From Thermobispora bispora DSM 43833 (GTDB lineage Bacteria > Actinomycetota > Actinomycetes > Streptosporangiales > Streptosporangiaceae), in NCBI RefSeq assembly GCF_000092645.1, contig NC_014165.1, positions 2,666,001 through 2,730,000 of the forward strand: 64,000 bases of DNA. Direction: 5' to 3'. The notes below the pieces were generated by a model. That model was not told where the DNA came from and made no database searches. It was given only the letters and a program-made list of their open reading frames with translations. The translations under genes and the position numbers were made by a program. Shown in pieces: positions 1 through 64,000 of this stretch; the first letter of the stretch is position 1, and every line of letters begins with the position of its first letter.

Positions 1-644
1 GCCTGGGCGACCGCGGTGCGGAACGTCACGTCCCACAGCGTGGGCGCCTCGGCGAGGTAGGCCTCGCCCCGGGCGAGGTTGCGCAGGAAGGCGCGCTGCG
101 AGGCCGCGCGGGCGTTGTCGCCGATCGTGGCGTAGGTGAGCGACCAGTCCACCGACAGCCCGAGGCGGCGCCACAGCTCCTCGAAGGCCTTCTCGTCCTC
201 GGCGGTGAGCTGCTCGCACAGCTCGATGAAGTTCCGGCGCGAGATCGGCACCTGCTCCCCCGAGCCGCCGCCCCCGCGCCTCGGCGGCTTGAAGTCGGGG
301 TCGTACGGCAGCGAGGGGTCGCACCGCACGCCGAAGTAGTTCTGTACCCGGCGCTCCGTGGGCAGGCCGTTATCGTCCCAGCCCATCGGGTAGAAGACCT
401 CGCGCCCGCGCATCCGCTGATAGCGGGCGATCGTGTCCGTGTGCGTATAGGAGAAGACGTGCCCGACGTGGAGGGAGCCGGACACCGTGGGCGGCGGGGT
501 GTCGATCGAGTAGATCTCGTCCCGGTTACGGGTTCGGTCGAAACGGTACGTTCCGTCGGCCTCCCAGCGGGCTACCCATACCGCCTCCAAGCCATCGAGA
601 GTGGGCTTCTCAGGCATGGTCGCGGCGCGTCGCTGTTCGGTCAT
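1..644 (-). CDS. valS: Valyl-tRNA synthetase, N-terminal part (runs off window)
   Basis: This gene charges tRNA-Val with valine in the cytoplasm. Only the first 214 codons are present; the rest lies left of base 1. The N-terminus reads MTEQRRAATMPEKPTLDGLE and is followed by a class I synthetase HIGH-type motif, PPPTVSGSLHVGHV, near residues 55-68, then GWDDNGLPTERRVQNYFGV, typical of ValRS. The ATG at 644 is chosen because the family-like sequence begins there. A GGAGG lies only one base upstream, so an in-frame ATG at 617 is possible. Family assignment is secure; the exact start is not. Confidence 0.93.
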   Translation of the reverse strand, partial: MTEQRRAATMPEKPTLDGLEAVWVARWEADGTYRFDRTRNRDEIYSIDTPPPTVSGSLHVGHVFSYTHTDTIARYQRMRGREVFYPMGWDDNGLPTERRVQNYFGVRCDPSLPYDPDFKPPRRGGGGSGEQVPISRRNFIELCEQLTAEDEKAFEELWRRLGLSVDWSLTYATIGDNARAASQRAFLRNLARGEAYLAEAPTLWDVTFRTAVAQ

Positions 645-713
645 GCCTCCACATGGTATGGGGTACGCGACCTAGCCGTTGCGGCACACTAGGGTCGTCA
701 CCGAGGAGGCATC

Positions 714-1061
714 ATGGCGAACGTTGCACGGGCTCGGTCGGGCGCACCGGGCTCCCGGAAGACCGAGGCGCCGGCGAAGGGCGCGGCCAAGCCGGACGTG
801 CAGTGGCGGGTGATCGGCGGGCTCGTCGGCCTGGTGGTGGGATTCGCCTCGCGCAAGGTGCTCGCGTTCGCGTGGGAGCGGGTCACCGGGAAGAAGCCCC
901 CGGCGAGCGCTGACTCCCCGGAGATCGGGCTTGGCGAGGCGATCGCCTACGCGGTGGTGATGGGCCTGGGGATGGAGGTCGCGCGGATCATCGCCACCCG
1001 TGCCGCGGCGAAGAAGTGGCAGTCGTGGCGCGAGGCGGCGGCGAGCAAGTCCTCCTCCTAA
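714..1061 (+). CDS. DUF4235 family small membrane protein
   Basis: This 115-residue protein is of unknown function. It has a basic N-terminus (residues 1-30), a hydrophobic segment around residues 32-48 ([18 protein letters not shown]), a second weaker hydrophobic stretch near 80-95 ([20 protein letters not shown]), and a Lys/Ser tail. This layout matches actinobacterial DUF4235 proteins. A GAGGAGG ribosome-binding site lies six bases before the ATG. Its TAA overlaps the TAG of the oppositely oriented trehalose-6-phosphate synthase gene by four bases, so the two converge with no terminator space. It starts about 70 bp from valS and is transcribed divergently from it. Confidence 0.85.
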
Positions 1062-2434
1062 CGCTCCTCCAGCGCGCTGAGGAAGTCGTTCGCCCACTTG
1101 TCCACGTTGTGGGTGGCCACGCGGCGCCGGAGCGAGCGCATCCGGCGGGCGAGCTCGTGCGGGGTGGCGCGCATCGCGGCGAGCATGGCCCGCTTCATGC
1201 CCTCGATGTCGTACGGGTTGACGAGGAAGGCCTGCCTGAGCTCGTCCGCCGCCCCGGCGAACTCGCTCAGCACCAGCGCGCCGCGCAGGTCGAAGCGGCA
1301 GGAGACGTACTCCTTCGCCACCAGGTTCATGCCGTCGCGCAGCGGGGTGACCACCAGGACGTCGGCCGCGCAGTAGAGGGCGGCCAGCTCCTCCCGGTCG
1401 TACGACTGGTGGAGGTAGGAGATCGGCTGGCGGCCGAGCATGCCGTGCTCGCCGTTGATCCGGCCCACCCGGAGCTCGATCTCGTTGCGCAGGCGCGCGT
1501 ACGCGGGGACGCCCTCGCGCGTCGGGGTGGCCACCTGGACGAACACCGCCTCGTCCGGGGTGATGACGCCCTCGTCGAGCAGCTCGCCGAACGCCTTGAG
1601 CCGCTGGCCGATACCCTTGGTGTAGTCGAGCCGGTCGACGCCGAGCAGGACGTGCTCCGGGTCGCCCAGCTCGGCGCGGATCTCCTTCGCCCGGTCCTGG
1701 ACCCGGGGATCGCGCGCGAGCTGATCGAACTCCGCGAAGTCCACCGAGATCGGGAAGGCGTCGACCCGCACGGTGCGGCCGTCGACGTAGATCTCGTTGC
1801 GGTGGGTGTGCAGCCCGAGGAGGCGCCGGCAGAGCCGGAGGAAGTTGGAGGCCCCGCCCGGCCGCTGGAAGCCGACGAGGTCGGCGCCGAGCAGCCCTTC
1901 GACGATCTCGCTCCGCCACGGGAGCTGGCAGAAGAGCTCGATCGGCGGGAACGGGATGTGCAGGAAGAAGCCGATCTTCAGGTCGGGCCGCAACCGGCGC
2001 AGGATCATGGGCACCAGCTGCAGGTGGTAGTCCTGGATCCAGACGACGGCGCCCGGATCGGCCACGTCCGCCGCGGCCCGCGCGAACCGCTCGTTCACCG
2101 CGCGGTAGGCGTCCCAGAACACGCGTGAGTACACGGGCGGCGCGACGACGTCGTGGTAGAGGGGCCAGAGCGTGGCGTTCGAGAAGCCCTCGTAGTAGAG
2201 CTCCACCTCCCGGGCCGAGAGGGGCACCGGGATCAGGTGCATCCCGTCGTGGTCGAACGGCTTGAGTTCCTCCCCCGCCGCGCCCGTCCACCCGAGCCAC
2301 GCGCCGTCGCGGCGTTGCATGACCGGGGCGATCGCCGTGACCAGGCCGCCGGGGCTGCGGCGCCACTCCCGGTCGCCCACCCGGTCGACCGGCAGCCGGT
2401 TAGCGACGACGAGAAACGAGCTGGTGCTGCGCAT
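1058..2434 (-). CDS. otsA: Alpha,alpha-trehalose-phosphate synthase (UDP-forming)
   Basis: This enzyme (458 aa, GT20 family) makes trehalose-6-phosphate from UDP-glucose and glucose-6-phosphate in the cytoplasm, the first step of osmoprotectant synthesis. Visible signatures are [11 protein letters not shown] at the N-terminus, the PFPPIELF loop, [11 protein letters not shown] near the middle and the C-terminal nucleotide-sugar motif [16 protein letters not shown]. Length is normal. The ATG at 2434 is preferred over one 16 codons upstream because GAAGGGGG sits four bases before it and the extra residues do not look like the family. No otsB phosphatase is adjacent. Confidence 0.95.
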
Positions 2435-2777
2435 CAAGCCCCCTTCAGGGTCAACCTGGGCGCCAGTCGAAAATGCCACCAACTACGCCGTAACCAGCAA
2501 TAAAATGCAAAGTTCGGCGTAGGACGATCATCTCATGCGCTTCACCGTGCGTCACCAGTGGGGCGGCGTGAAAACCGCGTAACACCGGATCTGTTGGAAT
2601 TAATCCGCCCGAAACAGGTCTTTCCGGCAAGACTGCCGGCTACTCTCCGTATCCACCCGGGGTTCGGGCCGGGCGGCGGGAGCGGGGCACGGTACCCCGC
2701 GGCCGGCGATCGGCTGACCCTGAAGGAGGTTCTTCCCCGCCCCGCGGGCGGGCTTCATGAAGTGCCCGGCGGCCTGC
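2435..2777. other. Intergenic region with otsA promoter and a hairpin
   Basis: No gene was found here. The part near 2470-2520 is AT-richer than its surroundings and should hold the leftward otsA promoter. A perfect 6-bp hairpin with a four-base loop (CCGGCA-AGAC-TGCCGG) lies at 2624-2639. It may help end transcription from the EcsC-like gene on its right, although no T-run follows. Confidence 0.5.
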
Positions 2778-3797
2778 TCATCGGTCGGCGGCCGCGGCGG
2801 GCGGCTGATCCGCGGCCGCGCTCCGATCCCCGGCCGCGATGGACCGCCGAGCTGCGGCGATCCCATCACTGTGTCGCTGATCCGGCGTGTCGTGTCGCTG
2901 GTCCGCGGCCGCGGCGGATCGCCGCGCTGCGGCCGCGGCCTGCTCCGCGGCGTCGGCGGACGGCCGGGCCTCCGCCGGTGAGGACACGGCCCGCAGGAGC
3001 CTGAGCCGGCGCCCGGAGCCGCGCGGCATCGCCGGTGCCGCGGCGGGCGCGGTCATGGACCGGCTCGCGATCGCGCGCAGATCGGCCCGTACGGCCGCGG
3101 CGAGCTGCTTGGTCGCCGCCCGGTTGAGGGTGCCGCCGGCGACCGCGCCGGTGAGGAAGGGACCTAAGGTGGTCAGGTGCCTGCCCAGCAGCCTGGTCAG
3201 GCGGCGGCGCAGGGCGTCCCTCGCCGCCCCGTTGAGCGCGGCCGAGGTCCATCCCGGGTTGAGCGGGTCGACGCCGCGCCGTTTGGCCCAGGCCAGGGCG
3301 TAGGCGGCCGCCCGCCGGCCGCCGTTGCCGGGGACGGGCTGCCCGTACACCTCGTGGAGCTCGGCGATGAGCTTCACCTCGATGGCGGCGACCACGAGGG
3401 TCTCGGCCACGAGCTGGGCAGGGGCGGACAGCAGCAGGGGAGGCGCGGCCAGCTCCACGGCGGCGAGGGCTCCTCCGACCGCGCCCACCACCGCGGTGGC
3501 GTTCGCCGCGGTGCGGACGAGACTGTCGGCGAGCCGCTCGCCCGTCAGCCCACCGTGGTGCAGGATGAGCGTCTCGCGGTCCCGAACCGGGAGGCGCCGG
3601 GCGACCTCCAGGAAGAGGTCGGTCAGCCAGCGTCCGCGCTCCCGGAGCGAGCGCAGGTGCCGCGCGTTCTCGGCCAGGGCGTCGCTGAGGCGGCCGAGCA
3701 GCCGACGCCGCTCGGCCCCGTCCGTCTCCTCATGAGAAACGAGCCGGCCGATCAAATCCGCGATCGCGCCGTGCGATCGATCCGCCTCTGCAGCCAA
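2778..3797 (-). CDS. EcsC-like hypothetical protein
   Basis: This 339-residue protein is not confidently identified. Residues 1-75 are charged and helical, 85-150 are alanine-rich and hydrophobic (ATAVVGAVGGALAAVELAAPP and following), and about 205-235 carry TLGPFLTGAVAGGTLNRAAT, which resembles the glycine/asparagine motif of EcsC-type proteins. The last ~90 residues are low-complexity Ala/Arg/Ser/Asp sequence. The start is a TTG with GGAGGG four bases upstream. It begins 18 bases after the DUF4193 gene on the same strand, so the two are probably co-transcribed. Function is unknown. Confidence 0.7.
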   Translation of the reverse strand: MAAEADRSHGAIADLIGRLVSHEETDGAERRRLLGRLSDALAENARHLRSLRERGRWLTDLFLEVARRLPVRDRETLILHHGGLTGERLADSLVRTAANATAVVGAVGGALAAVELAAPPLLLSAPAQLVAETLVVAAIEVKLIAELHEVYGQPVPGNGGRRAAAYALAWAKRRGVDPLNPGWTSAALNGAARDALRRRLTRLLGRHLTTLGPFLTGAVAGGTLNRAATKQLAAAVRADLRAIASRSMTAPAAAPAMPRGSGRRLRLLRAVSSPAEARPSADAAEQAAAAARRSAAAADQRHDTPDQRHSDGIAAARRSIAAGDRSAAADQPPAAAADR

Positions 3798-3815
3798 CGG
3801 CCCTCCGCAGCGTGC

Positions 3816-4115
3816 TCAGGCGGCGCACTCGCGGCAGATCTGCTGACCGTTCACGTCCGAGGCGAGCTGGCTCCGGTGGTGCACGAGGAAGCAGCGCGAG
3901 CAGGTGAACTCGTCCGCCTGCCGCGGGATCACCCGGAGCGACAGCTCCTCGTTCGACAGGTCGGCACCGGGCAGCTCAAGGGACTCCGCCAGCTCGCTCT
4001 CGTCGAGGTCGATGCTGGCCGAGGCCTTATCCCCGCGCCGTGCCTGCAGCTCCTGCAGGCTGTCCTCGCCCAGGTCGTCGTCGGCCTTGCGCGGGCTGTC
4101 GTAGTCGGTAGCCAT
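3816..4115 (-). CDS. DUF4193 family protein
   Basis: This acidic 99-residue protein is conserved across actinobacteria and has no assigned function. The N-terminus MATDYDSPRKADDD is typical. The C-terminus holds four cysteines arranged as CxxC (FTCSRCFLVHH) and CRECAA, which look like a small zinc ribbon. The ATG at 4115 is chosen over one seven codons upstream because GGAG lies six bases before it and the family begins with MATDYD. It heads a probable two-gene operon with the EcsC-like gene. In many actinomycetes DUF4193 genes lie near sepH and dut-type genes; sepH is about 10 kb away here. Confidence 0.92.
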   Translation of the reverse strand: MATDYDSPRKADDDLGEDSLQELQARRGDKASASIDLDESELAESLELPGADLSNEELSLRVIPRQADEFTCSRCFLVHHRSQLASDVNGQQICRECAA

Positions 4116-4338
4116 TGATAACTCCATCCCCCTCATCTATCGGTCTGCGCGTGTACCGCGCGTAGATAACGCACGAGAGGCCCTTGTTGTGCCCGCAGGG
4201 ACCCTGAGTCGACGGATTGGGTACCCGCGTGGACTAACGAAGAACCACTCGGAACACGGTGGGTATTCCGCATGGGGCAGGAGTCACCCGAATATGGCGT
4301 TAACCGTACCCTCGACGGGATGACCCCACCGCGTTCGA

Positions 4339-4364
4339 CGGCACATCAAACCACATACGTGCCG
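4339..4364 (-). terminator. Hairpin downstream of the histidine kinase gene
   Basis: Arms CGGCAC and GTGCCG at 4339-4344 and 4359-4364 enclose a 14-base AT-richer loop, 11 bases beyond the kinase stop codon. It could act as a terminator. No T-run is present, which is common in high-GC actinobacteria, so confidence is modest. Confidence 0.35.
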
Positions 4365-4375
4365 CCGACGCCGTA

Positions 4376-5779
4376 TCAGCGCACCGATGACACGGGCGCC
4401 GCCGCGGCGGCGCCGCTCATGGGGATGCGGACCGTGACCACCAGACCGCCTCCCTCGCGGGGGACCGCGGTCACCGTGCCGCCGTGCGCCCGGACGATCG
4501 CCCGCACGATCGACAGGCCGAGACCTGCGCCTTTGGCCGACTCCTGCCGGTCGGCGTTGAGCCTCCGGAACGGCTCGAAGAGGCTCTCCACCTCGTAGAC
4601 GGGCACGTGCGGGCCCGTGTTCGCCACCTGGACCACGGCGTGGCCGCTGACGGCGCCGGTGCGGAGCCACACCTTCCCCGATCGGCCGATGTTGTGCTTG
4701 ATGCCGTTCTCCACCAGGTTGGCGACGCAGCGCTCCAGGAGCACCGGGTCGCCGGTGACCCCGGCGGAGTGCAGGTCGTGCTCGATGGTGATCCCGGCCT
4801 CGTCGGCGAACGGGGTGAGCTGCTCGACCGCGGTCCGCGCCACGTCCCGGATGTCCACGGGCTTGCGCACCGACAGCTCCCGTTCGCTACGGGCGAGCAG
4901 CAGCAGCCCTTCGATCAGCCGCTCGTTCCGCGCCGTGGTGCCGAGCAGGGTACGGCCGAGCACCTTGAGGTCCTCGGAGGCGTCCGGGTCGGCGAGCGCC
5001 ACCTCCAGGACGGTGCGCGTGATGGCGAGCGGGGTGCGCAGCTCGTGCGAGGCGTTGTCCACGAACCGGCGCTGCGCGTCGAACGCGGCGTTGAGCCGGG
5101 TCAGCATCGCGTCGAACGTGTCGGCGAGCTCCTTCAGCTCGTCGTCGGGCCCCTGCAGGTCGATCCGCTCGTGGGCGAGCGAGGTCTCCGAGAGCCGGCG
5201 GGCGGTCGCGGTCATCTTCTTGATCGGCGCGAGCGCCCGGTCGGCCACGACGTACCCGAGCATGAGCGCGATGATCCCCACGCCGAACAGGGCCATGATC
5301 GACCGGCCGAGCACCTCGCGCCGGGCGGAGGCGATCGCCAGCTCGCGCTGCGAGGCCCACCAGACCTCGAAGGCGGCCGTGATGTCGGACGGGAATCCCC
5401 GGAGCTGCAGGGGCGGCCAGGCCGCGTCGATCGCCAGGCCCACCAGCGTGTACATGGCCAGCAGCAGCATCGCCCCGGCGGCGAAGAACAGCGCGCCGTA
5501 CGTGAGGGTGAGCCGCCAGCGGATGCTGATCCGGCGCCGGAGCGCCTTGATCTCGCCGAGGAGGCCGCGCGGCGGCTGAGCCGCGGCGGGCGGTGGCGGG
5601 CCGTCCCAGGCGGGCGGGCCGGTGGGCGGGGGCGGGACCTGGACGCGGTAGGGGCCGGTGCCCAGCGGGGAGGACATCCGCTCCCCCCGGCCCGGCGCCT
5701 GCCCGGCCGCATCGCCGGGACTCGGCGTGGTCGCCTCGTCCCCGGACCGTCCGGAATCCGGCTCGCGCGGTTCGGTCAC
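4376..5779 (-). CDS. Two-component sensor histidine kinase
   Basis: This 467-residue membrane sensor kinase has a Pro/Gly-rich cytoplasmic N-terminus (1-75), a first membrane helix (~92-115), a short external loop (~116-155), a second helix (~160-180, IMALFGVGIIALMLGYVVAD), a HAMP segment, a HisKA domain with the phospho-acceptor His in NASHELRTPL, and a HATPase domain with N box (NLVENGIKHN) and GAGLGLSIVRAI. The start is a GTG with GGAGG seven bases upstream. The matching response regulator lies 203 bp upstream on the same strand, so they should form one two-component system. The signal sensed is unknown. Confidence 0.93.
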   Translation of the reverse strand: MTEPREPDSGRSGDEATTPSPGDAAGQAPGRGERMSSPLGTGPYRVQVPPPPTGPPAWDGPPPPAAAQPPRGLLGEIKALRRRISIRWRLTLTYGALFFAAGAMLLLAMYTLVGLAIDAAWPPLQLRGFPSDITAAFEVWWASQRELAIASARREVLGRSIMALFGVGIIALMLGYVVADRALAPIKKMTATARRLSETSLAHERIDLQGPDDELKELADTFDAMLTRLNAAFDAQRRFVDNASHELRTPLAITRTVLEVALADPDASEDLKVLGRTLLGTTARNERLIEGLLLLARSERELSVRKPVDIRDVARTAVEQLTPFADEAGITIEHDLHSAGVTGDPVLLERCVANLVENGIKHNIGRSGKVWLRTGAVSGHAVVQVANTGPHVPVYEVESLFEPFRRLNADRQESAKGAGLGLSIVRAIVRAHGGTVTAVPREGGGLVVTVRIPMSGAAAAAPVSSVR

Positions 5780-5982
5780 GAGGCCACCTCCAAGCGTGAA
5801 AAGCGTGAAACGTTCATAGGGTGAGGTCCCGCCGGCCGGTGGCGGGGTGGTCGCTCAGCCCCGGGATCGCCGGGTCCGCCGCCGGGAGTCGGCACCGTTT
5901 CCCTGTGTTCCTGGTCACTCGTTCCTGATGACGCACCGGGTTCCCGGGTCCGCCCGCCGGGCGGGGTTCCCGGGCCCGTGGG

Positions 5983-6636
5983 TCAGAGGCGATACCCGAC
6001 CCCCGGCACGGTCTCGATGATCGGCGGATCGCCGAGCTTCTTGCGCAGGGTCATCATGGTGACCCGCACCACGTTGGTGAACGGGTCGATGTGCTCGTCC
6101 CACGCCTTGTCCAGCAGGTCCTCCTGGCTCACGACCGCGCCGTCGGCCCGCATGAGCTCCTCCAGCACCGCGAACTCCTTGCGGGTGAGGGAGATCGGCC
6201 GGCCGTCCCGGGTGACGGTGCGCTTGGCCGGGTCGAGCCGGATCCCGGCGCGCTCGAGCACCGGAGGGAGCGGCGGCGCCGAGCGGCGGGCGAGCGCGCG
6301 CACCCGGGCGACGAGCTCGGCGAAGGCGAACGGCTTGGGCAGGTAGTCGTCGGCGCCGAGCTGAAGCCCCTCCACCCGGTCGTCCACGTCGCCGGCCGCG
6401 GTCAGCATGAGAATCCGGGACGGGCAGCGCTCGTTGGCGAGCTTCTTCGCCACCTCGTCGCCGTGGACCTTGGGCAGGTCCCGGTCGAGCACGATCACGT
6501 CGTAGTCGATGTAGGCGAGCTTCTCCAGGGCCTCGGCGCCGTCGTAGGCGACGTCGACGGCCATCGCCTCCCGGCGGAGCCCGGTGGCGATCGCGTCGGC
6601 GAGCACCCGCTCGTCCTCCACCACAAGCACGCGCAT
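5983..6636 (-). CDS. OmpR-family response regulator
   Basis: This 217-residue DNA-binding regulator has a receiver domain (1-~115) with acidic pocket EDE near residue 7, phospho-acceptor Asp in IVLDRDLP (~51), a Thr switch (MLTAAGD) and Lys in LPKPF. A winged-helix trans_reg_C domain follows (~128-217), ending in the family-typical VPGVGYRL. GAGGAGG lies six bases before the ATG. The histidine kinase gene downstream is its likely partner. Targets are unknown; the palindromes at 6720-6753 just upstream could be autoregulatory sites. Confidence 0.94.
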   Translation of the reverse strand: MRVLVVEDERVLADAIATGLRREAMAVDVAYDGAEALEKLAYIDYDVIVLDRDLPKVHGDEVAKKLANERCPSRILMLTAAGDVDDRVEGLQLGADDYLPKPFAFAELVARVRALARRSAPPLPPVLERAGIRLDPAKRTVTRDGRPISLTRKEFAVLEELMRADGAVVSQEDLLDKAWDEHIDPFTNVVRVTMMTLRKKLGDPPIIETVPGVGYRL

Positions 6637-6719
6637 GCAGGTCCTCCTCGGGCAACGACGCCTTCATTCTCACCGCACCCCGGGTAAGGCCTGGGTAAAC
6701 GCGGCCCTCCGGGCTCGCT

Positions 6720-6753
6720 TGCTCTATGTGATGTAGAGCACCGAACTTTTCGG
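6720..6753. promoter_or_regulatory. Two adjacent inverted repeats between divergent genes
   Basis: A perfect 7-bp inverted repeat with a 7-base loop (TGCTCTA-N7-TAGAGCA, 6720-6740) is followed directly by a 5-bp one (CCGAA-CTT-TTCGG, 6741-6753). They lie in the divergent region between the response-regulator gene and the small rightward gene at 6912. They may be operator sites or a small hairpin in the leader. The assignment is inferred from position and symmetry only. Confidence 0.4.
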
Positions 6754-6911
6754 TTTAAGGGCCGATTGTTGGTGGTACGTCTGACCAACGCCCCATACGA
6801 CGCGCCGGGGAAGGTCATGGCCTCCCCAGGCAGCCAGCGGGGCGAGACCCAGGGCACGCCGCCCGCATGAGCAAGCCAGGGCACGCCGCCCTCATCGAGA
6901 AAGAAGGTGAG

Positions 6912-7100
6912 ATGGGCGAGTTCACGGCCACGATCGCCAACCGGTTGGCTCAGGCCTACCAAGAACTTCGGGAGGCCGCGTCGAACGGCGACGAGTTCCT
7001 GGCCGAGACCCTCACCGGTGAGATCGAGGACCTGCGGCGCATCGCCGAAGAGCACGGCATCGACGTCGATTCGCTCGCAGGTGAGCCGGTCGATCGGTGA
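6912..7100 (+). CDS. Small acidic hypothetical protein
   Basis: This 62-residue protein (MGEFTATIANRLAQAYQELR...) is acidic and predicted mostly helical, with heptad-like hydrophobic spacing. It resembles short conserved actinobacterial proteins without known function. The ATG at 6912 is chosen because GAAGG lies four to five bases upstream; an in-frame ATG at 6867 lacks one. It converges on the inositol-phosphatase-like gene with a strong hairpin between them. Confidence 0.7.
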   Translation: MGEFTATIANRLAQAYQELREAASNGDEFLAETLTGEIEDLRRIAEEHGIDVDSLAGEPVDR

Positions 7101-7105
7101 TCCAC

Positions 7106-7131
7106 GGTGAGGGCCGGCGGGGGCCCTCACC
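7106..7131. terminator. Bidirectional terminator hairpin
   Basis: A perfect 10-bp stem (GGTGAGGGCC / GGCCCTCACC) with a six-base loop lies between the stop codons of two convergent genes, 6 and 8 bases from them. Position and stability support a bidirectional terminator. Confidence 0.75.
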
Positions 7132-7138
7132 CCACCGT

Positions 7139-7993
7139 TCAGCCGCGCTCGGGGTCGAGCGGCGCCAAGAGCGCGTGCAGCTCGGCGAAGAGCCCGGGTT
7201 CCGCGCACAGGACCATCGCCGGACCTGGCGGCCTGCCGTGCATCCCTCCGACGCGCGCACCGGCCTCGGAAGCGATCAGCGCGGCCGCGGCGAAGTCCCA
7301 GTAGTTCGTGCCGCGCTCGTAGTAGGCGTCCACCCGCCCGGCCGCGACCGAGCAGAGGTCGATCGCGCACGAGCCGCCCCGCCGGATGTCCCGGACGTGC
7401 GGGAGCACCTTGGCGAGCACCTCCGCCTGCACCCGCCGCCGCTCGGCCGCGTACCCGAAACCCGTCGCCACGAGCGCCTGGCCGAGCGGGACACCGGTGC
7501 TGCAGTGCAGCCGCTCGTCCCCCAGCCACGCCCCGCCGCCCAGGGTGGCGGTGAACATCTCGCCGCGCGGGACGTTGTGCACCGCCCCGGCGACGACGGT
7601 CCCGTCCACCTCCACGGCGATGCTCACCGCCCAGTCCGGCAGGCCGTACAGGAAGTTCACCGTGCCGTCGATGGGGTCGACCACCCAGCGGACCCCGCCC
7701 TCGCCCGGCGTGTCGCCGCCCTCCTCGCCGAGGATCGAGTCGTACGGCCGGGCCTCCCGGATCCGGGTCCGGATCAGCTTCTCGGCCGCCTGGTCGAGCT
7801 CGGTCACCACGTCGGTCGGGCTGCTCTTGGTCGCCAGGACCTTGGGACGGGCGGGGCGCTCGGCGAGCAGCATCTCGCCGGCCTCGGCCGCGATCGAGAC
7901 CGCCAGGCGCAGCAGCTCCCCGGCGCCGGGGGGTCCGTTCTTCCCCGCCGCGCTCTCCGCCTCTCCGGGCATGTCGTGCTCGCGCTCACTCAT
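7139..7993 (-). CDS. Inositol monophosphatase family protein
   Basis: This 284-residue, metal-dependent phosphatase belongs to the IMPase/FBPase fold. The metal-site motifs are complete: GEEGG (~90), WVVDPIDGTVNFLYG (~104-118) and the C-terminal WDFAAAALIASEAGA. Likely substrates are inositol-1-phosphate or another small phospho-metabolite such as histidinol phosphate; sequence alone does not decide. An in-frame ATG at 7993 is preceded by GAGGAG nine bases upstream. It lies tail-to-tail with the small acidic gene and is divergent from ferrochelatase. Confidence 0.9.
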   Translation of the reverse strand: MSEREHDMPGEAESAAGKNGPPGAGELLRLAVSIAAEAGEMLLAERPARPKVLATKSSPTDVVTELDQAAEKLIRTRIREARPYDSILGEEGGDTPGEGGVRWVVDPIDGTVNFLYGLPDWAVSIAVEVDGTVVAGAVHNVPRGEMFTATLGGGAWLGDERLHCSTGVPLGQALVATGFGYAAERRRVQAEVLAKVLPHVRDIRRGGSCAIDLCSVAAGRVDAYYERGTNYWDFAAAALIASEAGARVGGMHGRPPGPAMVLCAEPGLFAELHALLAPLDPERG

Positions 7994-8245
7994 ACCGCGT
8001 CGCTCCTCATGGTCGGCTTCTGTGGGCTTCGGCTCGCCGGGTTCCGGGCCTCACGGAAGGCCACGAGAGCATCCTTTCAGACCGGTACGGGTGCTCCGTT
8101 CCCCTGCCCGGCCGGGCGGCGCGCGCTCCCGGGACGGGTCCGGGGGGACGACGGCGCGAGGCGTCCGCCGGGGGCGCCGGCACCGTCGTCCACAGGCGCC
8201 GGTGGCGCCGCCGGGACCGGCGCCGCCCGCGCATAGGGTGACAGC

Positions 8246-9214
8246 ATGGGGAGCAACCGTTGGTACGACGCACTGCTCGTCGTCTCATTCGGTGGGCCGG
8301 AGAAACCCGAGGACGTGATGCCGTTCCTCGAGAACGTGGCCCGGGGGCGCAACATCCCGCGCGAGCGGCTGCTGGAGGTCGAGGCGCACTACCAGCGCTT
8401 CGGCGGGAGGAGCCCGATCAACCAGCAGTGCCGTGACCTCATCGCCGCGCTCGACGTCGACGTTCCGGTGTACTGGGGGAACCGGAACTGGCACCCCTTC
8501 CTCACCGACACCGTCCGGCGGATGAAGGAGGACGGGGTCCGCAAGGCGGCGGCGTTCGTCACCTCCGCGTACGGCTCGTACTCGAGCTGCCGGCAGTACC
8601 TCGACGACATCGCCCGCGCGCGGGCCGCGGTCCCCGGGGCGCCGGAGATCGTCAAGCTGCCGCACTACCATGACCACCCCGGCTTCATCGCCGCGATGGT
8701 CGACAACACCCGGAAGGCCATCGCCCGGCTGCCCGAGTCCGAGCGGGAGAGCGCGCGGCTGGTGTTCACCGCGCACAGCATCCCCATCTCGATGGCGCGG
8801 TCGTCCGGCCCGTCGGGCGGCCTGTACGAGAGGCAGCACCAGCGGACCGCCTCCCTCGTGGCCGAGGCGCTCGGCGGCGCGCGCGAGTGGGACCTGGTCT
8901 GGCAGAGCCGGAGCGGCCCGCCGCACATCCCCTGGCTCGAGCCCGACGTCTGCGACCACCTGGAGGCGCTGCACGCCAAGGGGGTGCGCGCGGTGGTCGT
9001 GGTCCCGATCGGGTTCGTGTCCGACCACATGGAGGTCATCTACGACCTCGACGTGGAGGCGAAGGACACGGCGGAGCGGCTCGGCATGGCGTTCGCCCGC
9101 GCGGCCACCCCGGGCACGCATCCGCGGTTCGTCGCCATGGTCAAGGAGCTGCTCGCCGAGCCGGAGCCGGCGCCGTGCCCGGCCACCTGCTGCCCGGCGC
9201 CGCGGCGCGGCTGA
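8246..9214 (+). CDS. hemH: Ferrochelatase (coproporphyrin-type in actinobacteria)
   Basis: This enzyme inserts Fe2+ into the porphyrin at the end of haem synthesis; in actinobacteria the substrate is normally coproporphyrin III. The 322 residues begin with LLVVSFGGPEKPEDVMPFLE, contain VTSAYGSYSSCRQY, the catalytic-His segment VFTAHSIP, and PIGFVSDHMEVIYDLD. Cys115 and a C-terminal cysteine cluster (Cys311, Cys315, Cys316) resemble the cysteines that ligate a [2Fe-2S] cluster in mycobacterial enzymes, although the spacing differs. An AGGGTG sequence lies just before the ATG. No other haem gene is adjacent. Confidence 0.95.
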   Translation: MGSNRWYDALLVVSFGGPEKPEDVMPFLENVARGRNIPRERLLEVEAHYQRFGGRSPINQQCRDLIAALDVDVPVYWGNRNWHPFLTDTVRRMKEDGVRKAAAFVTSAYGSYSSCRQYLDDIARARAAVPGAPEIVKLPHYHDHPGFIAAMVDNTRKAIARLPESERESARLVFTAHSIPISMARSSGPSGGLYERQHQRTASLVAEALGGAREWDLVWQSRSGPPHIPWLEPDVCDHLEALHAKGVRAVVVVPIGFVSDHMEVIYDLDVEAKDTAERLGMAFARAATPGTHPRFVAMVKELLAEPEPAPCPATCCPAPRRG

Positions 9215-9361
9215 GCCATCGCCCGCACCGCCGGGCCGGTGCCGGGGTCCGGCCCGGCCGCTCAGGGGCAGGCCACGGCGTACCGCTCGGAGGAGCGCCA
9301 CGCAGTGGCGATCCGGGAGGGCCTCGGCGTACCGCTCGCACGTAGGCCAAGGCGTTCCGTT

Positions 9362-9425
9362 CATGGGCGAACCGCGGCACACGCTCACGGCTCCGGCCCA
9401 TGGGCAAACCGCGGCACACGCTCAC
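9362..9425. repeat. 27-bp direct repeat, 37-bp period
   Basis: The segment CATGGGCRAACCGCGGCACA plus CGCTCAC occurs at 9362-9388 and 9399-9425 with one mismatch. Weaker related copies (GGCGTACCGCTCG) precede it at about 9278 and 9338. The region between ferrochelatase and the transglycosylase gene (9215-9464) therefore looks like a decayed tandem array and holds no gene. Confidence 0.7.
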
Positions 9426-9464
9426 AGGAAGGCACGCGCAGGCCGGCGAACCGCGCACGGCCGG

Positions 9465-10589
9465 TCACGGGTAGGCCTCGGCGTACGCGGCGGCGAGCGC
9501 GAGGACCTTGTCCACGTAGGCCCATGAGTGGTTGTAGGCCCAGATCGCCTTCCTGAGCCGCTCCCCGCCCTGCGCGGCGCCGTGCGCGCACAGGTACTTG
9601 GCCGCGGCCGGCACCGCGTCGTACGGGCTCCAGATGTCCGCCCGCCCGTCCCCGTCCCCGTCGACCCCGTACGCCCGCCAGGTGGAGGGCAGGAACTGCA
9701 TGGGGCCGAGCGCGCCGGCCGAGGACGGGCCGTTGTTGCGCCCGTGGCCGCTCTCCACCTGGCCGATTGCGGCGAGCACGGTCCACGAGAGCCCGGGGCA
9801 GAGCGCGGCCGACCTGCGGTAGAGCTCCAGATAGCTGCCCGGGCGGCCGACGAGCGCCGTGCTCCCGGACCGCCGGTCGCGCTCCGGCCGCACCGTGACC
9901 ACCTGGGCGCCCTGGCCGAGCGCCCGGGCCACGGCGCGCCGGTCGGCGGCTCGCAGCTCACCGTGGACGAGGACCACCACGTCCCGGGCGAGGCCGAGCC
10001 GGCGGCCGAGCTCCTCGCTGATCAGGCCGTCGATGCCGGGGAGGCCGAGCGGGGCCGAGGCGGCGAGCCGGAGCCGCGGCCCCCGGTCGAGCTGGTAGTG
10101 CGCGCCGAGGACGAGCCCCAGCCGCTCCACCGCGGCGCCGTCGGCGACGAGCTCGCCCCGCGCGATGGCCCGCCACACCTCCGGGTGCCCGGCGACCGCC
10201 TCCCCGGTCCACGGCCGGAACGCCTCGGGGTCGACGGCGAGGAGCCGCAGCGCGACGCCGGAGACGTGGACGGTGCCGCCACCGGTGACCGCGACCTTCC
10301 GGACGTTCTCGATCCCCGCGATCCGGCGCAGCACGCGGGCGGGCACCCGGGCCGGGGAGATCGCGAGCAGCGCGGGCGGGGTGACCCGGACGGGGGTGGC
10401 GGCGACCGGTGCGCCCTCCGGCAGCTCCGGGACGAGCCGGGTCGCCGGGGTGAGACGCTCCCGCTCCGGGCGGCGCTCCGGCTCCGCGCGCAGGTACGCG
10501 GTGCCGAGCGCGATCACCAGGGTGATGAGGACCGCCAGGGTCCCGCAGGCCAGGCGGAGCGCCACGGCGTGGGAACAAGCAGGCCGCAC
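9465..10589 (-). CDS. Secreted lytic murein transglycosylase (SLT-type)
   Basis: This 374-residue exported enzyme should cleave peptidoglycan glycan strands. Residues ~8-30 form a signal anchor (LACGTLAVLITLVIALGTAYL). The middle region, ~80-240, is unassigned. The C-terminal SLT domain has the catalytic Glu in AIGQVESGHGRNNGPSS, then GALGPMQFLPSTW, and a calcium-binding-like loop DGDGDGRADI, a combination seen in actinobacterial MltB/SLT_2-type enzymes. The start is a GTG with AAGGG four bases upstream. It is divergent from the MFS gene. Confidence 0.88.
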   Translation of the reverse strand: MRPACSHAVALRLACGTLAVLITLVIALGTAYLRAEPERRPERERLTPATRLVPELPEGAPVAATPVRVTPPALLAISPARVPARVLRRIAGIENVRKVAVTGGGTVHVSGVALRLLAVDPEAFRPWTGEAVAGHPEVWRAIARGELVADGAAVERLGLVLGAHYQLDRGPRLRLAASAPLGLPGIDGLISEELGRRLGLARDVVVLVHGELRAADRRAVARALGQGAQVVTVRPERDRRSGSTALVGRPGSYLELYRRSAALCPGLSWTVLAAIGQVESGHGRNNGPSSAGALGPMQFLPSTWRAYGVDGDGDGRADIWSPYDAVPAAAKYLCAHGAAQGGERLRKAIWAYNHSWAYVDKVLALAAAYAEAYP

Positions 10590-10759
10590 AAGCCCTTAAG
10601 GTAGATCGGTCCGCTCTCTCCCGAAAAACCGGTTGCCCCGGGTCCGGATCGTGCAGCAGGGTCGGACCGGTCAACGGGGGCGGCATGCCGCCGGTCGGGT
10701 TTCATGATCATCGCTGTCATCGGCAGGCACGCGCGTACGAGGTACGGAAGGGATCACGA

Positions 10760-11989
10760 ATGGTCGTCGGGCCATACCGAGGCTTGTTCGGCATGCCCGG
10801 GGTCAAGGGCTTCGTCATCGCCGGGTTCATCGGCCGGTTACCGATGGCGATGCTCGGCATCGGCACCGTCCTGCTGGTCTCCGCCGTCACCGGGTCGTAC
10901 GCCACCGCCGGCGGGGTGTCGGCCATGGGCTCGCTCATGTTCGCGGCGGCGGCGCCGGTGACCGGGCGGCTCACCGACCGGTTCGGGCAGTCCCGGGTGC
11001 TGGTGCCGCTCGCCCTGCTCCACGGGGTCGCGCTCAGCTCCTTGCTGCTCTCCGCGCACCTGCGGGCCCCCGACGCGGCGCTCTACCTCGCGGGCATGGC
11101 GACCGGGGCCACGGCCCCCGCGCTCGGCCCGATGGTCCGGGCGCGCTGGTCCCACGTGCTCAAGGACAAGGACCCGGGGAAGCTGCACACCGCGTTCTCG
11201 TTCGAGTCGGTGGTCGACGAGACGATCTTCATCAGCGGTCCCGCGCTGGTCTCCGCGCTCGCCGCGACGGTGAACGTCTACGCCGGGCTGATCGCCGCGA
11301 TCGCCTTCACCCTGGCCGGCGCGCTGACCCTGGCCTCGTTCCGCGGCACCGAGCCGCCCGTGGTGCGGGAGACCGGCAAGCGGCACGGCACGCCGATCGC
11401 GATCCCCGGCGTCGCCCTGCTCACCGTGGTCTTCCTCGGCGTGGGCTCGGTGTTCGGCTCGATCGACCTCATCACCGTGGGGTTCGCCGAGGAGCAGGGG
11501 CACAGGGGCGCGGCCGGGTTCATGCTCGCCCTCATCGCGAGCGGCAGCGCGATCTCCGGGCTCTGGTACGGCTCCCGCGCCTGGCGGATCCCGCTGCACA
11601 CGCGGTTCGTCCGCACGCTCACCCTGTTCGCGCTGGGCCTCATCCCGGTGACGCTGATGGAGCAGGTGCGGCCGATGCTCGTCGCCCTCTTCGTGGCCGG
11701 GCTCTCCATCTCCCCCACCCTGATCACCGGGTTCTCGCTCGTCCAGCGGCTGGTCCCGGCCGGGCAGCTCACCGAGGGCATGGCGTGGCTGTCCACCGCC
11801 ATCGGGTTCGGCGTGGCGCTCGGCTCCTGGGCGGGCGGCTGGCTCACCGACGCCTACGGCGCGCACAACGCCTACGCCTTCTCCTTCGGCTGCGCGCTGC
11901 TCGCCGCGGTCGTCGGCATGGCCGGTTCCGCGCTCGTCCGGGTGGACGAAACAGGCGAACTCCCCCATGGGCAATCCGGCGGATCATGA
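10760..11989 (+). CDS. MFS transporter
   Basis: This integral membrane transporter of 409 residues has about 12 predicted helices, the first at VKGFVIAGFIGRLPMAMLGIG. The MFS motif A after helix 2 reads GRLTDRFGQSR, and a second copy-like loop GGWLTDAYG lies in the C-terminal half. The substrate is unknown; the overall pattern resembles drug/sugar efflux members. The ATG at 10760 has GGAAGGG eight bases upstream, whereas an upstream in-frame ATG at 10685 would add an implausible basic extension. The next gene starts 51 bp downstream on the same strand. Confidence 0.9.
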   Translation: MVVGPYRGLFGMPGVKGFVIAGFIGRLPMAMLGIGTVLLVSAVTGSYATAGGVSAMGSLMFAAAAPVTGRLTDRFGQSRVLVPLALLHGVALSSLLLSAHLRAPDAALYLAGMATGATAPALGPMVRARWSHVLKDKDPGKLHTAFSFESVVDETIFISGPALVSALAATVNVYAGLIAAIAFTLAGALTLASFRGTEPPVVRETGKRHGTPIAIPGVALLTVVFLGVGSVFGSIDLITVGFAEEQGHRGAAGFMLALIASGSAISGLWYGSRAWRIPLHTRFVRTLTLFALGLIPVTLMEQVRPMLVALFVAGLSISPTLITGFSLVQRLVPAGQLTEGMAWLSTAIGFGVALGSWAGGWLTDAYGAHNAYAFSFGCALLAAVVGMAGSALVRVDETGELPHGQSGGS

Positions 11990-12040
11990 GTAGGGTTCAT
12001 ATTCGCTCGGGGGATGTCACGGCCGGACCGGGAGACGAGC

Positions 12041-13324
12041 ATGGGCACCTTCATCAACTGGGCGCGGAACCAGTCCATCACCCCCGCTGAGATCCGGACC
12101 CCCGCCTCCGCCGCCGAGGTGGCGCAAGCCGTACGGGACGCCGCGAAGACCGGCCGGAGGGTCCGCATGGTGGGCAGCGGGCACTCCTTCACCGACGCGG
12201 CGCTCACCGACGGCATCATGCTCCGGCCCACCGCGCTCACCGGCGTCCTCGCCGAGGGCGACGGCTGGGTGAAGGTGGCGGCCGGCACGCCCATCCACGT
12301 GATCAACCGGGAGCTCGACCGGCGCGGCCGCGCCATCGCCAACCTCGGCGACATCACCGCCCAGACCATCTCCGGGGCGCTGCTCACCGGGACCCACGGC
12401 ACCGGCCGGACCGAGGGCGGGTTCGCCGAGCAGGTCATCGAGCTGGAGATGGTGCTCGCCGACGGCACGATCACGACCGTGCGCGAGGGCGACCTGTTCG
12501 ACGCGGCCCGGGTCTCCATCGGCGCGCTCGGCATCGTCACCGCGGTGACGATCCGCACGGTGCCCGCCTTCCTGCTCCGCTGCCACCGCGCGCCGATGCG
12601 GCTCAGCACGGTGCTGGAGCACCTGGACGAGCTCACCGCGGGCAACGACCACCTCGACTTCTACTGGCTGCCGCACACCGACACCTGCCTGGTCAAGCGG
12701 TACAACCGCGACCCCGGCCCGGCCCGCCCGCCGTCCGCGTTCCACCGGTGGTTCGAGAACGAGTTCCTGGAGAACACGCTCTTCGGCGCCGCCTGCGCGC
12801 TCGGCGCGCGCATCCCCCGCGCCATCCCCACGATCAACGGGATCTCGGGCCGGCTGCTCGGCACCTCCGAGTACGTGGACGCGTCCTACAAGGTCTTCGC
12901 CACGGTGCGCCGGGTGCGCTTCCTGGAGATGGAGTACGGCATCCCCCGCGAGCACCTCGGCACAGCCCTGCGCGAGCTGCGCGACCTCATCGACCGGTCC
13001 GGGTGGCGGATCAGCTTCCCCATCGAGATCCGGGTCACCCCGCCCTCCACCGCCTGGCTCTCCGCCGCGTACGGCAGGCCCACCGCGTACATCGCCTGCC
13101 ACGTCTACCAGCCCACGCCGAACCCTGAGTACTTCGCCGCCGCCGAGGAGATCATGACGCGCTACCAGGGCCGCCCGCACTGGGGGAAGCTCCACACGCG
13201 GGACGCCGCCTACCTCGCCTCGGTCTACCCGAGGTTCGGCGACTTCCGCGCGCTGCGCGACCGGCTCGACCCGGAGCGGCGGTTCACCAACGCCTACCTG
13301 GACCGGGTTCTCGGTACCGCGTGA
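12041..13324 (+). CDS. FAD-linked sugar-lactone oxidase (D-arabinono-1,4-lactone oxidase family)
   Basis: This 427-residue flavoprotein oxidises an aldonolactone or alditol with oxygen or another acceptor. The N-terminal FAD_binding_4 domain shows RMVGSGHSFTDAALTDG, GALLTGTHGTG and SIGALGIVTAVTIRTVP. The C-terminal ALO domain (~180-427) ends with the HWGKLHTRDAAYL and FGDFRALRDRLDPERRFTN motifs. The His of GSGHSF is the usual covalent-FAD position. The ATG at 12041 is supported by GGGAG six bases upstream; an ATG nine codons earlier is less likely. True substrate cannot be read from sequence. Confidence 0.92.
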   Translation: MGTFINWARNQSITPAEIRTPASAAEVAQAVRDAAKTGRRVRMVGSGHSFTDAALTDGIMLRPTALTGVLAEGDGWVKVAAGTPIHVINRELDRRGRAIANLGDITAQTISGALLTGTHGTGRTEGGFAEQVIELEMVLADGTITTVREGDLFDAARVSIGALGIVTAVTIRTVPAFLLRCHRAPMRLSTVLEHLDELTAGNDHLDFYWLPHTDTCLVKRYNRDPGPARPPSAFHRWFENEFLENTLFGAACALGARIPRAIPTINGISGRLLGTSEYVDASYKVFATVRRVRFLEMEYGIPREHLGTALRELRDLIDRSGWRISFPIEIRVTPPSTAWLSAAYGRPTAYIACHVYQPTPNPEYFAAAEEIMTRYQGRPHWGKLHTRDAAYLASVYPRFGDFRALRDRLDPERRFTNAYLDRVLGTA

Positions 13325-13862
13325 CCACCCGAACCACGAACGCGTAAAGTCGGTCCTCACGGTCCGGGCTCCTCCGCGTGTCGCCTTGCCCTCGGGGACC
13401 ATCGGGCTGGCACAGTGCCGTGGACGGGCCTGCCCATGCCCGGCGCGCCACCCCGAAACCGAGGGAGCAAGCGACGATGGAACCCTCCCGCAGGCACGGC
13501 CGTACAGCCTGCACCGCGGTGACCAGGGCGGCCAGGCCGCGAGCGCCGCACGGGGCGGCATCGTCCCCGGCGCCGCCCGGCCGGCGCTGCCGCGTGCCCC
13601 GCCCTCGCTCTCGCCCCGGCCGGTCCGGCTCCGGCGCGTGGGGCCACCCGGGAACGCACCCGTTCGCGAGCCCACGGCTCGCCCGGCACCGATGGGATAT
13701 GGCATGGTGAACGGGACAGATGTCACCGGGCTCACACCACCTGCCGCACCCCCGCGCGAGGCGAAGTTCGGACATGCCGGGTACGGTGCTGGAAGGGAAC
13801 CGGCTCACGCGAGAGACTCGAGGGCCCGGGGGAAGACGCGGCACGACGACGAAGGGACTCGC
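13325..13862. other. Intergenic region upstream of sepH
   Basis: No convincing gene was seen in these 538 bases. Reading frames are open because of high GC but lack family-like sequence or ribosome-binding sites. The sepH promoter must lie here, most likely in the right half. Confidence 0.5.
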
Positions 13863-15158
13863 ATGCAGGAGCTCCGACTCGTCGCGGTAAGTGAGGACGG
13901 GACGTACCTCGTCCTTGCGACGCCCGGCCGGGGCACGCGTTTCACACTTCCCGTCGACGACCGGCTCCGCGCCGCGGTCCGCGGCAACTTCTCCCGTCTC
14001 GGCCAGTACGAGATCGAAGTGGAGAGTCCGTTGCGCCCGAAGGAGATCCAGGCTCGTATCCGCGCCGGGGAGACCGCCGAGGAGATCGCGGCCACCGCCG
14101 GCATCCCGGTGGAGCGCGTGCGGTGGTTCGAGGGACCGGTCCTCCAGGAGCGCGAGTACATGGCCCAGCAGGCGCAGCGGGTTCCCATCCGCATGCCGGG
14201 CGACAACGCGCCGGGGCCGCTGCTCGGCGACCTGGTGCGGGAGCGGCTCGCCCGGCGCGGCGTGCCCGTCGACGAGATCGACTGGGACTCCTGCAAGCGG
14301 GACGACAACCTGTGGCGGGTGCGGCTCGGGTTCGTCTGGAACGGGCACACCCGGCACGCCGAGTGGCTCTTCGACCCGCGCCGCCGGCACATCGTGCCGA
14401 ACGACGAGGAGGCGCGGCGCCTGTCGTCGCCCGAGTACGAGGACCCCGAGCCGGAGGAGGAGACCGCCACCATCCGGCCGTTCCTGCCGCGGATCACCCC
14501 CAAGCTCTCCCCGGTTCCGCCGCTCCCCGACGAGCGGGACCCGGCCCGGCGGCCGGTACGGCCCGAGCCCGTCGAGGAGCAGGCCCGGCCGCAGCCGATC
14601 CGCCCGGAGCCGCCCGCCTGGCCCAACGGTGGCGGGGACCCCTATCGCGGCCAGCCCGGCCCCGTGCCGTTCCGCCTGCCCGACCCGCTGGTGCAGCGCG
14701 ACGGCCACGGCCTGCCCGGCCCGGTGCAGGACGAGCCTCCGGTGAGCCCGGCCGCCGTGACGGCGGGCCCGCCGCAGACGGGAGCCGCGTCGTCGCCGGC
14801 GGCTCCGGCCGACGGTGAGCCCGCCGGTGGGAGCGAGGCCGCCGCGCAGCCGCCCGCCGTGCCCGCGCCACGGCCGGGAGGAGACCAGCCGGCCCCCGCC
14901 GCCGCGGCGACGGCCGACGGCAAGGACGCGGCCGACTCCCCCGCCCCGCCCGCGCCGTCGATCCCCGCGAACTTCGTCCCGCCGGCGAGCGCCGTCCCCG
15001 CGAACGGCGGCACCGGCGCCGCGGGCGACGCCAAGGAGGCCAAGCCCGAGACGCCCGCCCCACCGGTGCCCAAGCCGCGCCCGCGCAAGTCCCGGGCCCG
15101 CCGGACCCCGGTGCCGAGCTGGGACGAGATCATGTTCGGCACCCGGAGGCAGGACTGA
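13863..15158 (+). CDS. sepH: Septation protein SepH (DUF3071)
   Basis: SepH stimulates FtsZ assembly during sporulation septation in Streptomyces. This 431-residue protein has the conserved N-terminal DUF3071 domain (~1-170): MQELRLVAVSEDGTYLVL, a helix-turn-helix-like segment AEEIAATAGIPVERVRWFEG, and WRVRLGFVWNGHTRHAEWLFD. A long Pro/Ala-rich linker (~205-400) follows, then the short conserved C-terminal end RRTPVPSWDEIMFGTRR. GAAGGGA lies seven bases before the ATG. The architecture matches the family end to end. Confidence 0.93.
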   Translation: MQELRLVAVSEDGTYLVLATPGRGTRFTLPVDDRLRAAVRGNFSRLGQYEIEVESPLRPKEIQARIRAGETAEEIAATAGIPVERVRWFEGPVLQEREYMAQQAQRVPIRMPGDNAPGPLLGDLVRERLARRGVPVDEIDWDSCKRDDNLWRVRLGFVWNGHTRHAEWLFDPRRRHIVPNDEEARRLSSPEYEDPEPEEETATIRPFLPRITPKLSPVPPLPDERDPARRPVRPEPVEEQARPQPIRPEPPAWPNGGGDPYRGQPGPVPFRLPDPLVQRDGHGLPGPVQDEPPVSPAAVTAGPPQTGAASSPAAPADGEPAGGSEAAAQPPAVPAPRPGGDQPAPAAAATADGKDAADSPAPPAPSIPANFVPPASAVPANGGTGAAGDAKEAKPETPAPPVPKPRPRKSRARRTPVPSWDEIMFGTRRQD

Positions 15159-15173
15159 CCGCCGTGCGGCGGT
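15158..15173 (+). terminator. Short hairpin at the sepH stop codon
   Basis: A 6-bp stem (ACCGCC / GGCGGT) with GTGC loop begins at the last base of the sepH stop codon. It is a plausible but weak intrinsic terminator with no T-run. Confidence 0.3.
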
Positions 15174-15645
15174 GACGCGCCCGGCGGCCGGACCGTCTGC
15201 GTCGCGCCGCGGCGTCGCGCGGACGGCTGCGCATCCTCATGGGCCGCGCGTCCCCGACGGCCGCCGCGCCCCTCGGACGCCGCGCACTGGACGCGCGGTG
15301 CCGTACCGCGCCCGCCGCTCCGGCCGGGTCCTCCGCCACGCGTGAGGCGGCGGGTGCGGGCGCCCTGCCACGCGGCGGGGCCGGCGCCGGCTCGCGTGGG
15401 CACCGGACGGCTCGCCGCGGCATGCCCCCGGACCGCGGCACGCTCTCGGTGATCCCGGCGGCACGGACACGCGCGGCCGCGCCGGCACTCCGATGATCGC
15501 GGAAGTGTGACGAGAAACGCATCTCGCTCGGCCGTGTCCTGCCGGGCGATCGACCAGGTCAGCGGGCATGCGGGCCGGTCGTCAGGACACTGTTTTTTCG
15601 CGATACGGTCAAGACACCATCACATCGCGCGTAGCATCAACGGGC
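15159..15645. other. Intergenic region with no recognised gene
   Basis: These 487 bases hold no recognisable coding sequence in any frame. The stretch 15570-15645 is AT-richer (for example CACTGTTTTTTCGCGATACGG) and is the likely promoter region of the lipoprotein gene that follows. Confidence 0.5.
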
Positions 15646-16197
15646 ATGGGGTCGCCGAGAAGACCAGCAGTCGCACGGGCCGCGGCGATGGCGGCGGTGG
15701 CGGCCGTGACGCTGTTCGCCTCCGGCTGTGGCTTCCTGGGAACCGCCTCCCCCAGGAACCTCGACGTGATCAGTGTGTCGAGCCCTCGGTTCCGGGACGG
15801 CGGTCCGCTGCCCCGGGAGTATTCGTGCAAGGGAAACCTCGGCAACCCTCCGCTCCGCTGGTCCGGTACGGTGGGCGCTAAGTCGGTCGCCCTCGTGGTC
15901 GACGACAGCAATCCCCGGACCGGCGCGGAGGTGCATTGGGTGGTGTTCAACATCGACCCGAACACCACCGAGATCGGGGAGGACGACGTACCGAGGGGCG
16001 CCCTCCAGGGCAAGACGACGAGCGGGAAGGTGGGGTACGCGCCCCCGTGCGATCCCGAGGGCACCTACCGTTTCACGGTCTACGCTCTCGACGCCAAGCT
16101 CGACCTTTCGCAAGGTGCCGAACTGCCGGACACGTTACGGGAGATCGCCGCCCACACGATCGCTCGCGGACGTCTGACGGCCGCCACCATTGAGTGA
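15646..16197 (+). CDS. YbhB/YbcL-type (PEBP) lipoprotein
   Basis: This 183-residue protein belongs to the phosphatidylethanolamine-binding / Raf-kinase-inhibitor-like family. It has a lipoprotein signal (basic start, AAAMAAVAAVTLFASGC, modified Cys at 28). The PEBP fold shows SPRFRDGGPLPREYSCKG, NPPLRW, ALVVDDSNPRTGAEVHWVVF (ligand-pocket Asp and His), and YAPPCDPEGTYRFTVYALD. The bacterial role is unclear. The start ATG is chosen because the signal peptide begins there; no clear ribosome-binding site is visible. Confidence 0.9.
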   Translation: MGSPRRPAVARAAAMAAVAAVTLFASGCGFLGTASPRNLDVISVSSPRFRDGGPLPREYSCKGNLGNPPLRWSGTVGAKSVALVVDDSNPRTGAEVHWVVFNIDPNTTEIGEDDVPRGALQGKTTSGKVGYAPPCDPEGTYRFTVYALDAKLDLSQGAELPDTLREIAAHTIARGRLTAATIE

Positions 16198-16220
16198 CCC
16201 ATCGACCACCGGAGGTAGCC

Positions 16221-16250
16221 GTGTCGGTTCCAGATAGGCGCGAGGTGTGA
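16221..16250 (+). CDS. Possible 9-codon leader ORF
   Basis: A GGAGG followed five bases later by GTG opens a nine-codon ORF (MSVPDRREV) whose TGA overlaps the GTG of the next ORF by four bases (GTGA, 16247-16250). The strong ribosome-binding site with no other start to serve is the reason to list it. It may be a leader peptide that couples translation of the downstream ORFs. It could also be chance. Confidence 0.3.
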   Translation: MSVPDRREV

Positions 16251-16381
16251 CAACGGACGTCGTGGTTCAGCAGAATCAGCTTCAATCGCTACGTGCGGGT
16301 GATGAGGGGCAGGTCACGCCGCCGACCCCGCGATCTCACCGGCGCCGCTGGAACCCCATGGCAATGAGGGTGATGCTATGA
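16247..16381 (+). CDS. Possible 44-residue coupled small ORF
   Basis: This ORF encodes MTTDVVVQQNQLQSLRAGDE, then a basic Pro/Arg-rich tail. It starts inside the stop of a nine-codon leader (GTGA overlap) and ends inside the start of the large membrane protein gene (ATGA overlap, 16378-16381). No family is recognised. The two successive four-base overlaps are typical of translational coupling and are the main evidence that it is translated. Confidence 0.4.
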   Translation: MTTDVVVQQNQLQSLRAGDEGQVTPPTPRSHRRRWNPMAMRVML

Positions 16382-18441
16382 CTGCGGTCATTGTGGGCCT
16401 TGCCGCCATCGTGCTCCTGGTACTGACGATCGTGGCGCTGGGCATGCGGTCGATGAGCCGCAGGGAGAGCGCGCTCACGCCGGAGCGGATAAAGGCGATG
16501 GCCGAGAACAAAGGCCCCAAACCACGGCGCCCGGAGGCGTTCTTCGAGAGCTTCCCCGAGGATTTCGACTCACTCGACGACGAGGGCGACCGGCAGAAGC
16601 AGTCCAAGTCCAAACAGTCCTCGTCCTCCCGTAAGGGGGCCAAGTCCTCCGGCCGCCAGGGGCGCGGCGCGCAGCGCGCGGGCAAGCCGGCGTCGCGCGG
16701 CCGCCGAGGCGTCGACGAATGGGGCGAGCCGGACGACTACGACGACGAGTACTGGACCCGCATGCGGGCCGATGAGGGCCTCGACGACGGCATCGCCGCC
16801 AAGTCCCACGGGCTGCGCGATGAGCCGCAGCGCGAGCGGACGCCGGGTTCCGCCGACCCCAACGCGGCCACGGTGGTCACCCCGTTACCGCAGCGTCCGG
16901 TCAAGGCCAAGGACCAGGGTGAACCGGTACGGTCCGCCGCCAGCATCGCGGAACAGAAGACGATGACGTTCTCCGCCCCGCCTCCGGAGTCGTTCGCCGG
17001 GGCGGGCACCGCCACGGATGAGCCCGCGGGCGCCTACCCGTCGTCCGCCGAGCCGAGCCGCACCCCCTCGTCGTTCGCCACCGAACCGCCGGCGGCCGCG
17101 TCCTCGTCCGGCACCGGCACCACCACCGGCCCGATCGGGGCCGGCTCGACCGGCCCGTTCGGAGCCGTGACCGGCGGCCCCCTGCAGCAGCCCGCCACCG
17201 GCCCGGCCTCGGGCTCGTTCGAGACCCGCGACCCGCTCTCCGGCACCGGCCCGCAGCCGGCGGACGGCGCACCGTCCTCCGCCCGGACTGCGCGGCGCCG
17301 TTCCCGGAGGTCCGCGGCGCGGCCCACCGGAGGCTCCCCGCTCGAGACCGGCCGCACCGGCGGCTCCTTCGACACCGCCCGGGGCACCGGCCCGTTCGAG
17401 ACCGTCTCCCCCACCACCCCGGCGGCCTCCACCCCGGCCGGATCGCACGCCTCGGGCACCTCCAGTGGAGCGTTCGACGCCGTCCGCGGCACCGGCCCGT
17501 TCGAGACGATCTCCCCCACCACCCCGGCGGCCTCCACCCCGGCCGGATCGCACGCCTCGGGCACCTCCAGTGGAGCGTTCGACGCCGTCCGCGGCACCGG
17601 CCCGTTCGAGACGATCTCCCCCACCACCCCGGCGGCCTCCACCCCGGCCGGATCGCACGCCTCGGGCACCTCCAGTGGAGCGTTCGACGCCGTCCGCGGC
17701 ACCGGGGCGTTCGAGTCGGTCTCGCGCACCCCGGGCGACCCGTTCACCACCGGGGACGGCTCCGCCGAGCCCACGGGCGCGCCCACCTCCCGGCCGGCCG
17801 GCGGCTCCTTCGACACCTGGCCGGCGTACGGCACCTCCACCGCGGGCACCGGGCCCATGCCGGCCTACGGCGCGAGCCCCGGCACCACCGGGCCGGACGT
17901 GCCGCCGGCGGGCGCGGCGGCCGGTGAGAGCCGCGCACCGGCCGAACCGACGTGGAGCGGCGACATCCTCGACGATCCCGAGCCCGCCACCGGCCCCTGG
18001 CCGCGGCCCGACACCTACCAGACCCCGGCGTACGGCTACTCCGCGGGGAGCACCGGCGACTCCTCCTACGGTTCGCCGGCCACGGGCTCGTCGTACGAGC
18101 CGCCGTCCGGCACCACGTACGAGGTGAGCACCGGCTGGGCGACGATCGACGACGCCGACACCATCGACCGCCCGAGCACCGCCACCGGCCCCTCCCCCGC
18201 GGTCGGCCCGTACCAGGCGAGCTACGAGATCCCGTCGGGCCCCCCGCAGGCGGCTCAGCCGGGCTACGGCGCTTCCGAAGGGCAGCAGTACGGCACGGGC
18301 CCGCAGCCGGCGTGGCCGGCGCAGAACACGAGCGGTAGCTGGCCCTCCTACCAGGAGGTGAGCGGCGAGACCCCCGGCCCCACCGCCCGCCAGGGCGGCC
18401 ACCGCAAGCCGGACCCTGACTACCCCGACTACTACCGCTGA
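16378..18441 (+). CDS. Single-pass membrane protein with long repeat-rich Thr/Pro/Gly tail
   Basis: This 687-residue protein is unrecognised. Residues 3-23 form one membrane helix (VIVGLAAIVLLVLTIVALGM). Residues 30-130 are charged, with a Lys/Ser/Arg stretch and the acidic DEWGEPDDYDDEYWTRM. Residues ~150-687 are low-complexity Ser/Thr/Pro/Gly/Ala with recurrent GTGPFET motifs, three ~35-residue tandem copies (about 327-431) and a Tyr-rich end (YGSPATGSSYEPP; PDPDYPDYYR). Topology suggests a membrane-anchored flexible region. Its start overlaps a small upstream ORF by four bases. Function is unknown. Confidence 0.75.
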   Translation: MTAVIVGLAAIVLLVLTIVALGMRSMSRRESALTPERIKAMAENKGPKPRRPEAFFESFPEDFDSLDDEGDRQKQSKSKQSSSSRKGAKSSGRQGRGAQRAGKPASRGRRGVDEWGEPDDYDDEYWTRMRADEGLDDGIAAKSHGLRDEPQRERTPGSADPNAATVVTPLPQRPVKAKDQGEPVRSAASIAEQKTMTFSAPPPESFAGAGTATDEPAGAYPSSAEPSRTPSSFATEPPAAASSSGTGTTTGPIGAGSTGPFGAVTGGPLQQPATGPASGSFETRDPLSGTGPQPADGAPSSARTARRRSRRSAARPTGGSPLETGRTGGSFDTARGTGPFETVSPTTPAASTPAGSHASGTSSGAFDAVRGTGPFETISPTTPAASTPAGSHASGTSSGAFDAVRGTGPFETISPTTPAASTPAGSHASGTSSGAFDAVRGTGAFESVSRTPGDPFTTGDGSAEPTGAPTSRPAGGSFDTWPAYGTSTAGTGPMPAYGASPGTTGPDVPPAGAAAGESRAPAEPTWSGDILDDPEPATGPWPRPDTYQTPAYGYSAGSTGDSSYGSPATGSSYEPPSGTTYEVSTGWATIDDADTIDRPSTATGPSPAVGPYQASYEIPSGPPQAAQPGYGASEGQQYGTGPQPAWPAQNTSGSWPSYQEVSGETPGPTARQGGHRKPDPDYPDYYR
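17356..17715 (+). repeat. 105-bp tandem repeat inside a coding region
   Basis: Units start at 17356 (first ~30 bp divergent), 17461 and 17566, with a partial unit at 17671-17715. The units at 17461 and 17566 look identical over all 105 bases, so the expansion is recent. Each unit encodes 35 residues of the type GAFDAVRGTGPFETISPTT followed by PAASTPAGSHASGTSS. Confidence 0.9.
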
Positions 18442-18715
18442 TCGGCCGGCGGCCTGGGCGCGCGCGTTCCCACTCGTGTGCGCCCGGCCGCGCGGGCGGA
18501 GCGCCGCGTGAGGACCGGCCGGTCAACGTGCCGCCGCCCGGCGCGCCCCGGGGCGTGCGCCTCCGGGCAGTGGCCGCGCGCACCTCCGGGTGAGGGCGTG
18601 CAGCGGGCGCGGGGCGGGCCGCCGGCGGGGAACCGGGATTCGCGGTGCGCGAACTCCCTACGCCCCCGGTGAAACCGCGGCGCCAGGCCCGCAAGCGGCC
18701 CGCAGAATCCCCCGC

Positions 18716-19729
18716 ATGAGACTTCTCATCATCGGCGGCGGGATCTTCCTGGGCCGCGCGATCGTGGCGGAGGCGCTGGCGCGCGGGCACCGGGTCACCA
18801 CGTTCAACCGTGGCCGGACCGGGGTGGACCTGCCGGGCACGACCATCATCCGGGGCGACCGCGAGGTCCCCGCCGACCTGGACCGGCTCGCCGCGGCCGG
18901 GCCATGGGACGCGGTGATCGACGTCTGCGGGTACACCCCCAGGATCGTCCTCGAGTCCGTGCGGCGGCTCTCCGGCCGCGCCGGGCACTACACGTTCATC
19001 TCCAGCGTCTCCGCCTACCGCGACTGGCCGATGACCCCCGGGATCGACGAGAGCTCTCCCCGGTTCGACTGCCCGCCGGACGCCGGCGAGGAGTACGGCG
19101 AGTACGGCGTGCTCAAGGCGGGGTGCGAACGCGCCGTGGAGGAGCACTTCCGCGGCGCCACCCTGGTGATCCGGCCCGGGCTGATCGTGGGGCCGAACGA
19201 CAACATCGGCCGGCTGCCGTGGTGGCTCACCCGGATCGCCCGGGGTGGCCGGGTGCTCGCACCGGGCGACCCGGACCGGCCGCTGCAGCTCATCGACGCC
19301 CGGGACATCGCGGCCTTCACCGTGGACCAGGTGGAACGCGGCACGGCCGGGCGGTTCCTCACCGGCGGCGTCCCGGGGAACACGACCTTCGGCGGCCTGC
19401 TCGCCGACTGCCTCGAGATCACCGGGTCCGGCGCCGAGCCGGTGTGGGTGGACGACGGCTTCCTCCTCGATCACGACGTGCGGCCGTGGACCGAGCTGCC
19501 GCTGTGGCTCCCCGAGGCGCAAGGCCCGGGCGTGTGGACGCACTCCTCGGCCAAGGCGCTCGCCGCCGGGCTGACCTGCCGCCCGGTCCGGGAGAGCGTC
19601 CGGGACACCTGGGCGTGGCTGAAGGACATCCCCGAGGAACGGCGTGGTTTCGGCCCGCCCTGGCTGCGCCACGGCATCGACCCGGACAAGGAGGCCCGCA
19701 TCCTCGCCGCGTGGGACGCCCGATCCTGA
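18716..19729 (+). CDS. NAD-dependent epimerase/dehydratase-like SDR protein
   Basis: This 337-residue cytoplasmic Rossmann-fold protein of the extended SDR type has the nucleotide loop MRLLIIGGGIFLGRAIVAEA, an Arg-containing second strand (TTFNRGRT), strand-4 AVIDVCGY, active-site FISSVSAY and a YxxxK variant (YGEYGVLKAGCE). The C-terminal substrate domain includes PLQLIDARDIAAF. It resembles actinobacterial mRNA-binding/reductase-like SDR proteins whose substrates are unknown. The ATG at 18716 is chosen because the Rossmann strand begins at once. It is followed 70 bp later by an amidohydrolase gene on the same strand. Confidence 0.88.
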   Translation: MRLLIIGGGIFLGRAIVAEALARGHRVTTFNRGRTGVDLPGTTIIRGDREVPADLDRLAAAGPWDAVIDVCGYTPRIVLESVRRLSGRAGHYTFISSVSAYRDWPMTPGIDESSPRFDCPPDAGEEYGEYGVLKAGCERAVEEHFRGATLVIRPGLIVGPNDNIGRLPWWLTRIARGGRVLAPGDPDRPLQLIDARDIAAFTVDQVERGTAGRFLTGGVPGNTTFGGLLADCLEITGSGAEPVWVDDGFLLDHDVRPWTELPLWLPEAQGPGVWTHSSAKALAAGLTCRPVRESVRDTWAWLKDIPEERRGFGPPWLRHGIDPDKEARILAAWDARS

Positions 19730-19799
19730 GCGGGCGCACCGCCGTACTCCCCAGGCGGGGCATGCCCGGGCGTGACGCGGGCGGTTAGCCTAAGGCGTC

Positions 19800-20729
19800 A
19801 TGGTGGAGCCGGGCGGACGCATTGATGATCGGCAGGCCCATGGTGATCCCGGCGACGCGGAGGCACGGCGGGTGACCGCGTTCTGGCGGGACCTGGGCCT
19901 GCCCGGGCTGATCGACGTGCACACCCACTTCATGCCCGAGCGGGTGCTCACCAAGGTGTGGGCGTACTTCGACGGCGCGGACCGGGTGCTCGGCCGCCCC
20001 TGGCCGATCCGCTACCGGGTGGCGGAGGAGGAGCGGGTGGCCCGCCTGCGGGCCTTCGGGGTGCGGGCGTTCACCTCGATGCTCTACCCGCACAAGCCCG
20101 GCATGGCCGAGTGGCTCAACTCCTGGTCGGCCGGGTTCGCGGCCCGGACGCCCGGGTGCCTGCACACGGCGACGTTCTTCCCCGAACCCGGTGTCCTGGA
20201 GTACGTCACCCGGGCCGTCGACTCGGGCGCCCGGGTGTTCAAGGCGCACCTCCAGGTGGGCGCGTACGACCCGAACGACCCCCTGCTCGACGAGGTGTGG
20301 GGCCTGCTCGAGGACCGCGGCGTCCCGGTGGTGACGCACTGCGGGTCGGGCCCGATCCCCGGTGTGCACACCGGTCCGGGCCCGATCGCCGCCCTGCTCC
20401 GGCGGCATCCCCGGCTGCGGTTGATCATCGCCCACATGGGCGCCCCGGAGTACGCCGAGTTCCTCGAGCTGGCCGCCCGGTACCCGCACGTCTACCTGGA
20501 CACGACCATGGTGTTCACCCGGTTCATGGAGGAGCTGGCGCCGTTCCCCCGGCGGGAGCTCCCCCGGCTGCGGGACCTGCGGCACCGCATCCTGCTCGGC
20601 ACGGACTTCCCCAACATCCCCTACGGGTACGCGGAGGCGCTGGAGGCGCTCGCCGGGCTCGGCCTCGGCGGCGACTGGCTGCGGGACGTCTGCCACGGCA
20701 ACGCCGCCGGCCTGTTCGGGATCGCGTGA
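19800..20729 (+). CDS. Amidohydrolase-fold metal-dependent hydrolase
   Basis: This 309-residue TIM-barrel protein has the amidohydrolase_2 features: LIDVHTHFMPERVL (metal-binding HxH), Lys in ARVFKAHLQVG, VVTHCGSGP, IIAHMGAPEY and the C-terminal Asp in ILLGTDFPNIPYG. It should act on a C-O or C-N bond, or as a decarboxylase; the substrate is unknown. An alternative GTG at 19872 would remove a low-complexity 24-residue start. It probably forms a transcription unit with the preceding SDR gene. Confidence 0.88.
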   Translation: MVEPGGRIDDRQAHGDPGDAEARRVTAFWRDLGLPGLIDVHTHFMPERVLTKVWAYFDGADRVLGRPWPIRYRVAEEERVARLRAFGVRAFTSMLYPHKPGMAEWLNSWSAGFAARTPGCLHTATFFPEPGVLEYVTRAVDSGARVFKAHLQVGAYDPNDPLLDEVWGLLEDRGVPVVTHCGSGPIPGVHTGPGPIAALLRRHPRLRLIIAHMGAPEYAEFLELAARYPHVYLDTTMVFTRFMEELAPFPRRELPRLRDLRHRILLGTDFPNIPYGYAEALEALAGLGLGGDWLRDVCHGNAAGLFGIA

Positions 20730-20767
20730 GCCGTGGCCCGCTGAGGCTCTCGCGCGAGATCCGTGCG

Positions 20768-20983
20768 GCCGTACGGCTGACGCATGCGGGCCGCACGGCA
20801 GGCACGCGGGCGTACCTGACCGCCGGCATGGGACCAGGCCGTACGGTGCACACCTGGGCGGCCCTGCGGCTCAGCCGTACGGCCGGCATATGGGCGCACA
20901 CGAGCCTTGCGCTGCGCATCGACGGGCCGTGCGGCCGGACACATGGCGGGCCGCACGGCCGGCGCGGGTGCGGGCCGTACGGC
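20768..20983. repeat. Cluster of GCCGTACGGC palindromes
   Basis: The perfect 10-bp palindrome GCCGTACGGC occurs at 20768-20777, 20874-20883 and 20974-20983, with near copies (GGCCGTACGG, CCGCACGGC) between. The 253-bp spacer between the convergent amidohydrolase and thioesterase genes holds no gene. Further exact copies lie at 22581-22590 and 40856-40865. Confidence 0.7.
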
Positions 20984-21771
20984 TAGCGCTTCCGGACCAG
21001 CAGCGGCTGGGAGACCTCGCCGAGGAAGCCGTCCGGGTCGCAGAGCGTGCCGTGCGCCACCCCGAGGCCGTCGCCGGACAGGTGGGTGTGGCAGGCCAGG
21101 TGCACCCACTCCCCGGCCGGGGTGCGCATCAGGGTGGTGGTCATCCCGGGCGGGATGGAGTACCACTCGTCGATCGGCAGGACCGCCGAGAGCCCGTTGG
21201 CCGAGTCCGCGACGATCAGCATCCGGGCGAGGCCGGTGAGCCTCTCCCCGGCGATCAGGGGGATGCGGACCCGCGTCCACACCTCGGCCGGGCCGAGCGC
21301 GCCGAAGCCGCCCTTGGTGAACCGCCACTCGATCGCCTCACCGTAGCCCCAGCCGGCCAGGCCGGGGAAGCTGTGAAAGTCATCGCTGGGGGTGTCCGGC
21401 AGCGCCGGCGGGTGGATCTCCTCACCATCGGCCGGCGGTGTCGGGCCGGTCGCGATGTGCCAGGCGCGTGCGCTGACCACGGTCCGGCCGTCGGCGACGA
21501 TCCGCGCCTCGGACAGGGAGATCAACCGGCCCGGCCGGACCGGGGACACCTCGACGCGCATCTCCCGTCTGGGGATGGGGCCGAGGAAGTCCACCGCGAT
21601 CCGGGCGAGGCGCAGGCCGGGTCCGGCCGCCTCATCGATCAGGTGGGCCATGAGCGCCGTGGGCGGCCCGCCGTGCTGGTTGTCGGTGTCCCACGGGCTC
21701 TCCGTGGCCCGGGTCGGCTCGTACCGGCCATCCCCGAGCGGCAGGTAATAGGCTTCGGGCAGATCGCTCAT
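20983..21771 (-). CDS. Thioesterase superfamily protein
   Basis: This 262-residue protein has two hotdog-like halves as in acyl-CoA thioesterase (4HBT_3/TesB-like) proteins. The N-terminal half carries DTDNQHGGPPTALMAHLIDE and VDFLGPIPRREMRVEV; the C-terminal half carries NGLSAVLPIDEWYSIP and WVHLACHTHLSGDGLGVAHG. It probably hydrolyses or binds an acyl thioester. An AT-rich TATTGT lies just upstream of the ATG (21775-21780), and no ribosome-binding site is seen, so the transcript may be leaderless. Stop TAG abuts a GCCGTACGGC palindrome. Confidence 0.85.
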   Translation of the reverse strand: MSDLPEAYYLPLGDGRYEPTRATESPWDTDNQHGGPPTALMAHLIDEAAGPGLRLARIAVDFLGPIPRREMRVEVSPVRPGRLISLSEARIVADGRTVVSARAWHIATGPTPPADGEEIHPPALPDTPSDDFHSFPGLAGWGYGEAIEWRFTKGGFGALGPAEVWTRVRIPLIAGERLTGLARMLIVADSANGLSAVLPIDEWYSIPPGMTTTLMRTPAGEWVHLACHTHLSGDGLGVAHGTLCDPDGFLGEVSQPLLVRKR

Positions 21772-22112
21772 AGAACAATATTCGGGTACGGCGCGGAGTC
21801 GTGCGCCCCATACCCCGTCGCCCTCTCGCGGCCCGGCCCTGGGCGCGGCCGGGCGGGTGGTGGGCGTTCCCAGGCCGCATGTCCGGCCCACGGCGACAGG
21901 CCGGGCGAAGGCGAGGTGTCCCGCCGGCGCCGTCCGGAGCCGCTCACGGCGACGGCCCGGCCCCAGTGGCCGCCCCCTGCCCGTTCCGGGAGCCTCCGGT
22001 CAGACCGCTCGGCGCACGCGGCGGCGTCGCACTCCACGCTCGAGGTGCCCTGGACGCGCCCGGAGACGGAGCGAGCCGGGCATCGGGCCCGGCTCTGACA
22101 CACGACGAGAAA
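21772..22112. other. Intergenic region between thioesterase gene and rnpB
   Basis: These 341 bases hold no recognised gene. The right end should contain the 3' end signals of the leftward rnpB transcript, and the left end the leftward thioesterase promoter around 21775-21800. Confidence 0.5.
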
Positions 22113-22515
22113 GGCAGACGAGTCGGCCTATAGGCCGGGTTCTGTAGTCAGCTCGCGCTGACCGGCGGCCATCCATCTCGGACCGCCGTTGCCGACGGCC
22201 TCTAGCGGTCTACCCGCGCGGCTCGGGCGGGCCACCCTCAAGCGCCGCGCGCGGGACGCTCCGAAGAACGTCCCTTCTTGACCTTGCTCCGGGTGGGGTT
22301 TACCTAGCCGCTCACGTCACCGTGAGCGCTGGTGGTCTCTTACACCACCCTTTCACCCTTACCCCGCTCCTTGCGGAGCGAGGCGGTCTGCTTTCTGTGG
22401 CACTTTCCCGCGGGTCACCCCGGGTCGGCGTTACCGACCACCCTGCCCTGTGGAGCCCGGACCTTCCTCGGCAGGGCTTGCGCCCTGACGCGGCCGCCCG
22501 GCCGGCTCGTCTGCC
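22113..22515 (-). ncRNA. rnpB: RNase P RNA, bacterial class A
   Basis: This is the catalytic RNA of RNase P, which matures tRNA 5' ends. Read on the minus strand, the 5' helix P1 (GGCAGACGAG, from 22515) pairs perfectly with CTCGTCTGCC at the 3' end (to 22113). Diagnostic conserved blocks are GAGGAAGGTCCGGGCTCC followed by ACAGGGCAGGGTG, CGGGAAAGTGCCACAGAAA, and the 3' block ACAGAACCCGGCCTATAGGC. The length of about 403 nt fits actinobacterial RNAs. The first block has G where most bacteria have A (GAGGAAAGTCC). Exact ends are estimated from P1. Confidence 0.95.
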
Positions 22516-22589
22516 GTTACAGATAAGCGTATCGACCCGCCGGAACATTCCGTCCTGTTCGCCACATCCGGGGTGCGCCGGCCGTACGG

Positions 22590-23912
22590 CTACCGCAGGT
22601 GCCCGGTGTCGTTCAGCAGCCGCACCACCGCGGGCCCGTCCGCGTAGTAGTCGATGACCGACAGGCAGGCGAGGTCGAGGTGCATCCGGTGAATGGCGTC
22701 GAACGGCGCGTTGAGCGCGAAGCGCACCAGCAGCTTGATCGGCGTGACGTGGGAGACCACCGCCACGCGCCTGCCCGGGTGCGCCTCGATGATCCGCCGC
22801 CGCGCCCGCTCGGCCCGGCGGGCGGTCGCCGCGAAGCTCTCCCCGCCCGGCGGGGCCGCCTCCGGGTCCCGCAGCCAGGCGGTGAGCAGGTCGGGCCAGC
22901 CCTGCCGTACCTCGGCGAAGGTGAGCCCCTCCCAGGCGCCGAAGTCGGTCTCCCGCAGGTCGTCCTCGATCTCCACGGCCAGGCCGGTCCGCGCCGCGAT
23001 CGCCTCCGCGGTCTGCCGCGCCCGCTTGAGCGGGGAGCTGACGATCGCGTCCACCCGCTCGCCCGCCAGCCGCCGGGCGAGCGCCTCCGCCTGCGCCATG
23101 CCGTTCGGGGTGAGCGACGGGTCCCCCACCCCGGAGAACCGCTTCTCCACCGAGAACGGCGTCTCCCCGTGCCGGATCAGCAGGAGCGAGGTCGCCGTGC
23201 GGACGGGGCGCGGCACCCGGTCGCCGGCCTCCGGCCGCGGGCCGGTCTCCCAGACGGGGGCGGCGTCGGTGTTGGGCGGCTCCGCGGTGGCGCCGGGCGC
23301 GGGGGGAGCCTCGGACGCCGGGGGAGCGCCGGGCGCGGGCGGAGCTTCGGGCCCCGTGGGAACGCCGGCCGCGGACGGAGGTTCAGGCCCCGCGGGAGCG
23401 CGAGGGGCCTGCGGAGCTTCGGGCCCCGGGGGAGCGCCGGGCGCGGCCGCCTCGGCCCGGGGGCCGCCGGAGGGCGCCCACCGCTCGCCCCGTTCGGCCG
23501 CGTCCACCGCCTCGTTGGCCAGCCGGTCCGCGTGGCCGTTCTGCTCGCGCGGAACCCAGGTCCAGGTGACCCGGAAGCGCCGGGCCAGGCCGGCCGCCTC
23601 CGCGGCGAGCGGCCGCAACCCCTCGTGCTTGACCTTCCACCGGCCGGACATCTGCTCGATGACCAGCCGGGAGTCCATGCGCACCTCGACCGGCTCGCCC
23701 TCGGCGCCCAGCCCGAGCAGCGCGCGCAGCCCGGCGATGAGGCCCCGGTACTCGGCCACGTTGTTCGTCGCGACCCCGATCGCCTCGGCGGTCTCGGCGA
23801 GGACGCGCCCCTCCGCGTCCTTGACCACGGCCCCGTACCCGGCGGGCCCGGGGTTCCCGCGCGCCGCGCCGTCCGCCTCGACGACGAACCTCGCCCCCGC
23901 CACGGCGCTCAC
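22590..23912 (-). CDS. Bifunctional RNase H / histidine phosphatase (RnhC-like)
   Basis: This 440-residue fusion has an N-terminal RNase HI-type domain (~8-140: VVEADGAARGNPGPAGYGAV with catalytic Asp14, NNVAEYRGL, VRMDSRLV, NGHADRLANEA). A ~100-residue Pro/Ala/Glu linker with repeated GPEAPPAPGAPP motifs follows. The C-terminal histidine-phosphatase domain starts at LLLIRHGETPFS. In mycobacteria the homologue couples RNase H with a CobC/PhoE-like phosphatase. The GTG start overlaps the upstream TGA (GTGA), so translation is coupled to the zinc-ribbon gene. The stop codon abuts a GCCGTACGGC palindrome. Confidence 0.93.
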   Translation of the reverse strand: MSAVAGARFVVEADGAARGNPGPAGYGAVVKDAEGRVLAETAEAIGVATNNVAEYRGLIAGLRALLGLGAEGEPVEVRMDSRLVIEQMSGRWKVKHEGLRPLAAEAAGLARRFRVTWTWVPREQNGHADRLANEAVDAAERGERWAPSGGPRAEAAAPGAPPGPEAPQAPRAPAGPEPPSAAGVPTGPEAPPAPGAPPASEAPPAPGATAEPPNTDAAPVWETGPRPEAGDRVPRPVRTATSLLLIRHGETPFSVEKRFSGVGDPSLTPNGMAQAEALARRLAGERVDAIVSSPLKRARQTAEAIAARTGLAVEIEDDLRETDFGAWEGLTFAEVRQGWPDLLTAWLRDPEAAPPGGESFAATARRAERARRRIIEAHPGRRVAVVSHVTPIKLLVRFALNAPFDAIHRMHLDLACLSVIDYYADGPAVVRLLNDTGHLR

Positions 23913-24649
23913 AGACCGGACTCGGGGGTGCGGATCAGGATCCGGCGGCACTCCTCGCACCGCACGACCTCGTCGGGGGCGGCCGCCCGGATGGCGTTGA
24001 GATCGGCGATCGACAGGGCGGTCTGGCAGCCGAGGCAGCGCCCCGCCTTGAGCATCGCCGCGCCGACCCCGGTCTGCTCGCGCAGCTTGTCGTAGAGGGC
24101 GAGCAGCTCGGCGCCGATGCCCGCCACGATCGGGTCGCGCCGGGCCCGCAGCGCCTCGGCCTCCCCGTCGATCTCCGCGAAGGCGGCGTCCCTGCGCTCC
24201 TCCGCGCTGCGCAGCGCGGCGGTCACCTTCTCGCGCTCCGACTTGAGGGTGGCCGCCCGGTTCTCGGCCGCCTCACGGCGCTCCATGATCTCCAGCACGA
24301 CCTCCTCCAGGTCGCTCTGGCGCCGCTGGAGCGAGGCGATCTCCGACTGCAGGCTGGACAGGTCCTTGGGCGAGGTCACCTGACCCGAGTCGAGCCGCCG
24401 CTGGTCGCGGTCGATCCGCATCCGGACGGCCTCGACGTCCGATTCGGCCTTGGCCTGGTCCCTGGCGAGGTCACCCGCCTCGGTCTCGGCCTCGATGATC
24501 TCCGTGGCGAGCCGGGCGAGCCGCTTGGAGAGCTCGTCGACCTCGGCCAGCTCGGGCAGGGTCCGGCGGCGGTGCGCCAGCCGGTCGAGCTTCGCGTCGA
24601 GTTCCGCCAGATCGAGCAGACGCTTCTGTTCCTCGGGTGCGGCCTTCAT
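23909..24649 (-). CDS. Coiled-coil zinc-ribbon protein (DUF164/CT398-like)
   Basis: This 246-residue cytoplasmic protein has a long helical coiled coil (~10-180) with heptads rich in Glu/Arg/Leu and the conserved turn SPKDLSSLQSEIASL. A C-terminal zinc ribbon has two Cys pairs, RCLGCQ and RCEECRRIL. The family is nearly always next to nif3-like and rnhA/phosphatase genes in actinobacteria, as here. Both its ends overlap neighbours by four bases (ATGA upstream, GTGA downstream). Its molecular role is not established. Confidence 0.92.
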   Translation of the reverse strand: MKAAPEEQKRLLDLAELDAKLDRLAHRRRTLPELAEVDELSKRLARLATEIIEAETEAGDLARDQAKAESDVEAVRMRIDRDQRRLDSGQVTSPKDLSSLQSEIASLQRRQSDLEEVVLEIMERREAAENRAATLKSEREKVTAALRSAEERRDAAFAEIDGEAEALRARRDPIVAGIGAELLALYDKLREQTGVGAAMLKAGRCLGCQTALSIADLNAIRAAAPDEVVRCEECRRILIRTPESGL

Positions 24650-25506
24650 CCCAGTTCCTCATCCTCGGGGTACACGTCGGTGGTGGTCGCCGTCCACGCG
24701 TCTGTGACGGCCTCCGAGACGCGCGCCTCAACAGTAATCCCCTTGGCCGCGAGCGCCGATGTCAGCCGGTCGGCGGCGACGGGCAGCCACGGCCACTCCG
24801 TCGCCCAGTGGGCCGCGTCGATCAGCGCGGGGCCGCCGGCCTCCATGTGCTCGCTCGCCGGATGGTGGCGCAGGTCGGCGGTGAGGTAGACGTCGACCCC
24901 GGCCGCCCGGGCCGTGGCGAGGAGGGAGTCCCCCGCGCCTCCGCACACCGCCACGGTCCGCACCTCGCGGTCCGGGTCGCCGGCGACCCGCAGCGGCGCG
25001 GCCGTACGGGGCAGGCCGGCGGCGGCCCGCGCGGCGAACCGGCGCAGGGTCATCGGTTCCGGGAGCGTGCCGATGCGCCCGAGCCCGCGAGCCGGGTCGT
25101 CGGCGGCGGGCTGCAGCGGGCGCAGCGGACCGGTCAGCCCCACGGCGCGGGCGAGCGCGTCCGACACACCGTGGGCGGCGACGTCGGCGTTGGTGTGCGC
25201 GGTGTAGAGCGCGATGCCGTTCCCGATCAGGCGGTGCACGACCCGCCCCTTGGGGGTGCTCGCCGCGACGGTGGTCGTCCCCCGCAGGTAGAGCGGGTGG
25301 TGGGCGACGATCAGGTCGGCTCCCCACTCGACCGCCTCGTCCGCCACCACGGCGACCGGGTCGACCGCGAACAGGATCCTCCGCACCGTCTGGTCCGGAT
25401 CCCCGCAGACCAGGCCGACGGCGTCCCAGTCCTCGGCCCAGGCGGGGTCGTACATCGCCTCGATCTCGGCGATGACCTCAGCGAGAGTAGGCGAGATCGA
25501 TTCCAC
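24646..25506 (-). CDS. Nif3-like dinuclear metal-centre protein
   Basis: This 286-residue protein is of the NIF3/YbgI (GTP cyclohydrolase 1 type 2-like) family. Metal ligands are visible in LIVAHHPLYLRG and in the C-terminal LTADLRHHPASEH ... AHWATEWPW. Other signatures are DWDAVGLVCGDP and YTAHTNADVA. Many homologues form hexameric rings; the reaction is unclear. It is the first gene of a three-gene coupled operon with the zinc-ribbon and RNase H-phosphatase genes. Confidence 0.93.
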   Translation of the reverse strand: MESISPTLAEVIAEIEAMYDPAWAEDWDAVGLVCGDPDQTVRRILFAVDPVAVVADEAVEWGADLIVAHHPLYLRGTTTVAASTPKGRVVHRLIGNGIALYTAHTNADVAAHGVSDALARAVGLTGPLRPLQPAADDPARGLGRIGTLPEPMTLRRFAARAAAGLPRTAAPLRVAGDPDREVRTVAVCGGAGDSLLATARAAGVDVYLTADLRHHPASEHMEAGGPALIDAAHWATEWPWLPVAADRLTSALAAKGITVEARVSEAVTDAWTATTTDVYPEDEELG

Positions 25507-25981
25507 TCGCGCACCTTACCGCTCCCGGCCGGGAATGTGCTCACTCGGCGCGCTCTCACCGCGCTCGCACCCCGCCCGCGGTGTGGCACGACGGGGCGCC
25601 CGGGCGGGTACGGCCCGGCCGGGGAGCGGGCGCGGCCCCGGAGCCGGTGCTCGCGGCCGGCCTGCGACGGGCGCCGTCCGCTCGCCGGTGCCGCGCGGGA
25701 ATCGCGCGGGATCCGGCGCCCGCGCGGCGCGCGTCCGGCCCACCGCGAACCGGTCGCCCGGCCCTCCGCGCACAGGTCGCCCCGCCCACCGTGGACCGGT
25801 CACGGCCCGTTCCGGGCGGGCGGGATGCCCCCGGCCGGCGCGATCGGCCCGTGGCGGGCTCCCGGCCGGGCCCCGCGTTTGGCCGCTCCGGGAACCAACA
25901 TTGCCCGCATTTGACGACCTAGTTCCTGTCCCGCGCTGTTCCGTGACTTAGAGTACATAGTTGACTACTAAGGGAGACCAG
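25507..25981. other. Intergenic region with decayed repeat and kinase promoter
   Basis: No gene is seen in these 475 bases. An imperfect repeat GCCCACCGYGRACCGGTC occurs at 25738 and 25784 (46-bp period). The AT-richer end at 25935-25975 (GAGTACATAGTTGACTACTA) is the likely promoter of the rightward kinase gene. Confidence 0.5.
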
Positions 25982-27334
25982 GTGAACGTATGGCAACGCT
26001 GGTCGGTCAAGACCCGCTTGACGATCATCGCCACCGGGGTGATGGCGGTGGTGGCCATAGGCGCGCCCGCGTTCGTCCTCGCCACCCTCCGCACCACCAC
26101 GCTGGCGCACAAGACCAAGGCGACGATGGCGACCGCGGCGTGGACGGGGTTCCACCACGAGCAAGGGGTCCAGCCGCCGCCCACCCTCCCCGCCGAGCTC
26201 GTCGCGGGCTTCCAGGTCGTCGACGCGTCCGGGCGGGTGATCTCGGCCAGCCCCGAGCTCGCCGGGCGGCCGAGGATGGCCGACCTCAGGCCATCCGGTA
26301 GGAGGCCGGTGAGCAAGAGCACCTGCAGCTCCCCGGCCTTTCCCGGCGCCTGCGTGCTGATCGCCGCCTACCACGTCGACGCCGGGGGAAGCCCCCTGAC
26401 CGTCTACGCGGCCGACTACGAGGTGCCGTGGTACGTGAGCTGGGATCTCGTGTTCACGCTCACCGCGCTCTCGGTCGCCGTGCTCGTCATCACCGCCTAC
26501 GGCGCCCACGCGACCGTGGCCCGGGTGCTCGCCCCGGTCAACGCGATCACCGGCAGGCTGGCCGCGATCACCGCCTCCGACCTCAGCCTCCGTGTACCGC
26601 TGCCCCGGCATCACGACGAGATCCGGCGGCTCGCCGAGACGGTCAACCGGACGCTCGACCGGGTGGAGAACGCGGTGGAGCGCCAGCGCCGCTTCGCCCG
26701 CGAGGCCTCCCACGACCTGCGCACCCCGCTCACCGCGATGCGCGCGGACATCGAGGAGGCGCTCCTCCACCCCGAGGACGCCGACTGGCCCCGGGTCGCG
26801 CAGGCCCAGCTCGACAACATCGACCGCTTGCAGGCGATCATCACCGACCTCCTCGAGCTCGCCCGGCTCGACTCGGGGGTGAGCCTGAAGCTGGAGCGCA
26901 CCGACCTGGCCGAGCTGGTGACCTACGAGCTGGATCACCGCCACTGGCGGAAGGTGGCGGCCGTGCGGGAGCTGACCCCGGGCGTGGTCGTCGTCATCGA
27001 CCGCATCAAGATCGCACGGTTGCTCGCCAACCTGCTGGACAACTCCGAGCGGTTCGCGGAGTCGATGCTGAAGGTCATCGTCGGCCGGGTGGGCGACAAG
27101 GCGGTGCTCGAGGTGCTCGACGACGGCCCCGGGGTGCCCCCGGAGCTGCGGGAGGCGGTCTTCCAGCGGTTCATGCGGATCAGCACCGGGCGTCAGCCGT
27201 ACGCCGAGGGGACCGGCCTCGGCCTCGCGATCGCCCGGGAGATCGCCGAGGTGCACGGCGGCACGCTCACCATCGAGGACTCCGAGGTGGGCGCCCGGTT
27301 CGTGCTGCGGCTCCCGCTCGCGCCCGAGCAGTGA
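25982..27334 (+). CDS. Orphan sensor histidine kinase
   Basis: This 450-residue membrane kinase has a first helix (~12-37), an extracellular domain (~38-140) with two cysteines (CSSPAFPGAC), a second helix (~150-172, LVFTLTALSVAVLVITAYG), HAMP, a HisKA domain with His in EASHDLRTPLTAM, and a HATPase domain (NLLDNSERF; DDGPGVPPELREAVFQRF; GTGLGLAIAREIAE). The GTG at 25982 is preferred because GGGAG sits about five bases upstream; an in-frame ATG seven codons earlier exists. No response regulator is adjacent. Confidence 0.9.
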   Translation: MNVWQRWSVKTRLTIIATGVMAVVAIGAPAFVLATLRTTTLAHKTKATMATAAWTGFHHEQGVQPPPTLPAELVAGFQVVDASGRVISASPELAGRPRMADLRPSGRRPVSKSTCSSPAFPGACVLIAAYHVDAGGSPLTVYAADYEVPWYVSWDLVFTLTALSVAVLVITAYGAHATVARVLAPVNAITGRLAAITASDLSLRVPLPRHHDEIRRLAETVNRTLDRVENAVERQRRFAREASHDLRTPLTAMRADIEEALLHPEDADWPRVAQAQLDNIDRLQAIITDLLELARLDSGVSLKLERTDLAELVTYELDHRHWRKVAAVRELTPGVVVVIDRIKIARLLANLLDNSERFAESMLKVIVGRVGDKAVLEVLDDGPGVPPELREAVFQRFMRISTGRQPYAEGTGLGLAIAREIAEVHGGTLTIEDSEVGARFVLRLPLAPEQ

Positions 27335-27358
27335 TGAGGCTGCGCCACGGGCGCGGTC

Positions 27359-28138
27359 TCAGCGCGCCTGCCTCACCCAGTCGCTCAGCCGCGTCGCGGC
27401 CGCCCAGTGCTGGGTGAAGAGGTCGGTGAACTCCTTGGCCACCCGGGCGTCTCGGATGCTCACCCCTCGGACCACCTGATCCGTGGCGCCGGAGAAGGCC
27501 AGGAAGACGATCCGCTGGTCGATGACGGCCATGTTGAGCAGGTCGGCCTTGATGGCCCATTCGACGATGCGGGCCTCGTAGTTCGCGATCTTCCGGGTAT
27601 CCGCGTGGTGCCGGCGCGCCCATTCCCGCATCTCCGGCGAGTGCACGCAGATGAGCCGGCGCACGCTGCGGGAGGGATCGTTCTTGGCCCACTGCAGTAC
27701 GGAGGAGAAGTAGCGCTTCGCCGCTTTCTGTACGAATTTCGTGGGCGGGACCTTGCGCACATACCAGGCGTCAATCTGGCGCCGTGCCTCGCTGTTCACC
27801 ACCTCGGTCAGCGCGCCATAGAACTCGGCGCTGCTCTCATAGCACCGGAAGTCCACGCACTCGTGGTTGAGCAGGCGCTCCTTCAGCTCGGCGAGCTCCA
27901 TCCGGGCCTGGCGCAGCTCCTCCGGGGTCTCCCGGAGCGGGAGCAGGATGCGGAGGACGGCGTAGAGCGCCAGGAACGTGATCGGCTGATACACGGCGGG
28001 CGGCCACTCGAAGATGGCGCCCACCACGCTGACACCGGCGAGTACCAGGCACGTGGCGAGGATCAGCCGCTCTTCGACACGGTCGAGGGATCGGGGGACC
28101 AGACTCCTGGACCGGCCGCCGGAGGGGACTTCGATCAT
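27359..28138 (-). CDS. Membrane-anchored protein of unknown function, PLD-like C-terminal region
   Basis: This 259-residue protein is not assigned. Residues ~22-66 contain two hydrophobic helices (LILATCLVLAGVSVVGAIF; YQPITFLALYAVLRILL). A coiled-coil-like stretch (~70-92) follows, and a cytosolic domain ends in NMAVIDQRIVFLAFSGAT and AKEFTDLFTQHWAAATRL. That ending resembles the second half of phospholipase-D-like sensor domains without clear HKD catalytic motifs. It converges on the histidine kinase gene (24 bp apart) and is divergent from the oxygenase gene. Confidence 0.65.
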   Translation of the reverse strand: MIEVPSGGRSRSLVPRSLDRVEERLILATCLVLAGVSVVGAIFEWPPAVYQPITFLALYAVLRILLPLRETPEELRQARMELAELKERLLNHECVDFRCYESSAEFYGALTEVVNSEARRQIDAWYVRKVPPTKFVQKAAKRYFSSVLQWAKNDPSRSVRRLICVHSPEMREWARRHHADTRKIANYEARIVEWAIKADLLNMAVIDQRIVFLAFSGATDQVVRGVSIRDARVAKEFTDLFTQHWAAATRLSDWVRQAR

Positions 28139-28533
28139 CGCGACCGTCCTTCACATATTTCGCAGAGATCAGCCCCGAATGATTTCATCCCAGCAGACGA
28201 CGATTTCCCCGAAGAAGTTTCCAGCGCCCGGAGTTCGAGCCGGAAGGATTGAATTCCTTACCCCTAAGTTGTGATCATGGCGGCGGCACGGAAAACACTA
28301 CATGCTGTAGAGCGAATTCGGCTCTCCGGACCGTCCGCCGGCGCGCCGTTCCCGATATTCCGGCCGGTACCGGCGCATGCCCGCAATGGGGCTGAGCCAA
28401 GCCGCATTCCCGATTTCCGCACGATCACCTAAACGGCAGGACAGAGCCACATGATCCATGCGGCCGCGGACCTTCCCGACTTATTGGATGCGACGTACAA
28501 TTTGCTGGTCCTCGGCAGGGAAGGGAGGTCCGC
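28139..28533. other. Divergent promoter region, AT-richer than surroundings
   Basis: These 395 bases separate divergent genes and contain no coding sequence that I recognise. The stretch 28150-28330 is clearly less GC-rich. A 5-bp inverted repeat (CTACA-TGC-TGTAG) lies at 28298-28310. Promoters for both flanking genes are expected here. Confidence 0.5.
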
Positions 28534-29517
28534 GTGCCCGCCACCCACGAGAGGTCCACCGACCGGAGCACCTACGAGACCGTCATCGAGCGCCTCTCCA
28601 AGGCATCGGTCGACAAGCACTGGGAGCCCTACGTCGACATCCCGTGGGACGATCCCGAGTTCCTCGTCCACCAGACCGACCCCCGCTGGGAGCTCTCCCC
28701 CGACGACCCGCTCGGCGGGCATCCGTGGTACCGGAGCCTGCCGCCCGAGACCCGGGCCCGGATCGGGCTGTGGCGGGTGGCGACCGCCATGAAGATCGGC
28801 CTGCAGTTCGAGAACCTGCTCAAGCGCGGGCTGCTCAACTACGCCTACTGGCTGCCGAACGGCTCGGTCGAGTTCCGGTACGCGTACCACGAGATGATCG
28901 AAGAGGGACATCACGGGATGATGTTCCAGGAGTTCGTCAACCGCACGAAGTTCCCGATCCGTGGTATGCCGCGCCCGCTGAGCCTGATCGCCCAGACGGT
29001 GCCGTGGATCCCGCTCATCTCCACGGAGCTGTTCTTCGTCTTCGTCCTCGGCGGCGAGGACCCGATCGACCACGTGCAGCGCACCATGCTGAAGAAAGGA
29101 CGGGTGCGGCACCCGCTGCTCGAGGCCATCATGCGGATCCACATCGCCGAGGAGTCGCGGCACATCTCCTTCGCCCGGCACTACCTGCGCTGGCGGGTCC
29201 CGCGGATGGCGGCCTTCCCGCGGTTCCTGCTCAGCCTGCTCACCCCGGTGATCCTCGGCATCATGGCGCGGATCATGCTCTCCCCGCCGGGGCCGATGAT
29301 CCGGGCGTTCCGCATCCCCGAGCAGGTCGTCCGCGAGGTCTACCTGGAGAACCCGGCGACGAAGGCCGAGATGCGCGCCTCGATCGCGCGGACCCGGCGG
29401 CTCTGCGGTGAGCTCGGCCTGATCAACCCGCTCAGCCGCCGCATCTGGCGGGCGATGGGCATCTGGGACGAGCCGGACCGCGCCACGTCGCCGGCCGCGG
29501 CGGGGAGCGCGGCATGA
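28534..29517 (+). CDS. AurF-like diiron oxygenase
   Basis: This 327-residue helical protein resembles the p-aminobenzoate N-oxygenase AurF family of ferritin-fold diiron enzymes. Likely iron ligands are in EFRYAYHEMIEEGHHGMMF (Glu and ExxxH) and in RIHIAEESRHISFARHYL (Glu and ExxxH). Such enzymes oxidise aryl amines or other small molecules; the substrate is unknown. The GTG start has AGGGAGG six bases upstream. Its stop overlaps the start of an SDR gene by four bases (ATGA), so the two proteins probably act in one pathway. Confidence 0.82.
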   Translation: MPATHERSTDRSTYETVIERLSKASVDKHWEPYVDIPWDDPEFLVHQTDPRWELSPDDPLGGHPWYRSLPPETRARIGLWRVATAMKIGLQFENLLKRGLLNYAYWLPNGSVEFRYAYHEMIEEGHHGMMFQEFVNRTKFPIRGMPRPLSLIAQTVPWIPLISTELFFVFVLGGEDPIDHVQRTMLKKGRVRHPLLEAIMRIHIAEESRHISFARHYLRWRVPRMAAFPRFLLSLLTPVILGIMARIMLSPPGPMIRAFRIPEQVVREVYLENPATKAEMRASIARTRRLCGELGLINPLSRRIWRAMGIWDEPDRATSPAAAGSAA

Positions 29518-30305
29518 CCCGGACCGCCATCGTCACGGGAGGCGCCTCCGGCATCGGCCGGGCGATCGCGGCCGAGCTGGTGCGCCGTGGCGTCCAGGTC
29601 ACGATCGCCGACATCGCCAACGCCGAGCGCACCGCCAAGGAGCTCGGCTGCGGCCACGCCGTGGTCGACGTCACCGACGCCGCGGCCGTGCGCGACCTGG
29701 CCGAGGAGGTCAAGGCGCGCCACGGCCGGCTGGACTTCATGTTCAACAACGCCGGCATCGGGATCGGCGGGGCCTCCGAGGAGCTCACGCTCGACCACTG
29801 GAACCGGGCGATCGACGTCAACCTCAAGGGCGTGGTGCACGGCGTGACGGCCGCCTACCCGATCATGATCGAGCAGGGGTTCGGGCACATCGTGAACACC
29901 GGCTCGCTCGCCGGGCTGACCCCGGCCCCGCTGATGCTGCCGTACACGGCCACCAAGCACGCGGTCGTCGGGCTGTCGATCGCGCTGCGCGCCGAGGCCG
30001 CCGCGCACGGGGTGCGGGTGAGCGTGGTCTGCCCGGGCTTCGTCGACACCCCGCTGCTCGACAACACCAACCCCGGGCTGCCGCAGACCGAGGTCGCCCG
30101 GCGGGCCCGGTCGACGGCGATCAAGGCGCAGGGGCGGCTCTACCCGGCGGAGGCGGTCGCGCGGGACGTGCTCCGCGGGGTGGCCCGGAACCAGGCGCTG
30201 ATCGTGACACCGGCGTCGGCGCGCGCGGTCTGGCGCGTGGTACGGCTCTCGCCGTCGCTCGCCATCCGGGTGGCCGGGGCCGCGTTCCGCCGGTTCGTCA
30301 GCTGA
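29514..30305 (+). CDS. Short-chain dehydrogenase/reductase
   Basis: This 263-residue classical SDR has the cofactor loop VTGGASGIGRAIAAEL, NNAG (FMFNNAGIGIGG), the Ser of NTGSLAGL and the YTATKHAVVG catalytic Tyr/Lys. An Asp after strand 2 (IADIAN) favours NAD. The C-terminus ends with a hydrophobic/basic segment. It is translationally coupled to the AurF-like oxygenase gene. It overlaps the convergent GH43 gene by eight bases at the 3' end. Confidence 0.93.
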   Translation: MTRTAIVTGGASGIGRAIAAELVRRGVQVTIADIANAERTAKELGCGHAVVDVTDAAAVRDLAEEVKARHGRLDFMFNNAGIGIGGASEELTLDHWNRAIDVNLKGVVHGVTAAYPIMIEQGFGHIVNTGSLAGLTPAPLMLPYTATKHAVVGLSIALRAEAAAHGVRVSVVCPGFVDTPLLDNTNPGLPQTEVARRARSTAIKAQGRLYPAEAVARDVLRGVARNQALIVTPASARAVWRVVRLSPSLAIRVAGAAFRRFVS

Positions 30306-31836
30306 GCGGGAGGTACTCGAACCAGGGGAACTCCGCCACGTTGTCGCTCGGCCGGCCGTTCGAGCTCGCGTACAGGCCGATGTAGGTCCCGGTGAAGCTC
30401 TCGGCGGCGGACAGCCCGAACAGCCGGCCGTCGAACGGGCCGCCGAGGTCGCGCCACTCCCCCGGCTCGACCGCGTACCGGGCCTGGTAGGCCTGCCCGT
30501 GCGCCTCCACGCCCAGGTGGACCCGGCCGGGCGGCAGCTCGGCGTGGGCGAGCCGCGTGGTCTCGCCCGCCTCCCGGCGGATCAGCTCCAGCCCGTGCTC
30601 GGTCCGGACGAGCAGCACGTGGTTGTCGTCGCTGCGCACCAGGACCAGCCCGGCGCACTCACCGGGCCCGGGCTGGAAGTCGAGCGCGGTGTGCACCGCG
30701 AAGTCCATGTGCTGCTGCCGCCGGGCGATGAGGCTCGGGTTGACCGGCTCGCCGAGCCGCTCCGGCCGCAGGCGGAGGCGGAGCCGGCCATCCCCGGCGC
30801 TCCAGTACCGCTCCCGCGGGGTGCGGAGGTGGTTCCACACCGGCGAGAGCCGTACCGAGTCGAAGTGGTCGCACGCCGGGGAGGCCGGCCATGGGTGGGC
30901 GGGAACCACCGGCGCGGAGGTGACCGGCTCGACCGGGCTCGCGACCGGCCAGCCGTCCTCCCACCGCACCGACGTGAGGAAGGTCTCCCTTCCGAGGTTC
31001 TCGCCGCCTCCGTAGCGGCGGACGGCGAGAAGCACCATCCACCAGTCACCCGCGTGGTCCTGCACCAGGTCGGCGTGGCCGGTGCAGCTGATCGGATGAT
31101 CGAGGCCGAGGTGCCGGTGGGTCAGGATGGGGTTGCGCGGATCGGGGGTGTACGGCCCGGTCACGTGGTCGGCGCGCGCGACCATGACCGAGTGCTCGGT
31201 GGAGGTGCCGCCCTCGGCGGTGACCAGGTAGTACCGGCCGTCGATCTTGTAGATGTGCGGCGCCTCGCACCAGACCGACCCGCGCTGCACCGCCTCCCAG
31301 ATGACCAGCTCCTCGCCGTAGAGCTGGAAGGTGTCCAGGTCGAGGCGGCGCAGCCAGATCTCGGTCTCGCCCCGGTAGCTCTGCCGCTCCTTCTCCCGCG
31401 TGCCGCACACCCAGGCGGTGCCGTCGTCGTCGAAGAACAGTGACGGGTCGATCCCGCGGGCGTCGGGGAGCCAGTGGGGGTCGCTCCACGGCCCGGCCGG
31501 GTCGGTGGCGGTCACGAGGAAGTTGCCGGAGGGGCCGGATCCGCCGACCAGCGTGGTGATCATGTAGAACACCCCGTCGTGGTAGCGGATCGTCGGCGCG
31601 AAGATCCCGCCGGAGGACCGGACGCCGTCGAGGTTGAGCTGGGAGGGGCGGTCGAGCACGTGGCCGATCTGCCGCCAGTTCACCAGGTCCCGGCTGTGGA
31701 AGATCGGCACCCCGGGGAACCACTCGAAGGTCGAGGTGACGAGGTAGTAGTCCTCGCCCACCCGGCAGATCGAGGGATCCGGGTACATCCCCGGGAGGAT
31801 CGGATTCCTGACGAGCCGTCCGCCTTCCTTACCCAT
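30298..31836 (-). CDS. GH43 family beta-xylosidase / alpha-L-arabinofuranosidase
   Basis: This 512-residue glycosidase has a five-bladed propeller (~8-310). The expected catalytic residues are Asp20 (PGMYPDPS, base), Asp130 (RGIDPSLFFDDDG, pKa modulator) and Glu191 (WCEAPHIYK, acid). A C-terminal beta-sandwich (~325-512) is of the XynB type. There is no signal peptide, so it should act in the cytoplasm on imported xylo- or arabino-oligosaccharides. It lies 52 bp behind the GH5 gene on the same strand and is presumably controlled by the LacI protein nearby. Confidence 0.92.
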   Translation of the reverse strand: MGKEGGRLVRNPILPGMYPDPSICRVGEDYYLVTSTFEWFPGVPIFHSRDLVNWRQIGHVLDRPSQLNLDGVRSSGGIFAPTIRYHDGVFYMITTLVGGSGPSGNFLVTATDPAGPWSDPHWLPDARGIDPSLFFDDDGTAWVCGTREKERQSYRGETEIWLRRLDLDTFQLYGEELVIWEAVQRGSVWCEAPHIYKIDGRYYLVTAEGGTSTEHSVMVARADHVTGPYTPDPRNPILTHRHLGLDHPISCTGHADLVQDHAGDWWMVLLAVRRYGGGENLGRETFLTSVRWEDGWPVASPVEPVTSAPVVPAHPWPASPACDHFDSVRLSPVWNHLRTPRERYWSAGDGRLRLRLRPERLGEPVNPSLIARRQQHMDFAVHTALDFQPGPGECAGLVLVRSDDNHVLLVRTEHGLELIRREAGETTRLAHAELPPGRVHLGVEAHGQAYQARYAVEPGEWRDLGGPFDGRLFGLSAAESFTGTYIGLYASSNGRPSDNVAEFPWFEYLPLS

Positions 31837-31888
31837 GCCGTGCCCCGTTCGTCTCAGCCGTCGACGCCGTCCGGTCCCTGCCGCGGGA

Positions 31889-33259
31889 TCACCGCCGGAG
31901 GTTCTCGGCGAGGAGTTCGATGAGCGGTTCGCGGCGGACGCAGTTGGCGAAGGCGAAGGAGTCCGCCAGCGCGATCAGCTCGTCGTCGTCGAGGCCCCGG
32001 AACAGCTCGGCGTACTCGGGCAGCAGCGCCTGCGCGAACAGGATGTGCCGCAGCAGGTCGTCGACCTGGTAGCGCTGCCCCCACGGGTACGGGTCCCAGG
32101 ACGGGAACTCGGACTCGATCAGCCGGTAGAGCGGGGCGAGCACATCGGCCATCTCCTCCATGGTCGAGCCCCACCGGTCGGCGCCGAGCCGGGCCTTCTT
32201 CTCGATGAACGGGCCGAACCGCTCCATGTACGGCCCGCGCGCGTAGACCAGGCCCTGGAGCCCCACGTCCTTGTAGGTCCACAGGGACCAGCCGGCGTTG
32301 TAGGCGTCGTAGATCTCGAGCTGGTCGCGGAGGACCTGGTACCGCTGCTCGTCGACGGCCGGGTCGCCGGTGTAGACCGGGCCGAACTCCCCGACCCAGA
32401 TCGGCGTGCCGGTCTCCCGCTGGAACTGCGTCCGCTTGAGGAAGGTCTGCTCCAGGGTGTTGCGGTCGCACCACTCGCCCCGCGTGTACCCCGGGTACGG
32501 GCCGCCGTGGGCGAGCCCGGCGAGGGCGTAGTCGTGGCAGACGAACACCGTGTTCTCGTAGACCTCCCGGAAGATCGAGAAGTCCGTGGAGTAGGTGTTC
32601 CCGTCGAGGAAGAGGACGTGGTCGGGGTCGACGGCGCGCACCGCCTTGACCAGCCGGTCGTAGAACGGCCCGATCACCCGGCCGGTGGGGTCACCCGGCT
32701 CGTTCACCGGGTTGTACCCGGCCACCCACCGGTTGTCCTTGTACCGGTCGGCGATGGCCTCCCAGAGGTTGATCACCCGGTCCTGGAAGTGCCGGTGCTG
32801 CCAGAAGAACGCGACGTGGGTGGGGTTGTCGGAGTGCCAGTGCTGGTTCTGCGCACCGGGGAGCGCGTGGAGGTCGATCACGCTGTAGATCCCCCGCTCC
32901 CCGAGGATGCGGATCACCCGGTCGAGGTGGCGGAAGCCGTCCTCGATGATCTCCATCGGCCGGTCGTCCGACTCCAGGTGGCGGTAGTTCACCGGGATCC
33001 GGACGCAGTTGATGCCGAGGTCACGCAGGAAGTCCGCATCCGCCTCGGTGAAGAACGAGGTGAGCAGGCGCTCGAAGAAGAGCGTGTACCGGTGGTCACC
33101 GAGCACCTCCCGGACCGCCGCGCGCATGGAGGACTCGTTCGCCGGGTAGCCGGTGACGAAGTTCTCCATGTTGAGCCAGCCGCCGAGCCCGACCCCGCGC
33201 AGCCGTACCGGCGTTCCCTCCTCGTCCACCAGGTGGGACCCGGACACACGCAGCGTCAT
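31889..33259 (-). CDS. GH5 family glycoside hydrolase
   Basis: This 456-residue TIM-barrel glycosidase has the acid/base Glu187 in AGYNPVNEPGDP and the nucleophile Glu291 in PIWVGEFGPVY, plus GVGLGGWLNMENF near the start and SVIDLHALPG. It lacks a signal peptide, so a cytoplasmic role on oligosaccharides is likely, unlike secreted GH5 cellulases. The ATG at 33259 is preferred to the adjacent upstream GTG because AAGGAG then lies five bases away. It heads the GH5-GH43 operon, with three palindromes in its upstream region. Confidence 0.92.
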   Translation of the reverse strand: MTLRVSGSHLVDEEGTPVRLRGVGLGGWLNMENFVTGYPANESSMRAAVREVLGDHRYTLFFERLLTSFFTEADADFLRDLGINCVRIPVNYRHLESDDRPMEIIEDGFRHLDRVIRILGERGIYSVIDLHALPGAQNQHWHSDNPTHVAFFWQHRHFQDRVINLWEAIADRYKDNRWVAGYNPVNEPGDPTGRVIGPFYDRLVKAVRAVDPDHVLFLDGNTYSTDFSIFREVYENTVFVCHDYALAGLAHGGPYPGYTRGEWCDRNTLEQTFLKRTQFQRETGTPIWVGEFGPVYTGDPAVDEQRYQVLRDQLEIYDAYNAGWSLWTYKDVGLQGLVYARGPYMERFGPFIEKKARLGADRWGSTMEEMADVLAPLYRLIESEFPSWDPYPWGQRYQVDDLLRHILFAQALLPEYAELFRGLDDDELIALADSFAFANCVRREPLIELLAENLRR

Positions 33260-33328
33260 CACGTCTCCTTACTTCCACCGAAACCGCAGCAACGAGGCGG
33301 ATACGAGGCTCCCGACCCCTCGCCCGGC

Positions 33329-33341
33329 CTGAAAGTTTCGG
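33329..33341. promoter_or_regulatory. Putative LacI-type operator 1
   Basis: The sequence CTGAAAGTTTCGG contains the palindrome GAAA-G-TTTC. It lies upstream of the leftward GH5 gene. Its centre is exactly 20 bp from the next copy. Recognition by the adjacent LacI protein is inferred. Confidence 0.55.
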
Positions 33342-33348
33342 AAATAGC

Positions 33349-33361
33349 CCGAATATTTCGC
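33349..33361. promoter_or_regulatory. Putative LacI-type operator 2
   Basis: The sequence CCGAATATTTCGC is a weaker copy (CGAA-TAT-TTCG) of the same 13-bp site. It is two helical turns from operator 1, so two dimers could bind on the same DNA face. Confidence 0.45.
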
Positions 33362-33478
33362 AGCCGCGAGAATACGGATTACAGAGAGGAGCGTCAAGGC
33401 CGCCACGAACATGATCACGATCAGGTGCGCTCCGTGAGCGAAAACCGAAGGTTATGGATCGGGCTGATGACGTGGAGC

Positions 33479-33491
33479 CCGAAACTTTCGG
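33479..33491. promoter_or_regulatory. Putative LacI-type operator 3
   Basis: CCGAAACTTTCGG is a perfect palindrome around a central C, 13 bases before the lacI-type start codon. It could give autoregulation and, with the two sites 130-150 bp to its left, a loop. Confidence 0.6.
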
Positions 33492-33504
33492 ATAGGCTCT
33501 AGAC

Positions 33505-34527
33505 ATGCCAGCAAAGAGGCGGGTGACGATAGCCCAAATAGCCCAAGAGGCCCGGGTCTCCGTCCCGACGGTGTCCAAGGTGATCAACGGCCGTCCCGAG
33601 GTCGCCCCGGAGACGCGCCAGCGTGTGGAGCGGCTGCTCCAGAAGCACGGGTATCAGCGGCGGACCGGGCTGGGAGACCGGCCGGTCGGGCTCCTCGACC
33701 TGGTCTTCGCCGAGATCGAGAGCCCGTGGGCGATGGAACTGGTGCGCGGCGTCGAGACCGTCGCGCGTGAGGCCGGGGCGAGCGTGGTGATCTCGGTCCT
33801 GCACACCCATGCGGGTCCGGGCCGGGACTGGCTGGAGCGGATCGCCGCCCGCCGCACCGACGGGGTGATCATCGTCGGCTCCCGGCTCTCCACCCGGCAG
33901 CGCGGCCAGCTCATCGCCCGATCCATCCCGTTCGTCGTGGTCGACCCCGAGGGCGAACCGGCCCCCGCGGTCGCCTCGGTCGGCGCGACCAACTGGCACG
34001 GCGGCCTCGAGGCCACCCGGCACCTTCTCGAGCTCGGCCACCGCCGGATCGGCGTGATCGGCGGGCCGCCGGACATGCTGTGCAGCCGGGCGAGGATCGA
34101 CGGGTACCGTGCCGCGCTGGAGACCGCCGGCATCCCGGTCGACCCCGAGCTGATCCGGTACGGCGACTTCCTGGTGAACTCCGGCCACGACCAGGGGCAC
34201 GAGCTGCTCTCCCTGCCCGAGCCTCCGACGGCCATCTTCGCCGGATGCGACATGCAGGCGTTCGGCGTGTTCGAGGCCGCCCGCCAGCGGGGACTCCGGG
34301 TTCCGGAGGACCTCAGCGTGATCGGCTTCGACGACCTGCCGCTGTCGCAGTGGGCATGGCCCCCGCTCACCACGATCCGGCAGCCGCTCCAGGAGATGGC
34401 GGCGCTCGCCGCCCGGATGGTGCTCGCCATGGGGCGCGGCGAGGAGGTCGAGGCGCGCCGGATCGAGCTCGCCACCGAGCTGGTGGTGCGCGAGAGCACG
34501 GCACCGCCCCGCACCGGAGACCAGTGA
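33505..34527 (+). CDS. LacI-family transcriptional regulator
   Basis: This 340-residue regulator has an N-terminal LacI helix-turn-helix (TIAQIAQEARVSVPTVSKVI, ~8-27) with hinge, and a periplasmic-binding-protein-like effector domain (~60-335; VGLLDLVFAEIESPW, RRIGVIGGPPD, AIFAGCDMQAFGVF, SVIGFDDLPLSQWAWPPLTT). It is divergent from the GH5-GH43 operon, so it probably represses these genes until a xylo- or gluco-oligosaccharide is present. A palindrome 13 bp before its start suggests autoregulation. Confidence 0.95.
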   Translation: MPAKRRVTIAQIAQEARVSVPTVSKVINGRPEVAPETRQRVERLLQKHGYQRRTGLGDRPVGLLDLVFAEIESPWAMELVRGVETVAREAGASVVISVLHTHAGPGRDWLERIAARRTDGVIIVGSRLSTRQRGQLIARSIPFVVVDPEGEPAPAVASVGATNWHGGLEATRHLLELGHRRIGVIGGPPDMLCSRARIDGYRAALETAGIPVDPELIRYGDFLVNSGHDQGHELLSLPEPPTAIFAGCDMQAFGVFEAARQRGLRVPEDLSVIGFDDLPLSQWAWPPLTTIRQPLQEMAALAARMVLAMGRGEEVEARRIELATELVVRESTAPPRTGDQ

Positions 34528-34557
34528 GCCCGTCACCGGTGACGGGTGAGCGCCTCA

Positions 34558-34661
34558 CCGGAGACCGGTGAGCGCCACACCGGATACCGGGAGCGCACCA
34601 CCGGAGACCGGTGAGCGCCACACCGGATACCGGGAGCGCACCACCGGAGACCGGTTACCGG
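34558..34661. repeat. 43-bp tandem repeat, two full copies and a partial third
   Basis: Units begin at 34558, 34601 and 34644 (each CCGGAGACCGGT..., containing CACCGGATACCGGGAGCGCA). The first two look identical. Diverged related sequence at 34512-34557 overlaps the last codons of the upstream gene, so the array grew at the gene's 3' end. Confidence 0.85.
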
Positions 34662-34830
34662 AGCGCTTCCGCACCGGCCACGGCACGTCCGCCTCGCACC
34701 GGCGGTACGTCAGCATCGCCACGGCACGGCACGTGGGCCCCGCGTGACGGCGGCGCATGGCCCGCACCGGCTGCGGCCGAGCCCGCGCGCCGGTCGCGGC
34801 TCGGGCTTCCACCGTCCGCGATCCGGCCCC

Positions 34831-34894
34831 GCGCCGGCACGTGATCCACGCACGCGAGGTGATCCAGGCGCGCCGGCACGTGATCCACGCACGC
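34831..34894. repeat. 25-bp direct repeat, 39-bp period
   Basis: GCGCCGGCACGTGATCCACG plus CACGC is present at 34831-34855 and 34870-34894 without mismatch, with related GTGATCC fragments on both sides. Confidence 0.75.
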
Positions 34895-35116
34895 CCACGG
34901 TCGATCCAGGCACTCGCCGGCGGGTGATCCGGCCTCGCGGCGGCACGCGGCCCGGCCTCGCGCCGCCGGGTGATCCCGCCTCCGCGCCCGGGCGCGTGCC
35001 CCAACCCCGTACCGGGGCAGATGATCTCGAATGGGTTGCCGTGGGACAAGCCATCCCGGAATCGCGCTAATGTTGCCTGCGATAAACGGCTGGGTTCGCG
35101 GGGACGGGATCGGCGG

Positions 35117-36955
35117 TTGCGTAGTTGGCGTAAGGCGGCCGTCACGGCCATCGCCGCGGCCCTGGCCACGCTCACGACCTTGGTCGCCCCTCCCCGGGCG
35201 GCGCAGGCCACCGGGGGGACCGGCATCGAGGAGCGGCCCTGCCCGGTCCCGGTGCCGGCCGGGACCACGTGCGGGTACCTGCTCGCCCCCGAGCGCCGCG
35301 ACGTCCCGAACAGCAAGACGATCAAGGTCGCCTTCGCGGTGCACCGCTCGGCCGCGCCGGATCGCAAGCCCGAGCCGGTGGTGTACGCGAGCGGCGGGCC
35401 GGGGTCGTCGTCGCTCGAGGTCATCGGGCTGCTGGCGCGGACGCTGCCCGACCGGGACGTGATCGTCGTCGAGCAGCGCGGCGGGCGCCACTCCGAGCCA
35501 CGGCTGAGCTGCCCGGAGATCGCCCAGGCCCTGGTGGGGACGCTCACCACCGCCGGGCCGGCTCGGTCCGAGGCGTGGCCCGTGGTCAAGCAGGCGCTCG
35601 CCTGCCAGGAGCGCCTCGAACGGCAGCACGTGGACCTGCGCGGGTACCGGACCGCCGAGATCGCCGCCGACCTGGTGCAGCTGCGCGGGGAGCTCGGCTA
35701 CCGGCGGTGGAACCTGTTCGGAGTGGGCTACGCGACCCGCCCGGTGCTGCGGGCCGCCGCGGCCGACCCGGACGGCACCCGCGCGGTCGTGCTCGACTCG
35801 TTCCTCCCCGCCGGCGCGCGGTGGTACGACCAGGCCTCCCCCGCGCTCACCACCGCGTTCACCGCGCTCGGGGTGGGCGGCCGGTTCGCCGCCCTGGTCG
35901 ACCGGCTCAACGCCGAACCGGCCTCCTTCCGCACCCGTGACCCGCTCACCCGCAAGCGGATCACGGTCACGCTCACCGGCGACGACGTGGCGACGCTGCT
36001 CCAGTCGGCGCTGCACGACGCCGAGCTCATCCCGATCGTCCCCGCGCTCGTCGACGGCCTCGCCGCCGGCCGGACCGGGCTGCTCCGCCTGCTGTTCGAC
36101 AAGGCAGGCCCCGGGCTGGTGTCCCGGGAGTGGGGCCTGTACTACGCCGTGCAGTGCCAGGACGAGGTGCCCTTCAACACCTTCCCCGCGGACACCGGGC
36201 CGCGCCCGTTCACCGGGGTGATCGACGCGGCCGTGTGCGAGGCGTGGAAGCTGCCCCGGGCGCGGGACGCGGAGCGGGCCACCGCGGTCCCGGCGGCGGG
36301 CTCCGCCGGCGGGAGCACGGCGGCCCCGCCCGTCCTCGTGCTGGGCGGCCGGTACGACCCGGCGACCCCGCCGCAGGCCGCGCGGCAAGCGGCCGCGTCG
36401 CTGCCGGGCGCGCGGTTCGCCGAGTTCGCCGGGGTCGGGCACGGGGTGTTCCTCGGCAGCGACTGCGGACGCCGCACGGTCGAAGCCTTCCTCGGCGACC
36501 CGGGCTCCACCGCGGCGCCGTGCGACCCGGCCCGGGCGTCCCGTCCGCTCATCCTTCCCGGGGAGGTGCTGGTGACCGCCGCGGCCTACACCGTCGTCAC
36601 CTCGCCGGTGGCGCTCATCCCGCTCGGCGTGTTCGCGGTCGTGTCGGCCGTGCAGCTCATCGCCGCGCTCGTGGCGCTGCTCCGGCGGCGCCGCGCCGGG
36701 CTGAGCGCGCTCGCGGGCCTGGCCGGGGTGCTGTTCTCCGCCCTGACCGCGCTGTCGGTGGCGACCGTGGCCGACCCGGCCGCGCTCTCGGTCGGCGTCC
36801 CGCCCGAGCTCGTCTGGTACGGCCTGCTCGCGGTCGCGGCCACCGTGCTCTCCCTCATCGAGGCGTTCCGGCTGAACGCGCGGGCGATCCAGATCGTCCC
36901 GGTCCTCAGCGGCCTGGCGCTGCTCGCCTGGCTGTACGGCTGGCTGCTCGGCTGA
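35117..36955 (+). CDS. Membrane-anchored alpha/beta-hydrolase-like protein lacking nucleophile Ser
   Basis: This 612-residue exported protein resembles tripeptidyl-aminopeptidase-type (TAP/SlpD) hydrolases. It has a signal-like helix (~4-25), an oxyanion-type ASGGPGSSS loop, then the nucleophile elbow, which reads NLFGVGYATR: Gly204 replaces the catalytic Ser. Asp (GGRYDPATPP) and His (GVGHGVFLG) remain. Residues ~495-612 contain about four membrane helices, an unusual addition. The TTG at 35117 is the best start after the repeat region; no clear ribosome-binding site supports it. It is followed 38 bp later by a hydrolase-ABC fusion. It is probably catalytically dead or altered. Confidence 0.75.
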   Translation: MRSWRKAAVTAIAAALATLTTLVAPPRAAQATGGTGIEERPCPVPVPAGTTCGYLLAPERRDVPNSKTIKVAFAVHRSAAPDRKPEPVVYASGGPGSSSLEVIGLLARTLPDRDVIVVEQRGGRHSEPRLSCPEIAQALVGTLTTAGPARSEAWPVVKQALACQERLERQHVDLRGYRTAEIAADLVQLRGELGYRRWNLFGVGYATRPVLRAAAADPDGTRAVVLDSFLPAGARWYDQASPALTTAFTALGVGGRFAALVDRLNAEPASFRTRDPLTRKRITVTLTGDDVATLLQSALHDAELIPIVPALVDGLAAGRTGLLRLLFDKAGPGLVSREWGLYYAVQCQDEVPFNTFPADTGPRPFTGVIDAAVCEAWKLPRARDAERATAVPAAGSAGGSTAAPPVLVLGGRYDPATPPQAARQAAASLPGARFAEFAGVGHGVFLGSDCGRRTVEAFLGDPGSTAAPCDPARASRPLILPGEVLVTAAAYTVVTSPVALIPLGVFAVVSAVQLIAALVALLRRRRAGLSALAGLAGVLFSALTALSVATVADPAALSVGVPPELVWYGLLAVAATVLSLIEAFRLNARAIQIVPVLSGLALLAWLYGWLLG

Positions 36956-36993
36956 GCGCGCGGACGGACCGGCTCACAGGGACGATCAGTAGC

Positions 36994-39624
36994 ATGCACC
37001 GCATGACATTCGCGCGCGGACGGCGCGCCCTGGCGGCGGCGATCACCCTGGCGGTCCTGGTGGCCGGTGCGCTGCTGTGGGCGCTGTGGCCCTCCCCGCG
37101 GGCCGTCGCCGGGACGGACGTCACCATCACCGTGATGGACGGCCCCGCCGGCGATCAGCGGGTGCGGCTCGATGCGACCTTCTTCCCGCCCGCCTCGGGC
37201 GGCCCCGCCCCCGCGGTGCTCCTCGCCCACGGGTTCGGCGGCAGCAAGGAGAGCGTGCGCCCGACCGCCGAGCGGCTCGCCGCCCGCGGCTACGCGGTGC
37301 TCACCTGGTCCGCCCGCGGATTCGGCCGCTCCACCGGGGAGATCGCGCTCAACTCCCCGGACTACGAGGTCAAGGACGTCCGCCAGCTCATCGACTGGCT
37401 GGCGAAGCGGCCCGAGGTCCGGCTCGACGCCCCCGGCGACCCGCGGGTCGGCATCGCCGGCGCCTCCTACGGCGGGGCCATCGCGCTGATGACCGCCGCC
37501 TACGACGCCCGGGTCGACGCGATCGCGCCCCAGTCCACCTGGCACGACCTCGCCGACGCGCTCTTCCCCGACGCGGGCGGCCGGGGCCCGCTGAACGGCG
37601 TGTTCAAGAAGATGTGGGCCGGGATCTTCTTCGGCGGCGCCGGCGCCGGGGCGGCCGGCGGCGACGGGGACGGCGCGGCGCCCGGCCGCCGGGAGGACGC
37701 GCCCGTCGGGCAGACCGGCCTCTCCGGCGGCCTGCCCGAACTCCTCGGCGCCCTCCCCGAGGACGTGGCCGAGCGGCTGGTGCGGTGCGGGCGGTTCCAC
37801 CCGGAGATCTGCGAGATGTACCACACGGTGGCGTCGACCGGCCGGGCCACGAAGGAGGCGGTCGAGCTGCTCCGCCGCTCCAGCCCGGTCTCCGTGCCCG
37901 GGCGGATCCGGATCCCCACCCTGATCATCCACGGGCAGCGCGACAGCCTCTTCCCGCTCTCCCACGCGGACGCCAACGCCCTGGCGATCGCGGCGACCGG
38001 CGCGCCGGTCGAGGTGGTCTGGATCGACGGCGGCCACGACGGCGGGGACGCCGAGACCGACTACGTCTTCGACCGTACGGCCGGCTGGTTCGACCGGTGG
38101 CTGCGCGGCGGCACCGGGGACGGGACGGGCGCGGCGTTCACCGTGACCCGGGACGGCGGGCGCGACCCGGGGACCCGGCAGCGGGTGCTGGTGCACGCGT
38201 CCGCGGACCGCTACCCGGGCCTGTCCGGCAGCGGACGGACCACCGTGGCGCTCTCCGGCCCGCCGCAGCCGGTGGCGAACCCGCCCGGCGGGTCACCGGC
38301 CGGGATCTCCTCGCTCCCCGGGCTCGGCGGCCTGCTCACCGGCGGCTCTACCGCCTCCGGCTTCGCCCTGGACATGCCCGGGCAGGCCGCGGTCTTCCAG
38401 TCCGAGCCGCTGGCCCGGGCCGTCCGGGTCACCGGCAGCCCGTCGGTGACGCTCCGGGTGCACGGCACGGGCGAGGCCACGCTCTTCGTCAAGCTCTACG
38501 AGTCGGCCGGTTCGGCCTCGGTGCTCCCCGCCGGGCTCGCCGCCCCGCTCCGGGTGGCCGCGACCGAGGCGGGGACGCCGGTCACCGTGACCCTCCCGGC
38601 GATCGATCACCTGTTCGAGGCCGGGTCGCGGCTGCGGCTGGTGGTCTCCACCACCGACATGGCGTACGCCACGCCCGCGGCCCCGGCGGTGCACCGGATC
38701 GCGCTCGGCTCCCCCGAGGTCACCCTCCCGGTCCACGCGGCGCTCACCACCCCGGCCGGCGGCCCGGACTGGTGGCTGTGGGCGCTGCCGGTGGCCGCGG
38801 TGGTCATCGCCGCCGCGCTCCTGCTCACCGGCCGCCGCGGCACGGCCGCGCCGCAGGGCGGCGACACCGATCCGGAGCTCGCCGACGTCCCGCTGGTGAT
38901 CCGGGGACTGGGCAAGCGGTACCGCAACGGCGAGCAGGCCGTGGCCGACCTGTCGTTCCGGGTGGAGCGGGGCCAGGTGCTCGGCCTGCTCGGCCCCAAC
39001 GGCGCGGGGAAGACCACCACGCTGCGCATGCTCATGGGGCTCATCCACCCCGACGAAGGCGAGATCCGGATCTTCGGCACCCGGGTGACCCCCGGCGCGC
39101 CGGTGCTCTCCCGGCTGGGGTCGTTCGTGGAGGGCCCGGGCTTCCTCCCGCACCTGTCCGGCCGGGACAACCTGGAGCTGTACTGGCGGGCCACCGGCCG
39201 GCCGCCCGGGGACGCCCACCTGGAGGAGGCGCTCGAGATCGCCGGGCTCGGCGACGCGCTCGACCGCCCGGTCCGCACCTACTCGCAGGGCATGCGGCAG
39301 CGGCTCGCGATCGCGCAGGCCATGCTCGGGCTGCCGGACCTGCTCGTGCTCGACGAGCCCACCAACGGGCTCGACCCGCCGCAGATCGCCGAGATGCGCA
39401 AGGTGCTCAAGGCCTACGCCGAGCGGGGCCGTACGGTGATCATCTCCAGCCATCTGCTGGCCGAGGTCGAGCAGACCTGCAGCCACGTGGTGGTGATGCA
39501 CCGCGGCCGGCTCGTCTCGGCCGGGCCGGTGCGCGAGCTGCTCAAGCGGGGCGGCCCCGCCGGCGCGGCCGGCGCCGGGCCACGGCTGGAGGACGTCTTC
39601 CTCGAACTGATCGGAGAGCGGTGA
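36994..39624 (+). CDS. Fusion of X-Pro-peptidase-like hydrolase and ABC transporter ATPase
   Basis: This 876-residue protein joins two families. Residues ~10-33 are a membrane anchor. Residues ~40-370 form a CocE/X-Pro dipeptidyl-peptidase-like hydrolase with an intact triad: Ser158 (GASYGG), Asp317 (GQRDSLFP) and His348 (DGGHDGG). A PepX_C-type beta domain follows (~440-580), then a membrane helix (~592-614). Residues ~632-876 are a full ABC ATPase: Walker A GPNGAGKT (~667), signature YSQGMRQR (~763) and Walker B LLVLDEPTNGLD. The hydrolase would face outside and the ATPase inside. The permease gene follows with a one-base overlap. Confidence 0.9.
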   Translation: MHRMTFARGRRALAAAITLAVLVAGALLWALWPSPRAVAGTDVTITVMDGPAGDQRVRLDATFFPPASGGPAPAVLLAHGFGGSKESVRPTAERLAARGYAVLTWSARGFGRSTGEIALNSPDYEVKDVRQLIDWLAKRPEVRLDAPGDPRVGIAGASYGGAIALMTAAYDARVDAIAPQSTWHDLADALFPDAGGRGPLNGVFKKMWAGIFFGGAGAGAAGGDGDGAAPGRREDAPVGQTGLSGGLPELLGALPEDVAERLVRCGRFHPEICEMYHTVASTGRATKEAVELLRRSSPVSVPGRIRIPTLIIHGQRDSLFPLSHADANALAIAATGAPVEVVWIDGGHDGGDAETDYVFDRTAGWFDRWLRGGTGDGTGAAFTVTRDGGRDPGTRQRVLVHASADRYPGLSGSGRTTVALSGPPQPVANPPGGSPAGISSLPGLGGLLTGGSTASGFALDMPGQAAVFQSEPLARAVRVTGSPSVTLRVHGTGEATLFVKLYESAGSASVLPAGLAAPLRVAATEAGTPVTVTLPAIDHLFEAGSRLRLVVSTTDMAYATPAAPAVHRIALGSPEVTLPVHAALTTPAGGPDWWLWALPVAAVVIAAALLLTGRRGTAAPQGGDTDPELADVPLVIRGLGKRYRNGEQAVADLSFRVERGQVLGLLGPNGAGKTTTLRMLMGLIHPDEGEIRIFGTRVTPGAPVLSRLGSFVEGPGFLPHLSGRDNLELYWRATGRPPGDAHLEEALEIAGLGDALDRPVRTYSQGMRQRLAIAQAMLGLPDLLVLDEPTNGLDPPQIAEMRKVLKAYAERGRTVIISSHLLAEVEQTCSHVVVMHRGRLVSAGPVRELLKRGGPAGAAGAGPRLEDVFLELIGER

Positions 39625-40475
39625 TGGGCATGACCGAGGGCGCCCCCGGTTACGCGCCGGGCCGGACGCTGCCGCTTCGGGTGGAGTTCGTGCGCCAGCT
39701 CCGGCGCCGCCGCACCTACGTGATGTTCGGGGTCCTGCTGGCGTTGCCGTGGGTGCTGCTGCTCGCCTTCCAGCTCGGGGCCGGCCCGCGGAGCAGGAGC
39801 GGGCTGCGGCTCAGCGACCTCGCCACCGAGGGCGGGCTCAACTTCGCCACCTTCAGCCTGTCGGTGTCCTCGAACTTCCTGCTCGTGGTCGCGGTCGCGC
39901 TGTTCTGCGGGGACACGGTGGCGAGCGAGGCGAACTGGTCGTCGCTGCGGTACCTGCTCGCCGCCCCCGTGCCCCGCGACCGGCTGCTGCGGCAGAAGCT
40001 CGTGGTGGCGCTCGCCTACTCGGCGGCGGCCGTGACCGCGCTCCCGCTCATGGCCTTGATCGCCGGCACGCTCGCGTTCGGCTGGCACGACATCCGCGTG
40101 CCCGGGACCGGCGAGGTCGTGCCGGCGGGCGAGGCGCTTCCTTCGTTCGGCCTGGCCGTCGCCTACGTGCTGGTGAGCCAGCTCGTGGTGGCCTCGCTCG
40201 CCTTCCTGCTCTCGGTCGGCACGGACTCACCGCTCGGCGCGGTGGGCGGCGCGGTCGGCCTGGTGATCGTCAGCATGATCCTCCAGGCGGTGGACGCCCT
40301 CGGCCCGATCCGTCAGTTCCTGCCCACGTTCTGGAGCACGGCCTGGCTGGACGTCCTCGCCCCGCGGCCGGAGTACGACAGCATGGTCAAGGGCACGGTG
40401 ATCTCCTTGTCGTATTCGGTGATCCTGATCGCCCTCGCCTTCCGCGTCTTCCGCCGGAAGGACGTGCTGTCGTAG
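39624..40475 (+). CDS. ABC transporter permease
   Basis: This 283-residue integral membrane protein has about six helices (first at MFGVLLALPWVLLLAFQLG) and the conserved ABC-2 segment CGDTVASEANWSSLRYLLAAPVPRDRLLRQK typical of permeases in actinobacterial ABC exporters. Its ATG shares one base with the TGA of the fused hydrolase-ATPase gene (TGATG), so the two are translationally coupled and must form one transporter. Cargo is unknown. Confidence 0.9.
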   Translation: MGMTEGAPGYAPGRTLPLRVEFVRQLRRRRTYVMFGVLLALPWVLLLAFQLGAGPRSRSGLRLSDLATEGGLNFATFSLSVSSNFLLVVAVALFCGDTVASEANWSSLRYLLAAPVPRDRLLRQKLVVALAYSAAAVTALPLMALIAGTLAFGWHDIRVPGTGEVVPAGEALPSFGLAVAYVLVSQLVVASLAFLLSVGTDSPLGAVGGAVGLVIVSMILQAVDALGPIRQFLPTFWSTAWLDVLAPRPEYDSMVKGTVISLSYSVILIALAFRVFRRKDVLS

Positions 40476-40502
40476 CCGGGTGTCCCGCGAGCCTAGGCCG
40501 GC

Positions 40503-40679
40503 TTATACGTATTCATCCCAGTGCGGCGGCCGCTCCTCGAGGTAGCGGGAGACGTCGGAGTCGGAACGCCATTCCCCCCAGCCGAGGTCGGTGTCGTCGC
40601 TCGTCTGGTCGGGCAGCACCGGCAAACCGTCTTCGCAGAGGTCTACCGGACGCTCGTCATCCGGATGCTGCACACTCAC
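40503..40679 (-). CDS. Small acidic hypothetical protein
   Basis: This 58-residue ORF reads from a GTG: MSVQHPDDERPVDLCEDGLP and continues to end in EERPPHWDEYV. It is strongly acidic, tryptophan-containing and codes with normal third-position GC. It resembles short actinobacterial proteins with the same ERPPHW ending. Function is unknown. It converges on the ABC permease gene. No clear ribosome-binding site is present, and a second in-frame GTG lies two codons in. Confidence 0.7.
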   Translation of the reverse strand: MSVQHPDDERPVDLCEDGLPVLPDQTSDDTDLGWGEWRSDSDVSRYLEERPPHWDEYV

Positions 40680-40965
40680 GCGTCCAATGCTAACCGTAAC
40701 GATGGCGTGCGGAAGTCCGGACGGTAGGGGGGAACGCGCCTTTCCGCAGTCAGCGAATAAAAGCCGCCAATCTTTTCAGTTACCAGAAAATGGTACTATC
40801 CGCATATCACGCACCATTTAGTACGTATCGGAACGATGCCGAAACACGCCGATCGGCCGTACGGCGCAGCGCGCGACACACCGCGCGACCGGCGCACGGC
40901 GGGGTGACCGGCGTTCCGCCCCACCGGATCGGCGACCGGCGCCGCACCGGGCGCACGGGCGCCGA
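40680..40965. other. Intergenic region with an AT-rich patch
   Basis: The part 40745-40850 is far less GC-rich than the rest of the window and includes inverted repeats TACCA-GAAAA-TGGTA (40781-40795) and GTACTA...TAGTAC (40793-40798, 40819-40824). It probably holds the promoter and an operator of the leftward small gene. A GCCGTACGGC palindrome lies at 40856-40865. Confidence 0.5.
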
Positions 40966-41343
40966 TCAGGCTTCCAGCAGATCGATGATCTCCGGATCGC
41001 CGAACATCCGTGCCGTCTCGATCGCCGAGGGGCGGCCCGCGTACAGGTCGGCGCCCGCCTCCAGGAGCGCCTTCACCACCTCGCGCTCCTTCTTGAACAC
41101 CGCCCCGGCGAGCGGGGTCTGTCCCCGGTCGTTGGCGAGGTCGGGGTCGGCACCCCGCGCGAGCAGGGCGCGCACCGTGTCCGCATGCCCGTGGTAGGCG
41201 GCGAGCATGAGCAGTGAGTCACCGTTCTGGTTCCGCAGGTTGACCGGTACCCCGGCGTCCACGTAGGCGCTGAGCGCCTCGGTGTTGCCGGTCCGGGCGA
41301 GCCGGAACAGCCGGGTGGCGAACTCTTCCAGGTCCGGATCCAT
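40966..41343 (-). CDS. Ankyrin-repeat protein
   Basis: This 125-residue cytoplasmic protein consists of about three ankyrin repeats (NLRNQNGDSLLMLAAYHGHA; PDLANDRGQTPLAGAVFKKE; and a last degenerate one ending EIIDLLEA). These mediate protein-protein contacts. The ATG at 41343 is chosen over an upstream start because GGAG lies eight bases before it. It is divergent from the PAC2 gene. The partner is unknown. Confidence 0.9.
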   Translation of the reverse strand: MDPDLEEFATRLFRLARTGNTEALSAYVDAGVPVNLRNQNGDSLLMLAAYHGHADTVRALLARGADPDLANDRGQTPLAGAVFKKEREVVKALLEAGADLYAGRPSAIETARMFGDPEIIDLLEA

Positions 41344-41444
41344 CTCCACATCTCCACGGTAGGGTCGCAACCGCGAGGGCTCGGCTACGGTCCGGCGCAC
41401 CATAGGGTCAAGAAGTAAACCGCCCTTGAGAAAGGTTGGGAGAC

Positions 41445-42350
41445 GTGTTCGACCCCACGGATCTCTACCGGCTCGACAGGGACATTCCCGAACTGACCGA
41501 TCCGGTGCTCCTCTACCACTTCGACGGTTTCGTGGACGCCGGCGGCGCCGGTCGGCTCGCCCTCGGCCACCTCCTGGCGACGCTGGAGCACCGGGTGATC
41601 GCCACCTTTGACGTGGACCGGCTCATCGACTACCGGTCCCGCCGGCCGTTGATGATCTTTGACACCGACCGGTGGGTCGACTACGACACCCCCGAGCTCG
41701 CCATCCACCTCACCCAGGACCTGACCGGCACCCCGTTTCTGATCATGACCGGGCCGGAGCCCGACCGGGAGTGGGAGCTGTTCACCGAGGCGCTCGGCAT
41801 GATCGTCACCCAGCTCAAGGTGGCGAAGCTGGTGACCGTGCACGGCATCCCGATGGGCGTGCCGCACACCCGGCCGCTCGGCTACACCGCCCATCAGAGC
41901 CGGCCCGGCCTGGTCGCCGCGCAGCCGAGCCCGTTCGGCAAGGTCCGGGTGCCCGCAGGGCTGGCCGCGCTCATCGAGTTCCGGCTCGGCGCCAAGGGCC
42001 ACGACACGTTCGGCTTCGCGATCCACGTCCCGCACTACCTGGCCCAGGCCGAGTACCCGGCGGCCGCGGTGACCGCGCTGGAGGCGATCACCCGGAACAC
42101 CGGCCTGGTCTTCCCCATGGACGGGCTCCGTGAGGCGGCGGCGAAGACCACCGCCGAGATCGAAGAGCAGATCAGCGCCTCGGTCGAGCTGTCCACCGCG
42201 ATCCGCGGCCTGGAGCAGCAGTTCGACGCCTTCCACGCCGGCGCCGCCCGGCAGGACCAGCAGCCGGAGAACATCCACGTGCCGACCGGCGACGAGCTCG
42301 CCGCCCAGTTCGAGGCGTTCCTCGCCGAGCAGGAGGACCGGGACCGGTGA
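41445..42350 (+). CDS. PAC2 family protein (proteasome-assembly-chaperone-like)
   Basis: This 301-residue protein belongs to the actinobacterial PAC2 family. It begins FDPTDLYRLD and contains LLYHFDGFVDAGGAG, MIFDTDRWVDY, VHGIPMGVPHTRP and a C-terminal helical region (~240-300) that may form a coiled coil. Its relation to the bacterial proteasome is suggested only by homology. The GTG at 41445 is preferred because AAAGG sits nine bases upstream; a TTG at 41436 is an alternative. Confidence 0.9.
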   Translation: MFDPTDLYRLDRDIPELTDPVLLYHFDGFVDAGGAGRLALGHLLATLEHRVIATFDVDRLIDYRSRRPLMIFDTDRWVDYDTPELAIHLTQDLTGTPFLIMTGPEPDREWELFTEALGMIVTQLKVAKLVTVHGIPMGVPHTRPLGYTAHQSRPGLVAAQPSPFGKVRVPAGLAALIEFRLGAKGHDTFGFAIHVPHYLAQAEYPAAAVTALEAITRNTGLVFPMDGLREAAAKTTAEIEEQISASVELSTAIRGLEQQFDAFHAGAARQDQQPENIHVPTGDELAAQFEAFLAEQEDRDR

Positions 42351-42382
42351 CCGGCCGGGTACGGCCCGGCCCGCCGCGGCCG

Positions 42383-43174
42383 TCAGCCGCGCAGGCGGGC
42401 CCGGAGCATCTCGGTGTCGGTGTCCGTCCAGCCGTGCGCCTTGAGCCATCCGAGCGGACCGCCGAACCGCTCGTCGAGCGTGGCGAAGAACCGCGCCATG
42501 TACTCGGCGCGGGGCAGGTGGCTGCTGGCGGGCTTGCCGTCCAGGTCGGCCCGGTAGGTCTCGCTCGCGCGTAGCCGGGCCAGGATGCGCTCCAGCCGCT
42601 CGCCGGTCGCCACGTAGTCGGCGATGATCGCCTCGCGGGTGGCCCCGGCGACCGCGAGCGCCATCGCCACGACCACCCCGGTCCGGTCCTTCCCCGCCGC
42701 GCAGTGGACCACGGCGAGCCCGTCGTCCACGGCGAGCGTGCGCAGGGCCGCCACGATCGAATCCGGGCGATCGCGCAGGTAGCCGTAGTAGTAGCCGGTC
42801 ACCCTCAGCTCGGCGATGTCCTCCTCCGAGCGCTCCCGCTGCCAGGGAAGCACGCGGTCGTCGATCGTGCGGGCCTCCACGTCGGTGAAGTCCCCCACCT
42901 CGGTGAGCAGGCTCAGGTGGTGGATGCCGATCCCGGGCACGCGGGTGAGCGGGCCGGGCCCCTCCAGCCGCACCTCGACCTCGGACCGCAGGTCGACGAC
43001 CCGCCGCAGGTTCAAGGCGTTGACCAGCAGGTCGACGTCCCGTTCGGTCAGCCCTTGCAGGTTGTCGGCGCGGAGGATCCGTCCGAAGCGGGTGGTGCCC
43101 CCGTCCTCCGTGGGGAGCCCGCCCAGGTCCCGGACGTTGACCGCGCCCTCCAGGGGAATCCAGCGATCATCCAT
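42383..43174 (-). CDS. Tyrosine-protein phosphatase (PtpB-like)
   Basis: This 263-residue phosphatase has the P-loop VVHCAAGKDRTGVVVA (catalytic Cys in HCxxGKDRTG), the N-terminal NVRDLGGLPTEDGGTTRFG typical of the Y_phosphatase3 / mycobacterial PtpB group, and RVVDLRSEVEV. It should dephosphorylate phosphotyrosine and possibly phosphoinositides. There is no signal peptide. It converges on the PAC2 gene (32 bp) and is divergent from the SGNH hydrolase gene. Confidence 0.93.
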   Translation of the reverse strand: MDDRWIPLEGAVNVRDLGGLPTEDGGTTRFGRILRADNLQGLTERDVDLLVNALNLRRVVDLRSEVEVRLEGPGPLTRVPGIGIHHLSLLTEVGDFTDVEARTIDDRVLPWQRERSEEDIAELRVTGYYYGYLRDRPDSIVAALRTLAVDDGLAVVHCAAGKDRTGVVVAMALAVAGATREAIIADYVATGERLERILARLRASETYRADLDGKPASSHLPRAEYMARFFATLDERFGGPLGWLKAHGWTDTDTEMLRARLRG

Positions 43175-43381
43175 CAGTGCGAGCGTACCCTCCCGGCCCT
43201 GCCGTGGAGCGGAGCCGAGGTTAACGGCGGGTTGACGGAATCACTCTGCTCCCACGAGCACCATCCGTTACGCAAACCGCCGTAATGTATGGGCTCAACG
43301 GAGGCTCGTCCCGAGCCACGGTGCCCTTTGCTTCCTCGCACCCCCCACCGTTCCCTTGTGCGAACGAGGAGGATGACTCGC

Positions 43382-44671
43382 ATGCCACGGCCGGTCCTCC
43401 GGTGGACCACGGCCGCCATCGCCCTGGCCACGGCCGCACTGGCGGTCCCCCCGGCGGAGGCGCAGGCGGCGCGGGAGAGCGCGTCCGCCGCACGGTACGC
43501 CACCCCCCTGCCGGCCGCCACCGAGATCGCCCCGCATGCGGCGCGCGGCGCCGCGGACCGGAAGACGGAGCGACGGCACCTCGTCGGCGCCTGGTCGGCC
43601 GCGACCAGCCGGGTGCCCGCCGTGGTGGGTGGCCAGACGATCCGGATGGTCGTGCGGATCAGCATCGGCGGCACCGAGGCTCGCATCCGGCTGTCCAACG
43701 TGTTCGGCACCCGGCCGGTCACGTTCGGGCGCGTCCGCCTCGGCATCCAGCGGGCCGGGGCGCGGATCAAGCCCGGCACGAACCGGTCGGTGACCTTCGG
43801 CGGCCGCAAGTCCGTGACCGTGGCCCCCGGCCGCGCGGTCTGGAGCGATCCGATCCGCGGGCGGTTCCCCCGCGGGTCGGACCTCGTGATCAGCATCTAC
43901 GTCCCGCACACGGTGCGGGACGTCACCGGGCATGAGCGCGCCTACGCGACCACCTACCTGTCCCGGCCCGGCGACCACACCCGGGCGGAGAGCGCCACGG
44001 CGTTCACCTACACCAGCGTCCAGTGGTACTTCCTCGACCGGGTCGCGGTGACCGCGCCGGCCACGACCCGGGCGGTGGTGGCGTTCGGCGACTCGCTCAC
44101 CGACGGCACCGGCCAGGAGATCGACGCCAACCGCCGCTGGACCGACTACCTCAGCCACCGGCTCGCCCGGGTGTCCGCCCGGCGGCGGCTGAGCGTGCTC
44201 AACGCCGGCATCGCCGGGAACCGGCTGCTCGAGCCGAACGTCGGCCCGAGCGGCCTGAGCAGGTTCCGGCGGGACGCGCTCCTCCAGCCCGGGGTGCGCA
44301 CGGTCGTCGTCTTCATCGGCATCAACGACATCTCCCGGGGCTCGGTCACGTCCGCGCAGCAGCTGATCGACGGCTACCAGCGCCTGATCAAGGCGGCGCG
44401 GGCCAAGCGCGTCCGGGTGCTCGGCGCGACCCTCACGCCGTTCGGCGGGTACGCCACCTGGACGCCGGAGCGCGAGGAGATCAGGCAGCAGGTCAACGAG
44501 TGGATCCGCACGAGCCGCGCGTTCGACGGGGTGGTCGACTTCGACCGGGCCGTGCGCGACCCCGACGCGCCCGATCGGCTCCACCCCGCCTACGACGCCG
44601 GCGACCACCTGCACATGAGCGACGCCGGGCGCAAGCGCCTCGCCTACGCGCTCAACCTCCGGCTGCTGTGA
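43382..44671 (+). CDS. Secreted SGNH/GDSL hydrolase
   Basis: This 429-residue exported esterase has a signal peptide (~1-30, TTAAIALATAALAVPPAEAQA), an N-terminal beta-rich domain (~60-210), and a GDSL domain with the nucleophile in VVAFGDSLTDGTG, Gly in NAGIAGNRLL, Asn in FIGINDIS and the catalytic Asp/His in DHLHMSDAGRKRLA. It probably removes acyl groups from polysaccharide or lipid. GAGGAGG sits directly before an ATG at 43373, so the in-frame ATG at 43382, with nine-base spacing, is preferred. Confidence 0.92.
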   Translation: MPRPVLRWTTAAIALATAALAVPPAEAQAARESASAARYATPLPAATEIAPHAARGAADRKTERRHLVGAWSAATSRVPAVVGGQTIRMVVRISIGGTEARIRLSNVFGTRPVTFGRVRLGIQRAGARIKPGTNRSVTFGGRKSVTVAPGRAVWSDPIRGRFPRGSDLVISIYVPHTVRDVTGHERAYATTYLSRPGDHTRAESATAFTYTSVQWYFLDRVAVTAPATTRAVVAFGDSLTDGTGQEIDANRRWTDYLSHRLARVSARRRLSVLNAGIAGNRLLEPNVGPSGLSRFRRDALLQPGVRTVVVFIGINDISRGSVTSAQQLIDGYQRLIKAARAKRVRVLGATLTPFGGYATWTPEREEIRQQVNEWIRTSRAFDGVVDFDRAVRDPDAPDRLHPAYDAGDHLHMSDAGRKRLAYALNLRLL

Positions 44672-44672
44672 C

Positions 44673-44736
44673 CCCGGCGCGGCCTGGCCACGGTCGCCCG
44701 GGCCGGCCTGGGTAAGCCCGGCGCGGTCCGGCCACG
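44673..44736. repeat. Imperfect direct repeat, 44-bp period
   Basis: CCCGGCGCGGYCYGGCCACG occurs at 44673 and 44717 in the 210-bp space between convergent genes. The rest of the spacer shows no gene. Confidence 0.5.
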
Positions 44737-44881
44737 CCCGGAGGGTTCAGGTTGATCACGCAAGAGACCCGGGCCTGACCTCGCCCATCGGACCAGCCAG
44801 ACCCGGCACGGGTACGCCCCTCCGGGACCGGGCTGGGGCTGGGTCGCACCCGCCGGCCCGGCGCCGGGCCGGCGTCCTCGG

Positions 44882-45535
44882 TCAGGCGAGCTCCGGGACC
44901 CGGCGCGCCAGCTCGAGCAGGGAGTCGGCGACCAGGTCGGCCGCGGCGGCCTCCGGCCGGGCCGCGTGGAGGTGGCCCCACGGCCCGCGGCGGAGCAGGG
45001 CGGCGCGCAGCCCGCACTCCTTCGCGGGCAGCACGTCCCGGTCGAGCCGGTCGCCCACGTAGAGGATCTCCGCGCGATCGCAGCCCGCGGCCGCGGCGAC
45101 CTTCGCGAAGAACTCCGGGTCCGGCTTCTCCACCCCCCACCCCTCCGAGGTGTGGATCGAGTCCACCGGGAGGTCCATCGCGGCGAGGGCGTCGTAGGCC
45201 TGGGCGGGCTGATTGCCCGCGATGATCAGCCGGTGGCCGGCGGCGCGGAGCGCGGCGAGGCCGGGCCGTACGTCGGGGTAGAGATCCGCGGCGTCGAAGT
45301 TCTCCCGCAGGCCGCCCGGGTCGTCCCGCCGCCACGCCTCGAGCTCCGCCTCGAGATCGAAACCGGGCCGGATCAGCTCGAACGCCTCCTCGTACCCCTT
45401 GTCCGCGGCGGCCATCGCGCCGAGCACCCCCATGAGAGTGAACCGGGTGACGCCGAGCCGGTCGGCCCAGCGCGACCAGATGCGGGTCTCGTCGATCAGC
45501 GTCTCCCCCACATCGAAGACGACCGCCCGGATCAC
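44882..45535 (-). CDS. HAD-superfamily hydrolase
   Basis: This 217-residue phosphatase-fold enzyme has motif I VVFDVGETLID (nucleophile Asp, followed by Val-Gly-Glu instead of the usual second Asp), motif II IIAGNQPAQ, motif III Lys in GVEKPDPEFF and motif IV ILYVGDRLDRDV. Substitution of the +2 Asp by Glu is seen in some HAD subgroups and may weaken phosphatase activity. The GTG start has GGGAG eight bases upstream. Substrate is unknown. Confidence 0.88.
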   Translation of the reverse strand: MIRAVVFDVGETLIDETRIWSRWADRLGVTRFTLMGVLGAMAAADKGYEEAFELIRPGFDLEAELEAWRRDDPGGLRENFDAADLYPDVRPGLAALRAAGHRLIIAGNQPAQAYDALAAMDLPVDSIHTSEGWGVEKPDPEFFAKVAAAAGCDRAEILYVGDRLDRDVLPAKECGLRAALLRRGPWGHLHAARPEAAAADLVADSLLELARRVPELA

Positions 45536-45635
45536 GCCGCTGTCTCTCCCTTCGTCGATGGTCGCCTGCGATCGCCGGCCGGGCCCGCCCGGGGGCGCGG
45601 AGCCGCGGCCGCCGGGCCACGGCCCGCCCCGGCCG

Positions 45636-48600
45636 TCACGGCACGGCGATCCGCTCCATGGCCTTGCGGATGCGCTTCTCGGACACGGGGATCGGGGTGC
45701 CGAGCTGCTGGGCGAACAGGCTCACCCGCAGCTCCTCGATCATCCACCGGATCTCCCGTACGGCGGGCGCGTCCCGGTGCTGCGGCTCCAGCCGGTCGAG
45801 CAGCTCGTCATAGGCGTCCTCGACCTCCTGCACCTGGCGCATCCGCTCGCCGTCCCGGAAGGGGTCCTCGCCGAGCTTGCCGAGCCGGCGGGTGACCGCC
45901 CGCAGGTAGCGGGCCAGGTGCGGCAGCCGGTCATACCCGGTGTCGGTCACGAAGCCCGGGTAGACGAGCCGCTCGAGCTGCCCCTTGACGTCGGCGACCA
46001 CGTCGGCCGGGCCGCCCCGCTCGATCGCGGCGAGCGCGGTGCACGCCTCGTGCCAGGCCGCGAGCGCCCGCTCGACCCGCGCGACCACCTCCTCCGCGGT
46101 CTCGTAGAGCGAGGCGCGCACGTGATCGTGGAGCCGGCGGAAGCCCTCCTCGTCCCACGCCGGTCCCCCGGCCTGGGCCATGAGCGCGTCGACCGCGCAG
46201 GCGACGCAGTCGTCGAACAGCGCCACCGCGCTCCCGTGCGGGCTCCGGCTGAGCGTGAGCTTCTGCTCGGTGGTGAGCCCGCGGAGGATCGACTTCGCCG
46301 GGTTGACCGTGGTGAGCATGAGCAGGCGCCGCGTCCCGGCCCACATCGCCTTGCGCTGCTCGTCCTCGGTCTCGAACATCCGGACCGCGACGCTGTCGGT
46401 CTCGTCGACGAGCGCCGGGTAGGCCCGCATGCGCCCGTGCTGGAAGACCTTGGGCAGCGTGCCGATGGTCCAGCTCCGCAGCCCGGTCCGCTCGAGGTCC
46501 TCGGCCGCCTTGGAGAGCGTGTCCCGGAGCCGGGGGGCGAGGATGCGCTTGAGCTCGGTGAGGTCCTTGCTCTCGGCGAGCGTGCGCTTGCGCTCGTCGA
46601 CCACCCGGAAGGTGATCCGCAGGTGGTCGGGGATCCGCTCGAGGTTCCAGGCGTCGCGGGGCACCCGCACCCCGGTCAGCTCGTACAGCTCCCGCTCGAG
46701 CGCGTCCAGCAGCGGCTCGCTCCCGGGCCGCACCCGGCTCAGCACCTTCTTGGCGTAGTCGGGGGCCGGCACGAAGTTGCGCCGCAGGTCCTTCGGCAGG
46801 GACCTGATCAGCTCGGTGATGAGCTCCTCACGCAGCCCCGGGACCTGCCACTCGAACCCGGTCGGGTCGACCTGGTTGAGCACGGAGAGCGGGATGTGCA
46901 CGGTCACCCCGTCCGCGCCCCGGTCGCGGTCGTGGCCGCCGCCTCGCCGGACCGCCTCGGCGAGCCCGGCGCCCGGGTCGAACCGGTAGGTGAGCCGCAT
47001 CCGGTGCCCGTTGTGCCGCCACGTGTCCGGGTAGTCCTCCTCCCGCACCCCGGCGCCCTCGTTGATCAGCATCTCCGGGGTGAAGGTGAGCAGGTCGGGG
47101 TTCTCCTTCGACGCCTTCTTCCACCAGGCGTCGAAGTGCCGGCCGGAGACCACCTCGGCGGGGATCCGCCGGTCGTAGAAGTCGAACAGCGTCTCGTCGT
47201 CGACGAGGATGTCCCGGCGCCGGGCCTTCTCCTCGAGCCGCTCGACCTCCTGCAGCAGCCGCCGGTTGGCGTGGAAGAACTTGTGGTGGGTGCGCCAGTC
47301 GCCCTCGACCAGCGCGTGGCGGATGAAGAGCTCCCGGCTCAGCTCCGGGTCGATCCGCCCGTAATTGACCTTGCGCTCGGTCACGATCGGCACGCCGTAC
47401 AGGGTGACCTTCTCGAAGGCGATGACGGCGGCCTGCTCCGGGTCCCAGTGCGGCTCGCTGTAGCTCCGCTTGACCAGGTGCTGGGCGAGCGGCTCGACCC
47501 ACTCCGGTTTGATCTTCGCGTTGATCCGGCCCCAGAGCCGGGAGGTCTCCACGAGCTCGGCCGACATCACCCAGGTGGGCTGCGCCTTGGCGAGCGCGGA
47601 GCCGGGGAAGATCGCGAAGCGGGCGCCGCGGGCGCCGAGGTACTCGGTGATCGGCCGGCGTCCGTCCTGGCGGCGCTTGGTGTCGAGGTCCTTCAGGCCG
47701 ATGTGCGAGAGCAGCCCGGCGAGGAGCGACTGGTGGATCCGGTCGGGGTCGGCGTCGGCGCTGTTCAGCACGATGCCGAGCGAGGTGGCCACCTCGGTGA
47801 GCTGGCTGACGATGTCCTGCCACTCCCGGACCCGCAGGTAGTTGAGGTACTCGGCCTTGCACATCCGCCGGAAGGCGCTCGAGGAGAGCTCCCGCTGCCG
47901 CTCCTGCAGGTACCGCCAGAGGTTGAGGAAGGTGAGGAAGTCCGACTCCTTGTCGGCGAAGCGGCGGTGCTTCTCGTCCGCCGCCTGCTGGTTGTCGGCG
48001 GGCCGCTCGCGGGGGTCCTGGATGGAGAGGGCGGCGGCGATGATGATGACCTCGCGCGCGCAGCCGTTCCGGCCGGCCTCGAGCACCATGCGGCCCAGCC
48101 GGGGGTCCACCGGGAGCTGGGCGAGCTTCCGCCCGATCGGGGTGAGCCGCACCTCGCGCTGCTGCGCCCCGGGTACCTGCTCGATGGCGCCGAGCTCGTG
48201 GAGGAGCGCGTAGGCGTCCCTGATCTGCCGGGGGTCCGGCGGGTCGACGAACGGGAACTCGGCGACGTCGCCGAGCTTGAGCGCGGCCATCTGCAGGATG
48301 ACGCTGGCGAGGTTGGTGCGGAGGATCTCCGGGTCGGTGAACCGCGGCCGGGAGTTGAAGTCCTCCTCGCTGTAGAGCCGGATGCAGATGCCGTCGGAGG
48401 TCCGGCCGCACCGGCCCTTGCGCTGGTCGGCGGAGGCCTGCGAGATCGGCTCGATGGGCAGCCGCTGCACCTTGAGCCGGTTGCTGTACCGGGAGATCCG
48501 CGCCGTGCCCGGGTCGATGACGTACCGGATGCCGGGCACGGTGAGCGACGTCTCGGCGACGTTGGTGGCGAGCACGATGCGCCGCCCCCGGTGCGGCTGG

Positions 48601-49583
48601 AACACCCGCTGCTGCTCGGCGGTGGAGAGCCGCGCGTACAGCGGGAGGACCTCCTCCGGCCGCCCCTTGAGCGCGTCGGCGGTGTCGCGGATCTCCCGCT
48701 CGCCGCTGAGGAAGACGAGGATGTCGCCCGGTCCGGCCGCGCAGAGCTCGTCGACCGCGTTGACGATGGCCTGGGTCTGGTCCTCGTCCTCGCCGATCGG
48801 CCGGTACCGCACCTCGACCGGGTAGGTCCGCCCGGAGACCTCGATGATCGGCGCCGGCTCCCCGTCGGGGCCGCGGAAGTGCCGGGCGAAGCTCTCCGGG
48901 TCGATGGTGGCCGAGGTGATGATCACCTTGAGGTCCGGCCGCCGGGGGAGGATCCGCTTGAGGTAGCCGAGGATGAAGTCGATGTTGAGGCTGCGCTCGT
49001 GCGCCTCGTCGATGATGATCGTGTCGTACTGCAGGAGCAGCGGGTCCGACTGCAGCTCGGCGAGCAGGATGCCGTCGGTCATCAGCTTGATGAGCGTCCC
49101 GTCGCTCGAGCGGTCGGTGAACCGCACCTTGTAACCGACCGCGTCGCCGAGCGGGACCCCGAGCTCCTCGGCGATGCGCGCGGCCACGGAGCGCGCGGCG
49201 ATGCGCCGGGGCTGGGTGTGCCCGATCGCGCCGTGCACCCCGCGGCCGAGCTCGAGGCAGATCTTGGGGAGCTGCGTGGTCTTTCCGGAGCCGGTCTCCC
49301 CCGCCACGATCACGACCTGGTGGTCGCGCACGGCCGCGAGCAGGTCGTCCTTGCGCTGGACGACGGGCAGCTCCGGGGGGTAGACGATCGGCGGCACCGC
49401 GGCCCGCCGGGCCTCGACCCGGCGCTGCGCCGCCTCGAGCTCCGCGGCTATCTCACCGATCACCGCGCGGCGGGCCCCGCCATCGCGGATCTTGCGGACG
49501 CCGTTGAGTCGGCGGCGCAACCGGTGCCGGTCGCGCGGCATGAGATCCTGCAGACGGCTGTGGAGATCGGCGAGCGTGTCCAT
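45636..49583 (-). CDS. hrpA: ATP-dependent RNA helicase HrpA
   Basis: This 1315-residue DEAH-box helicase unwinds RNA in the cytoplasm; in E. coli HrpA rescues stalled ribosomes. Walker A (GETGSGKTT) is at ~95-103, DEAH at 192-195 (IIIDEAHERS), then TSATIDPESF, ATNVAETSLTVPGIRYVIDPG and the motif VI QRKGRCGR. The C-terminal two thirds contain the HA2/OB region and the DUF3418 domain typical of HrpA. Length matches the family. The ATG at 49583 is where family-like sequence begins; no strong ribosome-binding site is visible. Confidence 0.96.
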   Translation of the reverse strand: MDTLADLHSRLQDLMPRDRHRLRRRLNGVRKIRDGGARRAVIGEIAAELEAAQRRVEARRAAVPPIVYPPELPVVQRKDDLLAAVRDHQVVIVAGETGSGKTTQLPKICLELGRGVHGAIGHTQPRRIAARSVAARIAEELGVPLGDAVGYKVRFTDRSSDGTLIKLMTDGILLAELQSDPLLLQYDTIIIDEAHERSLNIDFILGYLKRILPRRPDLKVIITSATIDPESFARHFRGPDGEPAPIIEVSGRTYPVEVRYRPIGEDEDQTQAIVNAVDELCAAGPGDILVFLSGEREIRDTADALKGRPEEVLPLYARLSTAEQQRVFQPHRGRRIVLATNVAETSLTVPGIRYVIDPGTARISRYSNRLKVQRLPIEPISQASADQRKGRCGRTSDGICIRLYSEEDFNSRPRFTDPEILRTNLASVILQMAALKLGDVAEFPFVDPPDPRQIRDAYALLHELGAIEQVPGAQQREVRLTPIGRKLAQLPVDPRLGRMVLEAGRNGCAREVIIIAAALSIQDPRERPADNQQAADEKHRRFADKESDFLTFLNLWRYLQERQRELSSSAFRRMCKAEYLNYLRVREWQDIVSQLTEVATSLGIVLNSADADPDRIHQSLLAGLLSHIGLKDLDTKRRQDGRRPITEYLGARGARFAIFPGSALAKAQPTWVMSAELVETSRLWGRINAKIKPEWVEPLAQHLVKRSYSEPHWDPEQAAVIAFEKVTLYGVPIVTERKVNYGRIDPELSRELFIRHALVEGDWRTHHKFFHANRRLLQEVERLEEKARRRDILVDDETLFDFYDRRIPAEVVSGRHFDAWWKKASKENPDLLTFTPEMLINEGAGVREEDYPDTWRHNGHRMRLTYRFDPGAGLAEAVRRGGGHDRDRGADGVTVHIPLSVLNQVDPTGFEWQVPGLREELITELIRSLPKDLRRNFVPAPDYAKKVLSRVRPGSEPLLDALERELYELTGVRVPRDAWNLERIPDHLRITFRVVDERKRTLAESKDLTELKRILAPRLRDTLSKAAEDLERTGLRSWTIGTLPKVFQHGRMRAYPALVDETDSVAVRMFETEDEQRKAMWAGTRRLLMLTTVNPAKSILRGLTTEQKLTLSRSPHGSAVALFDDCVACAVDALMAQAGGPAWDEEGFRRLHDHVRASLYETAEEVVARVERALAAWHEACTALAAIERGGPADVVADVKGQLERLVYPGFVTDTGYDRLPHLARYLRAVTRRLGKLGEDPFRDGERMRQVQEVEDAYDELLDRLEPQHRDAPAVREIRWMIEELRVSLFAQQLGTPIPVSEKRIRKAMERIAVP

Positions 49584-49664
49584 CGCACGCTCAAGGATAG
49601 GCAACCGCGCGGACACCGGGGCCGGGCGCCGATCCGCGCGGCGCCCGGGCATCGCGCGCCCCGG

Positions 49665-50165
49665 TCACCGCCCGGGGCGCCGTGGCGGCTGGTACTTGTA
49701 GCCGACGTTCCGCACCGTGACGATCCGGTTGGCGTGCCTGCCGAGCTTGCGGCGGAGCCGCAGCACGTGGACGTCCACCGTGCGCACGCCCTGGTCGGTG
49801 TAGCGGTCCCACACCGCCGCCAGGAGCTGCCGGCGGTTGTACACCCTTCCCGGGGAGGAGCGGAGGTAGTCGAGGAGCTCGAACTCGCGGTAGGTGAGGC
49901 TGATCTCCTCGCCGTCCACCCGGACCACGCGGGAGGCCCGGTCCACCACCAGGTCGTCCCCCTCCCTCTCCGGCGGCCGGCCCGCCGCTCCCCCGGCCGG
50001 GGCGGCCGGTACGGCCCGGCCGTCGGCGGGGACCATGTGCCCGACTATGACGAGCGCCTGATCGGATCCGGGGATCGGAACCACGCTGAGCACGGCACCC
50101 TGGTCGCCGGACGGCACCGGGTGCGGGTCATGCCCGTTCCGCAGGCCATCGATGAGCTGAGACAT
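49665..50165 (-). CDS. Stand-alone winged-helix transcriptional regulator without receiver domain
   Basis: This 166-residue protein carries an OmpR-type trans_reg_C domain at ~75-160 (VDGEEISLTYREFELLDYLR, RTVDVHVLRLRRKLG, VRNVGYKYQPP). In place of a receiver domain it has ~70 residues with a short beta-like stretch (VLSVVPIPGSDQALVIVGHM) and a Pro/Ala linker. No phospho-acceptor pocket is present, so it should act independently of phosphorylation. GGAGGAG lies seven bases before the ATG. It lies just upstream of hrpA. Targets are unknown. Confidence 0.85.
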   Translation of the reverse strand: MSQLIDGLRNGHDPHPVPSGDQGAVLSVVPIPGSDQALVIVGHMVPADGRAVPAAPAGGAAGRPPEREGDDLVVDRASRVVRVDGEEISLTYREFELLDYLRSSPGRVYNRRQLLAAVWDRYTDQGVRTVDVHVLRLRRKLGRHANRIVTVRNVGYKYQPPRRPGR

Positions 50166-50406
50166 TCGCGATCTCCTCCTGCCTGGTCGTCATCCGGATC
50201 GGTGGCTCCGGAACGCGACAGGCGGCGCCGCAGACGCGGAGCAGATCGATGTGCCTGCGCTCAGTCAGCCCTCGCCGTGGACCCATACGAGCATGATGCC
50301 GCGGGTAAAGCCTTCTTTCAAGATAGGAAAAGTCGATTTAATCCGGCGGGCTTGATCCCTCCTCCGGGCGCGCTGAGAGACTGAGGAGCGTCGACCGGAG
50401 GTGATC

Positions 50407-51338
50407 ATGATCCTGGTCTGCGGAGAGGCCCTCATCGACCTGGTGCCCGCCGGCGCGGACGGCCTGTGGCGGGCGGTCCCGGGCGGCGGACCGGCGAACA
50501 CCGCCGTGGCCATCGCCCGCCTGGGCACGCCGGTGCAGCTGCTCTGCCGGATCTCCCGCGACGGGTTCGGCGGCGGATCCGCGCGCACCTCGCGGAGTGC
50601 GGCGTGGGTCTGGAGCTCGCCGTGGAGGCGGCCGAGCCGACCACGCTCGCCGTGGTCGACCTGGACGACCGGGGCTCGGCCGCGTTCGGCTTCTACGTGA
50701 ACGGCACCGCGGACTGGCGGTGGAGCGCCGCGGAGCTGCCCTCCTCGCTCCCTCCCGGCACCCGCGCGGTGCACATCGGCTCCCTCGCCGCCGTGGTGCC
50801 GCCCGGCGCGGACGTGCTCCGCGACTGGGCGGCCGGCCTGGCCCGGCGCGACCCGGAGCTCACCGTGGTGTACGACGTGAACGTCCGGCCGGCGCTCCTC
50901 CCCGACCGGGAGGAGTACCGGGCCCGGGTCGAGCCCTGGCTCCGCATCGCACGGGTGGTCAAGGCGAGCGACGAGGACCTGGCCTGGCTCTACCCCGGCC
51001 GGGAGCCCGCCGACGTGGCCCGGGAGTGGCTCGGGGCCCACGGGCTCGAGCTCGTGCTGCTCACCCTGGGCGCGCGCGGCGCGGCCGCGTTCGCCGCCGG
51101 CGGCACCGTCGCGCGGGCCGACGGCGTCCCGGTGCGGGTCGCCGACACGGTCGGGGCCGGCGACACGTTCACCGGCGCCTTCCTCCACGCCACCCTGTCC
51201 CGGGGGATGGACCTCGCCGCCGCCCTCCGGTACGCCGTCACGGCCGCCGCCCTGACCTGCACCCGCGAGGGCGCCGTACCGCCGTCCCGCGCCGAGGTCG
51301 ACGCGCTCGCCCTCGGCCCCGCCCCGCGGGTGTCCTGA
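50407..51338 (+). pseudogene. PfkB-family sugar kinase (fructokinase-like), frameshifted
   Basis: The two halves of one ribokinase/fructokinase gene lie in different frames. The first frame (from ATG 50407, GGAGG five bases upstream) reads MILVCGEALIDLVPAG, then GGGPANTAVAIARLG and CRISRDGFG. The second frame continues with RRIRAHLAECGVGLELAVEA and reaches the ATP-site GAGDTFTGAFLHATLSRG near the C-terminus. One base appears deleted in the GGCGGCGG tract at 50568-50574. Otherwise the gene is intact and codon use is normal, so a sequencing error or a very recent mutation is likely. Confidence 0.88.
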
Positions 51339-51433
51339 TCCCCGGCCCTGCCTTGCGTGTTCCCTTGTCCGGATTACGGGGTTTCTGTCCGGGTAGCGAC
51401 GAAGACAAGGCGAACACCACAAGGGGGGACCAA

Positions 51434-51724
51434 GTGATCAGAACACTCCACAAGATGGGTGTGCGCTCCTCGCACATGTACGGGGCAGGCATCGCGTCGA
51501 TCGGCCTGACCGTCGTCTCGTGGTTCCTCTCCAACCGGTACGAGCACGCAGGCATCGACCGGGCCGACCGCTGGGGCCTGTTCATCGGCGAGTGGGCCCC
51601 GACGCTCTTCGCGATGGGGATCGCTCTCCGCATGGAGGAGATGCAGGCGGAGAAGGAGCGCGAGACCCCCGAGTGGCGGGAACAGCCGACCGAGATGCGC
51701 CGTCCGACCCGCGCCGGGGTGTAG
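51434..51724 (+). CDS. Small membrane protein of unknown function
   Basis: This 96-residue protein starts at a GTG with AGGGGGG five bases upstream and begins MIRTLHKMGVRSSHMYGAGI. It has two hydrophobic helices (~18-33 SIGLTVVSWFLS; ~46-66 LFIGEWAPTLFAMGIAL) and a charged tail (EEMQAEKERETPEWREQP). It looks like a conserved actinomycete protein. Function is unknown. It follows the broken sugar kinase by 95 bp on the same strand. Confidence 0.8.
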   Translation: MIRTLHKMGVRSSHMYGAGIASIGLTVVSWFLSNRYEHAGIDRADRWGLFIGEWAPTLFAMGIALRMEEMQAEKERETPEWREQPTEMRRPTRAGV

Positions 51725-51991
51725 CGGGTACGCGAAGCATCGGCACAGGCCGGTCGGGGACCGGGCCGGGAGGCAGGGGGGCAACCCGGCGGCGACCTCG
51801 CCGGCCTGACGCATGCGAACGGGCGGGCCGGCGCCCCGTCCCGGCGGGCGCCGCGCCGATTGGCCGGCCGTACCCATCCCAGATGAGCCGAGCCGGGCTT
51901 ACCCGGTGGGCCGCCCCGGCCGAACCGGGTGCCCCGGTCCGGCGGCCACGCCCCGGGCGCCCGGACGACCCGGGCCGGCCGTACCCGGCGC

Positions 51992-52008
51992 GGCGGGCGT
52001 CACCCGCC
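51992..52008 (-). terminator. Hairpin across the stop codon of the first UspA gene
   Basis: A 6-bp stem (GGCGGG / CCCGCC) with a five-base loop overlaps the leftward TGA at 52000-52002. It may serve as a compact terminator. The 275-bp spacer to its left has no gene. Confidence 0.35.
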
Positions 52009-52872
52009 CTTCGGCCGGACGATGGCGATCGGGCAGCGGGCCCGGTGCAGCACTCCGTGGCTGACCGAGCCGAGGAGTGCCTTGCCGATGCCGCCGTGTC
52101 TCCGGGAGCCGACCACGAGCAGGTCCGCCGAGCCGGACAGGTCGGCGAGCACCGGGACCGGGTGACCGCACACGGCCGTGTCGATGAGCTCCACGTCGGG
52201 GTTCCGGTCCCGCCACGGCGCGAGCCGCTCCCGGAACTCCCGCACCTCCTCGTCGAAGGCGTCGCGGTCCACGGGCGTGCCGGCGAGCGCCAGCGGGTTG
52301 TGCAGATGCCGGTGCCAGGCGTGCAGCGCGCGCAGCCGGGCCCCGCGGAGCCGGGCCTCCTCGATGGCGAACTCGAGGGCGGGGTCCGTGTGCGCCTCAC
52401 CGTCCACCCCGACCACGACCTCGTCGTACGTCTTCTCCTGGAGCCAGCGCACCACGACGACCGGCACCGGGGAGTGCGAGGCGAGCCCCATGCCGACGGA
52501 CCCGAGCACGAGCCCGGCGAAGCCGCCCATGCCCCGGCTGCCGACCGCCACGACGTCCGCCCGCTCCGCCTCGGTGAGCAGCCGCTCGATCACCGCACCG
52601 GTCACCACTTCCGTGGTCACCTCGAGGTCGGGGGCCCGCTCCTTCGCCCGTTCCGCGGCACGGGCGACCACCCCCTCGCAGTACTCGGTGAGCGACTGGT
52701 GATAGCCGGCCACGCCATGGAAGGGGAACTCGTTGGCCCACGGTTCGCGCACGTGCACGATCCGCAGGCGGGCACCGCGTCGCCGGGCGTCGTCCGCCGC
52801 CCACTCCACCGCCGCGAGCGCCGACTTCGACCCGTCGACCCCCACGACCACCACGCCGGTCTTTCCGGACAT
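52000..52872 (-). CDS. Universal stress protein, tandem Usp domains
   Basis: This 290-residue cytoplasmic protein has two Usp domains (1-145 and 150-290). Each opens with a VVVGVDGS/VVVGVDGE strand and ends with an ATP-loop motif: GSRGMGGFAGLVLGSVGMGL in the first and GSRRHGGIGKALLGSVSHGV in the second, both matching the G-2x-G-9x-G(S) nucleotide-binding pattern. GGGAG lies five bases before the ATG. It is divergent from the hsp20 gene; together with the second Usp gene they form a stress cluster of the kind induced by hypoxia or dormancy in mycobacteria. Confidence 0.94.
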   Translation of the reverse strand: MSGKTGVVVVGVDGSKSALAAVEWAADDARRRGARLRIVHVREPWANEFPFHGVAGYHQSLTEYCEGVVARAAERAKERAPDLEVTTEVVTGAVIERLLTEAERADVVAVGSRGMGGFAGLVLGSVGMGLASHSPVPVVVVRWLQEKTYDEVVVGVDGEAHTDPALEFAIEEARLRGARLRALHAWHRHLHNPLALAGTPVDRDAFDEEVREFRERLAPWRDRNPDVELIDTAVCGHPVPVLADLSGSADLLVVGSRRHGGIGKALLGSVSHGVLHRARCPIAIVRPKGG

Positions 52873-53084
52873 CGCAACTCCCTCTCCCGGTTATCTCCAC
52901 AGTGCCCCCTATTTCTCCATCCCACGCCGGTCACCCGGTCATCAGAACCGGCCGAAGGTCATCCACGCCCGGGACCTCCGCCACTGGGACAGATCAGTGG
53001 CCTGGTGGTGGGATGGAACCGAAAAGACCGGAAACACCTATTGGGGAGCAAGAGCCCACGGGGGGACAAACGGAGGTGGTTCGG

Positions 53085-53513
53085 ATGAGCCTCATGCGGA
53101 GCGAGCCCTGGAGCATGCTGCCCGATCTGTTCGACTGGCTCGACGAGCCGCTCGCGGGCTTCCGGCCGATGATGTCGATGTTCGGGCGGCAGATCCGCTT
53201 CGAGGACTTCATCGAGGACGACCGGTACGTGCTCCGGGCCGAGCTGCCCGGCATCGACCCGGACAAGGACGTCGAGATCACCCTGTCGAACGGGATCCTG
53301 ACCGTCCACGCCGAGCGGCGCCACGAGGAGCGGGAGGCGCAGCGCTCGGAGTTCCGGTACGGCTCGTTCACCCGGTCGATCGCGCTCCCCGCGGGCGCCG
53401 ACGAGAACGACGTCAAGGCCACCTACGACCGGGGCATCCTCGAGATCAGCGTGGGCCTGCGCAAGAAGGAGAAGGAGCGGGGCAAGCGCATCCCCATCGA
53501 GCGAGCGTCCTGA
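53085..53513 (+). CDS. Small heat-shock protein, Hsp20/alpha-crystallin family
   Basis: This 142-residue chaperone binds unfolding proteins without ATP. The alpha-crystallin domain spans ~40-130 with ERYVLRAELPG-like sequence (DDRYVLRAELPGIDPDKDVE), GILTVHAERR, and the A-x-x-x-n-G-v-L motif ATYDRGILEISV. A short Arg/Lys tail carries an IPI motif (KRIPIERAS). CGGAGG lies about eight to nine bases before the ATG. No CIRCE or HAIR operator was recognised upstream. Confidence 0.95.
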   Translation: MSLMRSEPWSMLPDLFDWLDEPLAGFRPMMSMFGRQIRFEDFIEDDRYVLRAELPGIDPDKDVEITLSNGILTVHAERRHEEREAQRSEFRYGSFTRSIALPAGADENDVKATYDRGILEISVGLRKKEKERGKRIPIERAS

Positions 53514-53830
53514 GGCGCGGCCGTTCCCACGGATCGCCCCCGATGCGTGCCGGGCGCCGGCCGGCGCCCGGCACGTTCCATGTCCGGCGCCGGCCGCCCG
53601 CTCCGTACTTCAGGACCGCGGTGCGGGATGGTACGGGCGCACAGCAAGGCCCACGGACGGGGCCGGACACCCGCGAGCAGGCCGTCAGGCACACGCAAGG
53701 CTCAGAGCGCCCAGGCCCACGGTGCACGACCGCATCCGCCACGCCGGCCATGCGGGCGCAGGGCCTAAGGCAGCACGGTACGGCCCGGCGGCGCCCCGGA
53801 GGCCGGGGGACGCACCGGAGGCGCGCCGCC
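53514..53830. other. Intergenic region downstream of hsp20
   Basis: Apart from the large palindrome at its left end, these 317 bases show no gene. The convergent Usp gene ends at 53831. Confidence 0.5.
53546..53575. terminator. 30-bp perfect palindrome, terminator between hsp20 and uspA
   Basis: CGTGCCGGGCGCCGG followed by its exact reverse complement spans 30 bases, 32 bases after the hsp20 stop codon. Such a stable hairpin between convergent genes is most likely a bidirectional terminator. Confidence 0.7.
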
Positions 53831-54700
53831 TCAGCCGGACGACGGCCGGGGCCGTACCACCGCGACCGGGCAGTAGGCGTGGTGCAGCACGGCGCGGCTG
53901 ACCGAGCCGAGCACCAGCGACCCGAGCGCGCCCCGGCCGTGCGAGCCCACCACCAGCAGTGCGGCGCCCGCCGCCGCGGCGGTGAGCGCGTCGACCGGGT
54001 GCGCGAGCACCGCCTCCTCGGTGACCTCCACGTCCGGGTACCGGTTCCGCCACGGCTCCAGGGCGCTGGAGAGGATCCGGTGCTCGGCCTCCCGCGCCTC
54101 CTCGGGGTCGTAGCCGATCTCGGGCACGAGCGGCAGGATCGGCAGCCGCCACGCGTACACGGCACGGATCCGGGCACCGCGCAGCCGGGCCTCGCCGAAC
54201 GCGTACGCCATGGCCGGCTCGCACTCGGGTGAGCCGTCGACCCCCAGCACGATCTCCTCGCGCTCGGCGGCCTTCTCCCAACCGGGCCGGACCACGACCA
54301 CCGGCCCGGGCGCGTGGCCCGCCACGTGGGAGGCGACCGAGCCGAGCACGGCGCCGGCGAACCCGCCCACCCCGGTGCCGCCGACCACGACCGCGCTCGC
54401 CTCATCCGCCTTCTCCCGCAGGATCCGCGCGGGCAGGCCTTCGGCGATCTCCAGGCTGACCTCCACGTCCGGCCGCCGCTTGCGCGCGATCGCCTCGGCC
54501 TCCGCGAGGGCCCGCTCCGCCTGCTGGGTGAGCGGGTCGCCCGCTCCGGTGGGGAACTTCACCGCGCTGTACGCCCAGCGGTCGATCACGCTGACGAAGC
54601 GGACCGGGCAGCCGCGGCGGGCCGCGTCGTCGACCGCCCACGCCGCGGCCGCGTTGGCCGCCGGTGAACCGTCCGTGCCGACGATGATCAAATCCGGCAT
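53831..54700 (-). CDS. Universal stress protein, tandem Usp domains
   Basis: This 289-residue protein has two Usp domains: PDLIIVGTDGSPAANAAAAW at the start, with loop GGTGVGGFAGAVLGSVASHV, then EEIVLGVDGSPECEPAMAYA with loop GSHGRGALGSLVLGSVSRAV. Both nucleotide-binding patterns are intact. GGGGAG lies four bases before the ATG at 54700. It is a paralogue of the Usp protein at 52000-52872. Confidence 0.94.
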   Translation of the reverse strand: MPDLIIVGTDGSPAANAAAAWAVDDAARRGCPVRFVSVIDRWAYSAVKFPTGAGDPLTQQAERALAEAEAIARKRRPDVEVSLEIAEGLPARILREKADEASAVVVGGTGVGGFAGAVLGSVASHVAGHAPGPVVVVRPGWEKAAEREEIVLGVDGSPECEPAMAYAFGEARLRGARIRAVYAWRLPILPLVPEIGYDPEEAREAEHRILSSALEPWRNRYPDVEVTEEAVLAHPVDALTAAAAGAALLVVGSHGRGALGSLVLGSVSRAVLHHAYCPVAVVRPRPSSG

Positions 54701-54900
54701 CACGCTCCCCTTTCTCGCACCCGGGGCACCTCCATCTGATCGCCGGCCGGCGGTGCCGTCCAGGTCCGAAGGTCCCGGCTCCCGTTTACCGAAAGGTCGC
54801 CATCGGAGGCGGGCGGCTCACCAACAATCGGCAGATTTTGGGCAAAGGTCGACGTGAACGCGGCCCGGCGGGGGATGGACGGCGACCTGGGGTGTTCGCG

Positions 54901-55170
54901 ATGGAGACCAAGCGCTGGAACGTCGAGCTCGTCCTCACCGAGGACGACAACGACGACATCACCACGGCGACCGCCGTGCTCTACACGGACGGAGGCGAGC
55001 GGCGGCACGAGTGCGTGGGCCGGGCCAGGCGGAACCCGGCCGACCCGGCCGTTCCGGAGATCGGTGACGAGCTCGCCGCCGGCCGGGCACTGGCCGACCT
55101 CAGCTCCCGGCTGCTCAGCGAGGGCGCCGCGGACGTGGCCCGGATGGCGCAGCAGGCCCACCAGGCCTGA
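54901..55170 (+). CDS. DUF1876 family protein (dsRBD-like)
   Basis: This 89-residue protein (METKRWNVELVLTEDDNDDI...) matches actinobacterial DUF1876, a small alpha/beta fold related to double-stranded RNA-binding-like domains. Family motifs are TTATAVLYTDG, ECVGRARRNPADP and IGDELAAGRALADLSSRLL. It is often found near stress-response genes, as here. The start is the ATG at 54901, where the family begins; ribosome binding is weak (GGGGTG). Confidence 0.9.
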   Translation: METKRWNVELVLTEDDNDDITTATAVLYTDGGERRHECVGRARRNPADPAVPEIGDELAAGRALADLSSRLLSEGAADVARMAQQAHQA

Positions 55171-55212
55171 CCCACCGGCGGCAGGCCGGGCGGCACGCCG
55201 CCCGGGCGCGGC

Positions 55213-56178
55213 TCAGTCCTCCCGGACCACCTCGTCCGGGCGCTTGTCCGCCCGGAGCCCGCGCCAGGAGGGGTGCCGCAGCCTGCCCTCACCGGTCCAC
55301 TCCGTGTACCGGACCTCGCCGACCAGCACCGGCTCGACCCAGCGGGCGTCGCGCACCTCCTCCCGCGGCGGTTCCTCGGCGAAGGGGTGGCCGCGCCGCT
55401 CGAGCGGCGCCAGCCGCTGCGCCAGGTCGCGCAGCGCGGCCTCGGTGAACCCCGTGCCGACGTGGCCCGCGTACCGCAGGCCGTCGGCCGTCTGGACCCC
55501 GACGAGCAGCGAGCCGATCGTCCCGCTCCGCCGGCCGCCGCCCGGCTTCCACCCGCACACGACCACGTCCTGGGTGCGGAAGTTCTTCACCTTCACCCAG
55601 TCGGGCGAGCGCCGGCCCGGCCGGTACGGCGAGGCGAGCCGCTTGGCCACCACCCCCTCCAGGCCGAGCCGGCGGGACTCCGCGACCGCGCGCGGGCCCG
55701 CGCCGTGGTAGCACGGGGGCACGTCCCAGCGCTCCCCGCCCCGCACGATCTCCTCCAGCAGCGCCCGGCGCTCCGCGTACGGCAGGCCGATCACCGGCGT
55801 GGCGTCGATGTGGAGCAGGTCGAAGAGCAGGTACGTCACGGGTGAGGTGACCGAGAGCCGGGCGACCCGCAGCGGGTCCCGCTGGTGGATCCTCGGCTGC
55901 AGCGCCTCGAACGACGGCCTCCCTTGCCGGTCGAAGGCGACGATCTCCCCGTCGAGCACCAGGTCGTGCCCGCCCACCGCGCCGGCGAGGCCGTGCGTCT
56001 CCGGGTAGGCGGCGGTGATGTCGAGCCCGTTGCGCGAGACCAGCCGAAGCCGGCCGTCCTCGATGTAGGCGAGCGCGCGGACGCCGTCCCACTTCATCTC
56101 GTGGGCGTACGCCTCGTCCGGCTCCGGCAGCGCACCCGGCCGCGCGAGCATGGGCGCGTAGGCGGGCAACCGGCCCAT
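55213..56178 (-). CDS. ATP-dependent DNA ligase (LigD/LigC ligase-domain type)
   Basis: This 321-residue ligase seals DNA nicks with ATP. The adenylated Lys lies in HEMKWDGVRAL, with further nucleotidyltransferase motifs VSRNGLDIT, LVLDGEIVAFD, LLFDLLHID, LEGVVAKR and WVKVKNF. A C-terminal OB-fold follows (~205-310, ending VRYTEWTGEGRLRHPSWRG LR-like sequence). It corresponds to the ligase domain of LigD without polymerase or nuclease domains; no ku gene is in view. It starts 18 bp after the subtilase gene on the same strand. Confidence 0.93.
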   Translation of the reverse strand: MGRLPAYAPMLARPGALPEPDEAYAHEMKWDGVRALAYIEDGRLRLVSRNGLDITAAYPETHGLAGAVGGHDLVLDGEIVAFDRQGRPSFEALQPRIHQRDPLRVARLSVTSPVTYLLFDLLHIDATPVIGLPYAERRALLEEIVRGGERWDVPPCYHGAGPRAVAESRRLGLEGVVAKRLASPYRPGRRSPDWVKVKNFRTQDVVVCGWKPGGGRRSGTIGSLLVGVQTADGLRYAGHVGTGFTEAALRDLAQRLAPLERRGHPFAEEPPREEVRDARWVEPVLVGEVRYTEWTGEGRLRHPSWRGLRADKRPDEVVRED

Positions 56179-56196
56179 GCGCGGACCCGGCCGGGC

Positions 56197-58215
56197 TCAG
56201 TCGAGCAGGTCGGAGACCGGCTCGACCGGAAGCCCGGCGGCCTGCATCTCCTCGGCGAGCCAGCAGAGCGCGCTCAGCCCGTCCGGAACCGGGCCGGCCG
56301 AGCCCGGTGGCGCGCCCGCCGCCGCGCCGCGGGGCGCGGGCCCGCTACTGGATTCCGGCCCACCGGCCTGGGCCGCCGCACCGTTGACCGCCCCGGCCCC
56401 GGCGTGGCCGTACCGCCCCGGCGGCTGCGCCGCGGGGCCGGCGGCCGGGGCCGCCCCCGGCGTGCCCTGGCCCGCGGCGGGCGGGAGCAGGCCCGCGGTG
56501 ACCATCTCCGTGGTGAGCTGCTCGAGCAGGGTCGTGACCTCGCCCGGGTCCGGTGCGATGAGCGCGAGCGCGGGGGCGAGCGCGCGGAGCGCGTCCGGCA
56601 GCCCCGCGCCGGTGCGCCGGGCGTCGCCGAGGTCGATGGGCGTGCAGCTCGCCTTGATGATCTGGAAGAGGCGGTCGACCCGGCGGGCGTCCCGGGCGGC
56701 GAACGCGCCGTGGAAGTCGGGGTGGTGGGCGAGCACGAGCGCGGCGAGGCCCGCGACGTGCGGGGCGGCGGCCGAGGCGCCGTCCATCACCGCGTACCCG
56801 TCCGGCGGCACGCTGGAGAGGATCGCCACCCCGGGCGCGCACACGTCCACCTCCGGGCCGTGGCAGGCGAACTTCGGCGAGAAGTACCCGTCGGCCGTCC
56901 GCGGCTCCCGCAGCTCGGCCGCGTGCGCCGTACCGGGCGGGAACTCGCCGGTCTTGCCGATCGCGGTGACCGTGAGCACGGTGGGCAGGACGCCGGGGAA
57001 CCAGACCGGGCCGCCGTCGCTGCCCGCCGCCACCACGCAGGCCACGCCCGCGTTGCGCGCCTGGTCGATCTTCGCCGCCACGAGCTGGGACGGGTGGCGG
57101 CAGGCGAGGCCCAGGCTGACCACGTCGATCCCCTCACCGATGGCGTGGTCGAGGGCCTCGATCAGGTCGCTGAACCTGCCGCCGGGGAAGATCTTGCACA
57201 CGTGGACCTCGGCCTCGACGGCGAACCCCACGATGCCCCGGCCGTCGTCGGCGCCGGCGATGATCCCGGCGCAGTGGGAGCCGTGGCCCGCGCCGTCCGC
57301 CGTCCAGCCGTCCGGCCGGTCGCCGGTGAGGTCGAGCCCGGCGCGCACCCGGCCGGCCAGGTCGGGGTGGCCGGTGTCCGCCCCCGAGTCGATGATCGCG
57401 ATCTTCACCCCGGCCCCGCGGAGCGTGGGCGGCAGCCGGTCGAGGTTCATCGCCCGCTGGCCCCAGCCGAAGACCTGGGTGCCGGGGAAGCCGGGGATGG
57501 CGTCGGCCAGCGGGGTCAGCTCGACCAGGTTGTCCCGGTCGGTGGCGAGGGACGGCCGGTCGAGGTACGCGCTCCAGTGGCCGGCGCGGGGCTTCACCAC
57601 CACCCCGGTGACGGATTCCGGTGTCTCCCCGGTCATCGTCACCGTGGCCCGCCCGTCCGGCCCGGTGACCGCCTGGGCGGTCCAGGCGGCGCCGATCACG
57701 TAGACGACCGCCCCGGGCACGGGCCTGCCGCCGGCGCCCTTGACGAGGAAGGTGACGGTGAGCTCCGGGCCGGGCGGCAGGACCGCGGCGGAGGCGCGCC
57801 GCCGGCGGGGCGCCGCCTCGGCCAAGGCGAGCAGCCGGTCGCGCTCGATGTGGAGCTGGGGATGGCGCAGCCGCAGGGTGAGCGCGTGCTCGGGCGTCAT
57901 GTCGGCGACCACGATCGGCGGGAACGGCGCCCCGCCCGTGCAGAGCGTCCCCGCCCCGCCCGTGTCGCGCAGCCGGCGGCGCACCCGCACCTGCGGATCC
58001 TCCTCGAGCAGCCGCAGCAGGCCGGCGGCGTCCATGGCCGGGGCGGTCACCCCGCGCATGGCGAGGGACTGCTGCGGCAGCGCCGCCACCATGTACCGCC
58101 GGGGCCGGGGCTCCACCGGGCGCGGCGACTGCCGGGCCGCCTGCCTGGTCCGGCCCGCGGCGGCCGGGCGCGGCTCCTCTTTTCCGTCCTTGGGCTTGTC
58201 GTTGCTGGTCACCAC
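56197..58215 (-). CDS. Subtilisin-family (S8) serine protease, apparently cytoplasmic
   Basis: This 672-residue protein has a charged N-terminus with no signal peptide, a propeptide-like segment (~40-130, ending HPQLHIERDRLLAL), a carboxypeptidase-regulatory-like beta domain (~150-225), and an S8 domain (~260-535). The triad is Asp276 (IIDSGADTGHPD), His311 (GHGSHCAG) and Ser481 (DGASAAAPHVAG). The usual oxyanion Asn is Ser399 (AAGSDGG). A Gly/Ala/Pro-rich linker and short helical end (ALCWLAEEMQAAG) follow. The GTG at 58215 has GGGGAG eight bases upstream. It follows two low-complexity protein genes. Confidence 0.9.
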   Translation of the reverse strand: MVTSNDKPKDGKEEPRPAAAGRTRQAARQSPRPVEPRPRRYMVAALPQQSLAMRGVTAPAMDAAGLLRLLEEDPQVRVRRRLRDTGGAGTLCTGGAPFPPIVVADMTPEHALTLRLRHPQLHIERDRLLALAEAAPRRRRASAAVLPPGPELTVTFLVKGAGGRPVPGAVVYVIGAAWTAQAVTGPDGRATVTMTGETPESVTGVVVKPRAGHWSAYLDRPSLATDRDNLVELTPLADAIPGFPGTQVFGWGQRAMNLDRLPPTLRGAGVKIAIIDSGADTGHPDLAGRVRAGLDLTGDRPDGWTADGAGHGSHCAGIIAGADDGRGIVGFAVEAEVHVCKIFPGGRFSDLIEALDHAIGEGIDVVSLGLACRHPSQLVAAKIDQARNAGVACVVAAGSDGGPVWFPGVLPTVLTVTAIGKTGEFPPGTAHAAELREPRTADGYFSPKFACHGPEVDVCAPGVAILSSVPPDGYAVMDGASAAAPHVAGLAALVLAHHPDFHGAFAARDARRVDRLFQIIKASCTPIDLGDARRTGAGLPDALRALAPALALIAPDPGEVTTLLEQLTTEMVTAGLLPPAAGQGTPGAAPAAGPAAQPPGRYGHAGAGAVNGAAAQAGGPESSSGPAPRGAAAGAPPGSAGPVPDGLSALCWLAEEMQAAGLPVEPVSDLLD

Positions 58216-58413
58216 GTTCGACTCTCCCCAGCTCAGGCTGTGTCGGTGGGCGGGCCGGGCGGATGGATCGGCCGGGCGAGCCCGGGGCATCCGGCGCGGG
58301 TGGATCCCCCGGGGCTCGTGCGCGCCGCGCGATGCGGTGCGAGGCAGTGCGGGCGGCCGGGTACGGCGCGGGCCCGGACCGGCCGAGCACCGGTCCGGGC
58401 CGTCAGGATCGCG

Positions 58414-58776
58414 TCACCGAAGTGGAGCGGTCTGGCCGGCATTGATGGCACCGAGCACCGACTGGATGTGGGCGAGGCACGCCTCGTACTGCCCGTTCCG
58501 GTACAGCCGCACGCCCTGCACCAGCGACGGGATGACCCCCGCGACCTGCGGCCACTGCGGGAGCGACGCCCGCAGCCAGCCGTACAGGTGCCGGAGCGCC
58601 TCGGCGCACCGTACCTGCGGCGGAAGGAGCGGCCCCTGCTGTGCCGCGGCCGGCATCCCCATCCCGGCCGGGACCGCGCCCAGGGCAGGGGCGATCGCGA
58701 GGTTCACCGCCGGCGCCATGCCGGGTCCCCCCGAGGCCGGTCCCGGCAGGCCAGGTCCTCCACTCAGTGAGTTCAC
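58414..58776 (-). CDS. Small helical protein upstream of the subtilase
   Basis: This 120-residue protein is unrecognised. Residues 1-55 are Gly/Pro/Ala-rich (GGPGLPGPASGGPGMAPA). Residues ~65-120 look like a compact helical domain (CAEALRHLYGWLRASLPQWP; QGVRLYRNGQYEACLAHIQS). The end resembles the helical C-terminus of the subtilase in composition. A GGGGG sequence six bases before the GTG at 58776 supports the start; a GTG one codon upstream is possible. It starts 13 bp after the Ala/Gln-rich gene. Confidence 0.7.
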   Translation of the reverse strand: MNSLSGGPGLPGPASGGPGMAPAVNLAIAPALGAVPAGMGMPAAAQQGPLLPPQVRCAEALRHLYGWLRASLPQWPQVAGVIPSLVQGVRLYRNGQYEACLAHIQSVLGAINAGQTAPLR

Positions 58777-58789
58777 CACGCGCCCCCTG

Positions 58790-59662
58790 TCAGACCGCCG
58801 CCCCCGCGGCCGCCGGGACATGCGCGGCCTGGGGCTGGGCCATCGGGTACGCCTGGGCGGCCTGCGGCTGCGCGGCGTACGCGGCGGCGGCCCCCGGAGC
58901 GGCCGGGTGGGCCACGGCCTGCTGCGCCGCCTGCAGGGCGGCGAGCGCGGCCTGCTGCGGCTGAGCCGCGTAACCGGCGGCCGGCGCCATCTGCTGCGCG
59001 GCCATCGCCTGCGGCACGGCCTGGAGGGCGGGCTGGTACGCCAGAGCCGCCTGCGGCTGCGCGGCGTACGCGGCGGCGGCCCCCGGAGCGGCCGGCTGGG
59101 CCACGGCCTGCTGCGCCGCCTGCAGGGCGGCGAGCGCGGCCTGCTGCGGCTGAGCCGCGTAACCGGCGGCCGGCGCCATCTGCTGCGCGGCCATCGCCTG
59201 CGGCACGGCCTGCGGGATCTGCGCAGCGGCCGGGACCGGCGCGGGGGTCACCGCGTACGGCTGGCCCTGCGGGAGGGCGGCGGCGTACTGCTGGGCCTGC
59301 GGGACGGCGGCGGCGATCGGCTGGGCCTGCGGGACGGCGGCGGCGATCGGCTGGGCGCCGTTGGCCGGCCCGTTGATCGCCGGGGCCTGCTGGGACAGCA
59401 CCGCGTCGAGGACCTGCCGCGCGGCCGCGGCGCCGTAGCGCAGCCCCTGGCGGGCGAGCTTGTCCCAGAAGGTCACCGGGCTCACCAGGTGCTCCTGCGG
59501 GAGGATCTGGTCCTCTGGCGAGGTCACCGGGCCGTACGGGCTCATCTGCGGCAGCCCCAGCGGCTGAGCGATCTGCCGGCCGATGGGCTGCGGGGAGAGG
59601 TACTGAAGCGGATTGCTCAGAGCAGTAGCCGGATACGAGGCTTCCATAGCTGTGAACGTCAT
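58790..59662 (-). CDS. Ala/Gln/Pro-rich repeat protein
   Basis: This 290-residue protein is unrecognised. The first ~95 residues are of ordinary composition (SPEDQILPQEHLVSPVTFWD; RYGAAAARQVLDAVLSQQAP). The remainder is almost only Ala, Gln, Pro, Tyr, Met and Val, with QPIAAAVPQA units and two long copies of a ~54-residue block (AMAAQQMAPAAGYAAQPQQA...). No signal peptide or membrane helix is seen. GAAGGAG lies six bases before the ATG at 59662. It is the first gene of the array that includes the subtilase. The composition suggests a disordered, possibly self-associating protein or a protease substrate; this is inference. Confidence 0.8.
   Translation of the reverse strand: MTFTAMEASYPATALSNPLQYLSPQPIGRQIAQPLGLPQMSPYGPVTSPEDQILPQEHLVSPVTFWDKLARQGLRYGAAAARQVLDAVLSQQAPAINGPANGAQPIAAAVPQAQPIAAAVPQAQQYAAALPQGQPYAVTPAPVPAAAQIPQAVPQAMAAQQMAPAAGYAAQPQQAALAALQAAQQAVAQPAAPGAAAAYAAQPQAALAYQPALQAVPQAMAAQQMAPAAGYAAQPQQAALAALQAAQQAVAHPAAPGAAAAYAAQPQAAQAYPMAQPQAAHVPAAAGAAV
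58860..59212 (-). repeat. 163-bp direct repeat within the Ala/Gln-rich gene
   Basis: The block 58860-59023 recurs at 59049-59212 (offset 189 bp, 63 codons) with very few mismatches. One of them changes Gln to His. A perfect 30-bp tandem repeat (59291-59320, 59321-59350) lies in the same gene. Confidence 0.85.
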
Positions 59663-59851
59663 GGTCACTCCTTCGAGCCAGCCGTCTGGCTCATCGCCCA
59701 CAGTGATTACACAGCGTTATCTGTCCAAAACGCAACGTGATAGGCGTAATGGTGTGCTAAGCCCTGGTCTGTTCCTGGAAGGGGCGATCAGCTGGGGCTC
59801 GGCGGACGCGCGGGCCGGCCGGACGGCTGCGCGAGCGGGAGGAGGACCGGG

Positions 59852-60197
59852 ATGAACGACCTGCCGATCTGCGTCACCTGCGGCGTTCAGTACGCCGCGC
59901 CGCGTGACGACTGCCCCATCTGCGAGGACGAACGCCAGTACGTCGGATGGGGCGGACAGCGGTGGACCACCCTCCGGGAGCTGCGCCGGGCCGGCCACCG
60001 GGCGAGGATCGAGGAGGAGGGGCCGGACGTGATCGGGATCGGCGCCGAGCCGCCCACCGCGATCGGCCAGCGGGCGCTGCTGATCGGGTCACGTGGTGGC
60101 GGCCGACGGGGCCGAGGCCGTCCGCCGCTCGGCCGAGCGCTACCTCTCCTTCGCCCTCGACGACGCCGGGCCGGAGCGGGCGGCCGATGACGCCTGA
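59852..60197 (+). pseudogene. Metallo-beta-lactamase-fold protein remnant with internal deletion
   Basis: The first ~78 codons (MNDLPICVTCGVQYAAPRDD, CPICEDERQYVGWGGQRWTT, ...IGIGAEPPTAIGQRALLI) match the start of a conserved actinobacterial MBL-fold protein with an N-terminal zinc ribbon. At about 60084 the sequence jumps, in another frame, to what looks like that protein's last ~37 residues (GHVVAADGAEAVRRSAERYL...). The whole metal-binding MBL core (about 150 residues) is missing. It ends by overlapping the next gene's start. Confidence 0.75.
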
Positions 60198-61071
60198 TCG
60201 CCCGGAGGCGGAGATCGAAGCGATGTCCGCCCTGTTCGCCCGGCACCTGCCCGGGCTCGCGGCCCGCTCGGTGACCCGGCTGGGCGAGGGCATGGACCAC
60301 GTCGCCTACGAGGCCGACGGCGGGCTGATCCTCCGGATGAGCAAGGAGCCGGACCCGGCCCGCCGCGCCGACCGGATCCGGCGCGAGGCGGCCCTGCTCG
60401 CGCTGGTGGCCGAGATCTCCCCGCTGCCCGTCCCGCGGGTCATCCTGAGCGACCCCGACGCCGGAGTGCTCGGGTACGTCAAGCTGCCCGGCCGCCCGCT
60501 GGCCGAGCGACCGGTGGCCGAGCCGGGGCGGCTCGCGCCGGCCCTCGGCGAGTTCCTCACCCGGCTGCACCTGGCGCCGCCGGAGCGGTTCAGCGCGCTG
60601 GCCGCGCCGGACACCCAGCCGCTCACCGCGTGGCTCGCCGAGGCCGAACGGCACCACCGCGCGGTCGCCGCGCACCTGCCGGCCGCCGCCCGCCGCCGGA
60701 TCGAGGCCTTCCTCGGCGGCGCACCGCCCGCGGAGCCGCGCGCCCTCGCGTTCTGCCACAACGACCTCGGCGCCGAGCACGTGCTGGCGGAGGGCGGGAC
60801 GGTCACCGGGGTGATCGACTGGAGCGACGCGGAGATCGCCGACCCCGCCTACGACCTCGGGCTCCTCTATCGGGATCTCGGCCCCGAGGTCACCGCGTCG
60901 ATCCTCGCCCACTACGCGGCCCCGTGGGACGACGCGGCCGGCCGGCGGGCCGTGTTCTACGCCCGGTGCGCCCTGCTCGAGGACCTCGCCTACGGCCTGC
61001 GCACCGGACCGCGCCGGTACGCCGAGGCCGCCCTGGCGCACCTCGACCGGACCTTCTCCGCGTGGGGATGA
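60187..61071 (+). CDS. Aminoglycoside phosphotransferase (APH) family kinase
   Basis: This 294-residue protein-kinase-like enzyme phosphorylates a small molecule; substrate is unknown and antibiotic resistance cannot be assumed. An N-lobe with Lys/Arg-rich strand (LILRMSKEPDPARRADRIRR), hinge region, Brenner's motif FCHNDLGAEHVL (catalytic Asp) and the metal-binding VIDWSDAEIADPAYDLG are visible. It begins inside the end of the MBL remnant, so expression may depend on the promoter of that broken gene. Confidence 0.88.
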   Translation: MTPDRPEAEIEAMSALFARHLPGLAARSVTRLGEGMDHVAYEADGGLILRMSKEPDPARRADRIRREAALLALVAEISPLPVPRVILSDPDAGVLGYVKLPGRPLAERPVAEPGRLAPALGEFLTRLHLAPPERFSALAAPDTQPLTAWLAEAERHHRAVAAHLPAAARRRIEAFLGGAPPAEPRALAFCHNDLGAEHVLAEGGTVTGVIDWSDAEIADPAYDLGLLYRDLGPEVTASILAHYAAPWDDAAGRRAVFYARCALLEDLAYGLRTGPRRYAEAALAHLDRTFSAWG

Positions 61072-61416
61072 GCGCCGCGCTCTGGCGGCGACGACGTCGG
61101 AGCCGAGCACGTGCCGGTGGAGGGCGGAGACGGTCACCGGGCGGGGTGAGCGGTATCCGGCCCGCTCCCCCGGGCGGCCGGCCCGGCGGCTCGGGGACCG
61201 GCCGGTCACGGGGCGGCCCGGTTCCGCCGCTCGGGGATCCGGCCCGCCCTTCGGGTGCCTCCGCTCGCGGGTGCGGCGTGGCCTCGCGGGGGAACGGCGC
61301 CGACCCGGTGCGGCCGGCGCGACGGCTCGGGGTGGGCGGCTCGGGGAGGGGTGACGCGGGGAGCGGTGTCGGGGGTGACGGGGAGCGGTGACGCTCCTCG
61401 TGATGCGGGCGGGCCG
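61072..61416. other. Non-coding region with duplicated fragment of the phosphotransferase gene
   Basis: Bases 61091-61142 closely match 60761-60812 inside the preceding gene (ACGACSTCGGMGCCGAGCAC and onward), giving a ~52-bp decayed duplication 330 bp downstream. The rest is GC-rich with short GGCTCGGGG and GGGAGCGGTG repeats. No gene is supported. Confidence 0.6.
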
Positions 61417-61725
61417 TCAGGCCGTGCAGGTGGAGCAGACGGGGCAGGCGACGGTGACCACGGCACGGGCCGCGTCGTCGACGTGCGCCACCTCTCCGGA
61501 GCCGAGGCAGTACCGGCAGGACAGCGCCGCCGCGATGACCGGGTCACGCCAGACGCGGTGCTCCCACACGGGCGGCGGCACGACCGGGGGCGGTGGCGGC
61601 TCCGCGGGCTCGTGCGCTCCGCCGACCCACCCCCGACCATGACAGAAAGGGCAGGCGAGGAAGAGCGGCCCGATTCGTTGACCCTTGGCTCCCTGACATT
61701 CCGGACAGGTGATCGGGTCGGTCAT
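61417..61725 (-). CDS. DnaJ-type zinc-finger small protein
   Basis: This 102-residue protein has four CxxC pairs: CPECQGAKG, CPFCHGRGW, CRYCLGSGE and CPVCSTC, the first three being CxxCxGxG-like as in the DnaJ cysteine-rich domain. A Pro-rich loop (PAEPPPPPVVPPPVW) separates the two halves. It probably binds two zinc ions. Its ATG overlaps the TGA of the upstream mini zinc-finger gene by four bases (ATGA). Function is unknown. Confidence 0.8.
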   Translation of the reverse strand: MTDPITCPECQGAKGQRIGPLFLACPFCHGRGWVGGAHEPAEPPPPPVVPPPVWEHRVWRDPVIAAALSCRYCLGSGEVAHVDDAARAVVTVACPVCSTCTA

Positions 61726-61862
61726 CGCCGGCCCGTTCCGTTACATCGCTTGCACGCCACCCAGCGCCGCTCCCTGTTCCGCTGGCCGTTCAGCTCCATC
61801 CACTCGCCCCCCGCACCCAGGCAGATGTCACACACCGGCTTCTCTTTGTAGTCCTTGGTCAT
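61722..61862 (-). CDS. 46-residue DnaJ-type zinc-finger protein
   Basis: This very small protein (MTKDYKEKPVCDICLGAGGE... ending ACKRCNGTGRR) carries two CxxCxGxG motifs, enough for one zinc site. It is translationally coupled to the larger zinc-finger gene by an ATGA overlap. The region just upstream is AT-rich and presumably holds their promoter. No ribosome-binding site is obvious. Confidence 0.75.
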   Translation of the reverse strand: MTKDYKEKPVCDICLGAGGEWMELNGQRNRERRWVACKRCNGTGRR

Positions 61863-62315
61863 GCCACGACATTACGCCGGATGGCATATCCGTCACAGCG
61901 TTTTCTGGCATCACTTTTCACTCGGTCATTTTCGATCTTCATAGGACCGGAAATAGCCTCCGATATTGGAAGAATACGCCACAGAAGCGAACAATCACCC
62001 TTTACCGAAGAATTGACAACAGGGATTCCGAACAAACTTCCGTAACCGCCCACGACGAGAACACCACTCGGCTCCGGAGGCCGCCCACCGGCCGGCCGCT
62101 CGGCCGTTCCGCGGACGGGACGCGCCGCCGTGCCGCCCGCCGAGCCGTACCGCACGGGATCGGCGCGCCACGGCGGGCGCGGCGTCACGCCCGGAACCCA
62201 CCGGGCGGCCCGGCCCGGTGCCCCGGCACGGCACCGCGAACCGCACAGAGAGCACGGCCGGGGATGACACCGGAAACGCTAGGCGTATCCGGCACGATGT
62301 GGCAGTATCGCCCAG
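61863..62315. other. Divergent intergenic region with AT-rich left half
   Basis: Bases 61863-62050 are near 50% GC, unlike the rest of the window, and should contain the leftward promoter of the zinc-finger genes. The right half returns to high GC. I found no coding sequence. Confidence 0.5.
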
Positions 62316-62762
62316 GTGACCACGGCATTCGAGCAACGCCTGCGCGATCTGGCACGGCTCCGCCGCGTTCGCGACCGGATCGACCGGGACTACGCCAAAC
62401 CGCTGGACGTCGAGGCGCTGGCCCGCGAGGCGGGCATGTCGGCCGGGCACCTGAGCCGCCAGTTCAAGCTCGCCTACGGCGAGCCGCCGTACAGCTACCT
62501 GATGACCCGGCGCATCGAGCGCGCCATGGCCCTGCTGCGCCGGGGCGATCTCAGCGTCACCGAGGTCTGCTTCGCGGTTGGTTTCTCCTCGCTCGGCACC
62601 TTTAGCACCAGGTTTACCGAGCTGGTCGGCACACCGCCGAGCGTCTACCGGCGCCAGGCGGCGGCCGCGGCCGAGGAGGGGATCCCGCCGTGCGTGGCGA
62701 AACAGGTGACCAAACCGGTCAGGAATCGAGAAGCGCGGCTCCCCGCCCCGCACCTAGCCTGA
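62316..62762 (+). CDS. AraC-family transcriptional regulator (DNA-binding domain only)
   Basis: This 148-residue protein is essentially one AraC DNA-binding domain with two helix-turn-helix motifs: ALAREAGMSAGHLSRQFKLA (~37-56) and the second with SVTEVCFAVGFSSLGTFSTR (~82-101), followed by GTPPSVYRRQ. There is no effector domain. The start is a GTG with little upstream ribosome-binding sequence, perhaps leaderless. It is followed five bases later by a VOC-family gene, a common pairing in actinobacteria; the regulator probably controls that gene. Confidence 0.92.
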   Translation: MTTAFEQRLRDLARLRRVRDRIDRDYAKPLDVEALAREAGMSAGHLSRQFKLAYGEPPYSYLMTRRIERAMALLRRGDLSVTEVCFAVGFSSLGTFSTRFTELVGTPPSVYRRQAAAAAEEGIPPCVAKQVTKPVRNREARLPAPHLA

Positions 62763-62767
62763 CCGGC

Positions 62768-63178
62768 ATGGACATCACCATTCACCACACGTTCCTGCCG
62801 CACGACGACCCGGACACCGCCCTGAGCTTCTACCGCGACACCCTCGGTTTCGAGGTCCGCAACGACGTCGGCCACGGCGGGATGCGCTGGATCACGGTCG
62901 GCCCGCCGAACCAGCCGGGCACGTCCATCGTCCTGTACCCGCCGGCCGCCACACCCGGCCTCACCGACGACGAGCGCCGCATGATCGCCGAGATGATGGC
63001 CAAGGGCACCTTCGGCATCGTCGTCCTGGCCACCAAGGACGTCGACGCCGTCTTCGACCGGCTGCAGGCCCGCGGCGCCGAGGTCGTCCAGGAGCCCGTC
63101 GACCAGCCGTACGGGGTCCGCGACTGCGCGTTCCGCGACCCCGCGGGCAACCTGATCCGCATCCAGCAGGCGAGCTGA
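62768..63178 (+). CDS. VOC (glyoxalase/bleomycin-resistance) family protein
   Basis: This 136-residue protein has the paired beta-alpha-beta-beta-beta modules of the vicinal-oxygen-chelate fold: DPDTALSFYRDTLGFEVRND, MRWITVGPPNQPGTSIVLYP, GTFGIVVLATKDVDAVFDRL and the C-terminal DCAFRDPAGNLIRIQQ. His and Glu positions typical of metal-binding members are not clearly complete, so it may bind rather than transform its ligand. It is adjacent to and probably controlled by the AraC-type regulator. Confidence 0.9.
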   Translation: MDITIHHTFLPHDDPDTALSFYRDTLGFEVRNDVGHGGMRWITVGPPNQPGTSIVLYPPAATPGLTDDERRMIAEMMAKGTFGIVVLATKDVDAVFDRLQARGAEVVQEPVDQPYGVRDCAFRDPAGNLIRIQQAS

Positions 63179-63280
63179 CGCCGCCGTCGCGCCCCGCGCC
63201 CGGCCCGCCCGGGCGCGGGGCCGGTGGCGGACGGCGCCGCCGGCGGTCACCGGCGACCGTCCCAGGACCGCTTCCCGATT

Positions 63281-63320
63281 CCGTTCCCGAATTCGAGATA
63301 CCGTTCCCGACTTCGATATG
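63281..63320. promoter_or_regulatory. 20-bp tandem repeat at the promoter of the oxidoreductase gene
   Basis: CCGTTCCCGAATTCGAGATA (63281-63300) is followed directly by CCGTTCCCGACTTCGATATG (63301-63320), the second running into the start codon. The embedded CGAATTCG is palindromic. A third, partial match lies at 63269. Regular 20-bp spacing suggests a regulator-binding array. Confidence 0.45.
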
Positions 63321-63768
63321 ACTGCCGAACCCCGCTCCCGCGCGCAGCGCCGCCGCGACACCGAGCACCGCCTCAACCACGACGTCGACGTCTGGGTGGC
63401 CACCGCCTCACCGGACGGCCTGCCGTACCTGGTGCCGCTCTCCTTCGACTGGGACGGCGAGACCCTGCTGCTCGCCACCCCGGCCCACAGCCCGACCGGC
63501 CGGAACCTGGCCGCCACCCGGACCGTCCGGCTGGGGCTGGGCCACACCCGCGACGTGACCGTGATCGACGGCGACGTCGAGGTGCTCGAGATGGACGCGC
63601 TGCCCAAGGAGCGCGGCGACCGGTTCGCCGCGCGCACCGGCTTCGACCCGCGCGCTGGCCACGCCGTACCGCTGGTTCCGCGTCACGCCGCGCCGGATCC
63701 AGGCCTGGCGCGAGGAGAACGAGCTGACCGGCCGGGAGCTGATGCGCGACGGCCGCTGGCTGGCCTGA
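63318..63768 (+). pseudogene. PNPOx-like flavin/F420 oxidoreductase, frameshifted
   Basis: The split-barrel family protein starts MTAEPRSRAQRRRDTEHRLN, with VWVATASPDGLPYLVPLSFD and TRTVRLGLGHTRDVTVIDGD. At about 63651-63656 the reading frame breaks. The correct C-terminus continues in another frame as LATPYRWFRVTPRRIQAWRE and ends with RELMRDGRWLA at 63768. One extra G in the CGCGCGCTGG tract explains it. Otherwise well preserved, so a sequencing error or recent mutation is likely. Confidence 0.82.
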
Positions 63769-63931
63769 ACCGGGCCGCCGCGCGGCCGGGTCCGGGGACG
63801 CCGGGATCCGGCCGCGCCCGGCTCCGCCAGGAGCGTAATTCCGCAGGTCATCGCGGGTGATGCCACCAGAATGCACCGGACGGTGCGGACCGCGCCGCCC
63901 GGACGAACCGGCAGATGGGAGAGACACGAGC

Positions 63932-64000
63932 ATGGCCACGAGCGGCACGTCGCCGGTGCACGTCGCCGACAGCCACGACGTGATCCGCGTGCACGGCGCA
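63932..64000 (+). CDS. UvrA-like excinuclease ABC subunit, start only (runs off window)
   Basis: Only 23 codons are present: MATSGTSPVHVADSHDVIRV followed by HGA. The stretch DSHDVIRVHGA matches the N-terminus of actinobacterial UvrA-like paralogues, where it precedes the ABC ATPase core. GGGAGAG lies eight bases before the ATG. Such paralogues are often linked to drug tolerance. Identification rests on a short fragment. Confidence 0.65.
   Translation, partial: MATSGTSPVHVADSHDVIRVHGA

What the first reader, a model, noticed from the sequence alone, without database searches (positions are those of the whole stretch)
56197..59662. Cytoplasmic subtilase encoded with an Ala/Gln-rich repeat protein and a small helical protein
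Three leftward genes are arranged as Ala/Gln/Pro-rich repeat protein, 120-residue helical protein and S8 protease with propeptide-like and carboxypeptidase-regulatory-like domains. None shows a Sec signal or membrane helix, so protease and low-complexity proteins should meet in the cytoplasm. The first two genes are 13 bp apart; the subtilase follows after 198 bp. The repeat protein could be a substrate, scaffold or self-assembling polymer matured by the protease. I know of no described system with this set.
Basis: partly seen in the sequence, partly recalled or inferred. Interest (0 to 1): 0.72.

Follow-up and report, generated by a model that had tools for sequence, protein, structure and literature searches.

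The report
Subtilase cassette with repeat-protein partner
A cytoplasmic subtilisin-type protease is always encoded next to a glutamine-rich repeat protein in unrelated bacteria, and in Streptomyces the protease has lost its catalytic residues yet both genes are kept, which points to an undescribed protein-assembly or protein-processing system.

Summary
The trio is real. A Gln/Ala/Pro-rich repeat protein (P1), a three-helix protein (P2) and a subtilase (P3: inhibitor-I9-like domain, beta-sandwich, S8 domain, two tail helices) lie in one leftward cassette. P1-P2 has a conserved promoter-like block, and a conserved inverted repeat, unique in this genome, separates P2 from P3.

The core is P1+P3. 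In all 80 loci with readable upstream DNA (Streptosporangiaceae, Streptomyces, an Arthrobacter MAG, Oxalobacteraceae, alphaproteobacteria) a P1-type ORF precedes P3. P2 is lineage-specific; most proteobacterial loci have a stand-alone I9-like gene instead, some loci have both. P2 is present exactly when P3 has the EM..AGL tail helix (28/28 versus 0/50).

All Streptomyces P3 copies found are pseudoproteases under purifying selection. Their P1 lacks the amphipathic or glycine-zipper module that P1 carries beside nearly every catalytically intact P3 (35 of 36 versus 0 of 44; two independent losses). P3 probably processes the P1 module where active and is a structural partner where dead. Proteolysis of P1 is inferred, not shown. 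No described system with this set was found in the papers and libraries searched. Neighbourhoods show no defence enrichment; the window proteins show no secretion signal.

The parts
59706..59751 (-). conserved upstream block: CATTACG (59745-59751), -35-like TTGCGT (59730-59735), 18-bp spacer, -10-like TGTAAT (59706-59711)
   Evidence: aligned in 19 loci of Thermobispora, Microbispora, Planotetraspora and Sphaerimonospora; reading it as a promoter is inference
58790..59662 (-). P1, Ala/Gln/Pro-rich repeat protein, 290 aa
59390..59491 (-). P1 module HLVSPVTFWDKLARQGLRYGAAAARQVLDAVLSQ (aa 58-91), the strongest amphipathic segment of P1
   Evidence: module HMM E 1.4e-16 (this sequence is one of the HMM seeds); hydrophobic moment 0.68 versus 0.39 in shuffles
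58837..59212 (-). two copies of a 187-nt direct repeat in P1 (58837-59023, 59026-59212; 96%)
58414..58776 (-). P2, 120 aa, disordered N-terminus and three-helix bundle (aa 53-115)
58373..58399 (-). perfect inverted repeat CCCGGACCGG-N7-CCGGTCCGGG in the P2-P3 gap, 14 bp after the P2 stop
   Evidence: unique in the 4.19-Mb genome; same place in Microbispora, Sphaerimonospora and one Planotetraspora, nowhere else in 127 loci
56197..58215 (-). P3, subtilase, 672 aa
57841..58101 (-). P3 inhibitor-I9/propeptide-like ferredoxin fold (aa 39-125)
   Evidence: AF2 strand/helix order; Foldseek best match 3whi pro-subtilisin E; stand-alone I9-like HMM hits this region
57520..57765 (-). P3 beta-sandwich (Ig/carboxypeptidase-regulatory-like), aa 151-232
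56566..57417 (-). P3 S8 domain, aa 267-550; Asp276, His311, Ser399 in place of the oxyanion Asn, Ser481
56497..56547 (-). P3 first tail helix, aa 557-573, with LEQLTTEMVTAGL
56239..56280 (-). P3 second tail helix, aa 646-659, with LCWLAEEMQAAGL, after a disordered linker

Best explanation
P1, P3 and a small accessory protein form one cytoplasmic unit. P1 is a multivalent, low-complexity repeat protein carrying one to several amphipathic or glycine-zipper modules. P3 is a subtilase held in check by its I9-like propeptide domain, by a stand-alone I9-like protein where one is encoded, and in the Thermobispora lineage by P2, which I propose binds the EM..AGL helices of the P3 tail. When released, P3 cleaves P1 at or next to its modules and changes P1's assembly state or frees the modules. 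In Streptomyces P3 has become a pseudoprotease and P1 has lost the modules; the two persist as a non-proteolytic complex. Shown: conservation and order of the genes, I9-like/sandwich/S8 architecture by prediction, loss of catalytic residues under purifying selection, and co-variation of P2 with the tail motif and of the P1 module with catalysis. Inferred: complex formation, inhibition by P2/I9, cleavage of P1, trigger and physiological role.
For: P1-P3 adjacency in all 80 loci with readable upstream sequence, across two phyla. Of 19 relatives tested for P3, it was found in exactly the ten with a convincing P2. P2 versus P3 tail motif 28/28 and 0/50. P1 module versus intact D-H-S 35/36 and 0/44, two independent losses. 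Stand-alone I9-like genes beside P3, homologous to P3's own N-terminal domain. AF2 model of P3 (pLDDT 82) whose best Foldseek match is unprocessed pro-subtilisin E. dN/dS 0.10-0.29 in the catalytically dead clade, like the active one. No TM or Sec segment in the window proteins.
Against: No biochemical evidence of any interaction or cleavage. The two co-variations rest on few independent events: two for module and catalysis (sign test not significant), about two for P2 and tail motif. In the window P3 the oxyanion Asn is Ser, which may weaken catalysis. Actinocorallia L059 has an intact triad but a P1 without a recognised module. Retention of P1 and P3 without catalysis shows that cleavage is not the only function.
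Confidence: 0.4

Rival explanations
1. Scaffold or condensate: P1 is a prion-like, Gln-rich multivalent scaffold that self-assembles, P2 and P3 are clients, and proteolysis is secondary or turns the assembly off. The Streptomyces form shows the core function.
For: Pseudo-P3 plus Gln-rich P1 conserved under purifying selection in Streptomyces. Repeats, low complexity and disordered tails. One P3 tail carries a copy of the P1 module (L072).
Against: Catalysis and the P1 module were lost together, which a purely structural role does not explain. The catalytic triad is strictly kept in the proteobacterial and most Streptosporangiaceae copies.
Confidence: 0.28
2. Protease-activated membrane-active peptides: P1 is a polyprotein of amphipathic or glycine-zipper peptides that P3 releases inside the cell, causing growth arrest or death (gasdermin-like logic), with P2 and I9 as safety catches.
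For: Repeated glycine-zipper units in Oxalobacteraceae and Arthrobacter P1. Strong amphipathic moment in actinobacterial modules. Distant S8 relatives sit beside a small protein and a trypsin-NucA-like nuclease, resembling conflict 'System 3' of PMC7159879.
Against: No TM-strength segment in nearly all P1s. No defence-gene enrichment around the cassettes. No phage or viral homologues. The dead Streptomyces form would have no function.
Confidence: 0.2
3. Exported two-peptide or glycine-zipper bacteriocin, like Caulobacter CdzC/CdzD, with P3 as leader protease.
For: Glycine-zipper modules in proteobacterial P1; Caulobacter contact-dependent killing uses glycine-zipper proteins (PMC5380434).
Against: No recurring exporter or immunity gene nearby and no signal sequence in the window proteins.
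Confidence: 0.05
4. P1 is an incidental, slippage-prone reading frame and only P2-P3 or P3 alone matters.
For: P1 is low complexity and changes fast.
Against: P1-type ORF at every readable locus across phyla, conserved promoter-like block and start region, recurrent C-terminal signatures (PVxAGxG, GQPFGIG, QT[VLM]H).
Confidence: 0.04

Closest known systems
Subtilases with inhibitor-I9 propeptide (pro-subtilisin, PDB 3whi)
   Same: S8 fold and an I9-like N-terminal domain that could inhibit in cis
   Different: a beta-sandwich lies between propeptide and protease; no signal peptide; tail helices; obligate repeat-protein neighbour
Stand-alone subtilisin propeptide-like inhibitors (for example the Plasmodium SUB1 inhibitor, PMC6993865)
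   Same: separate propeptide-like protein that could inhibit in trans
   Different: here encoded beside its presumed protease in bacteria; inhibition not tested
Csp subtilases of Clostridioides (pseudoprotease CspC, PMC6636752)
   Same: bacterial subtilase family with functional pseudoprotease members
   Different: Csp proteins act in spore germination; NCBIfam Csp models score far below cut-off; no P1-type partner known to me
Conflict 'System 3' (trypsin + S8 + NucA nuclease, PMC7159879)
   Same: a distantly related S8 protein lies beside a small protein and a trypsin-like/NucA-type protein in Rhizobium
   Different: no nuclease, trypsin or effector-associated domain in this cassette
T7SS mycosins (TIGR03921)
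   Same: nearest NCBIfam model to the S8 domain
   Different: 107.5 bits against a cut-off of 278.75; no signal peptide or membrane anchor

Membership tests
Peptidase family S8 (subtilases) | S8 fold with Asp-His-Ser triad | tested here: met
   Pfam PF00082 7.6e-34; Asp276, His311, Ser481 present, oxyanion Asn replaced by Ser; fold match
I9-type propeptide | ferredoxin-like domain N-terminal to the protease | tested here: met
   AF2 beta-alpha-beta x2 at 39-125 and pro-subtilisin match; no Pfam I9 hit by sequence, so membership is by predicted fold only
I9-type propeptide | inhibits its protease | not testable with these tools
   needs biochemistry
T7SS mycosin | TIGR03921 above the curated cut-off | tested here: not met
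   107.5 versus 278.75 bits
Csp germination subtilases | Csp models above the curated cut-off | tested here: not met
   25 versus 1250 and 12.3 versus 675 bits
Known anti-phage defence systems (PADLOC) | specific match of cassette proteins or neighbourhood to a defence model | tested here: inconclusive
   only a generic 'subtilase' model and a weak IetS hit; neighbours not enriched
Conflict System 3 (trypsin/S8/NucA) | NucA nuclease and trypsin-like partner | tested here: not met
   neither among the window proteins scanned around the cassette; neither among the 25 commonest Pfam families of 86 neighbours in 22 other loci
Protease plus pore-forming substrate systems (gasdermin-like) | cleaved partner that permeabilises membranes | not testable with these tools
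   needs expression and cleavage assays

The most novel reading that the evidence does not exclude
A categorically new kind of bacterial system: a multivalent repeat protein whose modules are processed or organised by a dedicated cytoplasmic subtilase under control of trans-acting I9-like and three-helix adaptors, which in Streptomyces has been turned into a stable pseudoprotease-scaffold complex.
Probability: 0.4. Interest if true: 0.8.

Novelty: new variant of a known kind. Interest (0 to 1): 0.62.

Why it matters
It links a protease to one obligate repeat-protein partner across phyla and supplies a natural experiment: a clade in which the enzyme is dead but the pair is kept. That makes the question of what a protease fold does besides cleaving directly testable. 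It also names three families (P1, P2, stand-alone I9-like) that had no acceptable Pfam or PHROGs match in the members tested.

Tried and rejected
Secreted or T7SS protease: no signal peptide, mycosin model far below cut-off. Defence-island membership: 86 neighbours in 22 loci showed no recurrent defence family and no family in more than three members. Phage origin: no viral-contig or phage match to the N-terminal region. Known RNA element in the intergenic region: no Rfam match. The inverted repeat as a common generic terminator of this genome: its exact sequence occurs once. P2 as a known fold: no significant Foldseek match; VIA-align best Z 9.0, within the range of common helical bundles. 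A phylum-wide profile search found only the window, but few candidates were scored, so it says little. Family-wide and relatives-wide P3 searches failed technically. Weak P2 hits in more distant genomes, G110/L031 included, were not accepted as homologues. P1 module in P3 tails: convincing only in L072, not general.
Full report
WHAT IS THERE. The window lies in a 4,189,976-bp single-contig genome; from memory that length is Thermobispora bispora, which the relatives found (Streptosporangiaceae) fit. Three leftward genes are confirmed: P1 58790-59662 (290 aa), P2 58414-58776 (120 aa), P3 56197-58215 (672 aa). P1 is 33% Ala, 17% Gln and 13% Pro, with a 187-nt duplication. P1, P2 and the stand-alone small partner have no acceptable match in Pfam or PHROGs in the members tested, nor the window's P1 and P2 in NCBIfam (scattered low-E Pfam hits to repeat-containing P1s cover only short stretches and I take them as spurious). 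P3 carries Peptidase_S8.

ARCHITECTURE. AlphaFold of P3 (28-row alignment, pLDDT 82, pTM 0.78) gives a ferredoxin-like domain at 39-125, a beta-sandwich at 151-232, the S8 domain, a tail helix at 557-573, a disordered linker and a last helix at 646-659. Foldseek's best match is unprocessed pro-subtilisin E, 522 alignment columns, TM 0.85 by target. P2 is a three-helix bundle after a disordered N-terminus without a significant PDB match.

CONSERVATION. Among 149 relatives ten besides the window have P2 at E below 1e-5; all ten have a P3 homologue beside it, and P1-like repeat proteins lie upstream in the loci that extend far enough. Of the nine other relatives tested for P3, none had it; one of them, G110, has a weak P2 hit (2.2e-5) that I take as chance. 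A profile of the P3 N-terminal region then gave 80 loci in GTDB species genomes: Microbispora, Planotetraspora, Nonomuraea, Planobispora, Sphaerimonospora, Thermomonospora, Actinocorallia, many Streptomyces, an Arthrobacter MAG, Massilia, Noviherbaspirillum and other Oxalobacteraceae, Polynucleobacter, Rhodopseudomonas and Xanthobacteraceae. The list was cut at 80, so the true number is higher. In 199 Streptomyces genomes ten carry a close full-length copy (77% identity or more), so it is sporadic there. A P1-type ORF precedes P3 in all 80 loci with readable upstream DNA: the window, L030, 75 of the loci and three Streptomyces plasmid copies; in L054 the contig ends too soon. Q is 10% or more in 76 of these 80 P1s and in 6 of 658 other coding-like ORFs of the same loci; candidates were chosen partly by Q content, so this is a description and not an independent test.

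VARIABLE PARTS. P2 is present in Streptosporangiaceae/Thermomonosporaceae and the Arthrobacter MAG, absent in Streptomyces and Proteobacteria. A stand-alone protein homologous to P3's own I9-like domain is encoded just upstream of P3 in most proteobacterial loci and, together with P2, in Nonomuraea, Planobispora, Actinocorallia and Arthrobacter. Every P3 with a P2 neighbour has the EM..AGL tail helix, and no P3 without P2 has it (28/28, 0/50). This suggests, without proving it, that P2 binds that helix; the pattern reflects about two independent events.

LOSS OF CATALYSIS. Of 78 P3 sequences, 32 keep Asp-His-Asn-Ser, five (window and four Planotetraspora) have Ser at the oxyanion position, and all 39 Streptomyces chromosomal copies lack the triad (Asp to Gly or Ala, His to Thr, Ser or Asn, Ser mostly to Gly; three retain the Ser but not Asp and His). 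L030 (D,G,D,G) and Thermomonospora L049 (D,R,D,S) are also degenerate. The Streptomyces plasmid copies keep Asp and His but have Thr or Ala for Ser (read by eye). The tree places Streptomyces, the plasmid copies and L030 in one clade and L049 apart, though long branches meet there. dN/dS in the dead clade is 0.10-0.29, within the range of the intact clades: these are maintained pseudoproteases.

P1 MODULES. Two module types were recognised by eye and made into HMMs: A, glycine-zipper (LAPQGWFGNLLGQVGQPLGGAIGGLFGN...), in Oxalobacteraceae and Arthrobacter; B, amphipathic (HLVSPxTFWxKxARxGxRYG...), in Streptosporangiaceae and alphaproteobacteria. L088 has both. A module is found in 35 of 36 P1s beside an intact triad and in 0 of 44 beside a degenerate one; one marginal hit each way was handled by hand (L066 E 0.028 not counted, L105 E 0.035 counted). 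The exception, Actinocorallia L059, has a related-looking shorter repeat. Only two independent losses underlie this; the sign test cannot reach significance. Several modules were the training material of the HMMs, so absence in Streptomyces is the informative part.

EXPRESSION SIGNALS. Upstream of P1 a block CATTACG...TTGYGY-N18-TGTAAT is conserved in 19 loci. After the P2 stop lies a perfect inverted repeat conserved nearly base for base in Thermobispora, Microbispora, Sphaerimonospora and one Planotetraspora; its exact pattern occurs once in this genome and only at this place in the 127 loci. It could be a terminator or attenuator that lowers P3 relative to P1-P2, or an operator; not decided.

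CONTEXT. Neighbouring genes share no family in more than three of 86 members and show no defence enrichment. No phage or viral homologues of the N-terminal region. Distant S8 relatives on Rhizobium and Paracoccus plasmids are followed by a small protein, in Rhizobium also by a trypsin-like/endonuclease protein, like conflict System 3 (PMC7159879).

MECHANISM. The simplest account is that P3 acts on P1's module where active, under control of I9-like domains and P2, and that the Streptomyces pair has become non-proteolytic. Cleavage, inhibition and assembly are inferences. A pure scaffold role and a protease-released membrane peptide remain open.

LITERATURE. Seven full-text searches found no description of this set. 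The library lacks most subscription papers and preprints, so absence there is weak evidence.

Noticed in passing
58373-58399: Perfect inverted repeat, unique in the genome, conserved at the same place in related genera; terminator/attenuator or operator, undecided.
   Followed up: partly
59706-59751: Conserved promoter-like block with an extra CATTACG element upstream of P1, a possible regulator site.
   Followed up: partly
L116 4812-8773: Rhizobium plasmid: distant S8 relative, small protein (80 aa) and a protein with trypsin-like and DNA/RNA non-specific endonuclease features in a row, like conflict System 3.
   Followed up: partly
L113, L114, L115: Streptomyces plasmid copies keep Asp and His but have Thr or Ala for the catalytic Ser, an apparent intermediate stage of catalytic loss.
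   Followed up: partly
L098 6473-8827: The P3 reading frame begins with an I9-like domain matching the stand-alone HMM at 2.4e-27, followed by a second one; a fusion or a frame that runs through the upstream gene.
   Followed up: no
L072 6845-8761, C-terminal end: P3 C-terminus carries LAPQAWFGALAGQ, a copy of the P1 module.
   Followed up: partly
55213-56178: ATP-dependent DNA ligase gene directly downstream of P3; a similar neighbour occurs in some relatives (L022, L033), probably vertical synteny.
   Followed up: no
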